Positions 1-64,000 of a stretch of DNA of 64,000 bases are shown piece after piece (the stretch's first letter is position 1; the number at the start of each line of letters is the position of its first letter). The notes below the pieces were generated by a model. It was not told the DNA's origin and searched no databases. It was given only the letters and a program-made list of their open reading frames with translations. Source of the stretch: Haladaptatus sp. DJG-WS-42. GTDB taxonomy: Archaea > Halobacteriota > Halobacteria > Halobacteriales > Halococcaceae. Location of the stretch: contig NZ_CP147243.1 of assembly GCF_037198285.1 (NCBI RefSeq), positions 2,472,422-2,536,421 on the forward strand, read 5' to 3'. Position numbers and translations under genes: made by a program.

Positions 1-1098
1 GCCATCTCGAATCTCGCTTCCGAACTGGAAGCAGACGGCGTGGACGTCGTGAACCTGAGCGTCGGTGAACCCGACTTCCCCACCCCGGAAAACGTGATTC
101 AAGCGGGCAAAGATGCGATGGACGCCGGCCACACCGGCTACGCCCCAAGCAACGGGATTCCACAGCTCAAAGCTGGGATCAAACAGAAGCTCGATGCTGA
201 CGGCCTTTCCTACGCGGAAGATGAAATCATCGTCACGCCTGGCGCGAAACAGGCACTCTATGAGACCATCCAGACGCTCATTCAAGACGGCGACGAAGTC
301 GTCCTGCTCGACCCGGCGTGGGTCAGCTACGAAGCGATGGTCAAACTCGCCGGTGGCGACCTGACGCGCGTCGACCTCGCCCCACACGACTTCCAGCTTG
401 AAGCGGGCCTCGACGACCTCGCTGAAGCCGTCTCTGATGACACCGACCTGCTCATCGTCAACTCCCCGAGCAACCCGACGGGCGCGGTGTACTCCGATGC
501 CGCCCTCGAAGGCGTTCGTGACCTCGCCGTCTCCCACGACATCACCGTCATCTCCGACGAAATCTACGACGAGATCACCTACGGCGGCGTCTCCCAGACG
601 AGCCTCGGCTCCCTCGACGGGATGGCAGACCGAACGGTCACCATCAACGGCTTCTCGAAGGCCTACTCGATGACCGGCTGGCGGCTTGGCTACCTCGCCG
701 CGCCGAAAGCCCTCATCTCTGAGGCGGGCAAACTCCACTCGCACTCGGTGTCCTCTGCGACCCACTTCGTCCAGTACGCTGGGGTCGAAGCGCTCGCCAA
801 CACCGATGAAGTCGTCGAAGAGATGCGCGCCGCGTTCGAAGAGCGCCGTGACTTCCTCGTGGACTTGCTCGCAGACCACGGCGTCGAAGTGGCTGTGCCA
901 GACGGTGCGTTCTACATGATGCTCCCAGTCGACGACGACGATTCGGCATGGTGTGAAGGCGCGATTGAGGAGGCTCACGTCGCCACCGTCCCCGGCAGCG
1001 CGTTCAACGCACCGGGCTACGCGCGGATCTCGTATGCGAACAGTAAAGACCGACTCCAAGAAGCCGTAGACCGCCTCGTCGAAGCGGGCTACCTCTAA
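1..1098 (+). CDS. PLP-dependent class I/II aminotransferase, 5' end cut by window edge
   Basis: The reading frame is open from the first base (AISNLASELEADG...), so the true start lies outside the window and the visible 365 codons are the C-terminal nine tenths of a fold-type I aminotransferase. The fragment has the substrate-side motif NLSVGEPDF, the PN-type motif NSPSNPTGAVY, the SDEIYDEI aspartate that contacts the PLP ring nitrogen, and the Schiff-base lysine in NGFSKAYSMTGWRLGY (codon 220 of the fragment). This is the aspartate/aromatic aminotransferase I-gamma group common in archaea; the amino-acid donor cannot be decided from sequence. It runs towards the PH-domain pair on the other strand and shares the 90 bp between them with a 13-bp repeat. 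Confidence 0.9.
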   Translation, partial: AISNLASELEADGVDVVNLSVGEPDFPTPENVIQAGKDAMDAGHTGYAPSNGIPQLKAGIKQKLDADGLSYAEDEIIVTPGAKQALYETIQTLIQDGDEVVLLDPAWVSYEAMVKLAGGDLTRVDLAPHDFQLEAGLDDLAEAVSDDTDLLIVNSPSNPTGAVYSDAALEGVRDLAVSHDITVISDEIYDEITYGGVSQTSLGSLDGMADRTVTINGFSKAYSMTGWRLGYLAAPKALISEAGKLHSHSVSSATHFVQYAGVEALANTDEVVEEMRAAFEERRDFLVDLLADHGVEVAVPDGAFYMMLPVDDDDSAWCEGAIEEAHVATVPGSAFNAPGYARISYANSKDRLQEAVDRLVEAGYL

Positions 1099-1154
1099 CG
1101 ACACCCGCCTCGCCGTCTGATTTTCACCGGAAATGCGGTGTGCCTTCTACTAGC

Positions 1155-1187
1155 ACTGGCGAGTAATACTGCCCAGTAAAACTGGCG
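1155..1187 (+). repeat. Tandem 13-bp palindromic repeat, locus 1
   Basis: Two and a half 13-bp units follow each other: ACTGGCGAGTAAT, ACTGCCCAGTAAA, ACTGGCG. Each unit is built on the 10-bp palindrome ACTG-NN-CAGT. The same arrangement occurs at 15199-15224 and, on the other strand, at 30503-30528. Here it lies between two convergent genes, 57 bp after the aminotransferase stop and touching the stop of the PH-domain gene, so it cannot be a simple operator of an adjacent start. Function unknown; binding site or 3' element are both possible. Confidence 0.7.
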
Positions 1188-1727
1188 TTATTGGGTCGCC
1201 TCAAACGCCGCGCGCAGCGCCTTCACTTCGGCTAGCACGGCTTTCCATTGGGTAAGTGTACCCGGAATCTCATCGACGGTGGCGTGTTTGTCCACAAGTG
1301 CCCGCACCTCGCGGGGGTTTTCGATGTTCGAAAATCGAATTGCGCCCCCTCCTGCGGCTTCGACGCCGACCGACCCGTAGCCAAACAGCGACCCCAACAC
1401 GCCCTGTGTGAACGCGCTGTTTTGCACCCGCGACATCGAGACGCGCCGGACGTTCCGCGAGAAGATGCCCGTTTTGCGGTACAGCGCGGTGTTTGTCACG
1501 ACGTATCGGGTGTTCACGACGGCGAGGTACGCCCCGCCCGCGAGTGCCACCCCGATGAGCGAGGGCACGACGATGAGCGGTTCGTTGAACGCAATCGCCG
1601 CGGCGACGAGGCCACCAACGAACACCGCGGCGATGACGAGTGCCGGGAGCACCGTTGTCAGGCGTGGGTGGCCCGACCACAGCACGTCTTCGCCCGTGTC
1701 GAGCACCAGCCAGTCGTCGTCGCTCAT
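1188..1727 (-). CDS. PH-domain (bPH2/DUF304) membrane protein
   Basis: A 179-residue protein with two adjacent membrane segments (about residues 25-70: VLPALVIAAVFVGGLVAAAIAF and the following VVPSLIGVALAGGAYLAVV) and then a bacterial-type PH domain carrying the family hallmarks TRYVVTNTALYRKTGIF and VRRVSMSRVQNSAFTQGVLGSLFGYGSV. Proteins of this YdbS/YdbT-like family sit in the membrane with the PH fold facing the cytoplasm; no enzymatic role is known. The start overlaps the end of the neighbouring PH-domain gene by 4 bp, so the two are co-translated, and the pair probably forms a hetero-oligomer as in bacterial ydbS-ydbT pairs (inference). Confidence 0.85.
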   Translation of the reverse strand: MSDDDWLVLDTGEDVLWSGHPRLTTVLPALVIAAVFVGGLVAAAIAFNEPLIVVPSLIGVALAGGAYLAVVNTRYVVTNTALYRKTGIFSRNVRRVSMSRVQNSAFTQGVLGSLFGYGSVGVEAAGGGAIRFSNIENPREVRALVDKHATVDEIPGTLTQWKAVLAEVKALRAAFEATQ

Positions 1728-2251
1728 GGGCGGTTGGGTGGGGAGTTCGTCTCCATCGCCTGCCGCATGGCGCGAAGCTCGCCGAGAATTTCATCGAGTA
1801 CGGCGGCTTTGTCGTCTGCTTTTCCGCCGCGGCCCTCGCGCTTGTTGATGCGCTCGTTGATGAGCGACTGGAGCTGCTGTGGCTCTGCGACGTTTTGGAA
1901 GCTGAGTTCGACGCCAGCCCCACCGGCCGTCGAGATGTCCACCGCGCCGTAGCCGAACTGCGACCCGAAGAACGTCTGGCGGTAGGAGGTGTCTTGGACC
2001 TTGTCGAACTCGATGCGTTGGACGCTTCGTGAGAGAACACCGGTTTTCTTGTAGAGCGCGCGGTTCGTCACCACGAAGTGCGTGTTTTTGTGCGTGAGAT
2101 ACGCGCCGACGACGATTGGAATGCCGACCAACACGAGCATCAGCGGGATGCCGACGATGAGCGAGGGCACGAGGCTGTACGGGTGGGGCGTGTCAGCCCA
2201 GAGAATCTCCTCACCCTCGTCTACGGTGAGCCAGTCGAACTGTTCGTTCAT
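1724..2251 (-). CDS. PH-domain (bPH2/DUF304) membrane protein, first of pair
   Basis: A 175-residue paralogue of the downstream gene. After an acidic N-terminus (MNEQFDWLTVDEGEEILWAD) come hydrophobic residues 25-60 (two short membrane spans), then the bPH2 signature HFVVTNRALYKKTGVLSRSV and VQRIEFDKVQDTSYRQTFFG, the aromatic FGYGAVDI strand and a charged C-terminal coiled segment. I use the ATG giving MNEQFDW; an in-frame start five codons upstream (MIYPAM) is possible but lies within the presumed leader. It overlaps the second PH gene by 4 bp. Function unknown beyond membrane location. Confidence 0.85.
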   Translation of the reverse strand: MNEQFDWLTVDEGEEILWADTPHPYSLVPSLIVGIPLMLVLVGIPIVVGAYLTHKNTHFVVTNRALYKKTGVLSRSVQRIEFDKVQDTSYRQTFFGSQFGYGAVDISTAGGAGVELSFQNVAEPQQLQSLINERINKREGRGGKADDKAAVLDEILGELRAMRQAMETNSPPNRP

Positions 2252-2337
2252 GGCTGGGTATATCACGTTACGGGGATAACTGTTGGCTGTGACAGCGGAG
2301 GAGAAGCCTTACTGACTCGCGCCGGCCCATGTGAACT

Positions 2338-2469
2338 ATGAGTGCCTCACCGCCAGCACAATGTCCCGAATGTGGCGCGCGCAACTCGTTTCGAAAACGA
2401 ATGGAGACTGGCGGTGGGTGGCGAGCAGTGTATCGCTGTGCTGAGTGTGGACACCGATATCGACCGTAA
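2338..2469 (+). CDS. 43-residue zinc-finger microprotein
   Basis: A short frame starting with MSASPPAQCPECGAR and ending in AVYRCAECGHRYRP. Two CxxC knuckles (C9/C12 and C34/C37), each in a CPEC/CAEC-G context, are spaced as in a zinc ribbon of the TFIIS/RPA12 type; the rest is basic (RKRM, HRYRP). Small CPxCG proteins of this kind are numerous in haloarchaea and several affect growth or motility, but their targets are mostly unknown. It has its own upstream region divergent from the PH pair and ends 150 bp before the convergent ribL gene. Called on the motif, not on length. Confidence 0.75.
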   Translation: MSASPPAQCPECGARNSFRKRMETGGGWRAVYRCAECGHRYRP

Positions 2470-2605
2470 CCTCCAGTCATCTGTCTGTGATTTTATCAGA
2501 CCAGTCTCCGCCGTTTCGGTAATGCCCTCCAGACGATAGATTCTCGCGGCTTCCACGAATCCCTGATTCGCAAACCAAGCGTTTCGTGCGCGGCACGGAG
2601 GCCGC

Positions 2606-2621
2606 GCACCCAAAAAGGTGC
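2606..2621 (-). terminator. Possible terminator after ribL
   Basis: The 5-bp inverted repeat GCACC/GGTGC encloses an A-run that reads as a T-run on the minus strand, directly after the FAD synthase stop codon. Weak, because the T-run is inside the loop rather than after the stem. Confidence 0.3.
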
Positions 2622-2622
2622 C

Positions 2623-3051
2623 CTAGCAGCGCTCGTTACAGATTTTCTCGATAATCCGGCCTGTCGAGAGCAGTTCGCCCTCGAATTTTGTGTCACGAAT
2701 CGTCGCCCGGCGAACCTCACACTCGATGCCGCGTCCGGCGAGGGCATCTGCGATTGCCGCCTCGTCGTGGTGTTGGTCATGGCCGAGGACGATGATGTCC
2801 GGTTGGATTCTCTCAATCGGGACAAAGATGTCCTCTAAGTGGCCAAGGACGGCGTGGTCAACGCAGTCGAGTGCGGCAATCATGTCGCGGCGCTGTTCGT
2901 CGGGGAGGATGGGTTTCTGTTTGTGCGTCACGTTCGCCCGGCGGGCGATGATGACGTAGAGTTCGTCACCCATGGCCGCCGCTTCGCGCAGATAGTGGAG
3001 GTGGCCGGGGTGGAGAATATCGAACGTACCCTGTGCAATTACCGTCGTCAT
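2623..3051 (-). CDS. ribL: FAD synthase (archaeal cytidylyltransferase type)
   Basis: A 142-residue nucleotidyltransferase that would transfer AMP from ATP to FMN to make FAD, the archaeal RibL reaction. The HxGH motif of the superfamily is at residues 14-17 ([13 protein letters not shown]), followed by the conserved [17 protein letters not shown] and DIIVLGHDQ blocks; the C-terminal STGRIIEKI replaces the bacterial ISSTxIR motif. Two cysteines occur near the end (ICNERC), as in Methanocaldococcus RibL, where they are needed for activity. The start overlaps the stop of the JAMM protease gene by 4 bp, so both are in one transcript. Related glycerol-3-phosphate cytidylyltransferases are the main alternative. 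Confidence 0.85.
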
Positions 3052-3527
3052 TTGAGTTCCTTATCGATGTCTTCCTGCGTGAAGTCGAAGAACGGTTCGT
3101 CGGGGAGGGCAACGTCCAACACCGGGAGGTCACGAGGCTCTCCCTCGCGGTCGAACGCCTGCCAGTCGTCGCGCCCGTAGGGCGCACCGATGATGATGTG
3201 TGCTTGGCCATTCCCGAAGGTTGCGAGGTCTGCGTCACTCGGTCTGAGGACGCCGTTTGGGTGGGAGTGAACCGACCCGATGGCGCGCATATCGTTTGGA
3301 ATCATGCTCGTCCGGACGGTCGCGCTCACCGAGTTCGACTCGGTTCCCGGGATGACGAGCACGTCGGTGATGACAACGCCTTCGTCGTCCAGCCCGAGGT
3401 CGGCCGCGCGCTCGCCTCGCAGGAGGCCCATGTACTCGTTCGGGTGCGTCTCTCTCGACGCTTCGAGCACGAATTCGAGCGTTGCCTCGGCAATACCGAG
3501 TAGCTCACTCGAACGGAATAGCCGCAT
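3048..3527 (-). CDS. JAMM/MPN+ metalloprotease
   Basis: A 159-residue Mov34/MPN domain protein with a complete JAMM zinc site: catalytic Glu31 (NEYMG), His86 and His88 (VHSHPNG), and Ser96/Asp99 (PSDAD). Haloarchaeal relatives (JAMM1-type) remove ubiquitin-like SAMP modifiers from proteins. The frame stays open much further upstream, but the ATG at [10 protein letters not shown] begins the conserved domain; the longer version would cover the promoter region and the start of the divergent dehydrogenase gene. Forms a two-gene unit with ribL. Whether this copy acts on SAMP conjugates is inferred from family membership. Confidence 0.85.
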
Positions 3528-3629
3528 GGCTTTCACTCGGAGAGCGCGCCTTCTAAGCGTTCCGGAAGGGGTACGCACGCCGTTGCCGAGTGCCGTAACG
3601 CTATCGGTCAGTGAGATGAATTGCCACGC

Positions 3630-4766
3630 ATGGACTTTCGACTCACTGCAGACCAACGCGCCCTCCGTAACACCATCCGCGAGTTCGCCACGGAAGCAAT
3701 CGAACCGCACGCCCGCGACCTCGACGACGCCGGTGAGTACCCTGTGGATATTCTCGCCGCCCTCGGCGACCAGCGGCTCACGGGACTCACGCTCGCAGAA
3801 GAATACGGCGGGCGAGACGAGGGATTCGTTGAACTCTGTCTCGTCGTCGAAGAACTCGCGGCGGCGATGATGCCCGTTGCAAGCGCCCTCGCGCTCCACC
3901 TCGGGGTGGCCACGGTCGTCGAACGCTTCGGGAGCGAGTCGCTCAAAGACGATTTGCTCCCAGAAATGGCGCGCTTCGAGACGGTCGGCGCGCTCGGTCT
4001 CAGTGAAGCAAACGCTGGAAGCGACAAACTCGCGATGGAGACGGAGGCGACACGAGATGGCGACGAGTGGGTCATCTCCGGGCACAAACAGTGGGTGACG
4101 AACTTCTTCGAGGCGGACTATGTGCTCACCTACGCGAAAACTGGCCCCGACGACGAGGCTCCAGAGAACATCAGCGCCTTCCTGATTCCAGTTGAAGAAT
4201 TCGAGGTCGAAACCGTCTGGGACACGCTCGGTGCGCGGAGCGTTCCCTCACCAAAAGTCACCCTCGACGCGGTTCGCATCCCCGACAGCCGCCGGGTTGG
4301 CGACGTTGGCATGGCCTACGTCCAGCGAAAGACGGTCAACAACGGCGTCAACGTCCCGGCTCGCGGCGTCGGCATCGCCCGCGCCGCCCTCGAAAAGACG
4401 GTTGCCTATACGAGCGGGCGCGAGCAGTTCGGTGGCCCGCTCAGCGAGTTCCAGGGGCTTCGCTGGCGTGTTGGTGAGATGGCGACGCGCGTGGACACCG
4501 CCCGCCTGTTGACGCTTCGGGCGGCAGACCGCGCCGACCGTGGCGACCCCCTCGACGGCGCGATGCACATGGCGAAAATCTACGCGACCGAAGCTGCCGT
4601 CGAAAACGCGAACGAGGCGATGCAGTTGCACGGGGGCCTCGGCTACACCACCGAGTGTCACGTCGAACGGTATCTCAGAGACGCGAAACTCCTCACAATC
4701 GCAGGTGGGCCAAACGAAGGCCACCGCGACGCACTTGCGTCTGCAGTGTACGATTCGGAGCGGTAG
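3630..4766 (+). CDS. Acyl-CoA dehydrogenase family flavoprotein
   Basis: A 378-residue protein with the full acyl-CoA dehydrogenase architecture: N-terminal helical domain (MDFRLTADQRALRNTIREFA), middle beta domain (LGLSEANAGSDKLAME, then GHKQWVTNFFEADYVL) and C-terminal helices with the FAD-binding REQFGGPLSEFQGLRW and QLHGGLGYTTECHVERYLRDAK. It would oxidise an acyl-CoA thioester at C2-C3 and pass electrons to ETF. By hand alignment neither usual catalytic-base position has Glu: the EGT motif near the C-terminus reads GGPNEG, and the isovaleryl-type position is Asn. The start chosen is ATG; a TTG three codons upstream also exists. Divergent from the JAMM gene across about 100 bp. Confidence 0.85.
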   Translation: MDFRLTADQRALRNTIREFATEAIEPHARDLDDAGEYPVDILAALGDQRLTGLTLAEEYGGRDEGFVELCLVVEELAAAMMPVASALALHLGVATVVERFGSESLKDDLLPEMARFETVGALGLSEANAGSDKLAMETEATRDGDEWVISGHKQWVTNFFEADYVLTYAKTGPDDEAPENISAFLIPVEEFEVETVWDTLGARSVPSPKVTLDAVRIPDSRRVGDVGMAYVQRKTVNNGVNVPARGVGIARAALEKTVAYTSGREQFGGPLSEFQGLRWRVGEMATRVDTARLLTLRAADRADRGDPLDGAMHMAKIYATEAAVENANEAMQLHGGLGYTTECHVERYLRDAKLLTIAGGPNEGHRDALASAVYDSER

Positions 4767-4844
4767 GCCCTTCGACCAACCCTCGCGTGCGAGAGAGACC
4801 GTTTGCAAAGCGTTAAACGGAGCAAAGCCAAACGGAAAATAAGA

Positions 4845-6758
4845 ATGTCATCACCACCCGACGCCGGCGATTCTGCCGGAACAGGTTCTTCTGACCGGGT
4901 TGTTGTCTATGACCTCGCCGCGGAATGCACGCTTTCAGACGTCACCGCCGAGGAGTACTACCACGCAACCGTAAACGGAGTCGTCGATTACGGCATCTTC
5001 GTCGATATTTCCGACGACGTGTCCGGCCTCGTCCACGAATCACAACTCAGTGCGACGTACAACGTCGGCGACGAACTCGTTGTTTACCTCACCGAGATCC
5101 GTGAGAACGGCGACCTGAGCTTCACCGTTGGCGACCTTCCTGAGTACGAGACGGTCAAAGTCGCCCACGATTACGAGATTTCAGACGCTGACTCACTCTC
5201 GCCGTCTTCGACGGACACCGTCCACTTAGAAGGCGAAGTCGTCCAAATCAAACAGACTGGCGGCCCGACCATCTTCCAGATTCGCGACGAGACAGCCGTC
5301 GTTCCGTGTGCCGCCTTCGAAGAGGCTGGCGTTCGTGCCTACCCCGACATCGAAGTCGGTGCCGTCGTCCGCGTCACGGGTGTCGTCGATTCGCGCGACG
5401 ACGCCGTGCAAGTCGAAGCGTCGAACATCGACGCACTCGCAGACGAGGAAGCCGAGGAAGTCACCGCTCGCCTCGCCGCCGCTCTCGACAAACGGTCACA
5501 GGCAACTGACATAGAGCCGCTCATCGACTGGCCCGCATTCGAAAAGCTTCGGCCCGACCTGAAGCGCGTGGCAACCCTGCTCCGCCGGACAGTTCTCGAA
5601 GGGCGTCCAATCAAGATGCGCCACCACGCAGACGGTGACGGCATGTGCGCAAGCGTCCCCGTCCAGTTGGCCATCGAGCGCTTCATCGAGGAGACCCATC
5701 AAGACCCATCGGCCGCCCGTCACCTGCTCAAGCGCCTGCCGAGCAAGGCCCCGTTCTACGAGATGGAAGACGTCGTGCGCGACCTGAACTTCTCGCTCGA
5801 AGACCGCGCGCGCCACGGCCAGAAACTCCCCCTCCTGCTCATGCTCGACAACGGCAGCACCGAGGAGGACATCCCGGCCTACCAGAACCTCGCTCACTAC
5901 GACATCCCAATCGTCGTCGTTGACCACCACCACCCTGACCCAGAAGCGGTCGAACCACTCGTCGAAGAGCACGTCAACCCGTACATGCACGACGAGGACT
6001 ACCGCATCACGACGGGCATGATGTGCGTTGAACTCGCCCGGATGATTTACCCGGGCATCAAAGACGAGCTCAACCACGTGCCTGCTGTCGCGGGCCTCAC
6101 CGACCGCTCGAAAGCAGACGAGATGTCCCAATATATCGCCCTCGCCGAAGCGGAAGGCTACTCAGAGGAAGACCTCTGGAATATCGGCGAAGCCCTCGAC
6201 TACGAAGCCTACTGGCTCAAGTATAACGACGGCCGCGACCTCATCAACGACATCCTCAACGTCGATTGCGACGACGACGAGCGCCACCGCAAACTCGTCT
6301 CGTTCCTCTCCTCGCGCGCAGAGCGCGACGTGGACATCCAACTCGATTCGGTGATGCCGCACGTCGAACACGAAGTGCTCGACAACGACGCCCACCTCTA
6401 CCGCATCGACTTAGAGCACCACGCCCACCGCTTTACCTACCCCGCACCGGGGAAGACCACGGGCGAAATCCACGACCGAAAGGTGCAAGAAACGGGCGAG
6501 TCGGTCATCACCATCGGCTACGGGCCGGACTTCTCCGTGCTTCGGTCTGACGGCGTCCGTCTTGACATCCCGAACATGGTCCAGGAACTCCAATCGGAGG
6601 TCAAAGGTGGCGGCGTCAGCGGTGGCGGCCACCTCGTCGTCGGGTCTATCAAGTTCGTCAAAGGCATGCGCGAAGAAGTGCTCGACGCGCTCGTCGAGAA
6701 GATGGCAGCCGCGGAAATCGACGAAGAACTCCGCAGCACCATCGTTACCCACGACTAA
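4845..6758 (+). CDS. S1/OB-fold DHH-family nuclease (archaeal RecJ-like)
   Basis: A 637-residue DHH phosphoesterase. Order of parts: an S1 RNA-binding domain (about 25-90, YYHATVNGVVDYGIFVDI), an OB-fold (about 120-195, EVVQIKQTGGPTIFQI), a linker, then the DHH core with motif I HHADGDGMCAS (near 259), motif II MLDNGSTEED, motif III VVVDHHHPDP (near 358), and the DHHA1 domain ending in GGGVSGGGH (near 593). Archaeal relatives include the GINS-associated nuclease and RecJ-like 5' exonucleases acting on RNA or single-stranded DNA; the S1 domain favours RNA substrates. ATG chosen after the short in-frame lead; its stop overlaps that of the convergent secreted protein gene. Confidence 0.85.
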   Translation: MSSPPDAGDSAGTGSSDRVVVYDLAAECTLSDVTAEEYYHATVNGVVDYGIFVDISDDVSGLVHESQLSATYNVGDELVVYLTEIRENGDLSFTVGDLPEYETVKVAHDYEISDADSLSPSSTDTVHLEGEVVQIKQTGGPTIFQIRDETAVVPCAAFEEAGVRAYPDIEVGAVVRVTGVVDSRDDAVQVEASNIDALADEEAEEVTARLAAALDKRSQATDIEPLIDWPAFEKLRPDLKRVATLLRRTVLEGRPIKMRHHADGDGMCASVPVQLAIERFIEETHQDPSAARHLLKRLPSKAPFYEMEDVVRDLNFSLEDRARHGQKLPLLLMLDNGSTEEDIPAYQNLAHYDIPIVVVDHHHPDPEAVEPLVEEHVNPYMHDEDYRITTGMMCVELARMIYPGIKDELNHVPAVAGLTDRSKADEMSQYIALAEAEGYSEEDLWNIGEALDYEAYWLKYNDGRDLINDILNVDCDDDERHRKLVSFLSSRAERDVDIQLDSVMPHVEHEVLDNDAHLYRIDLEHHAHRFTYPAPGKTTGEIHDRKVQETGESVITIGYGPDFSVLRSDGVRLDIPNMVQELQSEVKGGGVSGGGHLVVGSIKFVKGMREEVLDALVEKMAAAEIDEELRSTIVTHD

Positions 6759-8341
6759 GCCTCGAAGCGGATTTTTCTCCCTGCTGCCCCTGCACCGAGT
6801 GCCGACAGTGCGACAACCACACCGAGGCCAACTGAGAGGTGCCACGCTCCGCCACGCCAGTCTGCGTCGAAGACATCGACATAGTATGCGCCAACGTCGG
6901 TTCCGTGGAGTACGACGACGACCTCTCGATTCTCACGCAGCGCGTGGTCGTTCCAGTTCAAACTTCCGAGGACGACGGTGTTGCCGTCGATGATGGCGCC
7001 TTTGGCGTGGATTTTCTCAAACCGACCGCGCGGCTCCGCAACCCGTGCTTCGAGCGACAGTCTGTTTGCTGTGGCGCGCTGGTTGAGCCATCGGGCAAGC
7101 TCGCGGTTCTCCTCGCGGACGTACCACGCCCCACTCAACAGGATGCGGACGTCAACCCCACGTTCTGCGGCACGCAGTGTGGCGCGCAAAAGTGCGTGGT
7201 CACGACTCCCGATGGTGACCTGTTCGACACGGAGCGAATCCGTCGCGTTGTCGATGTGGGCAACCAATTTTGTCTCTGCGTTGTCGGGCGTGACGAGTAG
7301 TTCGACGCGTTCTGCGCGTATGTCTGTGGGTGCAAACCGAGACAGATACGACCCGTTTGCGGGCGGCGCAGCGACGAACTCGCGGGTTTTCCGTGCCTCG
7401 GCCCACGAGGTAGTATCTCGCCATCCGCTGTCCGCAGCGAACGTTTCTGCGAGCGCCGCTGCGAGCGTTGCATTCCTGACTTCGACGCCCCAGCCGCGAC
7501 TCGCGTTGCCGCCAACGCCCGCTGGTTTCCAGTTCTCAGTGAGGACGAGCGCCTGAGAATCGACGACGGCATACTTCGCATGGTGAAACGAGTAGCGGGC
7601 GCGGTCACCACCGATGAGTTTTACTGGAATCCCTGCACCGGCGAGTCGGTCGAGTGCGTCGCGTTGCTGGGTCGTCATCCCACCCACCGGTTCGCGGTCG
7701 AGCAACACGCGAACCGTGACACCGCGTCTTTTTGCGGCGATGAGCGCGTCGGTGATGCGAGGTGACGAGAAGGTGTAGCCTGCGAGGAGGATACGGTGGT
7801 CTGCAGAGTGGATGGTTTCAAGCGTGGCGTTCGGCGCATCCGGCAGGACGAACGTCGTGACCGTCGTGTTTTGAACAGAAACGGACGAGAAGTCGGTCGC
7901 CCTAAGCGGTTCCCACGCCCAGCCGCGTTCGGTGCGCACCCAACGCTCGCTCTCTGGGGCGTTTTGATAGCGTACCTGTGCGACGCGATTTCCATTTTTC
8001 CGGAGCGTCAAGATCTCACCGCTGTTTGCGAGTTCGAGGGCGCGAGGGAGCGCGAGGATTCGGTGGTCGGTGAGCGTTGAAACGTGGGTGGGGTGCACTG
8101 TCAGCGCGACGGTTCCGTGCAAGTTCTCGGTGGGCAGCGAAACGGTGTCTTCGCCGTCAGAAAGCGTCCAATTGCCGGTGGTGTGTTCGGGAACCGTGAT
8201 GACGACGAACTCGCCCGCGTCATCGTCGGTGACTGGATTCGGGTAGACAGCAACGAAACTGGGCGCTTCACTACCCGGCACAGCCGCGGCTGGAAACGCG
8301 GTGAGAACGAGTGCGAGCACGAGAACCACGCGGGCGAACAC
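6755..8341 (-). CDS. Secreted, membrane-anchored phospholipase D-fold protein
   Basis: A 528-residue protein with a Sec signal peptide (MFARVVLVLALVLTAFPAAAV), a beta-rich N-terminal region resembling a lamin-tail domain (VAVYPNPVTDDDAGEFVVI, NWTLSDGEDTV; about 25-120), two PLD catalytic HKD motifs (HHAKYAVVDSQALVL near 255 and KIHAKGAIIDGNTVVLGSLN near 445), and a C-terminal transmembrane helix (VGLGVVVALSALGAGAAG) with a short basic tail. The fold catalyses phosphodiester cleavage or transfer, in either nucleases or phospholipases; the N-terminal lamin-tail-like domain is often found on extracellular nucleases, so an external DNA-degrading role is my preferred guess. Convergent with the DHH gene, sharing 4 bp. 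Confidence 0.8.
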   Translation of the reverse strand: MFARVVLVLALVLTAFPAAAVPGSEAPSFVAVYPNPVTDDDAGEFVVITVPEHTTGNWTLSDGEDTVSLPTENLHGTVALTVHPTHVSTLTDHRILALPRALELANSGEILTLRKNGNRVAQVRYQNAPESERWVRTERGWAWEPLRATDFSSVSVQNTTVTTFVLPDAPNATLETIHSADHRILLAGYTFSSPRITDALIAAKRRGVTVRVLLDREPVGGMTTQQRDALDRLAGAGIPVKLIGGDRARYSFHHAKYAVVDSQALVLTENWKPAGVGGNASRGWGVEVRNATLAAALAETFAADSGWRDTTSWAEARKTREFVAAPPANGSYLSRFAPTDIRAERVELLVTPDNAETKLVAHIDNATDSLRVEQVTIGSRDHALLRATLRAAERGVDVRILLSGAWYVREENRELARWLNQRATANRLSLEARVAEPRGRFEKIHAKGAIIDGNTVVLGSLNWNDHALRENREVVVVLHGTDVGAYYVDVFDADWRGGAWHLSVGLGVVVALSALGAGAAGRKIRFEA

Positions 8342-8383
8342 GCCCCGGAGTGGCCTCGGCTTCGTTCAAAAAGGTTCGGCTGA

Positions 8384-9664
8384 TTAGGCTGCCGGTTCGC
8401 TCTGCACTGCGAGTGCGTCGTCTGCCTTCTCGGCTTCGACCTGCACGATGTAGGACTTGTCTTCGTTGTAGCGGGCGACTTCCTCTAACGCAGCCTTCGT
8501 GCCAATCTGGTTGAGTGCCCACGCGGCGCTCGCGCGAACCGTGTCCGATTCGTCGTCGTCGAGCACGTCGCCGAGCGGCGAGACGGCACGGGTGTCTCCG
8601 AGGAGGCCAAGGGCGCGGGCGGCCTGACTGCGGACGCCTTCGTTCTCAGAGACGAGGTTGTTGGCGATGACTTGCGTGGCTGCTTCGTCGCCAATCTCGC
8701 CAAGCGCCTTCATCGTGACCTTCTGAAGCTGTGGGTCGTTGTCGGCTTCGACGTATTCGAGCAGCGTGTCGAGAGCCTCTGGGTTGCCGATTTTCCCGAG
8801 CACCTCGATCTGTGGCTTCTTGCGCTTCTGGGCCGGGCCGAGCATGGCCTCGTAGGCTTCCGGCGACCCCATGCGCTTCAGCGCGTCGATGCAGTGTTCC
8901 TGCATGAAGTTCGATTCGAGCATGTCGAGCGCGAGGAGAATCATCTCCGGGTTGTTCCCCTGCTCGTAGATGCGAACCGCAGTGAGTTCCGGTGGGTAGT
9001 CTTTGCGGTTTTTCGGGGTCAGCACGTCGTAGAAGTCCTGTGCGTCGAGCTTTTCGACGACGGTGAGGTCGTCCCACTCTTGGGCGTCTTCTACGTCCTG
9101 TTTGAACGCCTCGGTCGCTTCGACGAGGGCTGCGATGGTGTCTGCGTCCTCGTCTGCGTCGAGGTCGGCGCTCGAAATCGCCTCTGCGATGTCGTCAAGC
9201 GCGCCGAGCACGTCGAAGTGGGATGGACTTTTGACGCTAACGGAGGCGTCGAGAATCTCACCCATCGCGTCGGCGTAGGACTCAGCGGCTTCGACGACTT
9301 CGTCTTCGCCCTGTTCGGTCCACTCGCCGTCTTCGATTTTGGTCTTCGCGTCCTCGATTTCGCTCACGACGTCTGCTGCGTACGGGCCGCGAGCGTCTTC
9401 GAGTGCGTCGCGCAGGTCGCTCAGTGTCGATTCCAGTTCCTCGCGGGGGTCGTCCTCGTCGTCGTCCTCCGGTTCTGGGAGGTCTGCGGCTTCGAGGTCG
9501 GCTTCGATGGCGTCGAGCGTTGCTTCGACGTCGTCTAAGTCCGACTCGGTTTCAGCCGCGTCAAGGGATTCCTCAGCCTCGGTGAGGCGGTCCTCGAACG
9601 ACTCGGGTGTTACGGCGGGTGCGTCCTCCGCGGGGGTCTCGGGTTCCTCGTCCCCGTTGCTCAT
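8384..9664 (-). CDS. HEAT-repeat protein with acidic coiled-coil N-terminus
   Basis: A 426-residue cytoplasmic protein. Residues 1-200 are highly acidic with heptad-like helices (SFEDRLTEAEESLDAAETESDLDDVEATLDAIEADLEAA given in parts: coiled coil near 20-60). Residues about 240-415 form PBS-lyase-type HEAT repeats, recognisable as EVLGKIGNPEALDTLLEYV, KALGEIGDEAATQVI, RALGLLGDTRAVSPL and WALNQIGTKAALEEV. Such repeats are protein-protein interaction scaffolds. The start ATG (MSNGDEE) follows a non-coding stretch; the open frame continues upstream into the pssA region but without family conservation. Partner unknown. A short A-run at 8368-8372 could end its transcript on the minus strand. Confidence 0.8.
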   Translation of the reverse strand: MSNGDEEPETPAEDAPAVTPESFEDRLTEAEESLDAAETESDLDDVEATLDAIEADLEAADLPEPEDDDEDDPREELESTLSDLRDALEDARGPYAADVVSEIEDAKTKIEDGEWTEQGEDEVVEAAESYADAMGEILDASVSVKSPSHFDVLGALDDIAEAISSADLDADEDADTIAALVEATEAFKQDVEDAQEWDDLTVVEKLDAQDFYDVLTPKNRKDYPPELTAVRIYEQGNNPEMILLALDMLESNFMQEHCIDALKRMGSPEAYEAMLGPAQKRKKPQIEVLGKIGNPEALDTLLEYVEADNDPQLQKVTMKALGEIGDEAATQVIANNLVSENEGVRSQAARALGLLGDTRAVSPLGDVLDDDESDTVRASAAWALNQIGTKAALEEVARYNEDKSYIVQVEAEKADDALAVQSEPAA

Positions 9665-9711
9665 ATACGTGAACTTCCGGCAGGTCAACCTAAGAGCGTT
9701 TCCCTTCGGGC

Positions 9712-10395
9712 TTATCGCCAGTAAAAGCGTGGGGCCAACACGAGGTAGGCCACAGCGGCTACCAAGAGGGCTTTCGGGAAAATCCGGTCTGCGACGAGCG
9801 GCGCGAGAATCGCAAGCGCTTGAATCACGCCCATCGCAATCGCGTCGCGGGCGTACAGTTCTGGATACTGAATCGTCGTCACCATCAGATACGCAAACAG
9901 CCCGGCAAGCGCGACGAGTAGCGTCGCTTGCTGGAATCCAGCGAGGTAGACAACTGCGAGAATCGTCCCCGCGAGCGTCGATTGGACGCCTTCCGTGGTG
10001 TGTTTCGCCACGTCGTAGGCGGTGTAAAGCCCGAGTCGAATGACTGCGGCGGCGACGAACAGCGCGGGGAGACCGAGCGCTGCGATGCCCCGCACCGATA
10101 AATCGCCGAGTACCAAGCCCCACTGGGCGTTGGCGACGCTCACGACGAACAGTGCGGGGGCAACGCCGAATGAGGCCACGTCCGCGAGCGAGTCGAGATA
10201 GTCACCGACGGGTGTTCCGCCCATTTTGCGGGCGATAACACCGTCTAAACCGTCGGCAACGGCGGCGAGCAGTATCAGTCGCGCGGCGAGTGCGGGGTCG
10301 ACCATCGCCACGGCCGCGGCGAGAAAGCCGAGTGCCGCGTTGGCGACCGTGACGGCATCGGCGAGACCCAACCGCCCGACGAAACGGGGCTGCAT
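9712..10395 (-). CDS. pssA: Archaetidylserine synthase (CDP-alcohol phosphatidyltransferase)
   Basis: A 227-residue integral membrane enzyme with the complete CDP-alcohol phosphotransferase motif: D48xxDGxxAR ... G64xxxD68xxxD72 (residues ADGLDGVIARK and GDYLDSLAD), flanked by about six hydrophobic helices. It is expected to condense CDP-archaeol with L-serine to form archaetidylserine, the precursor of archaetidylethanolamine. In haloarchaea this subfamily co-occurs with archaeosortase A and is required for lipid attachment of PGF-CTERM proteins. Both the archaeosortase and a PGF-CTERM S-layer protein are encoded about 50 kb away in this window. A separate decarboxylase (PssD) is not present here. 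Confidence 0.88.
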   Translation of the reverse strand: MQPRFVGRLGLADAVTVANAALGFLAAAVAMVDPALAARLILLAAVADGLDGVIARKMGGTPVGDYLDSLADVASFGVAPALFVVSVANAQWGLVLGDLSVRGIAALGLPALFVAAAVIRLGLYTAYDVAKHTTEGVQSTLAGTILAVVYLAGFQQATLLVALAGLFAYLMVTTIQYPELYARDAIAMGVIQALAILAPLVADRIFPKALLVAAVAYLVLAPRFYWR

Positions 10396-10486
10396 ACTCG
10401 GGCGGTGGAGAGGTTCGGCCTTACCTCTTTATGTTCGGACACGAGCAATCAGCGAACATATATTGTTCCGGCGGTGAGCCTCAGGT

Positions 10487-10915
10487 ATGCACCGGCGTGC
10501 GTTCCTCTCCACCGCCGCAACCGCACTGACCCTCTCTGTGGCTGGCTGTACAAGTTCCGGCCAGCCAGAAGGAGGCGCTGACTTCGACATTGGCATGTCG
10601 GCAAACCGATTCGAACACCCCAACAATCCCTACGAAGTGCCGGTCGGCGAGCCGATTGTGTGGAAGAACACGGGCGGGCGAACCCACACCGTCACCGCCT
10701 ACGAGGCCGACATCCCCGACGACGCAGCCTACTTCGCCTCCGGCGGCTTCGAGTCAGAGCAAGAGGCCCGCGACGCGTGGATGGGCGACCTTGGCGGCTC
10801 GATCGCACCGGGTCAAACCTTCGAATACACGCCCGAAGTGCCCGGCGAGTACACCTACTTTTGTGTCCCGCACGAACCCGGCGGGATGATTGCAACATTC
10901 GTCGTCACCGAGTGA
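10487..10915 (+). CDS. Halocyanin-like type 1 copper lipoprotein
   Basis: A 142-residue exported blue-copper protein. N-terminus MHRRAFLSTAATALTLSVAGC carries twin Arg, a hydrophobic core and a lipobox with the modified Cys21. The plastocyanin fold follows, with all four copper ligands visible: His67 (GRTHTVTAYE), Cys126, His129 and Met134 (FCVPHEPGGM). It should carry electrons at the outer face of the membrane between respiratory-chain components. Compared with typical halocyanins it has an insertion between the first His and the Cys (FASGGFESEQEARDAWMGDL), which is also seen in nitrite-reductase-type and other haloarchaeal cupredoxins. Monocistronic, convergent with rps3ae. Confidence 0.88.
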   Translation: MHRRAFLSTAATALTLSVAGCTSSGQPEGGADFDIGMSANRFEHPNNPYEVPVGEPIVWKNTGGRTHTVTAYEADIPDDAAYFASGGFESEQEARDAWMGDLGGSIAPGQTFEYTPEVPGEYTYFCVPHEPGGMIATFVVTE

Positions 10916-10962
10916 CCGCGGTCGGCACTCAGGATTTGCGTTTATAAAAGAAAGAGTACGGT

Positions 10963-11634
10963 TTACTCTTCGAGGGCTTCGTCGTCGTCCGCTGCGACTT
11001 CGTCTGCAACGTCGTCTTCGTCAACGCTGACGGACGCTTCCTCTTCCGCCTCGACTTCGTCGGGGCGGGCTTCGAGGGTGAACTTCTGGACTTCGACGCG
11101 ACGGAGCGGGTAGATGGTCTTCGCCTCTGCGTAGATTGCAGAGGAGATGCGACCGTCTACGATGCTGTCGACAATCTGCTCGTAGGTGTGATCTTCGATG
11201 GTCTCCTCGACCATCTCGATCATCTGCTTGCGGATTGCGTGTTCCTGACTGTGGTCTGCGCGCTTCGTCGTGAGGGCGAGTGGCTGAATCTTGACGCGGT
11301 AGCCATCTTTCGTGATGGCCGTGATGTTCGCGTCGATTTTCGAGGCACCGCGGCGGACGAGGCTGCGGAGGTAGTCGCGGGTGAGTTCGTGCTTGACGAA
11401 CTCGGTGTACGCGGCGTCGCTGCCGACGTCGTTCACCTTGAAGGTGAGTTTGGTGTTGTTCTTGCTGGCGTCGTTCGTAAGTTCGCCAAGCGTCGTTTCG
11501 ATGGTTCGGTCGTAGACCTTCTCGGGTTCGTCAGCAGGCGTCTGACCGAGCTCTGCGCGGTCGAACTGCTCAGGTGCGAGCACCTTGTACCAACGCTTCT
11601 GCTGCTTTCGCCGAGAGACGGATCGTTCACTCAT
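10963..11634 (-). CDS. rps3ae: 30S ribosomal protein S3Ae (eS1)
   Basis: A 223-residue small-subunit protein, full length for the family, with the conserved blocks KRWYKVLAPEQFDRAELG, TKLTFKVNDVGSDAAYTEF, DYLRSLVRRGASKID and YEQIVDSIVDGRISSAIYAEAKTIYPLRRVEVQK. The C-terminal 30 residues are an acidic extension (EEEASVSVDEDDV...), common for halophilic ribosomal proteins. Last gene of the S15 / RecJ-like / Pcc1 / S3Ae operon, overlapping pcc1 by 8 bp. A T-rich minus-strand stretch next to the stop (10936-10958) may act as the operon's terminator. Confidence 0.95.
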   Translation of the reverse strand: MSERSVSRRKQQKRWYKVLAPEQFDRAELGQTPADEPEKVYDRTIETTLGELTNDASKNNTKLTFKVNDVGSDAAYTEFVKHELTRDYLRSLVRRGASKIDANITAITKDGYRVKIQPLALTTKRADHSQEHAIRKQMIEMVEETIEDHTYEQIVDSIVDGRISSAIYAEAKTIYPLRRVEVQKFTLEARPDEVEAEEEASVSVDEDDVADEVAADDDEALEE

Positions 11635-11860
11635 TGTTGGATTCTGATTTCGGGTTGTTCGTAAGCTGTGCTGCCACCGTGAGGTTCACCACGTAGTCGT
11701 CAACGGTCGATTGCAGGCCGCCGGTCGTCTCGCGTTCGACGGTCAGCTCGATGGTATCATCGGTGACCGTCATGTGCATTTCAGGCGTGTTGTCTGGCGA
11801 GAGCGCCGCCGCGATTGCGGAAGCGTTCTCGTGCGTCGTCCGGATGGTGGCGCGCTTCAT
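11627..11860 (-). CDS. pcc1: KEOPS complex subunit Pcc1
   Basis: A 77-residue protein (MKRATIRTTHENASAIAAALSPDNTPEMHM...) matching the short Pcc1 family: an N-terminal strand-helix with the AxxIAxALxPDN motif, then TIELTVERETTGGLQSTVDDYVVNL. Pcc1 is the dimerising core subunit of KEOPS, which makes the t6A modification of ANN-decoding tRNAs together with Kae1, Bud32 and Cgi121. Its place between a RecJ-like gene (4 bp overlap) and rps3ae (8 bp overlap) is the usual haloarchaeal arrangement and ties tRNA modification to ribosome synthesis. The other KEOPS genes are not in this window. Confidence 0.9.
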   Translation of the reverse strand: MKRATIRTTHENASAIAAALSPDNTPEMHMTVTDDTIELTVERETTGGLQSTVDDYVVNLTVAAQLTNNPKSESNNE

Positions 11861-13020
11861 TGCGCCTCCCGGAACGCCGTGACGAACTCCGAAGCCGACA
11901 CGTCGGCCCCGAACTCGGCATAGCCCTGTCTGTCGCGGCCGCCGCCGGTTCCAGAGACGGCGGTCGCGGCGGTTGCCATTCGCTCACCAAGCTGTCCCTG
12001 TTCCTCGGTCGCGCACGCGGCGGCCTTCCCGTCTGAAACGACCAGCGAGACGGGTTCCGGCGAGCGGAAATCCCGAAGCAAGCGGGCCGTCGTGCGGACG
12101 GGAGCCGTCGCGTTTTCGGCGTCGATGCGCGCGACGTACAGGCCGTCGTACCGGCCGGTCGTCGCCCCGCGAAGGGCGGTGTGCGCACGCTTTGCGTGTG
12201 CGCGCCACGCTTCCAGCGCGGGCGTTTTCACATCGTGGCCGAGCGCCAGCGCAAGCGCCGTCCCGGGCGCTTCGCGGGCGACCACGTCGAGGACGTCTGC
12301 GAACCCTTCGACCGTGGCAAACGGGCCGTCGGTCGCGTGGGGATGCAAGGCGCGCTCGACCGCCTCCGCGGCTCGCGGGGTCGCGCCGTCAGCCGAGACG
12401 GTGGCGAGTGCGAGCAGCGAGGCGAGGCGTCGCTGTGCGCGCGTGTCGAGGTCAACAGGCAAATCGAGGTCAGCCAGCGACGCAGTCACGGCTCCTTCGT
12501 TTCCGGAGAACGAGGCGTGAGCGAGCGTCGTGTGCGCAAGACCGTTCGCGAGGTCGGCGGTCGGAATCCCGACGCCCGGGCGCTGGGTCACGAGGTCGCG
12601 CGACGTTGCGCGTTCGAGAATCCCAGCGTACTCGCTTGGATGCCCCTCTGCGGCCACAACACCCGCGAGGGTGAGGACCGGGTCGGGGTCTGCGGCGAGT
12701 TCTCGGGAAACGGCCTCTGCAGTCACACTGGCTGGCTCTGTGTTGGCGGCAATGGAACCGTCGTACGACGGGTTCGACCCGCCGACGAGGAGTGTGGTGA
12801 CGTCGTCCGTGTTGTCCGGTCGCGCGAGGTTCCCAGAACGGGCGACGCTCGCTTGGAACGGGATGCCCGCATCGCTCAGCGCGCGGGCGATGAGGCCCGT
12901 CGCGGCGAGCGCATCACCGTCTGCGTGGGCGACGAACCGAACGAAGTCGGCGTCGCGGCAAACGGCAGCGATTTCACTCGCGTCAGGGGCGTCTGCTCCG
13001 GTGCGACCGGTTGCGGACAT
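11857..13020 (-). CDS. RecJ-like DHH-family protein of the S15-Pcc1 operon
   Basis: A 387-residue protein with DHH-family features: motif I RFVAHADGDALAATGL near residues 28-43 and a C-terminal DHHA1 domain with SGTGGGRDRQGYAEF (GGGRDR at 359-364). The central DHH triad itself is not visible; the region where it should lie reads VTTLLVGGSNPSYDGS. That suggests loss of a metal site, so it may be a structural or regulatory partner rather than an active exonuclease, like the Cdc45/GAN-type relatives (inference). Overlaps pcc1 by 4 bp and follows rps15 by 3 bp, so it is co-transcribed with translation genes. High GC throughout. Confidence 0.8.
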   Translation of the reverse strand: MSATGRTGADAPDASEIAAVCRDADFVRFVAHADGDALAATGLIARALSDAGIPFQASVARSGNLARPDNTDDVTTLLVGGSNPSYDGSIAANTEPASVTAEAVSRELAADPDPVLTLAGVVAAEGHPSEYAGILERATSRDLVTQRPGVGIPTADLANGLAHTTLAHASFSGNEGAVTASLADLDLPVDLDTRAQRRLASLLALATVSADGATPRAAEAVERALHPHATDGPFATVEGFADVLDVVAREAPGTALALALGHDVKTPALEAWRAHAKRAHTALRGATTGRYDGLYVARIDAENATAPVRTTARLLRDFRSPEPVSLVVSDGKAAACATEEQGQLGERMATAATAVSGTGGGRDRQGYAEFGADVSASEFVTAFREAQ

Positions 13021-13023
13021 CGA

Positions 13024-13488
13024 TTATGCGAGAAGCTCTTTGGCTTCTTCGTACTCGTACTTGAAGTCTGCAGCGAGGGCGCCGCCACGGTAGTACGAGA
13101 CCAGTCGGCGCACTTTCGACTCCGTGTTCTGGAGCGCGCGCTTGTTCTGGTGGTCGTTCGGGTTCTCCGCCATGTGGTCACGGAGGCGCACGGCGCGCTC
13201 CATGAGGTTACGGAGGTCTTCGGGGAGGTCACTGGTTGCGTCATTCTCGTCGAGAATTTCGGTGACCTTCTTCCCCGTTGCCAGCTTGACGTTCGGGACA
13301 GGCGTGCCCTGAACACCCTCGTCACGGAGTTTGAGTCCGATGACGGCTGGGCTGTGACCTTGTTCTGCAAGTTCGACGACGCGTTCTTCGACTGCGTCTG
13401 CGTCGACGTCGCTCCACTCCGGTGGTTCGTCAGCCACGGGTCGGTCCGATTTGGACGAGCCGCGGCGTCGAGTGTGCATTCGTGCCAT
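13024..13488 (-). CDS. rps15: 30S ribosomal protein S15 (uS15)
   Basis: A 154-residue archaeal/eukaryal-length S15: an N-terminal extension (MARMHTRRRGSSKSDRPV), then the helical core with PPEWSDVDADAVEERVVELAEQGHSP, IGLKLRDEGVQG and the rRNA-binding DHMAENPNDHQNKRALQNTESKVRRLVSYYR. The ATG giving MARMHTRRRG is the family start; an ATG seven codons upstream lies in the leader. First gene of the operon rps15, RecJ-like, pcc1, rps3ae. The 236 bp between its start and the tRNA-Ala gene contain nothing else I can support except likely promoters for both. Confidence 0.95.
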   Translation of the reverse strand: MARMHTRRRGSSKSDRPVADEPPEWSDVDADAVEERVVELAEQGHSPAVIGLKLRDEGVQGTPVPNVKLATGKKVTEILDENDATSDLPEDLRNLMERAVRLRDHMAENPNDHQNKRALQNTESKVRRLVSYYRGGALAADFKYEYEEAKELLA

Positions 13489-13686
13489 AGTTGAGGATAG
13501 GAACCGCACAGACCGCTCTAGATGATTCGGCGCGGGACGCGCCGGACACTACCGCAATCCCTGAGCCGTGCAAGCGCACGGCGATGTCAGATTTGCGGCC
13601 GTGTTGTTCCCACGGGTAGTTCTCCTCCTGAGCCACTAAACGGTTTCTATGCGGATTTCCCGGGCACGCGAGGGTGGTTCGATGGG

Positions 13687-13694
13687 TTTATGAA
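13687..13694 (+). promoter_or_regulatory. TATA-like element of tRNA-Ala
   Basis: TTTATGAA lies 31-38 bp upstream of the first tRNA base, the expected distance for an archaeal TATA box when transcription begins a few bases ahead of the mature 5' end. Called on position and composition only. Confidence 0.45.
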
Positions 13695-13724
13695 CAACCG
13701 CCGGAAAGCGATTATTGCTGACGC

Positions 13725-13796
13725 GGGCTTGTAGATCAGGGGTAGATCACTCCCTTGGCATGGGAGAGGCCCCGGGTTCAAATCCCGGCAAGTCCA
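13725..13796 (+). tRNA. tRNA-Ala (anticodon GGC)
   Basis: A complete 72-nt cloverleaf: acceptor stem GGGCTTG/CAAGTCC containing the G3-U70 pair that identifies alanine tRNAs, D stem GATC/GATC with loop AGGGGTA, anticodon stem CTCCC/GGGAG with loop TTGGCAT (anticodon GGC), five-base variable loop AGGCC, and T stem CCGGG/CCCGG with loop TTCAAAT. Discriminator base A; the 3' CCA is not encoded. No intron. The last 14 bases (TCCCGGCAAGTCCA) recur downstream at 13868-13881 and 14184-14197, and lack one base at 14319-14331. Confidence 0.97.
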
Positions 13797-14340
13797 TTTC
13801 CTTCCTTCACTTCGTTCAGTCAGTCAATGGACTTGCCGTCCCTCGCAAACACTCTGTGTTTGCTCAGTCCCGGCAAGTCCACTATTACTTTCCGCCGCTA
13901 AACCGACGAGCGTAGCGAGTCGCTGGTGGCGCGTAAGTACTGTACGACGCAGTCGGGAATGAGCAGGGCCCTGCCCTGCGAATTCGGTGTGGCTCACGAA
14001 GTGAGTTACACGTGAGTTGAAGCCCTGTGAGTCTCGTGAGCGACGCGAACGAGACGACGGCAGAACTCGTTCTGCCGGAAGTCGCAGCACCCGAACGAAG
14101 TGAGGGTGACCGTCTCACTCCGGGTTCAAATCTTGAAGCGGCAAAGCCGCTTCAAAGTTCACACCTCCGGAGGCGGTGTTCACTCCCGGCAAGTCCATTT
14201 CCTTCCTTCACTTCGTTCAATCAGTCAATGGACTTGCTATACCTCGAAAACACTCCGTGTTTGCTCACTTCCGGCGAACGAGTTCGCCGACCTTCGTGGA
14301 AACTTCGTTTCCACTCAGTCCCGGCAAGTCAACTGCGACC
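13797..14340 (+). repeat. Hairpin array with repeated tRNA-Ala 3' ends
   Basis: No credible gene. The stretch is a chain of short, mostly perfect, mutually different hairpins: 13787-13796/13828-13837 (10 bp), 13845-13863 (8 bp, loop 3), 13963-13979 (7 bp), 13993-14005, 14058-14077 (9 bp, loop 2), 14133-14155 (10 bp, loop AAA), 14161-14179, 14272-14289 (8 bp, loop 2) and 14296-14314 (8 bp, loop TTC). Among them lie three copies of the tRNA-Ala 3' end. Repeated tRNA 3' ends are what serial integration at a tRNA gene leaves behind, but no integrase or element body is present. Long frames here (e.g. 14027-14395) are hairpin read-through. Confidence 0.75.
14184..14268 (+). repeat. Second copy of an 85-bp direct repeat of the tRNA-Ala 3' flank
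   Basis: This stretch matches 13783-13867 with about nine to eleven differences: the tRNA 3' end, then TTTCCTTCCTTCACTTCGTT, a TGGACTTGC inverted copy, and the AAACAC/GTGTTT hairpin. Copy 1 is in place behind the tRNA; copy 2 is 401 bp further on. Both copies are followed by another tRNA 3' end (13868 and 14319). Confidence 0.8.
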
Positions 14341-14602
14341 AGTCGAAAAAATTGCTCGACCAATTACCACATCTGACCATCAACTCATAGATTAGTACCA
14401 TCGCAGTATCGAGTAGACCGTGATTTCATAAAATAACGTAAAACTGAGCGGGACTTCCGTGGTGCGATTTCAGGTTGCCCTGTGGCATTTTCAGCGGCGG
14501 ATAGTTCGTACTCTCATCTCATCAAATAACATCGAGTTTCGCAAATGACACGTCTGCTATCTATCGTATAACTAACACCAGACTATCCGTAGTCGGGTTG
14601 TC
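14341..14602. other. AT-richer non-coding stretch before the Yip1 gene
   Basis: Clearly lower GC than its surroundings and free of the hairpins seen just upstream. It holds no frame I would call. TATCGTATAACTA at about 14561-14573 may be the promoter of the membrane-protein gene that follows. Nothing else recognised. Confidence 0.5.
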
Positions 14603-15145
14603 ATGAAGCAACGAATGGCAGGGGTGAAGGTCGCCCACTCTGTAATCCGGTCGCCGGAGACGTTCTACGCGAATCTCGAACCGGGTGCGAGCTATCGGTT
14701 CCCCCTCATATACGCCGCTGCCTCGGCGGTACTCGGTGGCATCGTCCTCGGCGGTATGAGTCTCGTGTTCGAAGTGACAGTGCTTACGGACACCCTTCGA
14801 AGCCTGTCGACTCGAATCTTCGTGTTTGGCCTGCTTGGCTACTTGCTCTTCCTCGGTCACACCCTCGGGACGCACGTTGTTGCGGTTGTGTTCGGCGCAC
14901 ACGGCTTTCACAAGACAGTCGAGGCGATGGCGTATCCGACCATCTTGATACTCACCTGTGGGTGGATTCCGGGCATCAACCTCATCGTTGGCCTCTACGG
15001 ACTCTCGTTACAGGTGACGGGCCTCTCGCGTCTCCACAAGCTGAACCGCTTTCTCGCGGGGACGTCCGTCGTGCTGGGCGGCGTTTTCGGCCTCATATTC
15101 GTGTTCGTACTTGCCTCGCTCATCGGCGCACTGGTCGTGGCTTGA
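14603..15145 (+). CDS. Yip1-domain multi-pass membrane protein
   Basis: A 180-residue protein with five predicted membrane helices (roughly 33-55, 70-92, 98-118, 122-142, 150-178) after an amphipathic N-terminus with the archaeal/bacterial YIP1 signature VIRSPETFYANLEPGASYRFPLIY. A helix break motif MAYPTILILTCGWIPGINL near residues 112-130 is typical for the family. Yip1-domain proteins of prokaryotes have no established role. The ATG at MKQRMAG is used; the ATG four codons later (MAGVKVAH) is equally plausible. Its 3' side is followed after 54 bp by the second 13-bp repeat locus. Confidence 0.8.
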   Translation: MKQRMAGVKVAHSVIRSPETFYANLEPGASYRFPLIYAAASAVLGGIVLGGMSLVFEVTVLTDTLRSLSTRIFVFGLLGYLLFLGHTLGTHVVAVVFGAHGFHKTVEAMAYPTILILTCGWIPGINLIVGLYGLSLQVTGLSRLHKLNRFLAGTSVVLGGVFGLIFVFVLASLIGALVVA

Positions 15146-15198
15146 TCGCAAGTAACGGGATTTCTCCGACCGACACGAGACAGTCAGCCGTTCGTACC

Positions 15199-15224
15199 AC
15201 TGCCCAGTAACACTGCCCAGTAAT
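15199..15224 (+). promoter_or_regulatory. Tandem 13-bp palindromic repeat, locus 2, abutting a TATA box
   Basis: ACTGCCCAGTAAC and ACTGCCCAGTAAT in tandem, each containing the palindrome ACTG-CC-CAGT with at most one mismatch, followed directly by ACTATATATGG whose TATATA (15227-15233) is the only good TATA box for the gene starting at 15283. At this site the repeat has the position expected for an operator or for a BRE-adjacent activator site. Same element as at 1155-1187 and 30503-30528. Confidence 0.6.
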
Positions 15225-15282
15225 ACTATATATGGCGTCCTCCCCACTACGTTCCTCACTCCTGTGAGACGTTTAGTTGCCA

Positions 15283-15516
15283 ATGAGCGAGGAGGGACTC
15301 ATCGTCGAAACCCACCCTGCGCTCCACGGCTTCCTCTACGACCGGGGGATCGACCCACAGGAAGCGCCGACGTGGCGGCTGTTCGGGTCGGGCGAACTGG
15401 AAAGCACAGTCGACGACTCCCGCGTGACGGTTGCAATTACTATCGACGGCGAAACACTGATGGCGACGGTGGATTCAACTGGCACGGTCACGAGCAGCAG
15501 TCGAACCGACCGATAG
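15283..15516 (+). CDS. Small conserved-looking protein of unknown function
   Basis: A 77-residue acidic protein, MSEEGLIVETHPALHGFLYD, then WRLFGSGELESTVDDSRVTVAITIDGETLMATVDSTGTVT. Alternating hydrophobic residues in the second half predict a small beta sheet; there is no signal, membrane span or metal motif. ATG chosen over a TTG two codons upstream. It sits directly behind a TATA box and the tandem 13-bp palindromes, and is followed after 45 bp by another small gene. I do not recognise the family and propose no function. Confidence 0.65.
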   Translation: MSEEGLIVETHPALHGFLYDRGIDPQEAPTWRLFGSGELESTVDDSRVTVAITIDGETLMATVDSTGTVTSSSRTDR

Positions 15517-15561
15517 CCGAGAATACAGCGTCCCTCGCACCTAGAATTATCACGGAGGGCG

Positions 15562-15810
15562 ATGAGCACTCTAGCGATGGATTCAGACACCTATGACGAC
15601 CTGGTGCAGTCGCTGACGCCCCACGAAGCCGCAGGTGGCGTGACGACCTACCGGAACACGGTGCGCATCGCGTGTCCTGCCTGCGACAAACCGTTTGACG
15701 ACCTCGTTGTCTGCGAAGACGACTACAACAGCCTCGAACTGAGTCGGTTGCTCGACCTCTGTGTCTCGACGCACGACAACGACGTGTTGTTGTTCACCCA
15801 CCAACACTGA
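15562..15810 (+). CDS. Small protein with CxxC knuckle, function unknown
   Basis: An 82-residue acidic protein: helical start (MDSDTYDDLVQSLTPHEAAG), one CxxC (ACPACDKPFDDLVVCEDDY; with the later Cys in VVCEDD and DLCVS it may bind zinc), and an end rich in acid residues and His (STHDNDVLLFTHQH). A GGAGGG Shine-Dalgarno-like run sits only two bases before the first ATG, so the ATG at codon 6 (MDSDTYDD) is an alternative start with poorer spacing. Similar small proteins are annotated next to motility genes in other haloarchaea, but nothing here shows that link. Confidence 0.65.
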   Translation: MSTLAMDSDTYDDLVQSLTPHEAAGGVTTYRNTVRIACPACDKPFDDLVVCEDDYNSLELSRLLDLCVSTHDNDVLLFTHQH

Positions 15811-15862
15811 GCGACCTGTAATCGAGCCTAGCTTTTTGGACTGGCCCCGCGTCTGTTCAGGT

Positions 15863-16312
15863 ATGAGCAACATGCACCCCGCGGAAATGACTGAAGGCGA
15901 GATTCAGCAATTGCTTGACCGCGGTGGGTCGGGTGTGCTTTCGCTTGCGATGGACGCAGACGCCTACGCGATTCCGATTTCTTACGGCTTTGACCCCGGT
16001 TCGACTCGTTTCTACTTTCGCCTTGGATACGGCACCGAGAGCGAGAAACGGAGCTACGTCGAGCACACCCAGACCGCGAGGCTCGTGGTGTATGAAAACA
16101 TAGACGGCGAGTGGAAGAGTGTCATCGCGGCCGGTACGCTGCGCGAGATTGCAGACGACGAGTTGAACCTCGAAGTCGTCCGCGCGCTCCGCCAAGCAGA
16201 CCTTCCACTGCTCGATATCTTCGACACGCCACGCGACGAACTGGTGTTCTCGATGTACGCCCTCGACGTGGCGGAGCTGACGGGTCGAAAAACGACTGCT
16301 CACTCGATGTAG
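15863..16312 (+). CDS. Pyridoxamine 5'-phosphate oxidase-family flavoprotein
   Basis: A 149-residue split-barrel protein: MHPAEMTEGEIQQLLDRGGSGVLSLAMDADAYAIPISYGFD is the typical N-terminal half of small FMN- or heme-binding PNPOx-like proteins, followed by FYFRLGYGTESEKRSYVEHTQTARLVVYE and WKSVIAAGTLREI. Haloarchaeal genomes hold many paralogues, mostly of unknown substrate; true vitamin B6 synthesis is unlikely because the PLP-binding residues of PdxH are not evident. Convergent with the universal stress gene and overlapping its 3' end by 13 bp. Confidence 0.8.
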   Translation: MSNMHPAEMTEGEIQQLLDRGGSGVLSLAMDADAYAIPISYGFDPGSTRFYFRLGYGTESEKRSYVEHTQTARLVVYENIDGEWKSVIAAGTLREIADDELNLEVVRALRQADLPLLDIFDTPRDELVFSMYALDVAELTGRKTTAHSM

Positions 16313-16821
16313 CGCGGCGATTCGTCTGCGTCCTCGGCCGCTTCCTCCGCGTTTGCGCGCGCTTCGTGCATCTGCTCTACGTCTTCTTCTCGAATCCGCA
16401 CCGTCAACACGGGTGCATCCGCATTTCTGACGACTTCCTCTGCGACACTGCCGAGAATGCGCTTGTGCTCCCCGGTTCGGCCGTGGGTTCCCATCACGAT
16501 GAGGTCGATGTCCTCTTCGTCTGCGTATTCGAGAATCGCCTCGTGGGGGACACCTTGGAGCAGTTCGTAGATGGTCGGAATATCGTCACCTTCTGCATCG
16601 ATGCGCGTTTCGACCTGCGCCAGCGCGCGTTGGCCCTCTTCGATGAGCAGTTCGATGATGCGTTGTTGGGTTTCTTCGGGGAGAATGATGTACGACCGTA
16701 CATCGACGATGTAGACAACGTGCACCGTTGCACCGCTTTGTATTGCCTGATAGAGACACTGGGTGAGCACGTTCGACATCCCGAGACTCCCATCGGTTGG
16801 AAACAGAATTTTGTCGTACAT
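16300..16821 (-). CDS. Universal stress protein (UspA family)
   Basis: A 173-residue single-domain UspA protein. Start MYDKILFPTDGSLGMSNVL has the conserved Asp of the nucleotide site; the ATP-binding motif G-2x-G-9x-G-S is present as GTHGRTGEHKRILGSVAEEV, so it belongs to the ATP-binding class. The C-terminal 25 residues are an acidic helix (EQMHEARANAEEAAEDADES) beyond the usual fold. Such proteins dimerise and modulate stress responses. Transcribed from the intergenic region shared with the divergent pilin-like gene. Confidence 0.9.
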   Translation of the reverse strand: MYDKILFPTDGSLGMSNVLTQCLYQAIQSGATVHVVYIVDVRSYIILPEETQQRIIELLIEEGQRALAQVETRIDAEGDDIPTIYELLQGVPHEAILEYADEEDIDLIVMGTHGRTGEHKRILGSVAEEVVRNADAPVLTVRIREEDVEQMHEARANAEEAAEDADESPRYIE

Positions 16822-16952
16822 CTCGGCTACTTGTACTGTCGTTCGGAAACAATATAGCCTTCTTGCCGAGTCTAAACCGCTGACACATCAAACTGTTAAA
16901 CTTTCATCATTTACCAGATTATTTTATTGTCTGACAAACTAAGCACGTATCA

Positions 16953-18551
16953 ATGACTGGGCCATTCGGGTTGCGAGCGTACATCTCTCGCGCGCTTACG
17001 CGTGACTCACGTGGACAATCAGCGCCCATTGGCACTGTCCTCCTGCTAGTAATCGTGCTACTTGGAACAACGGCCGTCGCCGCCCTTGGCGCGGTGGTTA
17101 TCGAAGATACCCGCCAGCAGTCGGAGCTCGAACGCGCAGAGCAGTCGATGACGCTGTTCGACTCGCGCGCCGCGCTGGTCGCGCTTGGCTCGTCGAACCA
17201 ACAGACGATTGAGTTCCCGAACGGCGACGGACAGTTCGAAGTGCGCGAAGACCTCGGGTGGATTCGGATAACGCACAACGACTACGACGGAATGGGATCA
17301 GAAGAGACGATTTACAATCGAAGTCTCGGCGCGGTTGTCTTTACCACCAGTGACGCAGAAATCGCCTACCAAGGCGGTGGCGTCTGGCGCAGAGACGGTG
17401 GCGGCCCCGCACGTATGATCTCCCCGCCGGAGTTCCACTACCGAGAGGCAACCCTGACGCTCCCGCTGATACGGACTGTCGGGTCTGAAACGTCATCCGG
17501 GGCGACCAGCATCTCCATCGACCAGGGTGAAAGCGGACACGCCATCTTCCCGAACACCACCGCGAGCGCCCAAGCCGCAGACGGGACGGAGATTGGCGCA
17601 CCGTACAACGGCACGAAAGACGCATATGAGAACCCCCTCAAAAACGGGACCATCAACGTCACCGTGAAAGGCCCCTACTCTGAGGGGTGGGAGGAGTACT
17701 TCCGCACGCACACGACGGGCACGGTGTACGCAGACCACGACAACGACATTGTCACCCTCCAACTCGAATCGACCGGTGAGGCGCTCCAAGACTTCCAGAT
17801 GCCAGAACGCGACGGCTCCGTCTCAGTGCCCGCCATGGCCTCGAATCACAAAATCAACAACTTCACGATTCACCTCTCTTCTGAGAAAAACGACTTCAAC
17901 CAGCTCCACTGGTCGTTCTACACCGAAGACACGGCCGACGTCGAGTTCGAACTCCACGTTGCCTCACAGCAGAAACTCTGTGGCGGCGGTGCGGGCGACC
18001 TCGACGTGAGTCTCTACTACTACAATGCCACCTCGGGAACACACCACGAGTGGCAAAACACGTCGATTGACCCCGCAACAGACCCGAACTTCAACATCGA
18101 TTGCGCTACGGAAGTGCTCACAATGAACTTCACGAGCGATACGCCGCTCACCTATGGCGACATCGACACACAAGGCAGCGACAACAAGTGGCACTACGGG
18201 CCTGAGATTGAGAGTCGAAACGTGAGTGCATCTGCGACGGCAAACGAGCACATCGCAGACTGTGACACAGACGACGACGGCATCTGCGACGCAGGAGAAA
18301 ACTACCCAAGCTACACAGAAGATGCGAGCAAAGCGTCGCTCGACTTCCTCACCAACCACTACTTCTCGCTGATGAGCCCGGATTTCGAACTCACCGTCCA
18401 CGAAGGCCCCGGAAAGGGGAAGGGGAGTCAATCGACGCGAGTCGACACCGGGAACTCAGGCGGCACGCTCGACTACGAAGTGACCGCAGACTCACGGTTC
18501 ATTACCTTCCTCCACATCACTGAAAACGAGATTGCGGTGCGGCTGCGCTGA
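16953..18551 (+). CDS. Large pilin-like secreted protein (DUF7289-like)
   Basis: A 532-residue surface protein with a type IV pilin-like start: charged leader, then SRGQSAPIGTVLLLVIVLLG and TTAVAALGAVVI, a single long N-terminal hydrophobic helix at about residues 25-50. The ectodomain is beta-rich and Asn/Thr-rich with several N-glycosylation sequons (YNRSLG, PNTTAS, KNGTIN, NFTSD, NVSAS) and a four-Cys pattern near 340-430 (KLCGGG, IDCATE, DCDTDDDGICDAG). The DTDDDGICDAGE stretch resembles a calcium-binding thrombospondin type 3 unit. It is convergent with, and 6 bp from, the similar gene ending the pilus-like operon, so it likely uses that machinery. Family name is from memory. Confidence 0.75.
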   Translation: MTGPFGLRAYISRALTRDSRGQSAPIGTVLLLVIVLLGTTAVAALGAVVIEDTRQQSELERAEQSMTLFDSRAALVALGSSNQQTIEFPNGDGQFEVREDLGWIRITHNDYDGMGSEETIYNRSLGAVVFTTSDAEIAYQGGGVWRRDGGGPARMISPPEFHYREATLTLPLIRTVGSETSSGATSISIDQGESGHAIFPNTTASAQAADGTEIGAPYNGTKDAYENPLKNGTINVTVKGPYSEGWEEYFRTHTTGTVYADHDNDIVTLQLESTGEALQDFQMPERDGSVSVPAMASNHKINNFTIHLSSEKNDFNQLHWSFYTEDTADVEFELHVASQQKLCGGGAGDLDVSLYYYNATSGTHHEWQNTSIDPATDPNFNIDCATEVLTMNFTSDTPLTYGDIDTQGSDNKWHYGPEIESRNVSASATANEHIADCDTDDDGICDAGENYPSYTEDASKASLDFLTNHYFSLMSPDFELTVHEGPGKGKGSQSTRVDTGNSGGTLDYEVTADSRFITFLHITENEIAVRLR

Positions 18552-18557
18552 GTTGCG

Positions 18558-19298
18558 TCACTCGATTTCGATAGTCGTCCGAATCGTCGTAACGGAGCCT
18601 TTCTGCACGCCGTCGAGCCGACACGCGACTGTGTTGTCGTCGGTCACAACCTCCGCACAGCTTCCGTCGTCGTTGAAATACGATTCCCACGCTTCACTTC
18701 GAGGACTCGTGACGTTCAGCCACATTTTGTAGGGTTCGTCGTCCCCCGTCTGGTCGAGCGTCGTCGCGTCGTGAATTGCGCGCACGCGCACCGTTTTCGA
18801 CCCGCCTACGTCTTCGTTGGTCGGCGTCCACGTCCGGACGAGCAGCACCATTGGCTGGTCACCGTCTAAGATAAACATCGGTTCGTTCACCATCCGCGAG
18901 GTGTCCGATTGGTGGCGAATCACTGCACCACCCTCGTAGACCAAGTCCGTACCCGTGTGCGACGAGTAAACGATTGGCTTAATCGAAACGTTGTAGGCGT
19001 ACTCGCTGATGCCACTCGCATTGATGAAGTTGTACTCGACATACACCTCCTCGTTTACGGAGAGTTGGGCGTCGTCCAGTCGCACCTCGGTCGCCCGACT
19101 CGGCGCGCCGTGTTGCGTGATATCGCCGATGTTGTGCGCCATCACGTCGAAGGCGCGTTCTGCGTTGTTGACGCGTTCGGCGTCCCGCGTGTCGTCGAGG
19201 CCACCCACGCCCGAGACGTAGATGATGCCGATGGTGACCGAGATGAGCGAGAAGATGAGGATGAATCCGAGCACGTCGCTCACGGCACGATTATCCAT
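18558..19298 (-). CDS. Pilin-like protein (DUF7289-like), operon end
   Basis: A 246-residue protein starting MDNRAVSDVLGFILIFSLIS: a short polar leader followed by an N-terminal hydrophobic helix (about residues 8-30), then an ectodomain that begins with a helix (DTRDAERVNNAERAFDVMAHNIGD) and continues in beta strands. It is related in layout to the large convergent gene at 16953-18551. The upstream frame extends further but the ATG at MDNRAV begins the pilin-like segment and overlaps the previous operon gene by 8 bp. Predicted to be assembled or exported by the adjacent ATPase/platform pair. Confidence 0.75.
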   Translation of the reverse strand: MDNRAVSDVLGFILIFSLISVTIGIIYVSGVGGLDDTRDAERVNNAERAFDVMAHNIGDITQHGAPSRATEVRLDDAQLSVNEEVYVEYNFINASGISEYAYNVSIKPIVYSSHTGTDLVYEGGAVIRHQSDTSRMVNEPMFILDGDQPMVLLVRTWTPTNEDVGGSKTVRVRAIHDATTLDQTGDDEPYKMWLNVTSPRSEAWESYFNDDGSCAEVVTDDNTVACRLDGVQKGSVTTIRTTIEIE

Positions 19299-19728
19299 TT
19301 TGCACCTCCACTGCGGTACCGTCGCCCACGATGGACACCGACCCGCCATCAACCGACGATTCGGTGATGGTCGTCTCGGCTCTGAAATCAATTTGCACCG
19401 AAACGTCTGTCCGAGAACTTCTGAGCAGGAGCGAATACTCGTCACCCGTTTCGTGGATCACGGTGATTCGATAGTGCTCACCGGCGACCAACGTCGGCAA
19501 GTCGCGTTCGATGGTGATAGCCCCACCTTCTGCCGTGAATCGATCTGCCGCCGAAATATCGTTTACCATCTGCTGGCCAAGCACGGACAGTTCGTTGCGA
19601 ATGACCTGTTCGCGCTGGTCTTCGATGAGGTTCCCGCCCGCGATGAGTATCCCCACCACGAGCACCGTCGCAATCCCAAGCCCGAGGATGTAGTTGAGCG
19701 TCGAGGCAACCCCTCTGTTGTCCATCAT
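19291..19728 (-). CDS. Pilin-like protein (DUF7266-like)
   Basis: A 145-residue protein, MMDNRGVASTLNYILGLGIATVLVVGILIAG given in parts: leader MMDNRGVASTLNY followed by a hydrophobic helix at residues 13-31, then an amphipathic helix (EDQREQVIRNELSVLGQQMV) and a beta-rich C-terminal half. Layout equals a minor pilin. Overlaps the gene before it by 4 bp and the one after by 8 bp. Family name from memory; function inferred only from topology and operon. Confidence 0.72.
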   Translation of the reverse strand: MMDNRGVASTLNYILGLGIATVLVVGILIAGGNLIEDQREQVIRNELSVLGQQMVNDISAADRFTAEGGAITIERDLPTLVAGEHYRITVIHETGDEYSLLLRSSRTDVSVQIDFRAETTITESSVDGGSVSIVGDGTAVEVQNG

Positions 19729-20642
19729 GCTGACTCCTCCGGAACCACTTCGACCGTGTTAGAGTACGTGAGGTCGGGATGCTTGTAGGTGATGTCAATG
19801 GTCGTCGCGTAGATGGCATCCTCGTAGTCCGGTTCGCTGTCGGTACTGCCGTACTGCGCCGAGTCGAACGAATTACTTCCGATGACGAGTTCGTAGGTGC
19901 CGACGGTCTGGTCGCCGTTTACGAACCGCACGTCGTAGTCCGGTGAGAGTCCTTGCCCGAACTGTAAGGCGTCACACGGCTGGCCGCCAACCGTTCCAGC
20001 GGTTACGTTAATCCACGCCGTTGCGCTGGTTGTCGAGCACGTGTAGGTTCCCGTGGCGTTTTCCACAGCGACTTCGACATTCCCGCTACCGTCTTCTTCG
20101 ACGTTCATCCGCCACGTGTCACCGCTTGCATCTTCGAGCTCGACGTAGAAGCAATCAGAGAACTGGGTGCAGCTCGTTGACTCAGGGTTAACGTTCATTC
20201 GGAAGTTACGCACGCCTTCTGCGTCCGTCGCAAGCGTCCAGCTAGCCGTTCCCGTTCGGTTCGTGAGCGTCGAAGACGCGCGCTGTTCGACCTGAATGCC
20301 TCGCGTGTGCGATGTGACCACAGCGTCGGTCACTTTCCCGTTTCGCGCGTTGTGTATCGAACTCAAATTATTGTAGTCGCGAACGCTCTTTTCGACGCTC
20401 GCTTCGAGCGTGGGATAGTCCGCGTTATCGTTCGCGTTCGCGTACTCAATCGCGTCCTGTGTGCTCGCGATGGCGTCGTGGTGGTACTCGATGGCACTGT
20501 CTGCCGCGCCGTCGTTACTGCGCGTCGCGAGGTTCTCCGTGAAGATGGCCGTGTTCAACACCAGCGAGAGGGCGACGAACATCACGGCGAGGACGAGGCC
20601 GATAACCAGAATAATCTGGCCACGGTCGCCTACATCCGCCAT
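19725..20642 (-). CDS. Pilin-like secreted protein (DUF7261-like)
   Basis: A 305-residue protein beginning MADVGDRGQIILVIGLVLAV: RGQ-type junction before a hydrophobic helix (about 9-28), then FTENLATRSNDGAADSAIEYHHDA and a long beta-rich ectodomain with four Cys (CTQFSDC; YTCSTTS; QPCDALQ) and glycosylation sequons (NNLSSI, VNVTAG-like). The RGQ-hydrophobic pattern is the haloarchaeal variant of a prepilin junction. Overlaps both neighbours (13 bp and 4 bp). Specific role unknown. Confidence 0.72.
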   Translation of the reverse strand: MADVGDRGQIILVIGLVLAVMFVALSLVLNTAIFTENLATRSNDGAADSAIEYHHDAIASTQDAIEYANANDNADYPTLEASVEKSVRDYNNLSSIHNARNGKVTDAVVTSHTRGIQVEQRASSTLTNRTGTASWTLATDAEGVRNFRMNVNPESTSCTQFSDCFYVELEDASGDTWRMNVEEDGSGNVEVAVENATGTYTCSTTSATAWINVTAGTVGGQPCDALQFGQGLSPDYDVRFVNGDQTVGTYELVIGSNSFDSAQYGSTDSEPDYEDAIYATTIDITYKHPDLTYSNTVEVVPEESA

Positions 20643-21229
20643 ACGACCACCTCGATTTTGACCACGTTGAACACCGCGCTGTCCGGCGCGGCATCGGTCA
20701 TGTAGAACTCGTCTTTAGTCGCCGCTTCTGAGACCGTGTAGTCAGTTGGGTTGCCGTCTGCGTCGTACAGCACGTCGTCGTCGTAAATCGTCACGAGTCG
20801 GGTGGCGGTGACCGCGTTATCGCTTGGCACCCCGCGGTAGACGAGTTGGCGGGTACGTTCGTCGCCAGACGTAGTCAGGTGGACGAGGTTTACGTTGAAC
20901 GCAATCCCTGAATCCCCGAACGTGCGTTCGAGCATATTCCCGAACGTCAACGCCGAAGGCAGGTTATCGACGTAGTACTGGCGCGACGTCGTATCGTGGA
21001 ATTTGTAGGTCGAGTTGTTCCAGTAGAGCGGTGCGACGTGGAGCGACTCGTTTTCGAGCGCGCTCGCTAAGACGCCAGTTGCGATCGCGCGTTCTTGATT
21101 CTCGATGTGCTGGCTCGATGTACTCGCAGACAGCGGGGTCACGGCCGTCGCCTGCAGCGCGAAGACCAGCCCAGTGATGAGCAAGAACGACGCGATGATT
21201 CCTTCGAGCGTGTGTGCTTGTGCTCGCAT
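20630..21229 (-). CDS. Pilin-like protein (DUF7288-like)
   Basis: A 199-residue protein, MRAQAHTLEGIIASFLLITG followed by LVFALQATAVTPLSAST: a hydrophobic helix at about 8-28 after a short leader with the conserved THTLEG-like segment, a helix with ENQERAIATGVLASALEN and a beta-rich tail. ATG (MRAQ) used; MVIMRAQ three codons up would overlap the previous stop codon. Two bases separate it from the upstream gene and it overlaps the downstream one by 13 bp, so translation is coupled along the operon. Confidence 0.72.
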   Translation of the reverse strand: MRAQAHTLEGIIASFLLITGLVFALQATAVTPLSASTSSQHIENQERAIATGVLASALENESLHVAPLYWNNSTYKFHDTTSRQYYVDNLPSALTFGNMLERTFGDSGIAFNVNLVHLTTSGDERTRQLVYRGVPSDNAVTATRLVTIYDDDVLYDADGNPTDYTVSEAATKDEFYMTDAAPDSAVFNVVKIEVVVWRM

Positions 21230-21231
21230 GA

Positions 21232-21753
21232 TTACCACATCCTCACGATAAGTGACACGTCCTGCCCATCGAGGTAAACGACCCGTCGGGCAACGACCAC
21301 AGACCCCGTCGACGTTGGCGGACTCCGACCCTCTTTGAGGAGGAAGCCGCCGGAATCGACGATGTTGCCAGCACCGTCCATCCGCAGAATTTCGCGGTCG
21401 CCATCACCATTCGTGTCACGCTCAATGGTGATGTTGAGTTGTTGCGTGCTCGAAAGCCCGAATCTATCCCCGACTGGCGTTCCCGGGTCGAAATTGCAAT
21501 CTCCTGGGTCGTCTGTTTCATCGAAGAACGCCTCCGTACACTGGGCATCTAAGATGAACGGCTCCGCGGTTGACCCAAGCATCCCCTTCGAGAGCTGCGT
21601 CGCTACGCGGTCTACGGCGACCGTATCCTCTTGGACGCTGTCGTTGAACGGCTCGATGAGGCCGGGGACGAACGAGAGGACGAAGATGACGATGATGAGG
21701 AACATGCTCATCCCCACCAGAAAGTCCATCGATGTTTGTGCGCGTTCGGTCAT
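21232..21753 (-). CDS. Pilin-like protein (DUF7287-like)
   Basis: A 173-residue protein, MTERAQTSMDFLVGMSMFLI and onward IVIFVLSFVPGLIEP: leader, then membrane helix at about 9-31, ectodomain with helix DSVQEDTVAVDRVATQLSKGML and a disulphide-capable pair (AQCTEAFF and GDCNFDPG). The AQTSMDFLVG start is a clear prepilin-like junction. It overlaps the platform gene by 4 bp. Fourth of five small exported subunits in this operon counted from its end. Confidence 0.74.
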   Translation of the reverse strand: MTERAQTSMDFLVGMSMFLIIVIFVLSFVPGLIEPFNDSVQEDTVAVDRVATQLSKGMLGSTAEPFILDAQCTEAFFDETDDPGDCNFDPGTPVGDRFGLSSTQQLNITIERDTNGDGDREILRMDGAGNIVDSGGFLLKEGRSPPTSTGSVVVARRVVYLDGQDVSLIVRMW

Positions 21754-23750
21754 ATTAGCATGAAGACGAGCAGGGCGAAGGTTGGCAGGATGACTGCGTA
21801 CTTCACGCCGCTCATGAGACTTGCATCGCGCATGTAGCCCGCGATGAATCCGGACAGGACGGCCTGTAAGGTCACGGCGTGGAAGAACAGCATCGACAGC
21901 ATCTGCGTGTCGATACCGCCACCGAAGCTTCCTGAATCGCCGCTTGCCTGCGCAGAGAGGCCAGCCATCACGTCAAGGAATTTTACCTTTAGGATGGCCA
22001 TGACGCCGAGCAACACCAGATAGGTCATGATGATGATGACGATCTGCATGCGCGTGCGGCCAACCCGCTCGCGGTCGATGTCGTCTTGATTCTCGGAGGC
22101 CTGTGCGGCCGTCGAGAGAACCGCGGTGATGTTACTCGAGGTCTCTTGGGCCTTGCTGATGAGCTTCACCGTGCGGGCGAGACGCGGAATGTGGTAGGTG
22201 TTGTTGAACTCGATGAGCGCCTCTTTCAGGCTCATGCCGTAGTTCACCTTCGCGTGAATGGCTTCGAACTCCTCTGCCAGTTTTCCGCGCGACGTATCAG
22301 AGACCACTTTCAGCGATTCGAGCAGGGTCAACCCCGTGTCGTTCGCGCTCGACAGCTTGCGCAGGTCATCAGAGAGGTTCTTGATGATTTTCCAGCGCGA
22401 GCGGAGGTTCCACTCGTTGAACACCGCGAGCGGGATGAGCGTGATGTACACCGGCATGTACACCCAGAAGAACGTCCCACCAATCGGATTCGCGATGAGT
22501 TCTTCGAAGGAAGCAGGCGCGAGACCGGACAGGATGGCGAACGCGAGCAACACGAGTGCTGCGGGCACCGTGAGCGCGAGCGTTGCCACCGGGTAGTCAC
22601 GGAAGAAGTGGTGCGGATTCTTGAGCAGCTCCATCGTGACGAACGTCCCTTCCTTGCTCTTGATGCGGTCGAAGATGGCGTACGTTCCCGTGTAGCGCTC
22701 GATGATGCCGAGGCTGAAGATGCCTTGTTCGCTCTGTTGAATTTCCATCCCCTTCTCTTGGAGGTAGCCGTCGCCGGGTTCGTCCTGCTTGACCGTCGCG
22801 ACGAGTACGAGGAAGCCAACGCCCGTCATCGGGATGAGGCCGTAGACGGTCCCGTAGAGCAGGAAGTCTTGGGCCTCCCCGAGCATACTCATGATGACGA
22901 GGATGATGATGAGCAGGAGTGGGAACAGCGAGAGCGTCATGTACATCTCACCGAACAGCTCTAAGGTTTCGAGCGTGAGTTCCTGTTCCTGCTTTGCCGT
23001 GCGCATGTGCTTTTCTTTCTTGTCGTCCAAGAAGCGCGTCATGTCGCCACCAGAGTTGACGATCGAGAGCATGTCCGTGAGGAACTGCCCCAGTTCGTCA
23101 CTCGGTGACTGCATTGCCTGGTTGCGAATTGCAGACCGGTAGTCCGTGTCGAAGTAGTCGGTTTCGAGGACGATGCTCTGGAACTCCTTTGCGACCTCGC
23201 CGTAGGTGTCTTCGGCTTTCGCCATCGCTTGGAGAATCTCGATCTGGTTCATCCCCCCAACCGAGAGGGCGTACATGAACGAGATGGCGTCCGGCAGGAG
23301 CATGTTTATCTCCCGCTTTCGCTCACCCGCCCGGTAGTACGGCACGAAGACGATCGAGCCAAAGCCAATCCCGAAGCCAATCAGCCCAAAGACGAGGCCA
23401 GTCACCAACACCAACGCCGGTATCTTGATGGCGTTGACGAAGGCGAGCATGTCGGGTGACAGATTCAATCCGAGCAACACCGGCGTCCCGTCGATAAACA
23501 GGACGAAGATGATGTAGCCAAGGGCAATCCCCGCGAACCAGAGCATGAGCCCGAGTAAGACGCCGATGGCGAGCGCCCACGAGAGGAAAAACTCCACCGT
23601 GTGGGGCATTCGTGCCGCGCCGAGTTTTTCTTCTACGTCAGAGACGAACTCGCTGTCGTCGCTGAACAATCGTCGGTAGAGCGGGTAGAACGAATCGCTG
23701 ATGGACTTTTCTTCAAAGCCACTGCTAGCGCTCATCGTTTCTGGGGCCAT
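21750..23750 (-). CDS. Type II/IV secretion system membrane platform protein (TadC/PilC family)
   Basis: A 666-residue polytopic protein with two T2SSF domains, each a cytoplasmic four-helix bundle between membrane helices. First copy near 145-290 (LPDAISFMYALSVGGMNQIEILQAMA, SDELGQFLTDMLSIVNSGGD), second near 470-610 (DDLRKLSSANDTGLTLLESL, NYGMSLKEALIEFNNTYHIP). At least eight hydrophobic spans. The protein anchors the pilus/secretion motor in the membrane and cooperates with the ATPase encoded just upstream, whose stop codon touches this start. MAPETM is used as start; the ATG five codons on is an alternative. Confidence 0.88.
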   Translation of the reverse strand: MAPETMSASSGFEEKSISDSFYPLYRRLFSDDSEFVSDVEEKLGAARMPHTVEFFLSWALAIGVLLGLMLWFAGIALGYIIFVLFIDGTPVLLGLNLSPDMLAFVNAIKIPALVLVTGLVFGLIGFGIGFGSIVFVPYYRAGERKREINMLLPDAISFMYALSVGGMNQIEILQAMAKAEDTYGEVAKEFQSIVLETDYFDTDYRSAIRNQAMQSPSDELGQFLTDMLSIVNSGGDMTRFLDDKKEKHMRTAKQEQELTLETLELFGEMYMTLSLFPLLLIIILVIMSMLGEAQDFLLYGTVYGLIPMTGVGFLVLVATVKQDEPGDGYLQEKGMEIQQSEQGIFSLGIIERYTGTYAIFDRIKSKEGTFVTMELLKNPHHFFRDYPVATLALTVPAALVLLAFAILSGLAPASFEELIANPIGGTFFWVYMPVYITLIPLAVFNEWNLRSRWKIIKNLSDDLRKLSSANDTGLTLLESLKVVSDTSRGKLAEEFEAIHAKVNYGMSLKEALIEFNNTYHIPRLARTVKLISKAQETSSNITAVLSTAAQASENQDDIDRERVGRTRMQIVIIIMTYLVLLGVMAILKVKFLDVMAGLSAQASGDSGSFGGGIDTQMLSMLFFHAVTLQAVLSGFIAGYMRDASLMSGVKYAVILPTFALLVFMLI

Positions 23751-26345
23751 TTACTCGTCGTCCTCCAGTGGCTCAAACCCACCGCCGAAGTCGAATGCCT
23801 CGAACGGGTCGTCCTCGTCGTCGTCGGTATCGTCGCCGCCGTCAGTGGCGGCTCCCGCCTCGTCAGCACCGGAGGCAAGCGCCGGTTCGATATCTGGCAT
23901 CTCTTCCGTGCGGTAGCGTGCAAAGAGGTCTTCCTCGGCTTCCGCGAGGATTTCATCCGTGTGCGCCCGCAGCTCTGCGTACGGATCTGGCCGTGGAATC
24001 ATCGCCTCCTTTTCGGGGTCAATGTCGATCATGACGCTCTCCATCTGCCGGAGTTCCTCAAGGCGTGCTTCTAACTCGTCGCTTGCGATGAGCGACATGA
24101 TGGTGTCGTTGTCGTTCATGAACCCTTGCAACGCGGCGGCCACCTGTGGGTAGCTGTTCAGCCCCTTGTTGATGAGATAGGCAAGGACGATTTTCCGCAG
24201 GTAGATTGCTTCGTCCAACTGGTCGTACGACCAGCCACGGTCGAAGCGAATCTCGTCGAGCGTGTTCGACTCACCCATCCGCAGGAACTCGTCGGATTCT
24301 GCTTGCCACTGGAACACGTCTTGAACGTTGATTTCGTCGTTCTCCGGGTCGTAGTGGTTGATTTCCGTGATGGACTTGCTGCGGCGCACTTTGTTCCCGT
24401 GGACGCGCGTCGAAGTCTGAATGCTCACGAGGTCGAGCGCGGTGAACATCGTCTTCGAGACGTTGATTGGGTCTGTCGTAAAGCGCTTGATAACCTCACC
24501 CACCGAGTCCGCGTGGAACGTCGTGAGCGTGGTGTGACCCGTGGACATGACCTGGAACAGCGTCCGGCCCTCTTCCCCACGAATCTCACCCATGACGATG
24601 TATTCTGGGCGCTGCCGGAGTGCGGCGGCGAGCAAGTCGAACTCGTCTACGTCACCTTGGTCGTCAGCCGTAAACGAAGGCCGCGTCGTCGAGGCAATCC
24701 AGTTGCGCTGTGGCAACTCGACTTCGCGCGTGTCTTCGATGGACACAATCTTCGACTTCGACGGGATGAACAGCGACACCGCGTTCAGGCTGGTCGTCTT
24801 CCCGGATGCAGTACCGCCTGCGAAGATGAGCGACTTGTTGTTCTCGATGCACACCCAGAGGTAGGCCATCTCATCAAGCGAGAAGGTGTGCCAGTTGATG
24901 AGGTCCACTGGCGTGAACGGCACCTCCTTGAACTGCCGGATGGTGTAGTTCGTCCCGTGGTCTGACACCTCGCGCCCGAGTGTGAGCTGGGCACGCGAGC
25001 CGTCTGGCAGGGTTGCCCCGACCTGTGGCTGGCGCTTCGAGATACCTTTGCCAGAGCGCTGGGCGAGTTTGACGACGAAATCGTCGAGGTCTTTCTCGCC
25101 GTGGAAGATGTTCGAGATGATTTGCTCGTAGTCAGAGTGGTAGACGAAGACGGGTGAGTTGTACCCGTCACACGAAACGTCCTCCACGTTGATGTCGTAT
25201 TTCACGCCGTCGATGCGCTCGAAACCAATGAAGTCGCGTTTCAGCATGTAGAGCAGCTTCTCGACCTGGTACTCCGTGACCATCCGCGCGTCCTCTTCGA
25301 GAAGCGCGGGCTCCGGTCGAGTCAACATACCGTTTAAGTCGCGGATGACTTCTTCCTCTTCGAGTTCTTCGGCTCGGCCAAGCAGTTCTAAGAACTGTTG
25401 TTTCAAGCTCTGCTTTTCGTCCGCTGGCCGGGCGTAGAGGTCGTAGCGTTCGAGGAGTCGTTCGGTCTCGCGCGCGATGACGGCTCCGCGGTCTGCCTCG
25501 TCGCCTTCGACGATGACATCTTCATCAGAGTATTTGATTGCCGTGCGGAGTTTGTTCGTCAGGTACTCCTTTAGCTCGCGCTCGATTGGCGTGAGGTACG
25601 GCTCTACGAGGTAGTACTTGTGTTCGTTCTCCTTGCTCGAGTGGAAGATACTCACGAACGCAAACGGCTTGTTGACCCAGTACCGGTCAACCTCGTGGAA
25701 GTGTGATTTCTTCGAGAGCGGCACGGCCTTTTCTAAGTCGTACCGATTGACGACGGTCTTCGTCCCGTCTGGGTTTCTAAAGAAGGCGTCCTCATCGAGA
25801 TCTTCGAGCACGTTGACTGTGCGTTCTTCTCTAACGTCACCGATGCACTCCCCAACGACGTTCCCGTAGCTGAGAACGCTCGGCAGCGAGGTTGGGTCGA
25901 AGCCGAGGTACTCGCTCGCGTCGAACTCGACGACTTCTCCGGTTTTCTTATCAACCGGCGGCTTGCCCTCCTCGTCGTAGTAGTACTCGATTTTGAAGTG
26001 TTCCCAGTAGTAGTCTCCGACCGCAACGTCGGTTGTCTCTACGTCTAGGAACGAATCGAAGTGGTCATCGAGGACGGCTGCCTTGCCTGCTGCCTTCGCC
26101 AACCGAGCCTCTATGTCGGTCGGGTCGAAGCCAAGGTACTCACTCGCGTCAAATTCGATGACGTCTCCGATGAGGTCGGTTGGGCGTGCTCCGTTCTCGT
26201 CGTAGTAGACCTCTCGCTTGAAGTCTTCCCACGTGTACGCACCCATTACTGCACCGACAGAGGTTTCCTCAGTCGTTTCCGTGACGGCGTCCCCCCGGTC
26301 GCCGTGCTGGTCAGAGCCAGCAGTGTCGGCGTTATTCTTCCCCAT
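23751..26345 (-). CDS. Type II/IV secretion system ATPase (PilB/VirB11-like) with duplicated N-terminal motif
   Basis: An 864-residue motor ATPase. Walker A is FAGGTASGKTTSLNA (near 510), followed by SIEDTREVELPQRNW (Asp box), the Walker B region VMGEIRGEEGRTLFQ and the His box STGHTTLTTFHADS. The N-terminus has an internal duplication: residues 37-77 (YTWEDFKREVYYDENG... FDASEYLGFDPTD) recur at 112-152 (YYWEHFKIEYYYDEEG... FDASEYLGFDPTS), a 75-residue period. The C-terminal 50 residues are acidic and low complexity. First gene of a seven-gene operon that encodes the platform and five pilin-like proteins; powers assembly or export of those subunits. Confidence 0.9.
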   Translation of the reverse strand: MGKNNADTAGSDQHGDRGDAVTETTEETSVGAVMGAYTWEDFKREVYYDENGARPTDLIGDVIEFDASEYLGFDPTDIEARLAKAAGKAAVLDDHFDSFLDVETTDVAVGDYYWEHFKIEYYYDEEGKPPVDKKTGEVVEFDASEYLGFDPTSLPSVLSYGNVVGECIGDVREERTVNVLEDLDEDAFFRNPDGTKTVVNRYDLEKAVPLSKKSHFHEVDRYWVNKPFAFVSIFHSSKENEHKYYLVEPYLTPIERELKEYLTNKLRTAIKYSDEDVIVEGDEADRGAVIARETERLLERYDLYARPADEKQSLKQQFLELLGRAEELEEEEVIRDLNGMLTRPEPALLEEDARMVTEYQVEKLLYMLKRDFIGFERIDGVKYDINVEDVSCDGYNSPVFVYHSDYEQIISNIFHGEKDLDDFVVKLAQRSGKGISKRQPQVGATLPDGSRAQLTLGREVSDHGTNYTIRQFKEVPFTPVDLINWHTFSLDEMAYLWVCIENNKSLIFAGGTASGKTTSLNAVSLFIPSKSKIVSIEDTREVELPQRNWIASTTRPSFTADDQGDVDEFDLLAAALRQRPEYIVMGEIRGEEGRTLFQVMSTGHTTLTTFHADSVGEVIKRFTTDPINVSKTMFTALDLVSIQTSTRVHGNKVRRSKSITEINHYDPENDEINVQDVFQWQAESDEFLRMGESNTLDEIRFDRGWSYDQLDEAIYLRKIVLAYLINKGLNSYPQVAAALQGFMNDNDTIMSLIASDELEARLEELRQMESVMIDIDPEKEAMIPRPDPYAELRAHTDEILAEAEEDLFARYRTEEMPDIEPALASGADEAGAATDGGDDTDDDEDDPFEAFDFGGGFEPLEDDE

Positions 26346-26385
26346 ATCCTCTGATAATACTCTGTATGAGAGAAAAAGTGTTGCG

Positions 26386-26394
26386 CTTATATAT
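26386..26394 (-). promoter_or_regulatory. TATA box of the pilus-like operon
   Basis: On the minus strand the sequence reads GATATATAAGC, a strong archaeal TATA element about 41 bp upstream of the ATPase start codon, giving a leader of roughly 15 nt. It is the best TATA match in the intergenic region on that strand. Confidence 0.55.
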
Positions 26395-26677
26395 CTGATT
26401 TCTTACACTGTATGGTTATGAAGAGCTAAATTGACCAAAATACCTGATTCTCTGGATTAAGCGACAATTTCCACGTCATAACTGCTGGAAACATAGGTTA
26501 CAGTTGACTACTATCTAAAGAGTCTTTCACAGTCAACGTGTAATAATCACGACTTCACGCGCAACAGGTGATAGAGAAGTACTTTTCAGAAAATCTGATG
26601 AAACCGGTATTCAAACGGGCTGCTCGCTGGCTATCCCCACTCGCTGTGTCTGAGCCAGTGTCTACGAATTGGGCACA

Positions 26678-26684
26678 TTTATAT
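26678..26684 (+). promoter_or_regulatory. TATA box of the HAD hydrolase gene
   Basis: TTTATAT centred 30 bp upstream of the ATG at 26711. With initiation about 26 bp downstream the transcript would be nearly leaderless, the usual haloarchaeal situation. Confidence 0.55.
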
Positions 26685-26710
26685 CATATTCCGTGAAAGA
26701 ACCGCCATCC

Positions 26711-27361
26711 ATGCGCTACGATGCGGTCATTTTCGATAACGACGGTGTGCTCGTTGAGCCACCGAATAGAACGACCGTTCGTCGCGTGGCAGAAGCAACG
26801 TTCCATAGCTTCGACCTTCGCCGTCCAACGCAGGACGACCTCCGCCAGCTCGGCGCGCACAATCTCGAAACGATTCGACAACTCGCCCAGCAATACGATA
26901 TTACTCCGGTGCGGTTTTGCGGGAAGATGACCGACTTCATCGAATCCGAGCAACAACGTGAGTTCAGACAGGGGGTTCGGTCGCTCTATGAAGACGTGAC
27001 CGCGCTGTTCGACCTCGACCTGCCACTCGGCATCGTCAGCGACAACCCGCCGAAAGTGCTGTCCTACATTCTCCGTTTTTTCGGCCTCGAAGCGTACTTT
27101 TCTACGGTTTACGGCTGCCCGTTCACCCCCGAGGGCCTCAGTCGAAGAAAGCCGAGCCCCTACTACCTGAACGCCGCACTTTCCGACCTCGACACACAGA
27201 ACGCGGTGTACATCGGAGACCAGCCCTGCGATGTGGCCGCCGCCGAAAACGCGGGCATCGATTCAGCGTTGCTCACACGCGATGACACACCAGTTGACTG
27301 GGACGTCGCCCCAACCTACCAGATCGCCAGTCTTAGCGAACTCCCCGCGCTCATCGCGTAA
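26711..27361 (+). CDS. HAD-superfamily hydrolase (phosphoglycolate phosphatase-like)
   Basis: A 216-residue HAD subfamily IA protein. Motif I is VIFDNDGVLVEP with nucleophile and acid/base Asp at residues 8 and 10; motif II is GIVSDNPP; motif III is the Lys in RRKPSPYYL; motif IV is YIGDQPCDVAAAENAG. A helical cap lies between motif I and II (residues 20-95). It should dephosphorylate a small phospho-compound; the substrate cannot be told from sequence. The start selected follows a TATA box by 27-33 bp; an upstream in-frame extension (from 26669) would cross that box. Confidence 0.87.
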   Translation: MRYDAVIFDNDGVLVEPPNRTTVRRVAEATFHSFDLRRPTQDDLRQLGAHNLETIRQLAQQYDITPVRFCGKMTDFIESEQQREFRQGVRSLYEDVTALFDLDLPLGIVSDNPPKVLSYILRFFGLEAYFSTVYGCPFTPEGLSRRKPSPYYLNAALSDLDTQNAVYIGDQPCDVAAAENAGIDSALLTRDDTPVDWDVAPTYQIASLSELPALIA

Positions 27362-27571
27362 GACGTCGGAACCTCGCCCGAATTGCTGCGTGTCGTCAGT
27401 TTTCAACTCACTAGTGCTCACACAAGCCGCTGACCCAGCCGAGCGGCCAGTTCTATCCAAGTACGCGCTCGAATACGCCAAAGAGACGGCGATTCTATAT
27501 CTCAATATGTGGTTTATTGAGAAGAGAGGGCCGCGTAGCTCGAACGGTAAAATCGGCTGAAAACCGGGGTC

Positions 27572-28711
27572 TCACCCGAGGAACGCTTCGATTCGTGCCA
27601 TCGCCTCGCGCAACTCGTTCAGGCCCGCTGCATAGGACACTCGAAGATGGCCGTCCCCGCTCTCGCCGAACACATGGCCGGGGACGAGTGCGACGCCCTG
27701 TTCTTGTAACAGCGCCTCTGCGAAGGCGTCGGTGTCGTCCCACGGACACTTGGGGAAGACGTAGAACGCGCCTTTAGCCTCGAAACAGTCGATACCCATC
27801 TCCTCGAACCGCGAGAGGACGAACTGGCGACGGCGGTTGTACTGCTTTCGCATCTCGATGACCTCGTTATCACACGACTGCAGGGCTTCGAGCGCGGCGT
27901 ACTGCGCCGTCGTCGGCGCAGAAAGCATCGTGTACTGATGGACGCGATTCATCGCAGCGATAACCTCGGGTGGCGCCATTGCGTATCCCAGTCTGAGGCC
28001 GGTCATCGCGTAGGCTTTCGAGAAGCCGTTGAACACGACAGTTCGCTCGCGAAGCCCCTCAAATGTGGCAATAGAGGTGTGCTCGTCGCCGTAAGTGAGG
28101 TCTGCGTAAATCTCGTCTGCGAGCACCGTGAGGTCGTGTTCGCGCACGAACTTTGCGACTTCTGCCATCTCCGCTTCGGTCATGATGGCTCCCGTCGGGT
28201 TGTTCGGGTAGCAAAGCACCAGCATGTCGGCATCGGCCACGCCGTGTGCATCGAGTATCTCCGTGGTGAGTTTGAAGTCGTCTTCCTCGCGGGTTGGCAC
28301 GGAGAGCGGCTTGCCGCCTGCGAATGTGACTCCCGGGACGTAAGAGATGTACGACGGTTGGGCGATGGCGACCACGTCGCCCGGGTCAACGAGGGCGCGA
28401 AACGCCACGTCAAGCCCTTCGCTCGCCCCTGCGGTGACCAGAATCTCGTCGTCAGGGTCGTAGGCGAGGTCGTACTGGGAGGCGACGCGCTTTGCTATCT
28501 CCTCGCGCAGTTCACGCATCCCACGATTCGCGGTGTAGGAGGTTTTTCCCGCCTTGAGCGAGTCAATCGCGGCTTCGCGTGCCGCCCACGGCGCGGTGAA
28601 ATCGGGCTCACCGACCCCAAGCGAGATGACGTCGTCCATCTCCTCTGCGATTTCGAAGAATTTGCGGATCCCAGACGGCGGAATCTGCTGGACGCGGTCT
28701 GCGATTTTCAT
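27572..28711 (-). CDS. PLP-dependent aminotransferase (aspartate/aromatic type)
   Basis: A 379-residue, full-length fold-type I aminotransferase: ISLGVGEPDFTAP near 30, YPNNPTGAIM, LADEIYADLTYG, and the Schiff-base lysine in FNGFSKAYAMTGLRLGYAMAP (about residue 227); the C-terminal Arg of the substrate carboxylate site is in HLRVSYAAGLNELREAM. The ATG giving MKIADRVQQIP matches the family start, though the frame stays open through most of the upstream gene. It overlaps the Lrp/AsnC regulator gene by 4 bp, an arrangement that often means the regulator controls this enzyme in response to an amino acid. Amino donor unknown. Confidence 0.92.
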   Translation of the reverse strand: MKIADRVQQIPPSGIRKFFEIAEEMDDVISLGVGEPDFTAPWAAREAAIDSLKAGKTSYTANRGMRELREEIAKRVASQYDLAYDPDDEILVTAGASEGLDVAFRALVDPGDVVAIAQPSYISYVPGVTFAGGKPLSVPTREEDDFKLTTEILDAHGVADADMLVLCYPNNPTGAIMTEAEMAEVAKFVREHDLTVLADEIYADLTYGDEHTSIATFEGLRERTVVFNGFSKAYAMTGLRLGYAMAPPEVIAAMNRVHQYTMLSAPTTAQYAALEALQSCDNEVIEMRKQYNRRRQFVLSRFEEMGIDCFEAKGAFYVFPKCPWDDTDAFAEALLQEQGVALVPGHVFGESGDGHLRVSYAAGLNELREAMARIEAFLG

Positions 28712-29196
28712 GGCGAAAACGAGAGCCGGCCATCGTCGTGGCCGTCGCCCATCTCGAGGCCGCGGTCTTTGTACGTCTCCATGATGTAGTGGGTCACCGT
28801 CTGCGTGATTTCGGGGACGGGAGCCACCTTCTCGCTGATGAATTTCGAGACTTCTCGAAGCGAGTCGCCCTCGACTTCGAGCGCGAAGTCGTAGTCGCCG
28901 CTCACGAGCCGCAGCGATTTCACCGGCGGGAATTTCACGAGACGACCGGCGATGTCGTCGTAGCCGGTTTCGCGGTCGAGCGTGACGTTCAACTCGACGA
29001 GCGCCCGGATGCGCTCTTGGTCTGCTCGGTCCCAATCGACGACCGCTTGGTAGCCGCGGATGAGGCCCGACGCTTCCAATTCCTCGATTGCTGCTGCTAC
29101 TGCTTCCGCGTCTGCGCCCGTCTGTCGGGCTAAGTCTTCAGTCGAATAGCGGGCATTTTCGAGTAGGAGCGCTAAAAGCTCATCTCGCGTGCTCAT
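28708..29196 (-). CDS. Lrp/AsnC-family transcription regulator
   Basis: A 162-residue two-domain regulator: N-terminal winged HTH (STRDELLALLLENARYSTEDLARQTG, EELEASGLIRGYQAVVD) and a C-terminal RAM ligand-binding domain (ALVELNVTLDRETGYDDIAG, LRLVSGDYDFALEVEGDSLREVSKFI). RAM domains sense amino acids and form octamers. Start ATG MSTRDEL; eight upstream codons are in frame but lack conservation. Translationally coupled (4 bp overlap) with the aminotransferase downstream, so the pair is probably autoregulated. Confidence 0.9.
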   Translation of the reverse strand: MSTRDELLALLLENARYSTEDLARQTGADAEAVAAAIEELEASGLIRGYQAVVDWDRADQERIRALVELNVTLDRETGYDDIAGRLVKFPPVKSLRLVSGDYDFALEVEGDSLREVSKFISEKVAPVPEITQTVTHYIMETYKDRGLEMGDGHDDGRLSFSP

Positions 29197-29338
29197 ACTC
29201 CGTGAGAACAGACGCCTCACAAAAAGACTTGCTACCGGTGCAATAAACTGGATGTCACGATATGGAATCGTAAGAGAGGCAGTTGCCTTATTCGCGCTCT
29301 ACGCGTCTATTCTGCTATGCAACGGGTGGAGGGTACTG

Positions 29339-29944
29339 ATGAGCGGTGACGAGCCGGATGCGGAGTTTGATTTCAACGAATCATACGTCGGAACGCCGCC
29401 GTGGGACATCGGTCGGCCACAACCAGCACTCGTTGAACTCGAGACTTCGGGCGTAATCGAGGGAACCATTCTTGATGTGGGCTGTGGAACTGGTGAAAAC
29501 GCCCTCCACTACGCATCCCAAGGACACTGTGTTCTCGGTGTTGATGCAGCCATAAACGCGATAGAGAAAGCACGAGCCAAAGCAGCACACCGCGGACTCA
29601 GTGACCGGGCTCGCTTCACCGTACACGATACGTTCGACCTTGCTTCACTCGGCGAGCAGTTCGATACCATCACGGACTGCGGTCTGTTTCATATGTTCGG
29701 CCCCGAGGACGCAGTCGCCTACGCAGAGAGCCTCAAGACCGCGCTCAGGTCCGACGGGCGCTACGTCATGCTTGGGTTCAGCGAACGCGATGGCCGCATC
29801 GGTCCAAGCACGAATGAAACCCTGATTCGAAAAGCGTTCGCTGTGGACTGGAAGATTGAAGAAATCCGTGAAACAACGTTCGAGACGACAGATCCAGCCA
29901 CCTACAACCATCACGCGTTACTCGTGGTCGTGAGGAACGTCTGA
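29339..29944 (+). CDS. Class I SAM-dependent methyltransferase (TehB/thiopurine-like)
   Basis: A 201-residue methyltransferase with motif I ILDVGCGTGENALHYASQGH, post-I Asp in VLGVDAAINAIEKARAKA, and motif II region FDTITDCGLFHMF. The N-terminus FNESYVGTPPWDIGRPQPAL is the typical start of methyltransferases of the TehB/thiopurine S-methyltransferase-like group; small-molecule or metalloid substrates are likely. The selected ATG begins MSGDEPDAEF. An upstream in-frame ATG (29252) would add a hydrophobic stretch VALFALYASILL that no cytosolic homologue should have. Confidence 0.82.
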   Translation: MSGDEPDAEFDFNESYVGTPPWDIGRPQPALVELETSGVIEGTILDVGCGTGENALHYASQGHCVLGVDAAINAIEKARAKAAHRGLSDRARFTVHDTFDLASLGEQFDTITDCGLFHMFGPEDAVAYAESLKTALRSDGRYVMLGFSERDGRIGPSTNETLIRKAFAVDWKIEEIRETTFETTDPATYNHHALLVVVRNV

Positions 29945-29947
29945 CCC

Positions 29948-30469
29948 TCAGCTATCGGTGCGCGCCTCACGTTCGATACGGTGGATGAACTCGTCTTTAC
30001 CGTCGGTGTACGCGCCGATATCGTTTCGATGGATTTCTGCAAGGTCTCGTTTCAACGCGGCGTACTCGTCTGCGATGGCTGGGTGTTCTCTGAGATAGTT
30101 GCGGAACGCGAGATGGCGCGTCCAGAATTCGCGTCCCGTTTCGACCATATGTAGGTGGTGGGTTCGCGTTCCACCCACTGTTTTCCGGAAATACCGGCGT
30201 TCCGGCATAACGTCCTCGAACGATGGCACGTACTCGTAGCCGAGTTTTTCGAGTGGTTCGATACATTCGACTGCGTCTTCGAGCGAGGCAACACCGGCCA
30301 GCATGTCGATGATGGGCTTCGCCGGGAGGTTTGGAACCGCCGTGCTCCCGATGTGTTCGACGCGTTCTATGTGGTCGCCAATGGCGTCACGTATGTCGGT
30401 GGTTTCCGCGTCGAATTGGGCTGGCCAGTCGGGGTCATACTCGGCGATGATGATTGGTGTCTGGCTCAT
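29948..30469 (-). CDS. GrpB/UPF0157-family nucleotidyltransferase-like protein
   Basis: A 173-residue protein of the GrpB family: IIIAEYDPDWPAQFDAE, VEHIGSTAVPNLPAKPIIDML, and the later HHLHMVETGREFWTRHLAFRNYLREHP block. The fold is nucleotidyltransferase-like with the GSTAVP loop and DM aspartate in the expected place; biochemical role is poorly defined. Convergent with the methyltransferase, 3 bp apart. Upstream of its start, between it and the FMN reductase, lies the third copy of the tandem 13-bp palindromes. Confidence 0.88.
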   Translation of the reverse strand: MSQTPIIIAEYDPDWPAQFDAETTDIRDAIGDHIERVEHIGSTAVPNLPAKPIIDMLAGVASLEDAVECIEPLEKLGYEYVPSFEDVMPERRYFRKTVGGTRTHHLHMVETGREFWTRHLAFRNYLREHPAIADEYAALKRDLAEIHRNDIGAYTDGKDEFIHRIEREARTDS

Positions 30470-30502
30470 GTGGCGGGTGATTTTGTAGTTCTGAAAGGTT
30501 TT

Positions 30503-30528
30503 ACTGGACAGTATTACTTAGCAGTAAT
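30503..30528 (-). promoter_or_regulatory. Tandem 13-bp palindromic repeat, locus 3
   Basis: Read on the minus strand: ACTGCTAAGTAAT then ACTGTCCAGTAAA, followed by ACC. This matches locus 1 (1155-1180) in order and direction of the units and shares the ACTG-NN-CAGT palindrome. The element ends 34 bp upstream of the GrpB-like start and directly follows the stop of the FMN reductase gene, so it could serve as operator for GrpB or as a 3' element of the reductase. Confidence 0.62.
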
Positions 30529-30529
30529 A

Positions 30530-31075
30530 CTAGCCAATCGACATCCGCAACCGCGTCGCGTACTCGACAATTTCCGTCCCGAGTTTCTCGATGCGCGCTT
30601 CGAGCGCGTCATTGACGAAGCCGTCGTCGTCGAACTGGCTCCGAACGCTTGGAATACCGACTTGGTGGGGCATCACCCAGCCATGGACACCCCGAACCGT
30701 GATTCTGAGGTGGTCGAGAGTGCTCCCATAGGAACTGCCACCGGCGACTGCGAGGAGGCCAACTGCGGTGTCGGAAAACTCGTCAAATCCACAGTAGTCG
30801 TGGAAGTTCTTGAACGTAGAGGAGTAGGAGCTGTGGTACACTGGCGAGCCGATGAGGACGCCATCCGCCTCGCGGACGATTTTGAGAAGCCTATCAAGCT
30901 CCTCGCTCTCGTCGTGTCCGGGGTGATAGAGCGGGAGTGATGCAGCACCAAGGTCGATGAGGTCGGTCTCTGCCCCGGCCTCTGCAGCGGCGCCGAGTGC
31001 GTGTCTCAGTGCACGTTTCGTGTAGCTCTGTCGACGTCTACTGCCCGAGATTGCGACAATTGTGGGGGTCGTCAT
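30530..31075 (-). CDS. NADPH-dependent FMN reductase / quinone reductase
   Basis: A 181-residue flavodoxin-fold protein: ISGSRRRQSYTKRALRHAL (FMN phosphate loop GSxRxxSxT), then GVLIGSPVYHSSYSSTFKNFHDYCGF, which is the conserved flavin-binding SPxYxxSxxxxLKNxxD motif, and LLAVAGGSSYGSTLDHLR. It uses NAD(P)H to reduce flavin, azo or quinone compounds. Located upstream of the GrpB-like gene with 60 bp between; the gap holds the 13-bp palindrome pair. Confidence 0.9.
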   Translation of the reverse strand: MTTPTIVAISGSRRRQSYTKRALRHALGAAAEAGAETDLIDLGAASLPLYHPGHDESEELDRLLKIVREADGVLIGSPVYHSSYSSTFKNFHDYCGFDEFSDTAVGLLAVAGGSSYGSTLDHLRITVRGVHGWVMPHQVGIPSVRSQFDDDGFVNDALEARIEKLGTEIVEYATRLRMSIG

Positions 31076-31176
31076 TGGTCACCGTTGGCCACTCGCAGTG
31101 AAAAACTCCCTTACTCCGCACACCAGTTCTGTTCATCACAGCACAATATTTTATTTTATTTAAATTCGTAGTAAAA

Positions 31177-31183
31177 TTTATAA
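31177..31183 (+). promoter_or_regulatory. TATA box of the subtilase gene
   Basis: TTTATAA inside an exceptionally AT-rich stretch (31140-31195), 29 bp ahead of the ATG; predicted transcript has almost no leader. Confidence 0.5.
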
Positions 31184-31211
31184 TTATTACACTCGGTTGT
31201 TAAGTCGCACC

Positions 31212-32798
31212 ATGGGTGACAAACTCCCGATTGGACGGCGTACATTTTTAAAAGCAACCGGTTCTGCGGCACTTCTCGCTTCGATGGGGCAGGTGACTGC
31301 ACAGGGACCAAACAACGGGCGGCGTCGCGGGTCAAAGGAAAACGAAGTTCTCGTCGGCGTTTCAATAGGCGCACCCGACCACCGTGCGGAGGTCGAAAAA
31401 CACGTTCCCGAACACGCAGAGGCAGTCCACGACTGTTCGTGTCTTCGCTACGTTGCGGTCAAGTTTAACGACAACGCGAGCGACCAAGCAAAGGAGAAGT
31501 TCAAGAAACGCATTCGCAAGAAAGCGTACATCAAATACGCAGAAGACAACGCAACGGTCTCGACGGCGTACACGCCAAACGACACGCGCTATGGCGACCA
31601 GTACGCAGACCAGATGGTCAACGCACCAACGGCGTGGGACACGACGCTCGGCAGTTCTGACATCACCGTCGCCGTGGTAGACCAAGGGGTCAAATACGAC
31701 CACCCAGACTTAGACGGCAACATGGACGGGGGCGTTTCGAACTACGGCTACGACTTCGTTGACGACGACGCAGACCCGTACCCAGACGTGCTCGCAGACG
31801 AGTACCACGGCACGCACGTCGCCGGAATCGCGGCCGGTGAAGTGGACAACGGCGAAGGCATTTCCGGCATCGGGAACTCCTCAATTCTCTCTGCCCGCGC
31901 TCTGAGCGAGGAAGGGACGGGTTCGACCTCCGACATCGCAGACGCCATCGTCTGGGCCGCGGACAACGGTGCAGACGTCATCAACCTCTCGCTCGGTGGC
32001 GGCGGCTACACGCAGACGATGAAAAACGCCGTCTCGTACGCCTACAACACCCACGGTGTCTTCATCGCCGCAGCCGCTGGGAACGACGGTGCAGGCTCGG
32101 TGTCGTATCCAGCCGCGTACTCTGAATGTCTCGCTGTCTCCGCGCTCGACCCGGACGGCTCGCTCGCCTCGTACTCGAACTACGGAAGCAACCTCGAACT
32201 CGCCGCACCCGGCACGAACGTCCTTTCGACGTGGACTGACGACGGCTACAACAAAATCTCTGGCACCTCGATGGCGACGCCGGTCGTCGCCGGGGTTGCC
32301 GGATTGACGCTCGCACAATGGAGCCTCTCAGCGTCTGAACTCCGGACGCACCTGAAGAACACGGCGGTAGACGTAGGTCTTTCATCGAGCCAGCAAGGCA
32401 GCGGCCGCGTAGACGCCGGAAACGCCGTCACGACCGACCCTGACGACGGAGGCGCAGGCGGTGGCGGCGGCAGCGGCGAAACCGACACGACGACGGTGAA
32501 CGACTCGCTATCGAGCAGTGCTGACGCAGACTGCTGGTCGTACGCGTGGAGCTATTCGGCCCCAAGCGAGGTCGAGATTACGCTTTCGGGTCCGAGCAGC
32601 GCTGACTTCGACCTGTACGTGAGCGACGGCACGGGTGCCTGCCCGACGACGTACTCGTTCGATTACTACTCCTACAGCGCGAACAGCGAGGAAGCGGTCA
32701 TCATCACGAACCCGGACGTTTCGACCGACCTCCACATCCTCGTCGATTCCTACAGCGGCAGCGGGAGCTACGAGCTGACCATCACCGAGACACAGTAA
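31212..32798 (+). CDS. Tat-exported subtilisin-like serine protease (halolysin type)
   Basis: A 528-residue extracellular protease. The N-terminus IGRRTFLKATGSAALLASMG is a Tat signal; residues about 40-115 are an inhibitor I9-type propeptide (VLVGVSIGAPDHRAEVEKHV ... YIKYAEDNATV); the S8 catalytic domain follows with Asp in TVAVVDQGVKYDHPDL, His in YHGTHVAGIAAG, oxyanion Asn in FIAAAAGNDG and Ser in GTSMATPVVAG. After a Gly-rich linker (GGAGGGGGSGE) a C-terminal PPC domain (SSADADCWSYAWSYSAPSEV...) covers the last 100 residues, as in halolysins. Activity in high salt and folding before export are expected. Monocistronic with terminator. Confidence 0.93.
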   Translation: MGDKLPIGRRTFLKATGSAALLASMGQVTAQGPNNGRRRGSKENEVLVGVSIGAPDHRAEVEKHVPEHAEAVHDCSCLRYVAVKFNDNASDQAKEKFKKRIRKKAYIKYAEDNATVSTAYTPNDTRYGDQYADQMVNAPTAWDTTLGSSDITVAVVDQGVKYDHPDLDGNMDGGVSNYGYDFVDDDADPYPDVLADEYHGTHVAGIAAGEVDNGEGISGIGNSSILSARALSEEGTGSTSDIADAIVWAADNGADVINLSLGGGGYTQTMKNAVSYAYNTHGVFIAAAAGNDGAGSVSYPAAYSECLAVSALDPDGSLASYSNYGSNLELAAPGTNVLSTWTDDGYNKISGTSMATPVVAGVAGLTLAQWSLSASELRTHLKNTAVDVGLSSSQQGSGRVDAGNAVTTDPDDGGAGGGGGSGETDTTTVNDSLSSSADADCWSYAWSYSAPSEVEITLSGPSSADFDLYVSDGTGACPTTYSFDYYSYSANSEEAVIITNPDVSTDLHILVDSYSGSGSYELTITETQ

Positions 32799-32820
32799 GT
32801 CTTGGCTGAGACTCCTTTTT
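32798..32820 (+). terminator. Intrinsic-type terminator after the subtilase
   Basis: Stem AGTCT/AGACT around the loop TGGCTG, followed by CC and five T (32816-32820), starting on the last base of the stop codon. Confidence 0.6.
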
Positions 32821-32885
32821 GAGTCGCGTTGACGGCCATTGCTGTAGACGTAAGCGTTACCCGTGAGCGTCTGATAAGCCCGCCA

Positions 32886-33434
32886 ATGAGCGACGCCGCG
32901 TTCGACGCAGACCAGTGGGCCTCGGAACTCGAAGCCCACCGCGAAGAGAAAGACCAGTTTTTCAGAGACCACAAACAGTCGCCGGTCGCCCCCGAAAACC
33001 GAGACCAGTTCGACGGCCTCCAGTACTTCCCACCCGACCCTGCCTACCGTATCAACGCGACGGCAACCGTCCACGACGACCCCGATACCGTCTCACTCGA
33101 AACGACGGCGGGACCGGAAGTCGAGTACGAACGCTCACTCACGCTCAGCTTCGAGGTGCGCGACGACGAGTTCACGCTCGCAGCCTACCGCCAAGGTGAC
33201 GGCCCGTACTTCGTCCCCTTCCGCGACAAGACAACCGGCCAGCAGTCGTTCCAGTACGGTCGCTACATGGAGTTTGAGACCGACCACGCGGTCGAAGACG
33301 GTGACGTGCTCACGCTCGATTTCAACCTCGCGTTCAATCCGTTCTGTGCGTACTCAGACGCCTTTACGTGCCCATTGCCACCGCGCGAAAACTGGCTCGA
33401 TGTGGTCATCACTGCGGGCGAGAAGTGGGAGTAA
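32886..33434 (+). CDS. DUF1684 domain protein
   Basis: A 182-residue cytoplasmic protein of the DUF1684 family: DQWASELEAHREEKDQFFRDHKQSP at the start, then LQYFPPDPAYRINATATV, FVPFRDKTTGQQSFQYGRYMEF and the family-defining end DFNLAFNPFCAYSDAFTCPLPPRENWLDVVITAGEKWE, where FNPxCAYxxxxxCPLPPxEN is diagnostic with its two Cys. Family function is unknown; both cysteines are retained. Lies between the subtilase and ilvA on the same strand, with its own upstream gap. Confidence 0.87.
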   Translation: MSDAAFDADQWASELEAHREEKDQFFRDHKQSPVAPENRDQFDGLQYFPPDPAYRINATATVHDDPDTVSLETTAGPEVEYERSLTLSFEVRDDEFTLAAYRQGDGPYFVPFRDKTTGQQSFQYGRYMEFETDHAVEDGDVLTLDFNLAFNPFCAYSDAFTCPLPPRENWLDVVITAGEKWE

Positions 33435-33500
33435 GCCCTCGATTCCGGCTCCGACACTTCCCGACGCACTGATAAATTCCCGGCGAAGAACGCGAAACTG

Positions 33501-33506
33501 TTTATA
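33501..33506 (+). promoter_or_regulatory. TATA box of threonine ammonia-lyase gene
   Basis: TTTATA 26-31 bp upstream of the start codon; predicts a leaderless mRNA. Confidence 0.55.
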
Positions 33507-33531
33507 CGGCCTTATTGGGTATTATGCACCA

Positions 33532-34752
33532 ATGGTCAGTATCGAACTTCGTGATATTCGGGCAGCGCGAAAACGGTTCGACAACGAGGCCGTTGTTCGC
33601 CACACGCCGCTCGAAACGAGTCGCTCGCTGAGCCGAATGTCCGGCGCGGACGTTCACCTCAAAATGGAACATCTCCAGCGGACGGGGTCGTTCAAAACGC
33701 GCGGGGCGTACAACAAGCTAAAACAAGTCGCCGCCGCAGGCGGAGTCAACCGAGTTGTCGCCGCAAGCGCCGGAAATCACGCACAGGGTGTTGCCCTCGC
33801 GGCGACGACGGTCGGCATCGAATCGACCATCGTGATGCCAAAAAGCGCCCCACAGACGAAAATCGACGCAACCCGCGACTACGGCGGCGACGTCGAACTC
33901 CACGGGAGCAACTTCCCCGAGGCGATGGCGTACGCGAAGACGCTCACTGAGGCCGACGACACTATCTTCGTCCATGCCTACGACGACCCGGACATCGTCG
34001 CCGGGCAGGGAACCATTGGTTTAGAGATTCACGCAGACCTCCCGGAGGTCGATACGGTCATCGTCCCAATCGGTGGCGGCGGGCTGATTGGCGGCATCTC
34101 GACGGCGCTCAAGGCGCTCGACCCCTCGATTCACGTCGTTGGCGTCCAAGCCGAGGCGGCGGCAACGGTACCAGAAAGTCTCGATAAGGGGGGCCCTCAC
34201 TCGATTGACCACCCGGACACGATTGCAGACGGGATTGCGACCGGCGGCATCTCCGAGTTGACCTACGACCTCATCGAACGCCACGTAGACGAAGTCATCA
34301 CCGTCTCAGACGACCAGATTTCGAGCGGGATTCTCATTCTCTTAGAGCGCGCAAAGCAGTTGGTCGAAGGAGCCGGGGCCGTGTCGGTCGCCGCCCTCCT
34401 CAGCGACGACCTCGACGTCGAGGGTGAAACTGTCGTCCCCCTGCTCTGTGGCGGGAACATCGACATGTCCATGCTCCAGACGGTGTTGACCCACGCGCTC
34501 ACCGAACGCGCACAACTGCTTCGCCTGCGCGTGAAAATCGACGACCAGCCGGGCAAGATGACCCAGATTTCCGGCATCATCGCAGACGAGGGAGCGAACA
34601 TCCGCGACGTGCGACACGACCGTGCCGTAGACGACCTGCGCGTTGGCGAGGCCTACCTCGTCTTCCAAGTCGTCACGAGCGGGACCGAACACGCAGAGTC
34701 AATCGGGCGAGCTATCGAGAGCGCAGGCTACGAAGTCGAGCGGATGAACTAA
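33532..34752 (+). CDS. ilvA: Threonine ammonia-lyase (biosynthetic/catabolic threonine dehydratase)
   Basis: A 406-residue fold-type II PLP enzyme that converts threonine to 2-oxobutanoate and ammonia, feeding isoleucine synthesis. PLP lysine is Lys55 (RTGSFKTRGAYNK); the phosphate-binding glycine loop is IPIGGGGLIGGIS; ASAGNHAQGVALAA is the Asn loop that holds the cofactor. The C-terminal about 75 residues are an ACT domain (LRLRVKIDDQPGKMTQISGIIADEGANIRDVRHDR), as in the TdcB-like archaeal enzymes regulated by amino acids or nucleotides. The start is preceded by a well-placed TATA box. Confidence 0.93.
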   Translation: MVSIELRDIRAARKRFDNEAVVRHTPLETSRSLSRMSGADVHLKMEHLQRTGSFKTRGAYNKLKQVAAAGGVNRVVAASAGNHAQGVALAATTVGIESTIVMPKSAPQTKIDATRDYGGDVELHGSNFPEAMAYAKTLTEADDTIFVHAYDDPDIVAGQGTIGLEIHADLPEVDTVIVPIGGGGLIGGISTALKALDPSIHVVGVQAEAAATVPESLDKGGPHSIDHPDTIADGIATGGISELTYDLIERHVDEVITVSDDQISSGILILLERAKQLVEGAGAVSVAALLSDDLDVEGETVVPLLCGGNIDMSMLQTVLTHALTERAQLLRLRVKIDDQPGKMTQISGIIADEGANIRDVRHDRAVDDLRVGEAYLVFQVVTSGTEHAESIGRAIESAGYEVERMN

Positions 34753-34838
34753 CCCGCGCAGTTGGTTTTCTTTCTCGCAGAACAGTCGTCAAAAACCGAC
34801 AGACGGCCCTGCAGTAGACCTCCCGCTGTCTGTGCCGG

Positions 34839-34868
34839 ATAATAAACGGACGCACATATGTGGCAGAA
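34839..34868 (+). promoter_or_regulatory. Promoter region with shared signature upstream of the amine importer
   Basis: ATAATAAAC (TATA-like) is followed by GGACGCACATATGTGGCAGAA. Aligned without gaps with the promoter at 44650-44682 it shares AAAC-N3-CGCA-N2-TATGTGGCAGAA. It lies about 110 bp before the substrate-binding protein gene, leaving a long leader. CACATATGTG (34853-34862) is a perfect palindrome. Confidence 0.55.
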
Positions 34869-34976
34869 TGGTATTGGTCTACAGCCCAAAATCTTGTCAA
34901 ACGTGACCGAGGTGCCTGATAGCATACATGTTGCTCAACACTGACACTATCGGCACGCAACCGAGGTCGAGAAACC

Positions 34977-36200
34977 ATGAGAGATGAATTAGAATTTTCG
35001 AGACGAGAATGGATGAAAGCAACTGGTGCGCTGGGTGCAACCGCGGTGTCCGGCCTCGCTGGCTGTCTTGGCGGTGGTGGCGGCGGTGGCGAGGGTGCCC
35101 CGCTGTCGATGATTGAAGCCGAACCCCACCCCGGGTTGTACGAGCCATCCGAGGAAGAGAAAAACAACCAAGAAACGCTCGCACACCTGACCTGGACGGG
35201 CTACGATGCAGAGAACGTCCAAGGGCCGTTTCGCCAAAAGTTCAACGCCGAGACGAAAATCGACCTGTTCACGTCGAATCCGAAGGCGTTCAACCGCCTG
35301 AAATCGGGTGAGTGGCAGCAGTTCCACCAAGCCACGTTCGACATGGCGTGGATTCCGCGGCTCGCAGAGGCCGACCTTATCCGGCCGATGGACTACGAGT
35401 CGTGGAAGCCCTACACCTTCGACCAGTACATCGACCTGTTCAAGCGCGAAAACGGGTACAAGTACGCCTTCCTCAATGAGGACGATTACACGTTCGACAC
35501 GGAGGGCAAACTCTACGGTCTCCCACAGCGGTTCGGGTGGGCCTCGTTCGCGGTGAACACCGACACGGTCGCAGAGAACGATTACAAGAGCTACGACGCC
35601 GCGTGGTCGGGCGACTACAACGTCGGTGTCTACGACCTGATGTTCTGGGGCATCCAGATTATCATGCTCCGGGAGGGCATCGACCCGTTCAAAGAACACA
35701 CCGAAGAGGAAGTAGAACAGGTCAGACAGGCCACGTTCGACCTGTTCGACAACGCGACCACGTTGCTCCCTGATTTCGCGTCGATGAACCAGGCACTCAA
35801 AGCCGGCGAAATCGACATCGGATTCATCAGCGGTAACTGGATTAACGGCACGCTTCGGCGCGACGGGAACTACGAGTTCGAAGCCGTCGTGCCAGACGAA
35901 GGGAGCGTCATCTGGGTCGAAACGACTGCCTTCGTCAAAGGCGAGCAGCCGGACATCTCTGACAACTACATGGCCTACATGATGAACGGCGAGAACGCCC
36001 TCAAACTCTCGTGGCCGAGTTCGGGCGGGACGAACGTTGTGCCCCACAAAACGGCGTGGGAGAACTACAACGACGAACAGCGCAAGGTGCTGCGCGTAGA
36101 CGATGTACCAGACATCATCGACCGGAGTGTCTTCTACGAAGGTATCCCGGACTTAGACAAGTTCGAACCAATCTGGCGCGAAGCGAAGACCCGCATCTAG
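34977..36200 (+). CDS. Polyamine-type ABC transporter substrate-binding lipoprotein
   Basis: A 407-residue PotD/PotF-family binding protein. Signal SRREWMKATGALGATAVSG has twin Arg and ends in lipobox LAGC (Cys29 or nearby), followed by a Gly-rich tether. The mature part follows the family: NPKAFNRLKSGEWQQFHQATFDMAWIP, ADLIRPMDYESWKPYTFDQYI, GKLYGLPQRFGWASFAVNTDTV, and LMNGENALKLSWPSSGGTNV-like C-terminal motif. Binding of spermidine/putrescine-like amines is the family norm, but other amines or amino-acid derivatives are possible. First gene of a four-gene importer operon. Confidence 0.88.
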   Translation: MRDELEFSRREWMKATGALGATAVSGLAGCLGGGGGGGEGAPLSMIEAEPHPGLYEPSEEEKNNQETLAHLTWTGYDAENVQGPFRQKFNAETKIDLFTSNPKAFNRLKSGEWQQFHQATFDMAWIPRLAEADLIRPMDYESWKPYTFDQYIDLFKRENGYKYAFLNEDDYTFDTEGKLYGLPQRFGWASFAVNTDTVAENDYKSYDAAWSGDYNVGVYDLMFWGIQIIMLREGIDPFKEHTEEEVEQVRQATFDLFDNATTLLPDFASMNQALKAGEIDIGFISGNWINGTLRRDGNYEFEAVVPDEGSVIWVETTAFVKGEQPDISDNYMAYMMNGENALKLSWPSSGGTNVVPHKTAWENYNDEQRKVLRVDDVPDIIDRSVFYEGIPDLDKFEPIWREAKTRI

Positions 36201-36233
36201 TCCCCCTCCCCCATTTCGACATACACCACACAC

Positions 36234-37298
36234 ATGTTACAAGCGACAAATCTACGCAAGGAATACGGCTCGCTCGTCGCCGTCGAGGACGTCGATTTCG
36301 AAATCGAATCCGGAGAGTTCGCCACCATCGTCGGCCCCTCTGGCTGTGGGAAGACAACGCTCCTCCGGATGATCGCCGGGCATCTCACGCCAACCTCCGG
36401 GACGCTCGAATTCGACGGGCAAGACATCACGACGCTCGAACCACAGGAACGGCCGACGAGTCTCGTGTTCCAGTCCTGGGCGCTGTTCCCGCACATGACC
36501 GTCCGAGAAAACATCGAGTTCCCCATCAAAGCCCGCGGCGGCGAGGTAAACGGCAAGGTAGAGGAGCTGCTCTCACTCGTCCGCCTCGAACCCGACGTGT
36601 ATGCAGAAAAGCAGGCAACAGAACTCTCTGGCGGGCAAAAACAGCGCGTTGCACTCGCGCGTTCGCTCGCCTACGACCCGGACATCCTCCTGCTCGACGA
36701 ACCGCTCGCCTCGCTCGACTACGTGCTTCAAAAGCGGCTCCAGCGTGAGTTGGCAGACCTGAACGTCGAACTCGACATGACGTTCATCTACGTCACTCAC
36801 TCGCTCGAATCTGCGCTCGTCATGAGCGACAAACTGTTCGTCATCGACGACGGCAACATCATCCAGACGGGCCCGCCAGAGGAGATCTACCGCAACCCGA
36901 ACAACAAGTTCATCGCGGAGTTCATGGGTGACGCGAACGTGTTCGAGGTGGACACCACGGTGCGCGAGGACACGGTACTCGTCGCCGGAGCAGAGTTCGA
37001 CGGTTCGACCGAAGTCCCACGACGGGGGTCGAGCGACGACCGCCTCACTCACCTCGTCGTTCGCCACGACGACTGCGCCGTCGAACCGACGTTGACCCAC
37101 GACATGGGCACCGAGGTGAAAGTCACCAACGTCCTCATCAAGGGGAACACCGCGCTCATCGAGGTCAAGTCGACAGACGCAGGCGCTGAGTACGTCGCAG
37201 AGATGAGCTTCGACCGCGTCCAGCAACTCGGTATCGAGATGGGCGACACTGCTATCCTCCAGTGGGAGGCAGCGAAAGCAATCCCGGTTCCGGAGTGA
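36234..37298 (+). CDS. Polyamine-type ABC transporter ATP-binding protein
   Basis: A 354-residue PotA-type ATPase: Walker A GPSGCGKTTLLR, Q-loop LVFQSWALFPHM, signature LSGGQKQRVALARSLA, Walker B ILLLDEPLASLD, switch His in VTHSLES. The C-terminal about 110 residues form a TOBE regulatory domain. Powers the importer from the cytoplasm. A 33-bp gap separates it from the binding-protein gene and it is 2 bp from the first permease gene. Confidence 0.93.
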   Translation: MLQATNLRKEYGSLVAVEDVDFEIESGEFATIVGPSGCGKTTLLRMIAGHLTPTSGTLEFDGQDITTLEPQERPTSLVFQSWALFPHMTVRENIEFPIKARGGEVNGKVEELLSLVRLEPDVYAEKQATELSGGQKQRVALARSLAYDPDILLLDEPLASLDYVLQKRLQRELADLNVELDMTFIYVTHSLESALVMSDKLFVIDDGNIIQTGPPEEIYRNPNNKFIAEFMGDANVFEVDTTVREDTVLVAGAEFDGSTEVPRRGSSDDRLTHLVVRHDDCAVEPTLTHDMGTEVKVTNVLIKGNTALIEVKSTDAGAEYVAEMSFDRVQQLGIEMGDTAILQWEAAKAIPVPE

Positions 37299-37300
37299 CC

Positions 37301-38227
37301 ATGTCTACGATAGAAAAACTCCAGCACCAGCTTGGCACTGCGGGCGACGAGAGCATCCTGCGGACGCTTGCCCGCCCGCCGACGGTGTTCATGATTCCGC
37401 TCACGGTGCTGTTGGTGTTCATGTTCATCGGCCCGATTCTCTCCATCGTGCTGTACTCGATGATGCCGAGCAACGCACTGTCGCTCAATCCAGCGACGTG
37501 GACGGTCGCCAACTACGCAGAGATTATCGGCGGCGTCATCGACGGGACGGGCGTCTACGGCGAAGTGATGTCGAACACCGTGCTCATCAGCGTCGCAACG
37601 ACGCTCGCCACGCTTGTGTTCTCGTATCCGGCCGCCTACGCGCTGGCCCGCAAAATCAAGCGGTTCAAGCTGCTGTTCTTGCTCGCACTCATCGTGCCGC
37701 TGTTCACGAGCGTCAACATCCGCGTGTTCGGGTGGGTGTTGTTCCTCGTCAAACGCGGCGTTCTCCAGAGCCTCCTCGGGCAGTTCGGCATTGCGACGCC
37801 GTCGTTGCTCTACCAAGAGTGGACCATCATCCTCGGGACGACGTACGTCTACATGCCGTTCATGCTGTTCCCGATTTACCTCTCCATCGGCGCGATCTCC
37901 GATGAGACGTTCGAGGCCGCCCGTGACCTCGGGGCGAGCCGGTACATGCTGTTTCGGGACATCGTGCTCCCGATGAGCAAACCCGGCATCATCATCGGCT
38001 GTCTGTTCGTGTTCGTCCTGAGTCTGGGTGCCGAAGTCGAGGCGCTCTTGCTCGGTGGTGGGTCGATTTACACTGCCGCGAACAACATCAGCTACTCGTT
38101 TGGCTACTCACAGAACTGGCCGCTCGGGTCGGCACAGGCGGTTGGCCTGCTCATCATCACGGTCATCGCGGGCATCGTCATCCTGCGGACAATCGACCTG
38201 CGCGAAATCGCGTCACGGGGGAGCTAA
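37301..38227 (+). CDS. Polyamine-type ABC transporter permease (PotB-like)
   Basis: A 308-residue permease with six membrane helices; first helix PTVFMIPLTVLLVFMFIGPI. The EAA loop that docks on the ATPase is FEAARDLGASRYMLFRDIVLPMSKPGI. The ATG giving MSTIEKLQH is two bases behind the ATPase stop codon; longer versions overlap that gene. Partner of the next gene in forming the channel. Confidence 0.92.
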   Translation: MSTIEKLQHQLGTAGDESILRTLARPPTVFMIPLTVLLVFMFIGPILSIVLYSMMPSNALSLNPATWTVANYAEIIGGVIDGTGVYGEVMSNTVLISVATTLATLVFSYPAAYALARKIKRFKLLFLLALIVPLFTSVNIRVFGWVLFLVKRGVLQSLLGQFGIATPSLLYQEWTIILGTTYVYMPFMLFPIYLSIGAISDETFEAARDLGASRYMLFRDIVLPMSKPGIIIGCLFVFVLSLGAEVEALLLGGGSIYTAANNISYSFGYSQNWPLGSAQAVGLLIITVIAGIVILRTIDLREIASRGS

Positions 38228-38228
38228 C

Positions 38229-39056
38229 ATGAGTACCGAACAATCCACCTCACTCGCATCGCGCATCGGGGGCGGCCTCTGGTACGGCTACGTTGGACTC
38301 GTGGCACTGTTTTTCATGTTGCCACTGTTCAGCCTCGTCATCGCGTCGTTCTACGACGGCCAGATTTTCTCGTTCCCCTACGAGTTTACGACCGACTGGT
38401 ACGCGAAGGCGCTCGCCTCTTCGAGCGTGCAGTCTGCGGTGCTGACGACCGCGAAAATCACCATCCCGGTGACGATTCTCTCGACCATCATCGGGACGGC
38501 TGGCGCGCTTGCCTACACCCGCCACGAGTTCGCGGGCCAAGAGCTGTTCAAAATCTTCGCGCTGTTGCCCATCTTCTTCCCGCTCATCTTGCTCGGACTC
38601 GGGATGTCGATGTGGGCGAACCTGACCGGGCTTGGCTACGGCGTGCTTCCGGCGATTATCGGCGAACTCGTCTGGATTTCACCCATCGTGATGTTCGTCG
38701 TCTCCATCACCGCGCTCAGCGTCGACCCGAACTTAGAGGAAGCCGCGAAAGACCTCGGTGCGGACACGGTGACGCTGTACAAGGACGTTATCTTGCCGCT
38801 CGTCTCCGATGGCATCGTGTCGGGGGCGATCTTCGCGTTCGTCCTTTCGTGGAACAACTACTACATCGTCTCCTACCTCAAGGGGTCTGACATCACCGTC
38901 ACGACGTGGATTCACGGGCGGATGACCCAAGGGTTTACGCCCATCGTCCCAGCGCTCGCGTCGATGATTTTCTACCTCTCACTCACGCTGCTCGTCATCG
39001 CCGTCATCATCGAGTTGCGCGGCGACAAAATCAAGGCAGCGCTCAGCCGCGACTAG
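38229..39056 (+). CDS. Polyamine-type ABC transporter permease (PotC-like)
   Basis: A 275-residue permease, six predicted helices, first at LVALFFMLPLFSLVIASFYDG. EAA loop: LEEAAKDLGADTVTLYKDVILPLVSDG. Start ATG one base after the previous stop codon. Followed by a run of six T (39071-39076) that closes the importer operon. Confidence 0.92.
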   Translation: MSTEQSTSLASRIGGGLWYGYVGLVALFFMLPLFSLVIASFYDGQIFSFPYEFTTDWYAKALASSSVQSAVLTTAKITIPVTILSTIIGTAGALAYTRHEFAGQELFKIFALLPIFFPLILLGLGMSMWANLTGLGYGVLPAIIGELVWISPIVMFVVSITALSVDPNLEEAAKDLGADTVTLYKDVILPLVSDGIVSGAIFAFVLSWNNYYIVSYLKGSDITVTTWIHGRMTQGFTPIVPALASMIFYLSLTLLVIAVIIELRGDKIKAALSRD

Positions 39057-39070
39057 GCTCGCTCACGACG

Positions 39071-39076
39071 TTTTTT
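39071..39076 (+). terminator. T-run terminator of the importer operon
   Basis: TTTTTT 15 bp after the last permease stop codon; archaeal RNA polymerase terminates at such runs. The stem before it is weak. Confidence 0.5.
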
Positions 39077-39130
39077 CTCACAACCGAAACAGTCTGACTG
39101 GCGGTCCATCTCTCACCCAGTAAGGACAAT

Positions 39131-39153
39131 CCGCAGGTATATGTGGTGTGCCA
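39131..39153 (+). promoter_or_regulatory. Shared CCGCAGGTA...TGTGG signature upstream of the HTH regulator
   Basis: CCGCAGGTATATGTGGTGTG then CCA. It shares CCGCAGGTA with 44661-44669 exactly, and TATGTGG with both 34857-34863 and 44668-44674 after a 2-bp insertion. It lies about 30 bp upstream of the regulator's start, where TBP or a regulator would bind. Confidence 0.5.
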
Positions 39154-39181
39154 GCTAAGCGCATTCAATCCCCGGACTCCT

Positions 39182-39880
39182 ATGCTCGAATACACCTTTA
39201 GCATCAAACATCGAGGATGCTGGACGGAAGCTGTCAACGTCACGTTTCCCGACATCGAAGCGACGATAATCTATTCCTATCGCCTGGGAAGCACGAGCGT
39301 GACGATGATTGAGGCGACCAACGTCGCAGACCCGGATGCGTTCGTCGCGTGGCTTTCTGACCACGAAGTGATGACGACAGCCCACCTCATCAACTACGAC
39401 GAAGCCCAACAGACGGCGTTCGTGAGTCTCGCTGGCGACTACGACACCGAGACGGAGCCGGTGCTCAACGTCCTCCTGCGAAACGAATGTTTCCCGACTG
39501 TCCCTTCGACGGTCGAAAACGGGTGGGAACACTGGAGCGTCGTGGCTTCCTCACACGAACTCGTGAGCAAAGCCCACAAAGACTTGAGCGAGCTTGGAAC
39601 CGTCGAGGTCGAATCGCTCAAATCCCCTGAACTCGACCGGATGCTCACTGGATTGACGGAAGTAAAACAAGCCGTCCAGAACCTCTCACCTCGCCAGCGA
39701 GAGGTGTTGGGTCGGGCCATCGACGAGGGCTACTACGACTCGCCGCGAGCGTGTAAGCTGGCCGAACTCGCGGAACTCGATTCTGCGAACACTTCGACGG
39801 TTGGCGAGCATTTGCGTCGGTCTGAAGCGAAAATCCTCAAAGCCGTAAAACCGCTGCTCACCAAAGAAGCGAACGCCTAG
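39182..39880 (+). CDS. Bat-type HTH transcription regulator
   Basis: A 232-residue regulator of the haloarchaeal bacterio-opsin-activator-like group. The C-terminal HTH_10 domain occupies about 170-225 (LSPRQREVLGRAIDEGYYDSPR, LAELAELDSANTSTVGEHLRRSEAKI). The N-terminal half (EYTFSIKHRGCWTEAVNVTFPDI, VVASSHELVSKAHKDLSELG) is a ligand-sensing domain of this group without a recognised ligand. Flanked by the importer operon and the glutamine-synthetase-like gene, it is the obvious candidate controller of this locus. The stop codon overlaps that of the convergent gene (CTAG serves both strands). Confidence 0.85.
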   Translation: MLEYTFSIKHRGCWTEAVNVTFPDIEATIIYSYRLGSTSVTMIEATNVADPDAFVAWLSDHEVMTTAHLINYDEAQQTAFVSLAGDYDTETEPVLNVLLRNECFPTVPSTVENGWEHWSVVASSHELVSKAHKDLSELGTVEVESLKSPELDRMLTGLTEVKQAVQNLSPRQREVLGRAIDEGYYDSPRACKLAELAELDSANTSTVGEHLRRSEAKILKAVKPLLTKEANA

Positions 39881-41214
39881 AACTCGTCTAAATACTCGTC
39901 GCGCTCCCACGACGTGACGTGGTTCTGGTAGCGGTCAAACTCGTCGCGCTTGATTTTGATGAACTCGGTGACGAGATCGTCGCCAAGCGCGTCACGGAGC
40001 ACTTCGTCTTGCTCTAAGTGCTGTAACGCGCCCCACAGCGTCCGCGGGAGCGTCTCGTAGTCTTCGTTGTACGCATTTTTCGTCGTTGGCTCGCCCGGGT
40101 CAGTTTCGTTTTTGATGCCGTCGAGTCCGGCCGCGAGCGTGGCGGCCATAGCGAGATACGGGTTAATCGACGTGTCAGGGACGCGGTGTTCGATGCGACT
40201 TGCGCTGCCGAGTTCCGGCGGGATGCGGAGCACCGTCGAACGGTTGTCCGGCCCCCACGCAATCGACGAGGGTGCCCAGATGCCGGGGATGAGTCGCTTA
40301 TACGAGTTGACCGTCGGCGCACAGATTGCGGTGAGCGCTTTCATGTGGTCGAGCAGGCCGCCGATGAAGTAGCGCGCGTCGTCCGAGATTCCGGCTCCCT
40401 CTGCGGGGTGTTGGCCTGCTGGGAAGTCGAGGTTGTTCTCGGCTGCGGCGAACTGGTTTTCCTCAACGGTACTATCCCACAGGCTGAGGTGGAAGTGCAT
40501 CCCGTTTGCGTCCTCGCCCGAGTAGGGGCGGGGCATCATGGTCGCTTTCAGGCCGTGGCGTCGCGAGACGGCTTTCAGCATATGCCGGAAGAACATGACG
40601 CCATCTGCCGCCGTGAGTGGGTCGTCGTACTTGATGTTGACCTCGTACTGGCCGGGCTGTGACTCTTGGTGTGCGCCGGTGACTTCGTAGCCCGCGGCGG
40701 CCATCGCCTCGCGCCAGTCTTCGAACTGCGAGCGCGCTTGGTCTACGGCGTCCATGTCGTACGAACAGCGCGTATTGAACGGTTCGAGGCCGTCTTCGGT
40801 CTCGACCATGAGCGAAAATTCCGTCTCGATTCCGGCGAGCGGCGTGTAGCCCTCCGCTTCGAGTTCCGCGATGACGTTCTTGAGCACGCCGCGCGAACAG
40901 AGGTCGAGTTGCGAGCCATCGACGCGCGTGAGGTCTGAGAACACCATTGCGGTGTTCTCTTCCCACGAAACCGGCTTCAGCGAATCCGTGTCAGGGATGG
41001 CCATCATATCCCCAGATTCTGGCCCGTACTTTGGGTCGTCGAGCAGGCCGGGCTCGAGCGTGAGTTCTGCGACACCGTTTGCAAACCCGACACCCTCGTC
41101 TGTGGCGTGTTCATACTCCGCTTTCGGCAGCGAAATACCGCGGGCGACACCGTTTAAATCCGTCCACACCAGTCTGACCCAGTCAATGTCGGCTGTATCA
41201 AGTTGCAAACTCAT
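39877..41214 (-). CDS. Glutamine-synthetase-like gamma-glutamyl-amine ligase
   Basis: A 445-residue class-I GS-fold protein. Motifs: IDWVRLVWTDLNGVARG (beta-grasp), LAGIETEFSLM (glutamate/metal Glu), ESQPGQYEVNIKY, MMPRPYSGEDANGMHFHLSLWD (ATP and metal His), VNSYKRLIPGIWAPSSIAWG and NRSTVLRIP (catalytic Arg). The Tyr adenylylation loop of bacterial GlnA is absent. The ELTLEPGLLDDPKYG opening and divergent glutamate site are those of PuuA/GlnA3-type ligases that join glutamate to an amine. Its neighbours, an amine importer and an aldehyde dehydrogenase, fit that job. Ordinary ammonia-assimilating GS cannot be excluded. Confidence 0.8.
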   Translation of the reverse strand: MSLQLDTADIDWVRLVWTDLNGVARGISLPKAEYEHATDEGVGFANGVAELTLEPGLLDDPKYGPESGDMMAIPDTDSLKPVSWEENTAMVFSDLTRVDGSQLDLCSRGVLKNVIAELEAEGYTPLAGIETEFSLMVETEDGLEPFNTRCSYDMDAVDQARSQFEDWREAMAAAGYEVTGAHQESQPGQYEVNIKYDDPLTAADGVMFFRHMLKAVSRRHGLKATMMPRPYSGEDANGMHFHLSLWDSTVEENQFAAAENNLDFPAGQHPAEGAGISDDARYFIGGLLDHMKALTAICAPTVNSYKRLIPGIWAPSSIAWGPDNRSTVLRIPPELGSASRIEHRVPDTSINPYLAMAATLAAGLDGIKNETDPGEPTTKNAYNEDYETLPRTLWGALQHLEQDEVLRDALGDDLVTEFIKIKRDEFDRYQNHVTSWERDEYLDEF

Positions 41215-41274
41215 CTAAGCGTCTGTGTAGTCAACGCATGGCACAGTCCATAGCCTTTGACCCGCAGACTTGCG

Positions 41275-41284
41275 ATATATTATA
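41275..41284. promoter_or_regulatory. TATA region in the divergent GS-like / ALDH intergenic space
   Basis: ATATATTATA, symmetric enough to serve either strand, in the 183-bp gap between the divergent GS-like and aldehyde dehydrogenase genes. A second candidate, CATATAAAG at 41337-41345, fits the ALDH gene better by orientation. Confidence 0.4.
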
Positions 41285-41397
41285 ACTGCACCCGCTCCTG
41301 CAATCGGTTTTTCCGAGAACTACCCGTTTCGACCCCATATAAAGAGTCCCAACATGGTGGAGTAACCGATAGGCGTGTCACCGATGTTCACACTGGT

Positions 41398-42846
41398 ATG
41401 GTCGAATATGAACTGCTCATCGACGGCGACGGGCGGGAGGGAGAAGCGACCCTCTCCGTCACGAATCCAGCCACTGGCGAGTCGCTTGGCAGCGTTGCGA
41501 AAGGGACGCGCGAGCAGGCTCGAGAGGCAATCGCCGCGGCCGCGCGGACGAAAGACGAGTGGGCAAGCGCCGCACCCAGTGAGCGCACAGCCGCGCTCAC
41601 CACGGTCGCAGACGAACTCGAAGCGGTCGCGGGCGACCTCGCGTATCTGCTCGCAGAAGAGACGGGCAAACCACTCGCCACCGCAGAGGGCGAGGTTGGT
41701 GAGGCAATCGCCCAGTTCCGATTTTACGCGGGCGTGACCGACAAGGTGAGAGGCGACACCGTTCCAACCCCCGACCACCGGTTCAACTACACGAAGCGGG
41801 TACCCTACGGCGTGACGGCGCACATCGTCCCGTGGAACTATCCGCTGTTGCTCGGCACGCGGAGCATCGCCGCCGCGCTCGCCACCGGCAACACGCTGGT
41901 CGTCAAGCCGCCGAGTCAGGCACCGCTCGCAACGATGTGGGTGTGTGAACTCTTAGTCGAGGCGACCCCTGCAGGCGTCGTGAACGTCGTCCCCGGGTCG
42001 GGCAGCGAAGTCGGCGACGAACTCGCATCGAACGCCGACGTCGATGCCATCACGTTCACCGGGTCGGTCGGCGTTGGCCAGCACGTCCTTTCTGCGGCGG
42101 CCGAGCACATCACGCCCGTGGACGTGGAACTCGGCGGGAAAGCCCCCGCCATCGTCCTCGACGATGCCGACGTGGAAAATGCCGCCCGCGGCGTGGTACA
42201 GGGCATTTTCTCGAACAATGGGCAAAACTGCGTGGCCACCTCTCGACTCGTCGTCCACGAATCGCTCCACGACGAGTTGGTCTCGCGCATCCTCGAAAAG
42301 ACCGAACGCATCACGCTCGGGCCGGGAACCGACCCCGAGACGGACATGGGACCGGTCATCACCGACAGCGCACTCGAAGAGATGCTGGCGTACGTAGAAG
42401 GGGCAACGGCAGAAGGTGCGACCGTCATCGCAGGCGGGAAGCGCCCGGACGACCCCGCCCTCGAAGACGGCCATTATCTTGAACCGACGATTATCGATGG
42501 CGTCACGAACGACATGACCGTCGCGTGCGAGGAAATCTTCGGGCCAGTGCTCTCGATTATCACGGTCGATTCGACCGCCGAAGCCATCGAGGTGGCGAAC
42601 GATTCGCGCTTTGCGCTCGCCGCCTCGCTCTGGACAGACCGACTCGAGGCGACACAACTCGCAGACGACTTAGACCACGGCCTCGTCGCCGTGAACTCGT
42701 TCCCCGTCTCGATGCCACAGAGTCCATGGGGCGGGAACAAAGAGTCAGGCATTGGCAGAGAAGGCGGCCTCGAAGGCGTCGAAGCGTTTACGACGGTCAA
42801 CAGCGTCGTCGTCGAGTTCGATGAGATGGAGGACCCCTACCTGTGA
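41398..42846 (+). CDS. NAD(P)-dependent aldehyde dehydrogenase
   Basis: A 482-residue ALDH-superfamily enzyme. Conserved parts: PWNYPLLLGTRSIAAALATGN with KPPSQAP (cofactor and Lys), FTGSVGVGQHVL, general base Glu in VELGGKAP, nucleophile Cys in FSNNGQNCVATSR, EEIFGPVLSI and NSFPVSMPQSPWGGNKESG. Specific aldehyde unknown; the setting next to a gamma-glutamyl ligase and an amine importer suggests a gamma-glutamyl-amino-aldehyde, as PuuC uses. ATG at MVEYELLIDG; the earlier frame lacks family sequence. Stop overlaps the MlrC start (ctGTGA), so the two are translationally coupled. Confidence 0.9.
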   Translation: MVEYELLIDGDGREGEATLSVTNPATGESLGSVAKGTREQAREAIAAAARTKDEWASAAPSERTAALTTVADELEAVAGDLAYLLAEETGKPLATAEGEVGEAIAQFRFYAGVTDKVRGDTVPTPDHRFNYTKRVPYGVTAHIVPWNYPLLLGTRSIAAALATGNTLVVKPPSQAPLATMWVCELLVEATPAGVVNVVPGSGSEVGDELASNADVDAITFTGSVGVGQHVLSAAAEHITPVDVELGGKAPAIVLDDADVENAARGVVQGIFSNNGQNCVATSRLVVHESLHDELVSRILEKTERITLGPGTDPETDMGPVITDSALEEMLAYVEGATAEGATVIAGGKRPDDPALEDGHYLEPTIIDGVTNDMTVACEEIFGPVLSIITVDSTAEAIEVANDSRFALAASLWTDRLEATQLADDLDHGLVAVNSFPVSMPQSPWGGNKESGIGREGGLEGVEAFTTVNSVVVEFDEMEDPYL

Positions 42847-44309
42847 GCGGTGAAACCGTCGTTATTGGGCGCATCAAACACGAGACGCACACGTTCTCGT
42901 CGCTCACGACCGATTACGACGAGTTCGCGGCCACGTCGCTGTTTTACGGCGACGAAATCGTCCCCGAGTTCACCGACACGAATACCGACCTCGGCGGCTT
43001 TCTCGACGTTGCAGACGAGCAGGACTGGGAGGTCGTCCCGACCGTTGCGGCGAACGCTACGCCGGGCGGCATCGTCACCGACGAGGCGCTCACATCCTTC
43101 CTCGACTCGCTCGTTTCAGGCATTGAGGAGGCAGACCCAGACGCGGTGTTGCTCGGCCTCCACGGCGCGATGGTCGCAGCGAGCCACCCCGACGGAGACG
43201 GCTACATCCTCGAACGTGTCCGCGAGGCAGCGGGCGACGTGCCAGTGATGGCGACGCTCGACTTACACGCGAACATCTCAGACCGAATGGTCGAGTTGGC
43301 AGACGGGTTGTTCGGCTACGACACCTACCCGCACGTGGACATCGGGGAGACCGGCAGGGAAGCCGCAGAAGCGATGGCTGCCACCCTTGCTGGCGATCTC
43401 GACCCAGTCGTCGTCGTGGGTCGCGAGCGGTTACTGCCGCCGCTGCCACCGCTCCAAACGGCCATCGAACCGATGCGGTCGCTTCTCGATTCTGCGTCGC
43501 GGTCAGAACACGCCCACACCCCCGACATTTCGGTGTTTGGGGGCTACGCCTACGCGGACGTGCCGGAAGCAGGCTTCAGCGTGGTTGGCGTCACGGACAA
43601 AGGCTGTGCAGACGAGACGCGAGCCGTCTGTGCAGAACTCGCGAGCGAAGCGTGGGACAGGCGAAGCGAGTTCGACCGGTCGTACACGTCGGTCGAAGCC
43701 GCGGCCACCGAAGCCGCGGAGTGGAACGGAGAGAACCCACTGTTGCTCGCAGACATCTCCGACAACCCCGGTGGTGGGGCCGCAGAGGACGGTACCGTGC
43801 TCCTCGATGCATTGCTCTCTGCGGGCGTCGAGAACGCCGCGCTCGCCATGCTGTACGACCCTGCAGCCGTGGAGACAGCCGTCGAAGCCGGTGTGGGTGC
43901 TGCGGTCAAAGTCGAACTCGGCGGGCACACGGAAGCAAACGGCGACCCGCTCTCGGTGACGGGCACGGTTCGGCGCATCACCGACGGAACGTACAGAAAT
44001 CGCGGCCCGATGTCCACTGGGTTGCAAGTGAGTTTCGGGAAAACGGTCGTCTTCGACGTAGATGGCATCTCGGTTATCGTCGGCTCACACCGGCAACAGC
44101 CGTACGACCCCGAGGCGTTCCGAAGTCAGGGACTCACGCCCGAAGCCCACTCCGTACTCGTCGTGAAGAGTACGGTTCATTACCGCGCTGGCTTCGAGCC
44201 ACTCGTTGGTGAAATCCGAGAGGTAGCGACGCCGGGAATGGCAGACCCAGACCTCACGCAGTTCACGTACGAACACGTTTCGCGACCCATGTATCCGCTC
44301 GATAGCTAA
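42843..44309 (+). CDS. M81-family metallohydrolase (MlrC-like)
   Basis: A 488-residue protein with both MlrC domains (N-terminal about 5-290, C-terminal about 300-475). Zinc ligands of the family are visible: HETHTFSS (Glu and His near 14-16), the LDLHAN Asp and His (near 139-141), and DIGETGREAAE. C-terminal part has LADISDNPGGGAAEDGTVLL and the GPMSTGLQVSFGKTVV strand. MlrC opens linear microcystin peptides by hydrolysing amide bonds; here the partner genes suggest cleavage of a small amide such as a gamma-glutamyl product. Start codon is GTG inside the stop of the ALDH gene. Confidence 0.85.
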   Translation: MSGETVVIGRIKHETHTFSSLTTDYDEFAATSLFYGDEIVPEFTDTNTDLGGFLDVADEQDWEVVPTVAANATPGGIVTDEALTSFLDSLVSGIEEADPDAVLLGLHGAMVAASHPDGDGYILERVREAAGDVPVMATLDLHANISDRMVELADGLFGYDTYPHVDIGETGREAAEAMAATLAGDLDPVVVVGRERLLPPLPPLQTAIEPMRSLLDSASRSEHAHTPDISVFGGYAYADVPEAGFSVVGVTDKGCADETRAVCAELASEAWDRRSEFDRSYTSVEAAATEAAEWNGENPLLLADISDNPGGGAAEDGTVLLDALLSAGVENAALAMLYDPAAVETAVEAGVGAAVKVELGGHTEANGDPLSVTGTVRRITDGTYRNRGPMSTGLQVSFGKTVVFDVDGISVIVGSHRQQPYDPEAFRSQGLTPEAHSVLVVKSTVHYRAGFEPLVGEIREVATPGMADPDLTQFTYEHVSRPMYPLDS

Positions 44310-44587
44310 AACTCGTCGTCTTCGAGGGGGAGCGCCTCGTCAAGAAGCGCGTTGAGTTCGTCGTCGTCTGCACCTTCTTCTTTGGCAAGTTCGCGCATCG
44401 CCGCCCGTCGTGACCGGTCGCGAGCGGTTGATAGTTCGTTGATGAACTGGTCTGCCTGACCAGCGGTGAGTAGAATTTGGTCTGACCACTCGCCGTCGTG
44501 CACCTTTATCCGAACCCCAACGGCGTACTGTTCGGGGGTACGGATGAAGCGGACTTCGAACTCGTCTTGTCCTGTGATTTTCGCCAT
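44306..44587 (-). CDS. Small protein of unknown function convergent with MlrC
   Basis: A 93-residue acidic protein: MAKITGQDEFEVRFIRTPEQ, then YAVGVRIKVHDGEWSDQILL (beta strands), followed by helices with QADQFINELSTARDRSRRAAMRELAKEE and an acidic tail. No Cys, His cluster, signal or membrane span. It overlaps the MlrC gene tail to tail by 4 bp and stands alone on its strand, divergent from the iron-ADH operon. I do not recognise the family; association with this locus may be accidental. Confidence 0.65.
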   Translation of the reverse strand: MAKITGQDEFEVRFIRTPEQYAVGVRIKVHDGEWSDQILLTAGQADQFINELSTARDRSRRAAMRELAKEEGADDDELNALLDEALPLEDDEF

Positions 44588-44649
44588 TCCTCACTTGTAC
44601 GTTACGTGCAATATACTTAGGCGGGCCGGTGGGAACCGGCGGAAAGTCC

Positions 44650-44682
44650 TATTTAAACATCCGCAGGTATGTGGCAGAACCA
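44650..44682 (+). promoter_or_regulatory. Promoter with shared signature upstream of the ADH-gcvTH operon
   Basis: TATA-like ATTTAAAC then ATCCGCAGGTATGTGGCAGA and ACCA. Compared with 34839-34868 the spacing from AAAC to the end of GTGGCAGAA is identical, and CCGCAGGTA recurs at 39131. Just upstream, GCCGGT-GGGA-ACCGGC (44625-44640) is a perfect hairpin that could end the minus-strand 93-residue gene's upstream reading or mark a boundary. About 125 nt of leader follow. Confidence 0.55.
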
Positions 44683-44805
44683 CCTTGCACGCTAGACAGC
44701 AACACACAGGTTGCATGACCGGTGTGTTCGGCTCCGAAACACTGACGTGGGTTGCCAGTTGCTCGCGTCGTTGACTCGGCGGACACACCATCCACGTAGC
44801 ATATC

Positions 44806-46005
44806 ATGACTCAACAATCTCAGATGTGGAACGTCCCCAACCGAGTCCTCTTCGGTGCGGGTGTGGCGTCCCAGACCGGCGACTATGTCGAACGATTTGA
44901 TGCAGACACCGTCCTCGTCGTCACCGATAGTGGCGTCAGAGACGCGGGCGTGTTAGCGCCCATCCTCGAATCGCTTTCGGCGGCGGGCAAAACGTACGAA
45001 ATCTTCGACGGGGTCAAACCCGACCCGACAGATACCGTCGTTCACGCGGCCGCAGACGCCTACGACGACGCGGACGCAGACCTCTTGCTCGGCGTTGGCG
45101 GTGGGTCGTCGATGGACACCGCGAAGGCGGCGAGCATTCTCACGACGAACGACGGCCACATCCTCGATTTCACGGGGTCTGGCAACGTTCCGAACGCTAC
45201 CCCACCAAGCATCTACATCCCGACCACCTCGGGGACGGGAAGTGAAGTCGGCCACTGGTGTATTGTCAAAGACTCAGAAACGAACATCAAAGAGGAGATT
45301 GGCGACGTCAAACTACTCGCTGACCTCGCACTCATCGACTCAGACCTGACAAAAAGCGCGCCGCCACCGGTAAAAGCCGCGACGGGAATGGACGTGCTCA
45401 CTCACGCGGTGGAAGCGTACGTCTCGATTAAAGCGCAGAGTCAGACCTCAGCACTTGCGCTCGATTCAATCGAGAAAGTCGGCGCGAATCTGGTTCGCGC
45501 CGTCGAATATCGCGGTGGTGACGACGACGCCCTCGCGAAGATGGCACGCGCGAGCACCCAAGCAGGGATGGCGTTCAACGGGGCCGGACTCGGTGCAGTA
45601 CACGCCCTCTCGCATCAAGTCGGCGGCAAGTTCGGCGTCCCGCACGGTCTCGCGAACGCGATTATCCTCCCGTACGTGATGGAGTTCAACCTGCCGCAGG
45701 TTCCGGAGAAAATGGTTGAGATAGCCGCCGCGCTCGGCGAGTCCATCGACGAAGACGAACCGGCGCGCAAAGAGGGGTACAAAGCGGTGCGGGCAACCCG
45801 GCAGCTCGCAGACGACGTTCGGATTCCGCGGACGCTCGAATCGACGGCCGCAAAACGCGAAGCCATCCCCGAACTCGCAGAGCAGGCGCTCTCGGACGGC
45901 AGTCTCACGGGGAACCCACGCATCACGACGCAAGACGATATGGAACGGCTCCTCGAACGCGCGTTCGACGGCGTCTTCGAATACGAGACGATTTTAGACG
46001 AATGA
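44806..46005 (+). CDS. Iron-containing (group III) alcohol dehydrogenase
   Basis: A 399-residue group III ADH: NAD-binding DLLLGVGGGSSMDTAKAAS, PTTSGTGSEVGHWCIVKDSE, and the metal-site segments ATGMDVLTHAVEAYVS and GLGAVHALSHQVGGKFGVPHGLANAIILPYVM with the three His and one Asp of the family. Group III enzymes reduce aldehydes or oxidise alcohols such as propanediol, butanol or hydroxy acids; substrate unknown here. It begins the operon with gcvT (4-bp overlap) and gcvH, an unusual pairing. Confidence 0.9.
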   Translation: MTQQSQMWNVPNRVLFGAGVASQTGDYVERFDADTVLVVTDSGVRDAGVLAPILESLSAAGKTYEIFDGVKPDPTDTVVHAAADAYDDADADLLLGVGGGSSMDTAKAASILTTNDGHILDFTGSGNVPNATPPSIYIPTTSGTGSEVGHWCIVKDSETNIKEEIGDVKLLADLALIDSDLTKSAPPPVKAATGMDVLTHAVEAYVSIKAQSQTSALALDSIEKVGANLVRAVEYRGGDDDALAKMARASTQAGMAFNGAGLGAVHALSHQVGGKFGVPHGLANAIILPYVMEFNLPQVPEKMVEIAAALGESIDEDEPARKEGYKAVRATRQLADDVRIPRTLESTAAKREAIPELAEQALSDGSLTGNPRITTQDDMERLLERAFDGVFEYETILDE

Positions 46006-47084
46006 GTCTGCGCGAGTCACCGCTCGGGGCCATCCACCGCGGGCACGACGCGAAAATGACGGACTTTGGCGGCTGGGCGATGCCCGTCAAATACACCTCG
46101 ATTACCCACGAACACGCTGCCGTCCGCGACTCGGTCGGTATCTTCGACGTGAGCCACATGGGAGAGGTGTTCGTCTCGGGACCGGACGCGACGGAACTCA
46201 TGAACCGGCTTACGACGAACGATGTGGCCGACCTGTCAGCAGGCGACGCCCAGTACGCCTGCATCACCCGCGAAGACGGCGTCATTGTAGACGATACAGT
46301 GGTCTATCTGCTTCCAGACGGCGAGACGTACCTGTTCATCCCGAACGCGGGCCACGACGAGGAGATGGAAGCACGGTGGCGAGACCACGCAGCCCAGTGG
46401 AACCTCTCGGTCACCATTGAGAATCGCACCGCCTCGACTGCCATGGTCGCCGTGCAGGGGCCACACGCCGTCGAACGGGTGAACGAAGAGGCGTCCACGG
46501 ACGTGTCTGCGCTCGGCCGGTTTTCCGTCTGTGAAACCACCATCGGCGGCGTCGAGTGTCTCGTTGCGCGGACGGGGTACACCGGCGAAGATGGCTTCGA
46601 AATCGTGTTCGATGTCGAAGATGCAGCGGCGCTCTGGAACACCTTCGAGGGGGTCCAGCCCTGCGGCCTCGGGGCGCGCGACACGTTGCGCCTCGAAGCC
46701 GGACTCCTCCTCTCTGGACAGGATTTTCACCCCGAGACTGAACCGCGGACGCCCTTCGAAGCAGGACTCGGTTTCGTCGTTTCCCTCGACACCGAGTTCG
46801 TCGGCCGCGACGCGCTCGCAGACGCAGAACCCGACCAGTCGATGGTCGGCATCGAACTCGACGGGCGAGGCGTCCCGCGAGCGGGCTGTTCTGTTCTCGA
46901 AGCCGGCGAGTCGGTCGGTACGCTCACGAGCGGGACGATGAGTCCGACGCTCGACCTTCCAATCGGGATTGGCTACGTTGACGAGGCGGTTGCAGAACCC
47001 GGTACCGCAGTCGAAATTGAGATTCGAGGGCGTACGATTCCAGCGACGGTCGAAACACCTCGATTCTTACAGCGACATCAGTAA
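46002..47084 (+). CDS. gcvT: Aminomethyltransferase (glycine cleavage T protein)
   Basis: A 360-residue T protein: [89 protein letters not shown], and a C-terminal barrel ending [22 protein letters not shown]. It transfers the C1 unit of aminomethyl-lipoyl GcvH to tetrahydrofolate and frees ammonia. The tight link to a group III ADH and absence of gcvP downstream are unusual; relatives of the family also demethylate dimethylglycine or sarcosine, but this copy looks like a genuine GcvT in sequence. Confidence 0.9.
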
Positions 47085-47086
47085 TC

Positions 47087-47467
47087 ATGTTTGACATCCC
47101 AGACGACCTGAAGTACGCAGCATCGCACGAGTGGGTCGCCGTCGAGAACGGCACCGCAACCATCGGTATCACGGAGTTCGCCCAAGACGAACTCGGAGAC
47201 ATCGTGTTTGTCGAACTCCCGAGCGTGGGCGAGGAGCTTACCAAAGACAGCGAGTTCGGCGTCGTCGAATCCATCAAAGCCGTCTCCGACCTCTATGCCC
47301 CCGTTTCGGGGACGGTCGAAGCCGTAAACGACGATTTGACGAACGCACCCGAGTTGGTGAACGATGACCCGTACGGAGACGGCTGGTTCATCACCGTCTC
47401 ACTCGCCGATACCCGTGAACTCGATGCGCTCCGCAGCCCCGAAGCGTACGAAGAACAGACCGCGTAG
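47087..47467 (+). CDS. gcvH: Glycine cleavage system H protein (lipoyl carrier)
   Basis: A 126-residue H protein with the lipoylation lysine Lys64 in [31 protein letters not shown] near the start and [13 protein letters not shown] near the end. Two bases after gcvT, so in the same operon. It normally shuttles the aminomethyl group from GcvP; the P-protein subunits, if present, are encoded elsewhere, since the next gene is a nitrilase-type hydrolase on the opposite strand. Confidence 0.94.
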
Positions 47468-47473
47468 AGTGGT

Positions 47474-48289
47474 TTAGAAGTATACTTCGTCGCGCTTGTG
47501 TTGGAGCGACGGGAGGTCGCGGCGCACTTCGTGGAGGTAGTCTAAGTCGATTGGCGCGGTAATCAGTTCCTCGCGGTCGCTCGCCTGTCGGGTGACGTTG
47601 CCCCACGGGTCGATGACCATTGTCTTGCCGTAGGTGTGGGCCGAATCCTTCTTGTCTCCTACCTGGCCGGGTGCGACGACGTAGCACTGACTCTCGATGG
47701 CACGCGCTCTGAGGAGTGGCTCCCAGTGGTCTTTGCCAGTGAACAGCGTGAACGCCGCGGGCACGAAGATAACCTCTGCACCGTTTCGCGCGAGGGTGCT
47801 GTAGAGTTCGGGGAAGCGCAGGTCGTAGCAGATAGAGAGTCCGAAGTTCGCAAGCGCGGTTTCCGCGACGACGGCCTCGTCGCCGGGGGCGACGCGCTCT
47901 GATTCCTCGTAGGTCACGCCACCGGGCACGTCGATATCGAACAGGTGGACTTTGCGGTAGGTCGCCGCCACCTCGCCGTCGGGGTTGATGAGCGCGGTCG
48001 TGTTGTAGACCCGGCCGTCCGGTGCCGGTTCGAACATGCTACCGGCGTGGATGTACATCCCGTAATCCTCTGCGCGCGCGGCGAGACGGTCGGTGAGTGG
48101 CCCGGGAATCTCCTCTGCAACTTCTGGATAGGCGTCTTTCGACCCGATATACGGGAACATCTCGGGGAACGCGACGATGTCTGCGTCCTTACTCGCGGCC
48201 TCATCGACGAACGAGAGCGCACGAGCTACGTTGTCCTGTTTGTCGTCGGTCGAATCGAGTTGACAGGCAGCGACGGTGAACTGGCTCAT
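47474..48289 (-). CDS. Carbon-nitrogen hydrolase (nitrilase superfamily, omega-amidase-like)
   Basis: A 271-residue hydrolase with the full Glu-Lys-Cys triad: Glu43 (VAFPEMFPYI), Lys113 (TYRKVHLFD) and Cys154 (LSICYDLRFPELY). The CYDLRFPE motif and size put it with Nit1/Nit2-type amidases that hydrolyse deaminated glutathione or omega-amides, not with true nitrilases. The ATG MSQFTVAACQL is the family start. Convergent with gcvH, 6 bp apart; whether it belongs functionally to the amine locus is open. Divergent from the MFS gene. Confidence 0.9.
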   Translation of the reverse strand: MSQFTVAACQLDSTDDKQDNVARALSFVDEAASKDADIVAFPEMFPYIGSKDAYPEVAEEIPGPLTDRLAARAEDYGMYIHAGSMFEPAPDGRVYNTTALINPDGEVAATYRKVHLFDIDVPGGVTYEESERVAPGDEAVVAETALANFGLSICYDLRFPELYSTLARNGAEVIFVPAAFTLFTGKDHWEPLLRARAIESQCYVVAPGQVGDKKDSAHTYGKTMVIDPWGNVTRQASDREELITAPIDLDYLHEVRRDLPSLQHKRDEVYF

Positions 48290-48380
48290 ACCCGACGTTT
48301 CGCGCCAAAACCCAAAATCGTTCGCCCCGTTGTCGCAGTCGGGAGGGCTAAGCAGGCGGAGCGATGAGAGACGATACGTC

Positions 48381-49634
48381 GTGTCCACCGGAACTGCCCT
48401 CTCAGACAACCGCGAATCTGCGCTCGTCGTCTCGCTCATCGGCGGGTCACACTTCGTGAACCACATGTATCTGATGTTGCTGCCGCCCGCGTTCGCGCTT
48501 CTTGGCCCGGCGTTTTCCGTCTCGACCACCCAGCTCGGTCTCGCGGTGGGCGTCCTCGGCGGCGTCGTGACGCTGTTCCAACTGCCGTTTGGCTACGTTT
48601 CCGATACCTACAGCCGAACGCTCGTCCTCGGCATCTCGCTCGGCTTCGGCGCGGTGGGGGCCGCCCTCGCCGCCATAGCCCAGAGCTACGAGTGGCTGTT
48701 GGTCTCACAGGTCGTCCTCGGCATCGGCGTCGCGGGCCACCACCCTGCCCATTATCCGATACTCGCCGCTGCCACCGACGAATCGAGACGTGGACGAGCC
48801 TACAGTATCCACGGGTTTACCGGCGTGCTCGGATTGGCCGCGCCGTTCGCGCTCGTCCCGCTCGTGCTCAGTCTCGGCGGCGGGTGGCGCGAAGCGTTCC
48901 TCACAATCGCCGCCTTTGGCGGACTCTACGCCGTGGTGTGTCTCGGCGCGTTCTGGCGGTACGTCAGCAGGGACGTGACCCACCCCCCAAAAACACAAGC
49001 CACCGGTTCGACACCAAACTTTGCAAACGAACTCAAAACCCTGCTCACGACACCACTCATCCTCCTGCTCACGGTTCTCTGGTTCGTGAACTCGCTCGCC
49101 GCGTGGGGCATCCGCACCTACTCGCAGACGCTGCTCTCTGCGGGGTACGGGTTTGCGAGCGCAGACGCCAGCCTCGCCTCCTCTGCGATGCTCGCGGTGG
49201 GCGCGGGTTTCATTCTGCTCGGCGGGTGGCTCTCAGACCGCGCGCTTGCAGAGTACGTCCTCTACGCCGGATACGGCGCACTCACCGTACTCGCCGCCGT
49301 GCTCGCCTCCTCGATGGTGCCCGTCTTGCTGGCGCTCGGCTTTGTCTTGCTCCTTGAGAGTACCATCGACGTGAGCAGACCCGCCCGTGCGAAACTGACA
49401 GACCGCGCCTCGGCGCGCAAAGACGTGGGCAAGAATTTCGCGCTCATGACCATCGGCATCTCCGCGGGCGGCGCGATTGGCCCACCCGTGTTCGGTTACG
49501 TCATCGACATTGCGGGAGTGGATGTGGCGTTCTATCTCATCGCCGCGCTCGCCGCGCTCGCCATCGGATTGACAGCCGCAATTCGAGCGGCGAGCAGTCA
49601 GCCCGCACCCACCACGTCCCCGGCGACGGAATAG
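48381..49634 (+). CDS. Major facilitator superfamily transporter
   Basis: A 417-residue transporter with 12 predicted helices. The MFS signature after helix 2 is seen as GYVSDTYSRTLVLG; LLGGWLSDRALAE is the partner loop of the second half. First helix is VVSLIGGSHFVNHMYLMLLPPAF, which resembles the fosmidomycin-resistance-type branch (HxxxHxxxxxxPP). GTG (VSTGTALSD) is the likely start; the upstream frame overlaps the divergent hydrolase's start region. Substrate unknown. Confidence 0.85.
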   Translation: MSTGTALSDNRESALVVSLIGGSHFVNHMYLMLLPPAFALLGPAFSVSTTQLGLAVGVLGGVVTLFQLPFGYVSDTYSRTLVLGISLGFGAVGAALAAIAQSYEWLLVSQVVLGIGVAGHHPAHYPILAAATDESRRGRAYSIHGFTGVLGLAAPFALVPLVLSLGGGWREAFLTIAAFGGLYAVVCLGAFWRYVSRDVTHPPKTQATGSTPNFANELKTLLTTPLILLLTVLWFVNSLAAWGIRTYSQTLLSAGYGFASADASLASSAMLAVGAGFILLGGWLSDRALAEYVLYAGYGALTVLAAVLASSMVPVLLALGFVLLLESTIDVSRPARAKLTDRASARKDVGKNFALMTIGISAGGAIGPPVFGYVIDIAGVDVAFYLIAALAALAIGLTAAIRAASSQPAPTTSPATE

Positions 49635-49685
49635 CGCGGAATCACTGGCAGAACACACTTTTCCCCTGAGGCCCTTTGCGTAGCC

Positions 49686-50246
49686 ATGGTACTGCTCGAA
49701 TCCGAAGAGGAACTAGACGTTGGCGACGACGCACCCGACTTCTCGCTTCCGGGAACCGACGGCGAGACCTACACGCTCGACTCGTTTGCCGACAACGACG
49801 CCCTGCTCGTGGTGTTCACGTGCAACCACTGCCCGTACGCAAAGGCGAAATTCGAGCTGCTGAACGACCTCGCCGCGGACTACGACGACGTTGCGGTGGT
49901 CGGCATCAGCCCGAACGATGCAGACGAGTACCCAGATGACTCCTTCGAGAAGATGCAGGAACTCGTCGAAAACGGCACCATCCAGTACGACGCCTACCTC
50001 TACGACGAGTCCCAAGACGTGGCCCGCGCCTACGGTGCGGTCTGTACGCCAGACCCGTTCTTGTTCCGCAAGGAAAACGACGCGTTCGAACTCGCGTGGC
50101 ACGGCCGACTTGACGATGCACACTCGCCAGACGACGAGCCAACCCAACACGACATGCGCGAGGCAATCGACGCCGTGCTCGCGGGTGAGGATGTAGACAA
50201 AGGGTTCCTACCGTCGCGTGGATGCTCGATTAAGTGGAAAAACTGA
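49686..50246 (+). CDS. Thioredoxin-like / AhpC-TSA family redox protein
   Basis: A 186-residue protein with a peroxiredoxin/RedB-like fold: LDVGDDAPDFSLPGTDGETYTLDSFADND, then VVFTCNHCPYAKAKFELLNDLA with a CxxC redox pair (NHCPYAK context, a Cys-Asn-His-Cys site) and VVGISPNDADEYPDDSFEKM. This group (thioredoxin family protein of the PRX-like type) is common in haloarchaea; a reductase partner is not known. The end GFLPSRGCSIKWKN, with a third Cys, is characteristic. Convergent with the NCS2 permease. Confidence 0.88.
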   Translation: MVLLESEEELDVGDDAPDFSLPGTDGETYTLDSFADNDALLVVFTCNHCPYAKAKFELLNDLAADYDDVAVVGISPNDADEYPDDSFEKMQELVENGTIQYDAYLYDESQDVARAYGAVCTPDPFLFRKENDAFELAWHGRLDDAHSPDDEPTQHDMREAIDAVLAGEDVDKGFLPSRGCSIKWKN

Positions 50247-50259
50247 GACCCGCTACTGA

Positions 50260-51819
50260 TTAATCCGCGCTTTCTGGCGACCCGCTCGCGCCGTCGTTAC
50301 CGCGGCGCTCGAAGAACGTCTGGAAGTCCTCGTCGTCTTCGGCAATCGCCTGCCAGACGGTGAGCCCACGTTCGTCGTCCGAGCCGGGGATGGTGTTGTC
50401 GAGCACAACGGCGACGAGGCCGCCGACCGCCATGCCCGTGCCGCCGATGACGAACAGGGTGTCTGCGACGAGTTTCGTGCCGAGCACTGCGCCGAGGAGT
50501 GGGACGCCTTCGAGACCCATGCGGAGCATTTCTGGTCCAGCAATGTTCGGGTCGACTGCAGCGACGTTGTTCATGTAGGCTGGAATCGCGAGTCCGGCGA
50601 ACATGGCAGTCCCGAGAACGAAGATGTTGCGCGAGGAATCTAAGTCAACGTACTTGAGATTCGAGAGCCCCACGGCCACAATCTGGCCGAACATGGCAAT
50701 GAACAGGCCGCCGATGATTGGGCTTGGTATCGTCGCAATGAGTTGGCCAAAGTAGCCGATGAAGCCCATCACGAGCATGATGGCCGCGCCGACCTGCACG
50801 ACGTAGCGAGAGGCGACACCGGTGAGTCCGATTGCGCCGATGTTCTCTGAGTAGGAAGTCGAACCGCCCGCGCCCATGATGCCCGCGAACACGTTCATCA
50901 GGCCCTCCATGCCGATGCCGTGGTTGATGCGCTTTTCACTTGGTGCGCCGATGCCCGAGAGGCGGGCAACGGCGTGATAGTCGCCGAAAGACTCGACAAT
51001 CGAGGCGACGACGCCCGCGAACATCCCGACGATGAACGAGGTTTCGATGACTGGTGTCCCGAACTGAAGCGGGTGAATTGGGAGCAGCGCCGGTGCGCTC
51101 GTCACCATCGAGAAGTCAACGTAGCCGGGCGTTCCGGGTGCGTAGAAGCCAGTCACCGAAAGCACCGCGGCCACGACGTAGGCGACGACAATCGCGAGCA
51201 AGACGGGGAACAGTTTGAACACCTTGTTACTCTCTTTCAGGTACTGACTGAACAGCACGATGAGGAACAGGGTGAGCCCGAGCAGCCACCAGTTTTGGGT
51301 CGCACTCGTGACCTGTGGAACCGAAAACAGCGAGAGGCCGATGAGCGCAATCGTCGGGGCGACGACGACCGGCGAGAGGAACTGCCGGAGTTTGCCAACG
51401 ACGCCGAAGTAGCCGATTGCCACCTCCGCGAGGGCGGCGACGATAATCGCGCCTTGGAGGTGGACAATCATCACTTCCCAGCCGGGATTGCCGGGGAAGC
51501 TGCCGACGACGCCGATGATGGCGAGCGCCGGAGCCAGCATCGAAAACGGCGCGCCTTGGACGATTGGATACCGGTTTCCGAACGTCGTCTGGGCGAGCGT
51601 TGCAATCCCCGAAACGACGAAAAACGTGCCGACGAGCCGCGCCGTAGCGGACGCGGGCATCCCCATCGCCCCGGCGAGAATGAGCGGAACGGCGATGTTC
51701 GCGCCGACCATCGTGAGGTAGTGTTGGAGGCCAAGCAAGGCGGATTCGCCGAGCGGCGGTTTGTCGTCGATGCCGTATTCGACAAAGCCAGCTTCAGAAG
51801 GCGGTTCGTTATCTGCCAT
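50260..51819 (-). CDS. NCS2 uracil-xanthine permease
   Basis: A 519-residue nucleobase transporter with about 14 membrane segments. Family motifs: LLGLQHYLTMVGANIAVPLIL, QGAPFSMLAPALAII, the NAT motif region AGIMGAGGSTSYSENIGAIG, and SVFESFGDYHAVARLSG-like substrate helix (SIVESFGDYHAVA). Imports uracil, xanthine or related bases with protons or sodium. The ATG giving MADNEPPSE begins conserved sequence; earlier in-frame codons extend into the promoter. Same strand as, and downstream of, the TctA-like gene but 100 bp apart. Confidence 0.9.
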   Translation of the reverse strand: MADNEPPSEAGFVEYGIDDKPPLGESALLGLQHYLTMVGANIAVPLILAGAMGMPASATARLVGTFFVVSGIATLAQTTFGNRYPIVQGAPFSMLAPALAIIGVVGSFPGNPGWEVMIVHLQGAIIVAALAEVAIGYFGVVGKLRQFLSPVVVAPTIALIGLSLFSVPQVTSATQNWWLLGLTLFLIVLFSQYLKESNKVFKLFPVLLAIVVAYVVAAVLSVTGFYAPGTPGYVDFSMVTSAPALLPIHPLQFGTPVIETSFIVGMFAGVVASIVESFGDYHAVARLSGIGAPSEKRINHGIGMEGLMNVFAGIMGAGGSTSYSENIGAIGLTGVASRYVVQVGAAIMLVMGFIGYFGQLIATIPSPIIGGLFIAMFGQIVAVGLSNLKYVDLDSSRNIFVLGTAMFAGLAIPAYMNNVAAVDPNIAGPEMLRMGLEGVPLLGAVLGTKLVADTLFVIGGTGMAVGGLVAVVLDNTIPGSDDERGLTVWQAIAEDDEDFQTFFERRGNDGASGSPESAD

Positions 51820-51922
51820 CGGTGCACTCCTGTCCGGATCCAACCATGTGGTGCATCTATCCATCATCCTGTATGGGATTGTCATAAACACATCGGAACG
51901 ACCGCAAGAGGGTGTGCTTTTC

Positions 51923-53191
51923 TTACCAGCAAGCTAGTAGGTTCGCACATACATCTCTGAGCACAAGCGGACCGAGGAGCACACCCATCAGATGGACTCT
52001 GCGGGTCCCAACGCGAACAGGCACCATGCCGAGAACGATCGCCGCCGCGAGTACACAGACACCAAGCAAGCCAGCAAAGGCCCACGAAAGAACGACGAGT
52101 AGGCAGAGGACGATGAGTGAGAGCATCGTGTAGTCGAGTCTGCCAACAGTTCCGAGATACCAGTCACCCAGCCGAGGGACGAGCACGAACCCGGCCGCCG
52201 CTGCAATCGAAATCCCCGAAAGGAGGACGGGCAGATTGAGCGGCACGCCAGCGTCGTCAAGCGCGACGAGCACGCCGGTTCGTGGGGTGCCAAGCGAGAC
52301 GAGCGCGAACAGCGCGAAAATCGTATTCGCCGTGTTCACGCCACTTGTCGCGACGATGAATCCGCGCGTTCGTTCGCCAGCAGGGAGGGCGGGAAGCACC
52401 GCAGTCGCGGCAATCGCACTTGACACACCGGGCAGATAGCCGACGATTGCGCCCGAGAGCGTTCCGGCAACCGCAGTTCCACAGACCAGTTTTTTCGACG
52501 ACGTGACCGCAGCCGTCGCCTGTTCAGGGACGCCTGCACCGTCCATCGCATCGATGAGGACGGGTGCGCCGAACAGCCCCGCGAACAGGGGCATGAGCAG
52601 GTCGCCCGTGGGGAACAGCCCGCGTGCGGGCAAGTCCAGTGTTGCCACTCCGAGGGCGCTACTGGCGGTGAGAATCGCCATCGCCCATAGTTTCCGTCTG
52701 GTCGTTGGCTCACCGGCGAGCAGTGCGAGCGCAATTGCGCCAAGAACGGCCCAGAGATGGGCGTCGATGAGGGGATACGCCCACGTCATCAGCTCTGTCA
52801 CTGGAATCGCCAGTGGAACGGCGAAAAAGACCGCAAGACCGCTCCCGAGCGCGGAGAGTCGGAGCGATTCTCTCCCCTGTCCCGCGAGCACGAGCCGGTG
52901 GCCGGGCAGTGCACCGGGGGCGAACGCCGGATCTGGCACCCCAAGTGCGAGTGCGGGAATCACGTCGAGGAAAGTGTGGACGACCCCTGCTGCAAGCATC
53001 GAAACGCCAACGAGCGTGGGCGGGCCGGGAACGAGCGGTGCGCCTGCCGCGAGCAAGAGCGCGAAGTTGTTCGCGTGGAGGCCGGGGATGAGGCCGCTCA
53101 GCGTCCCGAGGAAGATTCCACCGGCGACGAATCCGAGGGTCACGAGAGTGGTTTCGGGGGCGAATTGTATGCTAACGCCAGCGAGGGTCAT
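51923..53191 (-). CDS. TctA-family (DUF112) membrane protein without TctB/TctC partners
   Basis: A 422-residue polytopic protein with about 11 helices. The duplicated TctA signature occurs as LSGLIPGLHANNFALLLAAG in the first half and GYLPGVSSAIAATAVLPALP in the second. The N-terminal part also contains VPDPAFAPGALPGHRL. TctA proteins are the large permease of tripartite tricarboxylate transporters; archaeal stand-alone members lack the small membrane and binding subunits, as here, so the substrate and mechanism are unknown. Confidence 0.8.
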   Translation of the reverse strand: MTLAGVSIQFAPETTLVTLGFVAGGIFLGTLSGLIPGLHANNFALLLAAGAPLVPGPPTLVGVSMLAAGVVHTFLDVIPALALGVPDPAFAPGALPGHRLVLAGQGRESLRLSALGSGLAVFFAVPLAIPVTELMTWAYPLIDAHLWAVLGAIALALLAGEPTTRRKLWAMAILTASSALGVATLDLPARGLFPTGDLLMPLFAGLFGAPVLIDAMDGAGVPEQATAAVTSSKKLVCGTAVAGTLSGAIVGYLPGVSSAIAATAVLPALPAGERTRGFIVATSGVNTANTIFALFALVSLGTPRTGVLVALDDAGVPLNLPVLLSGISIAAAAGFVLVPRLGDWYLGTVGRLDYTMLSLIVLCLLVVLSWAFAGLLGVCVLAAAIVLGMVPVRVGTRRVHLMGVLLGPLVLRDVCANLLACW

Positions 53192-53283
53192 CCAGCACGG
53201 ACTGGTTCCGGCTTTGCGTATAAACTCAGGGACTGGCTGTGAGAAGGTATCGAGTGATGACTCTCAGGACACAGCGTCCAATA

Positions 53284-53288
53284 AAAAG
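53284..53288 (-). terminator. T-run terminator of the ribosomal operon
   Basis: AAAAA on the plus strand is TTTTT on the minus strand, 25 bp past the P1 stop codon. Confidence 0.5.
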
Positions 53289-53312
53289 TTGTAGGTTGGA
53301 GTGACGTGACGT

Positions 53313-53645
53313 TTAGCCGAAGAGGGAGCCGAGACCTTCGCCGCTGGCCTCTTCGTCCTCTTCTTCTTCGTCGTCGTCGCCCTCGTCCGCTGCTTCGGCT
53401 TCGTCGTCGCTGTCGTCGGAGTCGTCGCCACCCTCTGCTGGGGCTGCGGCGCCACCGGCGGCAGGGACTGCGGCTGCCTGCTCGATTGCGTCTTCGATGT
53501 CGACGTCCTCGAGTGCGGCGACGAGCGCCTTCACACGGGACTCTTCGACGTCAACGCCTGCGGCGTCGAGCACTGCGGTGAGGTTTTCTTCGTTGATCTC
53601 TGCGTCCGTCTCGTTCAGGATGAGCGCTGCGTAGATGTATTCCAT
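53313..53645 (-). CDS. rpl12: 50S ribosomal protein P1 (archaeal L12)
   Basis: A 110-residue acidic stalk protein: [22 protein letters not shown] and the dimerisation helices ([20 protein letters not shown]), then an Ala-Glu-Asp hinge and the conserved C-terminus [18 protein letters not shown] that recruits GTPase factors. The LFG end is shared with L10 next door. Last gene of the L11-L1-L10-P1 operon, 6 bp behind rpl10. Confidence 0.96.
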
Positions 53646-53651
53646 TGTAGC

Positions 53652-54692
53652 TTATCCGAATAGGTTGCCGAGACCCTCACCAGCGTCCTCTTCGTCCTCT
53701 TCGTCGTCTTCGTCCGCGGCGTCGGTCTCAGCGGCTTGGTCATCAGTCGATTCGTCTGCTTCATCAGCTTCAGCCGACTGCGCGGGAGCGGCGGCTTCGA
53801 TGCCGCGAAGCTCCTCGGGCAGGGCGTCCTCGTCGTCGATCAGGGCAGCGAGCGCGCGCATCTGCGCGTCTGCTCGGCTGACCAGGTCGGGTGCGAGGTC
53901 CGGGCTGGCGATGGCGGCCTGGAGACCCACGCTCTTTGCCTCGCCCGTTGCTTTGGCAATGAGTGCGGGTGCCGTCTGGGCCGTTGGGTAGACCGCGTTG
54001 ATCGAGAGGTTCCGGGCCTGGGCCACGGCACGCTCTAAGTCGCTGCGGTACTCGTCCACATCGATGGCGAGTTCCTCTGGGGCGAACAACACGCCTTCTG
54101 AGTACACACTGCGCAGGTCGAGACCGACCTCTTTCGGCTCGATGCCGAGTTCGGCGAGGACGGACGAGAGCTGCTGGGTGACTTCTTCGCCTTCTTCGAG
54201 AACCTTCGAGTCCTCTAAGACGTGGATGGAGCCATCCTGGATGCGGGCGTTTGCGCCAACTTGCTGGAGTTCACCCACGAACGGACCGGGGTCTGCGCCG
54301 GTGTCACCTGCTGGGATGACGATGTCGTTGGGTGCAACTTCGCCAGCGTTGATTGGGGCTGGCGTCTTCGAGTCTTCGAGCTTCTTGAAGAGACCGAACG
54401 GGTTGTCGTTGGTGCCGATGAGGCCGACCTGCCCGTCTACGTGCTCTACGAGTTGCTCTAACCCGTCGTTGATCTGTTCCAGCGCACGCGTCATCAGCGT
54501 GTTGCGGCTGACGCGGAGTTGTGCGCTTCCGTGAAGGTCGCGGCGCATGGCCTGCAGTTGCTTCGATGGGATACCGGAGATGCGGACGACGCCGACACTC
54601 TGGTATTCTTCGAAGATGTCGACGAGTGCGCCGACTTCCTCGCGCTTCCACTCGGGAATGACCTCTGTTTTGCGCTCGGCTTCTGCAGACAT
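53652..54692 (-). CDS. rpl10: 50S ribosomal protein L10 (P0)
   Basis: A 346-residue P0 protein: [50 protein letters not shown] (rRNA-binding domain), P0-specific insertion around 110-210, helical spine [21 protein letters not shown], and a long acidic hinge with the stalk end [14 protein letters not shown]. Forms the base of the ribosomal stalk and holds several P1 dimers. Its start base overlaps the last base of the L1 stop codon. Confidence 0.96.
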
Positions 54693-55327
54693 TATGCCAC
54701 CCTCACACTCGGGCCCATCGTCGTCTTGACGTAGACGCTGTCGATGTTGAGCGGCCCTTTTTCCAGGTTTGCTTCCAGACGCCGGAGGATAACGTCGACG
54801 TTCTCGCCGATGTCCTCAGGAGACATGTCTTCTGCACCCACGCGGGTGTGGAAGGTCCGCCGGTCGCGGCTCCGGAGCTGGACGGTGTTTTTCATACGGT
54901 TCACTACCTCGACAACGTCGTCGTCGGGCTGGAGTGGTGTTGGCATCTTACCGCGTGGACCGAGAACGGTACCAAGGTGCCGACCGATGTCCTGCATCTT
55001 CGAAACTTCTGCAACGAAGAAGTCGGTCTCGTCTGCTAAGTCCTTGGCTGCGTTCGTGTCATCTCCGAGGTCTTCGATTTCGTCTTTACCCATGACGGTA
55101 GCGACGTCTTCTGCTCGGAGTGCGGTTTCACCATCGGCGAAGACCACAATCTGGGTCTCCTGACCGGTCCCCTGTGGGAGGACGACACTCTCATCAACAC
55201 GTTTCGACGGCTCGTTTAAGTCGAGGTCGCGCAGGTTAATCGCGAGGTCGACCGTTTCGCGGAACTTCCGCTCAGGTGCCTCGTCGAGTGCGCGCGAGAC
55301 TGCTTGCACTATATCATATTCTGCCAT
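54692..55327 (-). CDS. rpl1: 50S ribosomal protein L1
   Basis: A 211-residue L1: [65 protein letters not shown], the [25 protein letters not shown]-binding segment and TMGPSVRVA at the end. It binds 23S rRNA at the L1 stalk. Two ATG codons are adjacent (55330 and 55327); the second has the better distance from the Shine-Dalgarno GGAGGTGA. The 133-nt gap upstream of it carries a hairpin that looks like its own binding site. Confidence 0.96.
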
Positions 55328-55362
55328 CATTCACCTCCGTAGTACGCTTTCGTAGCTTCTAC

Positions 55363-55394
55363 GGGATGAAACAGGCTGCGTGCCTGCCTCACCC
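55363..55394 (-). promoter_or_regulatory. Candidate L1 autoregulatory hairpin in the mRNA leader
   Basis: On the minus strand GGGTGA-GG-CAGGC-ACGCA- GCCTG-TT-TCA-T-CCC folds into a stem: CAGGC/GCCTG closes the loop, and GGGTGA pairs with TCA..CCC with one bulged T, with GG/TT between. An interrupted stem with an asymmetric internal loop of this kind resembles the L1 site on 23S rRNA. In methanogens and haloarchaea L1 represses its own operon by binding such a leader element. Confidence 0.6.
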
Positions 55395-55460
55395 GATTTC
55401 ACGCCTAAGACGAACTTAAAAGCGTCGAACGGCGCGTGGCCGTGAGAACAGTTGTGTAGG

Positions 55461-55937
55461 TTATTCGACGAGGATGTCGTCGTACGTGCCCGAGTCGACG
55501 CGCTGTTTGAACGTGCGAGCGTCCTCGCCGTCGATGGTGACACCGAGGGAGGCACACGTGCCGCCGACTTCCTTCGCCGCGTTCTTCACGTCGTACGAGA
55601 GGAGGTCGGTCTGTTTCTGTTGTGCGATTTTCTTGACCTGTTCGACCGTGATGTCAGCGACGAAGTCCGCCTGTGGGCGGCCGCTGCCGGTGTCGAAGCC
55701 GACTTCGTCTTTGATGAGGGCGGCCGTTGGTGGCACACCGACGTCGATGTCGAACGAGCCATCGTCGTCGTACGTGATGGTGACGGGCACTTCCATGCCG
55801 TCGAACGCTGCGGTCAGGTCGTTAATCTCGGAAACAACAGCCTGCACGTCAACAGGGGTGGGGCCGAGCTCGGGACCGAGCGGTGGGCCAGGGTTGGCCT
55901 TACCGCCGGGTACGAGTGCTTCGATAGTTCCAGCCAT
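55461..55937 (-). CDS. rpl11: 50S ribosomal protein L11
   Basis: A 158-residue L11: AGTIEALVPGGKANPGPPLGPELGPTPVDVQAVV, the thiostrepton-loop region, and a C-terminal rRNA-binding domain (VEQVKKIAQQKQTDLLSYDVKNAAKEVGGTCASLGVTIDG). ATG MAGTIEA used; MSDMAGT three codons up is the alternative. First gene of the stalk operon; TTAAAA on the minus strand near 55962-55967 may be its TATA element. Confidence 0.96.
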   Translation of the reverse strand: MAGTIEALVPGGKANPGPPLGPELGPTPVDVQAVVSEINDLTAAFDGMEVPVTITYDDDGSFDIDVGVPPTAALIKDEVGFDTGSGRPQADFVADITVEQVKKIAQQKQTDLLSYDVKNAAKEVGGTCASLGVTIDGEDARTFKQRVDSGTYDDILVE

Positions 55938-55991
55938 ATCCGACACAACCGCTCGGTCGGTTTTAAGAATTGTCTTTTGGCGACAGCGTCC

Positions 55992-56195
55992 TTAGCGCAC
56001 TGGGATACCGTGACGTGCGAGGTAATCGCTCGCGGCTTTGACGTCGATTGGGCTCCCAATCAGTCGAATCGCGTTCGGGTGCTCTTCGATTGCTGTCAGC
56101 ATGAACTCGGCTTCGAGGCCGTCGCGTACCGTCGCATACACGTCTGCGGGAAGCACGATTTGGGTGCTGTCGCGGAAGCGTTCGGCATCAGACAT
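55992..56195 (-). CDS. Small conserved haloarchaeal protein (VNG_1110C-like)
   Basis: A 67-residue cytoplasmic protein, MSDAERFRDSTQIVLPADVY followed by ATVRDGLEAEFMLTAIEEHP and SPIDVKAASDYLARHGIPVR. It is predicted to be alpha/beta with no metal motif. I recognise the pattern as a short haloarchaeal family that is found upstream of rpl11 in other genomes; function unknown. The start is the ATG before SDAERF; the frame is open much further upstream but that part overlaps the divergent Drg promoter. Confidence 0.72.
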   Translation of the reverse strand: MSDAERFRDSTQIVLPADVYATVRDGLEAEFMLTAIEEHPNAIRLIGSPIDVKAASDYLARHGIPVR

Positions 56196-56337
56196 CAGGT
56201 ACGTAGGGCCACACGACACCCTTGCAAAAGCATGTCGAAATTGCCTGTTTGTGTTCGCTCCTGAAGGGCATCTTCGACGCAGAACCAATCGACACAATGG
56301 AAAGGGTTTTTCGACGGGCGACGCGGATACTGAAGTA

Positions 56338-57447
56338 ATGGGGCTCGAAGAGGAGATTGAATCCATCCGCGAGGAGATAACCAGCACGCCCTACAACAAG
56401 TCCACAGAGGCGCATATTGGACGGTTGAAGGCGAAGCTCGCGGAGAAAAAAGAGAAGTTGGAGTCGCAAGCCTCCGCGGGCGGTGGCGACGGTTATGCCG
56501 TCGAGAAGCACGGCGACGCGACGGTCGCGCTCGTTGGCTTCCCGAGCGTTGGCAAGTCCACGCTCCTCAACGCGCTCACCAACGCAGAAAGTGAGGTGGG
56601 GGCCTACGAGTTCACGACCATCAACGTCCACCCCGGGATGTTGCAGTACAACGGCGCGAACATCCAACTAATGGACGTGCCGGGGCTTATCGAAGGCGCA
56701 GCGGGCGGCCGCGGTGGAGGGCGAGAAGTGCTCTCTGTCGTCCGAACCGCAGACCTCGTCATCTTCATGCTCTCGGTGTTCGAAATCGAGCGCTACTCGC
56801 GCTTACGCGAGGAACTGTATAACAACAAGGTCAGAATCGACACCGGGCCACCCTCCCTCAAAGTCACGAAAAAGGGGAAGGGCGGCATCAACGTCACGTC
56901 GAGTGTCGATCTCGATCTTTCAGAAGAGGTCATCAAAGAGATCCTCCGGGAGAAGGGGTACGTCAACGCGGACGTGGTCATCCGCGAGAACATCACCGTA
57001 GACCGCCTCATCGACGGCCTGATGAAAAACCGCGTCTATCTCCCGTCGATGGTCATCGCCAACAAGGCAGACCTCATCGACCACGACTATCTAGAGAACG
57101 TCCACGAAGACCTCCGCGAAGAGGGACTCGACCCGGACGACGTGGTGTTCATCAGCGCCGAGGCAGAGAAGGGCTTAGACGCGCTCAAAGAGACGATTTG
57201 GAAGAAACTCGGTCTCATTCGCGTCTATATGGACAAACCCGGTCGGGGGACGGACTTCGAAGAGCCACTCATCATCAAGCGAGGGGAAACCATCGAAGAT
57301 GCCTGTAAAAAGCTCGGCGCGAACCTGCTCGACCGATTCCGCTTCGCGCGCGTGACGGGCCCGAGCGCGAAACACGATGCCCAACAGGTGGGTCTCGACC
57401 ACGTCCTCGAAGACGAAGACATCCTTCGCATCATCGCTCGCAAGTAG
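56338..57447 (+). CDS. drg: OBG-family GTPase Drg with TGS domain
   Basis: A 369-residue translation-associated GTPase: N-terminal helices (GLEEEIESIREEITSTPYNKS), G1 VGFPSVGKSTLL, G2 FTTINVHPG, G3 DVPGLIEGAAGGRGGGREVLS (glycine-rich), G4 ANKAD, and a C-terminal TGS domain (IRVYMDKPGRGTDFEEPLIIKRG ... DHVLEDEDILRIIARK). Archaeal/eukaryal Drg proteins bind ribosomes and affect elongation. A membrane protein gene starts on the very next base. Confidence 0.95.
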   Translation: MGLEEEIESIREEITSTPYNKSTEAHIGRLKAKLAEKKEKLESQASAGGGDGYAVEKHGDATVALVGFPSVGKSTLLNALTNAESEVGAYEFTTINVHPGMLQYNGANIQLMDVPGLIEGAAGGRGGGREVLSVVRTADLVIFMLSVFEIERYSRLREELYNNKVRIDTGPPSLKVTKKGKGGINVTSSVDLDLSEEVIKEILREKGYVNADVVIRENITVDRLIDGLMKNRVYLPSMVIANKADLIDHDYLENVHEDLREEGLDPDDVVFISAEAEKGLDALKETIWKKLGLIRVYMDKPGRGTDFEEPLIIKRGETIEDACKKLGANLLDRFRFARVTGPSAKHDAQQVGLDHVLEDEDILRIIARK

Positions 57448-57903
57448 ATGGATTCGTCCTCGAATCGGGCTGCTGTCCGTCGCCTGCTCGCGCTTCTCGT
57501 CGTCGGACTTCTTCCGTGGACGATTATCCTCGTAAACGGCCAGTTCACGTTTATCTTCTCGTTTGGCCTCGTGAACACGAACCCCTTCCATCTCACGAAT
57601 CTCTTTGCCTACCTTACGCAGTTCACACTTGGTCTTCCCCGCTCGCTCCAAGCGTGGCCCGCGAGCACCTTACTCTACATTGGCGCGCTCGTGAGCGCAG
57701 CGACCGGATTTTTTGGCAGTGAAGACGAACGCCTCACCGGCGGGCTGCTCGTGTTCGCCGGTGGCGCGCAGTTTTATCTCACGGTCGGTCTCATCGCCTC
57801 ACTCGGCACCCGCGTATTCCCGCTCGGGATGATTGCCCTCTGGACGGTTGCGTGGTGGTTTTACGCCCCGGCGCTCAAACGAATTTTCCGGCACGACGGG
57901 TAG
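57448..57903 (+). CDS. Multi-pass membrane protein of unknown function
   Basis: A 151-residue protein with four predicted membrane helices: LLALLVVGLLPWTIILVNG (about 13-31), the stretch TLLYIGALVSAATGFFG, LLVFAGGAQFYLTVGLIASLG and VFPLGMIALWTVAWWFY. A conserved-looking FSFGLVNTNPFHLTNL loop follows the first helix. Small haloarchaeal membrane family; no function known. It starts at the first base after the drg stop codon, so the two genes are co-transcribed. Confidence 0.75.
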   Translation: MDSSSNRAAVRRLLALLVVGLLPWTIILVNGQFTFIFSFGLVNTNPFHLTNLFAYLTQFTLGLPRSLQAWPASTLLYIGALVSAATGFFGSEDERLTGGLLVFAGGAQFYLTVGLIASLGTRVFPLGMIALWTVAWWFYAPALKRIFRHDG

Positions 57904-57945
57904 GTGGCCGGTGTGCTTTTTGGTCGCCAGACCACAGCCTGCAGC

Positions 57946-58701
57946 ATGGACGGAACCCTCGACCACGTGATGATGCGAGTCGAAGAGTTAGACGAATCCC
58001 TCGACTGGTACCAAACCCATTTCGGCTACGAGGAGAAAGGGCGCTGGGAGGCTGACACCTTCACTAACGTCTATCTCGGCCCGCCGGACATGCACGAAGA
58101 CGGTGCGACCATCGAACTCACCTACAACCACGACGACCGAACCTACGACTTTGGCGACGCGTGGGGGCACATCGCCGTGCGCGTCGAAGACGTGTACGAC
58201 GCCTACGAGGAACTCATGGACGCGGGCGTCGAGGACTACCGCGACCCCGATTCGTGTGGCGGCTCCTACGCCTTCGTCAAGGACCCAGACGGCCACGAAA
58301 TCGAACTCGTCGAGCGCGACCACGGCGCGCGCTGGTCGCTCGACCACACCATGCTCCGCGTCGAAGACATCGAGAAAGCCATCGGCTGGTACACCCACAA
58401 ACTCGATTACGAACTGTTCCGCCGCTCCGAACACGACAGCTTCGCGCTTTACTTCATGAAACCGCGCGGCGCAGCAGCCGAAGAAATGTCCATCGAACTC
58501 ACCTACAACTACGATGGGCGCGCCTACGAATTCGGCGACGCGTGGGGACACGTCGCCGTGCGGACCAGTGATTTAGAATCGTACTGGGAGACGCTCGTCA
58601 CGCGCGATGTAGACGAATACCGCGACCCGGAGAGCTGTGACTTCCGCTATGCGTTCACCCACGCGGCAGGCGGTCACGAAGTCGAAATTCTGAATCCATA
58701 G
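57946..58701 (+). CDS. Tandem VOC (glyoxalase-fold) domain protein
   Basis: A 251-residue protein of two vicinal-oxygen-chelate domains. Both halves share LDHVMMRVEELDESLDWYQTHFGYE / LDHTMLRVEDIEKAIGWYTHKLDYE, IELTYNxDxRxYxFGDAWGHxAVR and DGHEIELVE / GGHEVEIL. Metal-ligand positions His in DHVM/DHTM and Glu at the end of each half are kept, so at least one lactoylglutathione-lyase-like metal site is possible. Substrate unknown; methylglyoxal removal is the common guess. High identity between the halves indicates a recent internal duplication. ATG chosen 42 bp after the previous gene. Confidence 0.85.
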   Translation: MDGTLDHVMMRVEELDESLDWYQTHFGYEEKGRWEADTFTNVYLGPPDMHEDGATIELTYNHDDRTYDFGDAWGHIAVRVEDVYDAYEELMDAGVEDYRDPDSCGGSYAFVKDPDGHEIELVERDHGARWSLDHTMLRVEDIEKAIGWYTHKLDYELFRRSEHDSFALYFMKPRGAAAEEMSIELTYNYDGRAYEFGDAWGHVAVRTSDLESYWETLVTRDVDEYRDPESCDFRYAFTHAAGGHEVEILNP

Positions 58702-59013
58702 ACTGCCAGCGACTGCTGAGTGTGGCGGGGTTGTGAGACTCAAGCTTTCGTTATTGTCTGGCGCGCGCACGTGTGTGAAAGTCAAAATCAACGACAACTA
58801 CGGGCTGCATCGCAGCTTGCTTGCGCCACCTTGCGTGTGGAATTATCGACCGCCGTAACGTGTTGTACAGTCAAAACAATCAGATTGTGTGAATAAGTTG
58901 GCGTATTGTCTGACTTTCGTCAGACGCAGATTAGTGGGTTTGTAAAACCCCCATCTGACAGGCGACTCGTTGGATGATACGAGTTATCACAATTCGCAGA
59001 ATACCACAAAGCA

Positions 59014-59020
59014 TTTATAA
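59014..59020 (+). promoter_or_regulatory. TATA box of the S-layer gene
   Basis: TTTATAA in GCATTTATAATGAG, 150 bp upstream of the start codon; predicts a leader of about 120-130 nt that carries the hairpin at 59085-59100. Confidence 0.6.
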
Positions 59021-59084
59021 TGAGAGGCTATCTTTTGCACTGTACCCCTACCCATGGTGACAGTACGGAGTAACGCTCGCCGGA

Positions 59085-59100
59085 CCCGAGATCTCTCGGG
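59085..59100 (+). other. Perfect hairpin in the S-layer mRNA leader
   Basis: CCCGAGA-TC-TCTCGGG: a 7-bp stem with a 2-nt spacer, about 70 nt before the start codon. It could stabilise the mRNA or form part of a regulatory fold; it is not followed by a T-run. Confidence 0.5.
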
Positions 59101-59168
59101 TTATGCGACTCCCAAACTCGGTCGACGCGAAAGTGCTGTTGCCGGTGTGTACAACACATAAATAAACC

Positions 59169-61718
59169 ATGACAGACACAAACACAAAAATTCGGAGTCT
59201 CCTCCTGGCAGGGCTTATGGTCCTGTCCGTGTTTGCTGGCACAGTAGCCTTTGCAGGCTCTGCGGCTGCAGCAAACGCAGGCGACGCCGATGATACTCTG
59301 TCCTCTGCCTCGACGTATTGGCAGGGTCAAGAGTTAAAGATCGACGCAAGTACCACTTCAGAAGCAGGTGCTGGAGATACTCTCCAGATTCGTGAAAACG
59401 ACGATAGTGAAATTGGTTCACTCGTAACCGAATTCACTCTCGACAGCAACCAGACGGCTATCGTTGACACGTCTGACCTTGATGGCGAATACGTCATCAC
59501 TTCAGACAGTAACACAGTCCATAATGTCACCAACGGTGACATCCAGGATGGTGTGACGAGCCCGAGCGAAAGCCAAGTTGATGCGGCTTCGTTCGAAGTT
59601 GCCGTCCAGACGCTGACCACTGAAACCGACGAGGACGACACAGAAGTTCTCCAAGGAAGCAACGCAAACATCGACGTCACGTCCAACCGTGGTGCATTCC
59701 AGGTTGACATCACGGCGGACGGTCTCGACAGCGAAGACCTCGACGATATCTTCAACCAGAGCGACAACGACTTCGTCTCTGCAAACGAGGATGACGACGA
59801 GGTCACGCTCAATGTCACGGGCGACGACACCGTTGTTGCAAACTTCTCCGAGTTCGACGATGTTGGTGACTACACGTTCGAGTTCAACGCGAACGACACC
59901 ACCGCATCCGACACCGCATCCGTTACGGTCAACGAACTCGACACCGACATCACCTTCGGCCAGTCCGTCACGGCCGAGGAAGTTGGTGACAACGCTCAAA
60001 TCACGATTAACATGGAAGATTCCACCGAGGCGTGGGTCTTCATTGGCAGCGAAGATGTCAACTACCTCGAGCGCGTCCACGTTGTCGACGACGACGAAGA
60101 CGGCGAAGTTGTGCTCGAAGTAAACACCTTCCTTGCCGGTCGAACCACCGACAACACAACTACCGCCTTCGACGTTCTTGACGACGACAAATTCGGTAGT
60201 GACGGTGTGACCAGCTACGACTCCGGTAACACGGACCTCGATATCGCATCGAACCTCACCTCACCACTCGCCGCTGGCGATTACGACCTCCGCGTCGCAT
60301 CGTCCGATGAGATCACCGCTGACGGTGACGTGACCGATGAGAAGGGCGTTGGTACCCTCGCACTTCGCGAGCGCTCTACCGATAGCATCAAGACGTGGGT
60401 TGCACCAACGGGTGCAGCGAACTCTGACGACCTCGAAGACCTCCTCGGTGAGGTCAGCGAGAGCGACACTGTTACAGTTGGCCCACAAGGCGACCGTCTT
60501 GTTGTCCAAGTCGAAGCAAGTGGCCTCTACGGCTACGTTAACGATGGTGACCTCGAAGACCTCGCCGCAAACGGTCTCGAATTCCGTCTTGAGCAAACCA
60601 ACCCTGACGCAAACCAGGACGAAGTTGTTCTAAACGCTTCAACTCTTGGAACCGACGACACTGACGCGACGCTCTACACTGACGAAGACAACAACACGTT
60701 CTTCGTCGTGATCGACACTCGCGCGTTCTCTGAGCTTGAGGACGGCCAGAACTACGAAGCATCCTTCACCGTTGGCGACGAGGACGAGACGACGAGTCCG
60801 AACCCATACGTCGACGATGAGGAAGAAGAGAGCGTCTCCACGGACTTCTCTCTCGACGACCCTGACGGAGAATTCGACAACCTCCAGAACGGCGACCTCA
60901 CGGTTGCGAAGAGCTCGTCCAGCATGGTCTCGGGTACGACCAACGTTGCACCCGGCACCGAGCTGACAATCCGTCTCCGCTCTTCCAACAGCGACTCGCC
61001 ATTCCTGAAGTCCCAGACGGTTGACGTCCAGGCCGACGGCACCTTCTCGGCTGAGTTCGACATGTCCGATGTCGCAACCGGCGCTGAATTCACGGCAACC
61101 ATCCGCAAAGGTAGCACCGTGCTCGGCGACGAAGTCGACGGCGTTGTCGGCGAAGGCGCATCCGCAGAAGTTACGTTCGACGACCAGGAAACCGACGGCT
61201 CGTCCGTTGTTGTTTCCTCGGTCACGCTCTCCGAGGGCGGCTTCGTGACGATCCACGACGCAACGCTCCTCGACGGCGACGCACTCGGTAGCGTTGTCGG
61301 CACCTCCGAGTACCTCGACGCAGGTACGCACGAGGATGTTGAGGTCTCCCTTGACTCCAGCCTCGAAGAGGACCAGGAGCTCATCGCGATGCCTCACATG
61401 GACTCGAACGACAACGAAGAGTACGACTTCGTCACGTCCGAAGGCGCTGACGACGGTCCGTACACTGGTGACGACGGCAACGCAGTGACTGACTCCGCTC
61501 AGATCACGATCGGCAGTGGCACGACCACGGCCGAGCCGACCGACACCACGACGGCTGAGCCAACCGACACCACGACGGCTGAGCCAACCGACACCACGAC
61601 TGACGAGCCAACCGACGAGCCAACGACCACTGAAGAAGAAGGTCCAGGCTTCGGCGCGCTTGCAGCAGTCATCGCGCTCATTGCAGCCGCACTCCTCGCA
61701 GTGCGCCGCAGCAACTAA
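59169..61718 (+). CDS. csg: S-layer glycoprotein with PGF-CTERM anchor
   Basis: An 849-residue surface-layer protein. Signal peptide: IRSLLLAGLMVLSVFAGTVAF then SAAAA, cleaved around residue 35. The ectodomain is Asp/Glu/Thr-rich with nine N-glycosylation sequons that I count (NVT, NQS, NVT, NFS, NDT, NTT, NLT, NAS, NQT). Close to the C-terminus four Thr-rich TTxAEPTD-type units (61521-61616) make the O-glycosylated stem, then PGF at 826-828, a hydrophobic helix (ALAAVIALIAAALLAV) and RRSN. The archaeosortase cuts at PGF and attaches the protein to lipid. Archaeosortase gene follows 164 bp downstream. Abundant-protein codon use. Confidence 0.95.
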   Translation: MTDTNTKIRSLLLAGLMVLSVFAGTVAFAGSAAAANAGDADDTLSSASTYWQGQELKIDASTTSEAGAGDTLQIRENDDSEIGSLVTEFTLDSNQTAIVDTSDLDGEYVITSDSNTVHNVTNGDIQDGVTSPSESQVDAASFEVAVQTLTTETDEDDTEVLQGSNANIDVTSNRGAFQVDITADGLDSEDLDDIFNQSDNDFVSANEDDDEVTLNVTGDDTVVANFSEFDDVGDYTFEFNANDTTASDTASVTVNELDTDITFGQSVTAEEVGDNAQITINMEDSTEAWVFIGSEDVNYLERVHVVDDDEDGEVVLEVNTFLAGRTTDNTTTAFDVLDDDKFGSDGVTSYDSGNTDLDIASNLTSPLAAGDYDLRVASSDEITADGDVTDEKGVGTLALRERSTDSIKTWVAPTGAANSDDLEDLLGEVSESDTVTVGPQGDRLVVQVEASGLYGYVNDGDLEDLAANGLEFRLEQTNPDANQDEVVLNASTLGTDDTDATLYTDEDNNTFFVVIDTRAFSELEDGQNYEASFTVGDEDETTSPNPYVDDEEEESVSTDFSLDDPDGEFDNLQNGDLTVAKSSSSMVSGTTNVAPGTELTIRLRSSNSDSPFLKSQTVDVQADGTFSAEFDMSDVATGAEFTATIRKGSTVLGDEVDGVVGEGASAEVTFDDQETDGSSVVVSSVTLSEGGFVTIHDATLLDGDALGSVVGTSEYLDAGTHEDVEVSLDSSLEEDQELIAMPHMDSNDNEEYDFVTSEGADDGPYTGDDGNAVTDSAQITIGSGTTTAEPTDTTTAEPTDTTTAEPTDTTTDEPTDEPTTTEEEGPGFGALAAVIALIAAALLAVRRSN
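61521..61616 (+). repeat. Four 24-bp tandem repeats encoding TTAEPTDT
   Basis: Units begin at 61521, 61545, 61569 and 61593; the two central units are identical and the outer ones differ in two to four bases. They encode the Thr/Pro-rich stem before the PGF-CTERM of the S-layer protein. Copy number of such stems is expected to vary between strains. Confidence 0.9.
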
Positions 61719-61727
61719 GCGTAACAC

Positions 61728-61747
61728 CGGGATTCACTCCCGTTTCT
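61728..61747 (+). terminator. Terminator after the S-layer gene
   Basis: Stem CGGGA/TCCCG with loop TTCAC, followed by TTTCT, ten bases after the stop codon. Confidence 0.55.
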
Positions 61748-61882
61748 AACTTCCACATTTCTTTCGCGCTCACCCGATGAGCGACAGCTATCCTGTGAGC
61801 CATCGGTGTGGCGACTGCACCGCACAAACACGGCCAAAGACAAAGCATTTAGTTCAGATTCGCTTACTCACCATACTTGAAA

Positions 61883-62851
61883 ATGCTCGGAGAGCTACTG
61901 GCGGCGCTGGCGTGGCTGACGCAGTTTTCTGACCCCCTAGCGTGGCTGGTCATCGTCACGTTCTCTGTGGGTGCGGTCATCGAACTCCGCGACCGCGACC
62001 TCGCGCGCCCTGTATCGGTTGGTGCGTGGGTGCTGTTCGCCGCGTTCTGGCTCTCGCTCGTCTATCATTTCGCCTTCGTAGCAAAGAGCATCATCGAAGG
62101 TGTGGGCAGTGCGGCGGCGGTCCCGCTCAGCCTCTATGTCGCATATTTACTCTGGAACGGGAGAGATTCGCTCTTTGTGCTGACGCGTGCGGTGGCACTC
62201 ATGGGTGTCGTGTTCATGCCGTTTGAGGCCATTATTCCGCTCCAGAAGGTGCTCATCGAGCTGGTCGCGCGCCAGACGGAGCTCCTCATGCAACTGCTTG
62301 GCGTCGACCCAACCGTCGTCTCTGGAGCCGAGTACGGCCATCACGACTTCCGTTCGACGTTCTACTTCACCGCCGAAAACGACCCGAACCACGCGCTCAC
62401 CTATACCATTCTCATCGCGTGTACCGGAATCGGGAGCATGGCCATCTTTGTGGGGCTGATTGGTGCAGTCCGCGCACCGCTTCGCAACAAGCTCCGTGCA
62501 CTTGCCGTGTCACTGCCAGTGATTTACGGACTGAATCTCATCAGAAACATTTTCATCGGACTCGGTTTTGGGCTCCAGAAGTTCCACATCGCACCCGATC
62601 TCGTCATGTCCGTGTTTTCGCTCTCTGACCCGTACAGAGTATCCTACATCATCGCAGACCGTCTCATCAGCCAAAGTCTTGCGGTCGTGGCACTCGTGTT
62701 CATCACGTGGTTCGTCGTGCGCGAGTTGCCGGACGTACTCGTCATCATCGAAGACCTACTGTTTCTCGTCACTGGCGACGAGTACGACCTGCGAAAGGCG
62801 TTCAATATGGACGCCCCGATGCGCGCAGACGGCGACGGCAGAGTGGAGTAA
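61883..62851 (+). CDS. artA: Archaeosortase A
   Basis: A 322-residue integral membrane transpeptidase with about eight helices. Catalytic residues are Cys180 (TILIACTGIGSMA), Arg221 (GLNLIRNIF) and Arg260 (SYIIADRLIS); the spacings, 41 and 39 residues, equal those of Haloferax ArtA Cys173/Arg214/Arg253. It processes PGF-CTERM substrates at the outer membrane face and enables their linkage to archaetidyl lipids made via PssA. ATG MLGELLAAL used; a TTG two codons upstream also exists. The S-layer substrate gene lies directly upstream on the same strand. Confidence 0.95.
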   Translation: MLGELLAALAWLTQFSDPLAWLVIVTFSVGAVIELRDRDLARPVSVGAWVLFAAFWLSLVYHFAFVAKSIIEGVGSAAAVPLSLYVAYLLWNGRDSLFVLTRAVALMGVVFMPFEAIIPLQKVLIELVARQTELLMQLLGVDPTVVSGAEYGHHDFRSTFYFTAENDPNHALTYTILIACTGIGSMAIFVGLIGAVRAPLRNKLRALAVSLPVIYGLNLIRNIFIGLGFGLQKFHIAPDLVMSVFSLSDPYRVSYIIADRLISQSLAVVALVFITWFVVRELPDVLVIIEDLLFLVTGDEYDLRKAFNMDAPMRADGDGRVE

Positions 62852-62859
62852 GTAGAAGC

Positions 62860-63642
62860 TTAGTTCGGACTCAGTTCTTCGACGGCATCGCGTGGCGCAC
62901 CAGCGAGTTCTGCGAGCGCTTCTCCTTCCATGTGGTGGAGGTCGCCGGGGATGACGAGCAAGTGGAGTGGCTCACCGAAATCTCGCGTGGCGAGCGCGTC
63001 AAGGCGGTCTGCGGCGACGATGGGGTCTGGACTACCCGCACGAGCGACGACGACGGCGAGCATGTCTTCGTCCCAATCCTCAGCTAACAGCGACGCAGCC
63101 ACATCCGCCGTCATATAGTCACCTCTCTCTGCTTTGATGTCGAGATAACAGAGGGTGTGGTGGCCGCGCTCGCGGTTGGCTTCGATGGTGTCGATGACGC
63201 TCTGGGGGATGCCCATTGACTCGGTGTAGGGGAACGGAAGCGTGGTTGCCTTCCCGAAGCGGTAGTTCTGAAGGCCGGTGAGCGAACTAGCGGCGGCTTC
63301 GGCGGTGGTGCCGTGGATGATTCGGGTTTCGATGCCGCGTTCTGCCGCCCGAAGTCTGAGGTCTACGTGCGTCGTGGAAATCATCGTATCACCGGCGGTG
63401 AGGAATGCAACGGATTCGCTTTCTGCGGCGTCCAAGATTGGTTCTGGGTGTTGTTCGACGCCTTCGCGGTCACGCACCTCGATGGTGATGTCGTGGTACT
63501 CCTCGACGGCTTCGAGGGTCGTGCCGACGAGTTTGCTGGTGTAGAACTCTGCAAAGACGCGGTCGGTCTCGCGAAGGGCTTCCTGCCCTTCGATGGTGAT
63601 AGAGCGTTCGTCGTAGAGACCGAGGCCGATGAACGTGAGCAT
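62860..63642 (-). CDS. dph5: Diphthine synthase
   Basis: A 260-residue SAM-dependent methyltransferase of the TP-methylase fold: TFIGLGLYDERSITIEGQEAL, VAFLTAGDTMISTTHVDLRLRA (SAM loop), VIHGTTAEAAASSLTGLQNYRFGK-like segment, FPYTESMGIPQSVIDTI and LCYLDIKAER. It trimethylates the modified histidine of elongation factor 2 in diphthamide synthesis. Start MLTFIGLGL is clear. Divergent from the Trm5-like gene. Confidence 0.94.
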   Translation of the reverse strand: MLTFIGLGLYDERSITIEGQEALRETDRVFAEFYTSKLVGTTLEAVEEYHDITIEVRDREGVEQHPEPILDAAESESVAFLTAGDTMISTTHVDLRLRAAERGIETRIIHGTTAEAAASSLTGLQNYRFGKATTLPFPYTESMGIPQSVIDTIEANRERGHHTLCYLDIKAERGDYMTADVAASLLAEDWDEDMLAVVVARAGSPDPIVAADRLDALATRDFGEPLHLLVIPGDLHHMEGEALAELAGAPRDAVEELSPN

Positions 63643-63750
63643 ACGCCCTCTCGGCCACGCGCCGAGTTAAGCGAACCGCACTGGCGTTGGGTGAGCAGTT
63701 CCACGACGACCGAAGACCTTACGCCTGCTCCCGGGTGAAGACGAATATCC

Positions 63751-64000
63751 ATGGAGGTTACGTGCGTCCGGGTTCCGGTGACCGAGGGGGAGGAAACCCG
63801 CCAGCAGCTTGCCGGACAGGGCGTGATAGACGACGAGCACGAGATTACAGTCGAAGACGGACAGCTCTACATCCCCGTCAGCGAAGCAGTCTCCGGCTAC
63901 GAACTCGTCACTCACGACGCCCCCGCCCGCGATACGCTCACGATGCCAGCAGAGCTTCTCGGTTTCGAGCCTGCTTACGAGCGCATTGGGAACATTGCCA
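63751..64000 (+). CDS. Trm5-like tRNA methyltransferase, 3' end cut by window edge
   Basis: Only the first 83 codons are visible, frame open to the window end. The protein starts MEVTCVRVPVTEGEETRQQL, then a beta-rich region and TMPAELLGFEPAYERIGNIA. The last segment is the PxxLLGFxPxYExIGxIA motif at the D1/D2 junction of Trm5, the enzyme that makes m1G37. SAM-binding motifs lie beyond the edge. The neighbour of dph5, another translation-factor modification gene, agrees with this. Confidence 0.72.
   Translation, partial: MEVTCVRVPVTEGEETRQQLAGQGVIDDEHEITVEDGQLYIPVSEAVSGYELVTHDAPARDTLTMPAELLGFEPAYERIGNIA

Follow-up and report, generated by a model that had tools for sequence, protein, structure and literature searches.

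The window analysed here, a 64-kb stretch forming part of a 2.78-Mb haloarchaeal chromosome, carries on its forward strand a tRNA-Ala(GGC) gene at 13725-13796 (ARAGORN; Rfam RF00005). The last 13 nt of this gene, CCCGGCAAGTCCA (hereafter the tail), are copied 3' of the gene. An S15-Halobacteria ribosomal protein leader (RF03143; 13546-13613, reverse strand), which immediately precedes the divergent S15 gene, adjoins the tRNA and provides a fixed point for locating orthologous flanks. When the array behind the tRNA was searched against Rfam, only the tRNA reached the gathering score, with nothing else above chance.

Three tail copies in direct orientation divide the region 13797-14332 into three units, which are read on the forward strand together with their hairpins. 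Unit 1 (type I, 13797-13881) runs from a T-rich trailer through an inverted tail copy, AATGGACTTGCCG (13826-13838, reverse strand, 100% identity), and a perfect hairpin of the H2 family, GCAAACAC-TCT-GTGTTTGC (13845-13863), to the first direct tail copy (13869-13881, no mismatches). Unit 2 (13882-14197) is an expanded type II unit, in which a series of hairpins leads to a T-loop copy, a double-hairpin insert and a tail copy. An imperfect hairpin with the tip motif GAGCGTAGCGA (13908-13918) occupies the hairpin A position (13892-13932) and is followed by a perfect hairpin with a stem of 7 (13963-13979), two imperfect hairpins (13988-14012 and 14031-14055), a perfect hairpin with a stem of 9 (14058-14077) and an imperfect hairpin at about 14087-14107 whose tip motif, GAACGAAGTGA, lies at 14093-14103. 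The 5' part of the tRNA T-arm is then copied as CCGGGTTCAAATC (14121-14133) and separated from the 3' part by the two hairpins of the insert, a perfect H1 with a stem of 10 (14133-14155) and an H2 made imperfect by a mismatch (14160-14180), before the second direct tail copy closes the unit (14185-14197, no mismatches). Unit 3 (14198-14332), a type I unit with extra hairpins, contains a second inverted tail copy (14227-14237, reverse strand) and two perfect hairpins with stems of 8, one of which (14272-14289) is common to the tRNA-Asp array with one base changed and the other (14296-14314) to both the tRNA-Asp and tRNA-Ala(CGC) arrays. The third direct tail copy, with one mismatch, ends the array (14320-14332). 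Units 1 and 3 have in common a T-rich start, an inverted tail and a hairpin before the tail, and 13797-13838 of unit 1 is nearly duplicated, with three differences, in the first 42 nt of unit 3 (14198-14239).

Hairpin density and folding of the array

Counting as perfect any hairpin with a stem of at least 7 and a loop of 2-4, the region 13797-14340 holds six in 544 bp. The expectation over the same length is about 0.2, whether calculated from the whole window (0.24) or from 120 kb of the same chromosome (0.19), and 500 dinucleotide shuffles gave a mean of 0.15 and a maximum of 3. Away from this tRNA and its surroundings, the window reaches at most three per 544 bp, at about 58.85-59.1 kb; that spot (58850-59100) lies upstream of a gene with a signal-peptide-like start and has no tRNA nearby. 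Folding of both strands against shuffled controls, as proposed in the original prediction, gave z-scores of -10.0 for RNA of the forward strand, -6.3 for RNA of the reverse strand and -9.5 for DNA, and no shuffle folded as well as the array in any of the three. The claim that hairpins are unusually dense here was thus borne out, although the count of at least eight perfect ones was too high: six are perfect and several imperfect, and the one placed at 14161-14179 contains a mismatch. The accompanying view that the stems are unrelated and form no repeat family was wrong, as it missed the three direct and two inverted tail copies, the T-loop copy, the near-duplication between units 1 and 3, and the related modules behind other tRNA genes.

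Related cassettes behind other tRNA genes

In the same genome, the last 13 nt of the tRNA recur within 800 bp downstream of 24/44 tRNA genes, allowing up to two mismatches, and upstream of three, with each array copying the tail of its own tRNA. The copied length is 13-14 nt in type I units and about 22 nt in type II units. The arrays elsewhere have up to 3-4 tail copies, and the units measure roughly 65-320 bp, a length into which integrase or mobile-element genes would not fit. The simplest unit, behind tRNA-Thr (L061), reads tail, TTCTTGTCGCGAACAACACCGTGAGCGACAG, spacer, GGGATTTGAATCAGGGAGCGA...GCGACCGTGGTTCAAATCCC, tail, and from this sequence the core GGATTTGAA..GGTTCAAATCC can be recognised as an inverted T-loop paired with a direct T-loop. 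The frame CTCGCAAA..TTTGCTCA of the type I (H2-family) hairpin occurs at five places in the genome, each of them 3' of a tRNA and no more than 350 bp away from it. Longer blocks are common to separate arrays: 14014-14153 of unit 2 matches the tRNA-Ala(CGC) array of this genome with 96% identity, and 14260-14325 of unit 3 is 94% identical over 66 bp to a block behind tRNA-Asp, the similarity stopping in TCCCGGC, which is present in both tails. The tip motif GARCGNAGYGA alone is not tRNA-specific, with 79 of the 100 genomic matches listed lying away from tRNAs, approximately the rate of the reversed control.

Two further observations concern individual loci. Two tRNA-Asp(GTC) genes lie about 550 bp apart (L003, G000:C1:1761290-1764355), each followed by a hairpin array, and one tRNA-Asp with its first unit was apparently duplicated as a whole. 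Behind tRNA-Ala(CGC), the loop of a hairpin is inverted between sister genomes (L051/L053), which read GCAAACGC-TTC-GCGTTTGC and GCAAACGC-GAA-GCGTTTGC, respectively.

The core pattern was found in 40/393 genomes of the phylum, 40/40 of them in the order of the window and none among the other phylum members sampled, and the reversed-pattern control gave zero. Among the haloarchaeal matches listed from named genomes, which include Haloferax, Haloarcula, Halorubrum, Natrinema, Natronococcus, Halorientalis and Halobacterium, a tRNA on the same strand precedes the core by 31-261 bp in 49/51; the remaining two sit where the retrieved sequence ends, making the figure 49/49 testable places. The exact last 11 nt of the neighbouring tRNA then follow the core in 36 of these 49 listed matches, and in the control 0/245 carried them with 0-1 mismatch. 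A genome of a distant haloarchaeal family has tail copies downstream of 16/29 tRNAs and upstream of one, and for two genomes from the phylum but outside the haloarchaea the downstream counts are 0/33 and 1/30, the single case being a tandem tRNA-Met. Pattern matches outside the haloarchaea were set aside, being mostly without a tRNA or inside tRNA genes. The latter include tRNA-Ser genes of Poseidoniales (L124, L130, L166, L170, L175, L184, L188), which contain GGATTTGAA..GGTTCAAATCC internally as an unrelated match.

Whole-unit differences within the genus and pairing in the hairpins

Three species of the genus were compared for the presence or absence of units, whichever the direction of change. 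With at most one mismatch allowed, downstream tail copies were found at 21/44, 11/42 and 17/44 tRNAs, and upstream copies at two in each. The number of tail copies in the three species differs by tRNA, for example 3/0/0 at Val-tac, 0/0/2 at Asn and 2/0/0 at Gly-tcc. Unit 1 of the array described above is missing from both orthologous loci within the genus (G001/G002), where the displacement is 85-86 bp. For about a dozen tRNA types, the post-tRNA sequence of one species is displaced in another by the exact length of the extra units, and this whole-unit displacement coincides with a tail-copy end at Ala-ggc (85 bp), Asn (148 bp), Cys (98 bp), Leu-caa (102 bp), Leu-taa (106 bp), Ser-gga (203 bp) and Tyr (117 bp), as well as at Arg-cct, Arg-gcg, Gln-ttg and Val-gac. 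The extra units are mostly tRNA-proximal, but interior differences exist, as at Arg-gcg and Arg-tct, and deletion could account for both. Whole-unit displacements contradict gradual drift as the sole process. The orthologous flanks, whose comparison had been suggested from the outset, thus uphold the idea of an evolving palindrome-rich element, with entire modules gained or lost at tRNA-tail boundaries. The related suggestion of a recombinase hotspot is half right, in that footprints are present as direct and some inverted tail copies; the recombinase itself is putative.

Pairing is maintained as the sequences change. In 24 gap-free core hairpins, eight pairs have changed on both sides, a number reached by none of 500 shuffles; the core sequences were partly selected by their invariant ends, and it is consequently the inner pairs that constitute the evidence of covariation. 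In tips of the form GA-NN-GNA-NN-GA both inner pairs are Watson-Crick in 96/152, and two covarying tip motifs were recognised, GA-RC-GNA-GY-GA and GA-RC-AAN4-GY-GA. The first, found in the tips of hairpins A and B at many haloarchaeal loci, contains the 7-mer GCGNAGC. DNA of this sequence forms an unusually stable mini-hairpin, and its presence in the tips could favour hairpins at the DNA level. Initial counts of G-U versus A-C in stems (46 versus 18; 19 versus 3) pointed to selection on RNA, but the excess was due to a single T.G position that recurs next to the T-loop; with that position left out the counts were 11 versus 16, 6 versus 3 and 8 versus 12, no RNA bias was found, and the conclusion was dropped. 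A structured non-coding RNA is possible: compensatory changes preserve pairing, but the G-U versus A-C test shows no RNA bias. On average, 3.6 of the 8 nt following a tRNA and 3.5 of those following a tail copy are T, compared with 1.6 elsewhere.

Origin and significance of the cassettes

Taken together, three short palindromic cassettes, arranged in tandem and anchored to tRNA-Ala(GGC) at its 3' end, probably make up the region 13797-14332. They would represent a haloarchaeal family found behind many different tRNAs and turned over by recombination between tail copies. Each cassette extends from just past one tRNA tail to the next tail copy and comprises a T-rich start, at least one hairpin and 13-22 nt copied from the 3' end of the host tRNA; the hairpin is often the GGATTTGAA..GGTTCAAATCC core, made of inverted and direct copies of the universal T-loop. 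Judging from the breakpoints, cassettes would multiply and disappear as tail copies, including the tail of the tRNA itself, recombine with one another, and hairpin modules may pass between tRNA loci through recombination in the T-arm sequence that tRNAs have in common. Such exchange would leave hairpin tips variable and ends and tails constant, and tail and T-loop copies would be ready substrates by which units can be deleted, duplicated or exchanged. Recombination between repeats of 13-22 bp accounts for loss and duplication, but not for quite different tRNA-adjacent units such as those at Cys-gca and Leu-taa. The likeness of the core hairpin across the order likewise implies that it is either selected or really mobile, neither of which plain recombination needs. 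The appearance of new units is compatible with tRNA-adjacent insertion accompanied by tail duplication and also with old elements that gene conversion has maintained. Retro-copying from mature tRNA was ruled out, as the tail copies carry no added CCA. Our guess is that the cassettes are neutral to mildly useful, for example as back-up transcription stops, a role that is conceivable because T-rich DNA follows each tail copy just as it follows tRNAs.

The units could alternatively be structured pre-tRNA trailers under RNA-level selection: transcription would continue beyond the tRNA, hairpins and T-stretches would halt or delay the polymerase or direct 3' processing, and the tail copy would belong to the signal. 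Consistent with this, the hairpins begin directly after the tRNA, tRNAs and tail copies are followed by similarly T-rich DNA, the sense-strand fold is the stronger one (z of -10.0 versus -6.3) and the tip motifs covary; Haloferax volcanii is also known to terminate at T-stretches and hairpins, with two termination sites at tRNA-Pro (PMC7237163). We regard such trailers as possible but not probable, given that G-U pairs do not exceed A-C once the recurrent position is removed, that copy number varies freely between species and is often zero, and that the tail copies in the units read are without the 5' strand of the T-stem and so should not fold as a processing substrate. Formation of each palindrome locally, by template switching at stalled forks and without shared ancestry, would explain why stems are mostly perfect and how the tRNA-Ala(CGC) loop came to be inverted between sister genomes. 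That one core sequence stands behind a variety of tRNAs in many genera requires common descent, however, and largely refutes this origin, to which we give almost no credence.

Mobility in the stricter sense takes two forms. Miniature transposons with target duplication might depend on an integrase, casposase-like or of another type, for which tRNA 3' ends are the recognition site, with arrays growing at the tRNA as CRISPR arrays do at the leader. Extra units are indeed most often tRNA-proximal, tail-copy mismatches tend to rise distally (17 arrays versus 8), and the duplication made by the Aciduliprofundum casposase at the tRNA-Pro 3' end measures 14 bp (PMC6614799), close to the 13-14 nt copied in type I units. 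On the other hand, Cas1 (PF01867) had no match in the genome although control genomes were positive, which excludes a casposase encoded here; type II units duplicate about 22 nt, terminal inverted repeats are absent, and proximal differences are also expected from deletion via the tRNA's own tail, with interior differences occurring as well. Such transposons therefore appear unlikely, and the notion of tRNA-led arrays that grow from one end, like CRISPR or integron arrays, only slightly less so. Still less likely are the scars of site-specific integration, left where integrative elements entered tRNA 3' ends, duplicated the tail and decayed to short remnants. Archaeal integrases do favour tRNA 3' ends (PMC8371274), and long tail-flanked insertions are known from haloarchaea (PMC3119063), but the units are spaced too regularly, at roughly 65-260 bp, and random decay would not give the identical remnant that is seen as one hairpin core behind different tRNAs across the order. 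No plasmid or phage source was found by DNA similarity, and viral contigs were rejected as a source, their pattern matches either lacking a nearby tRNA in the right arrangement or being unlike the cassette.

Among known systems, the tyrT/rtT locus of E. coli also consists of tandem repeats behind a tRNA gene, each with a piece of that tRNA's 3' end, and the array described here resembles it in having tandem units (three here) that each end in such a piece. That system is a single enterobacterial locus with near-identical repeats, whereas the haloarchaeal units occur behind many tRNA types, order-wide, with differing hairpin sequences. Palindrome-associated transposable elements (PATEs) and IS605-type elements are, like the cassettes, short, non-coding, haloarchaeal and palindromic, and PATEs insert without target duplication (PMC3119063). 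The cassettes differ from both in carrying copies of their own tRNA tail at their ends, and from the dispersed nature of such elements in their location, with the H2 frame at 5/5 and the core at 49/49 testable listed places behind tRNAs. Casposons, which make a 14-bp duplication at a tRNA 3' end (PMC6614799), likewise use such an end, but they encode Cas1 and PolB and have terminal inverted repeats, none of which is present in the array. The att scars of tyrosine integrases (PMC8371274, PMC3119063) similarly have a direct downstream copy of the tRNA 3' end, but flank kilobases of DNA and an integrase, in contrast to units of about 100 bp with a common hairpin core. In Methanopyrus, a palindrome reported to be specific to M. 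kandleri and built on one short motif lies behind about half of the tRNA genes (PMC5217627); it is tRNA-linked like the cassettes, but has a different motif, and tail copies are not described for it. The combination seen in the cassettes is not present in tyrT, PATEs or the Methanopyrus palindrome, and no earlier description of tRNA-tail hairpin cassettes was found in the open-access literature, so we provisionally consider them undescribed.

If the cassettes are mobile, they would represent a new use of tRNA genes as landing sites; if they act as RNA, they would be an unlisted family of trailers linked to tRNA output. Either way, they mark fast change in an otherwise conserved neighbourhood, and searches for integration sites or tRNA fragments can be led astray by them.
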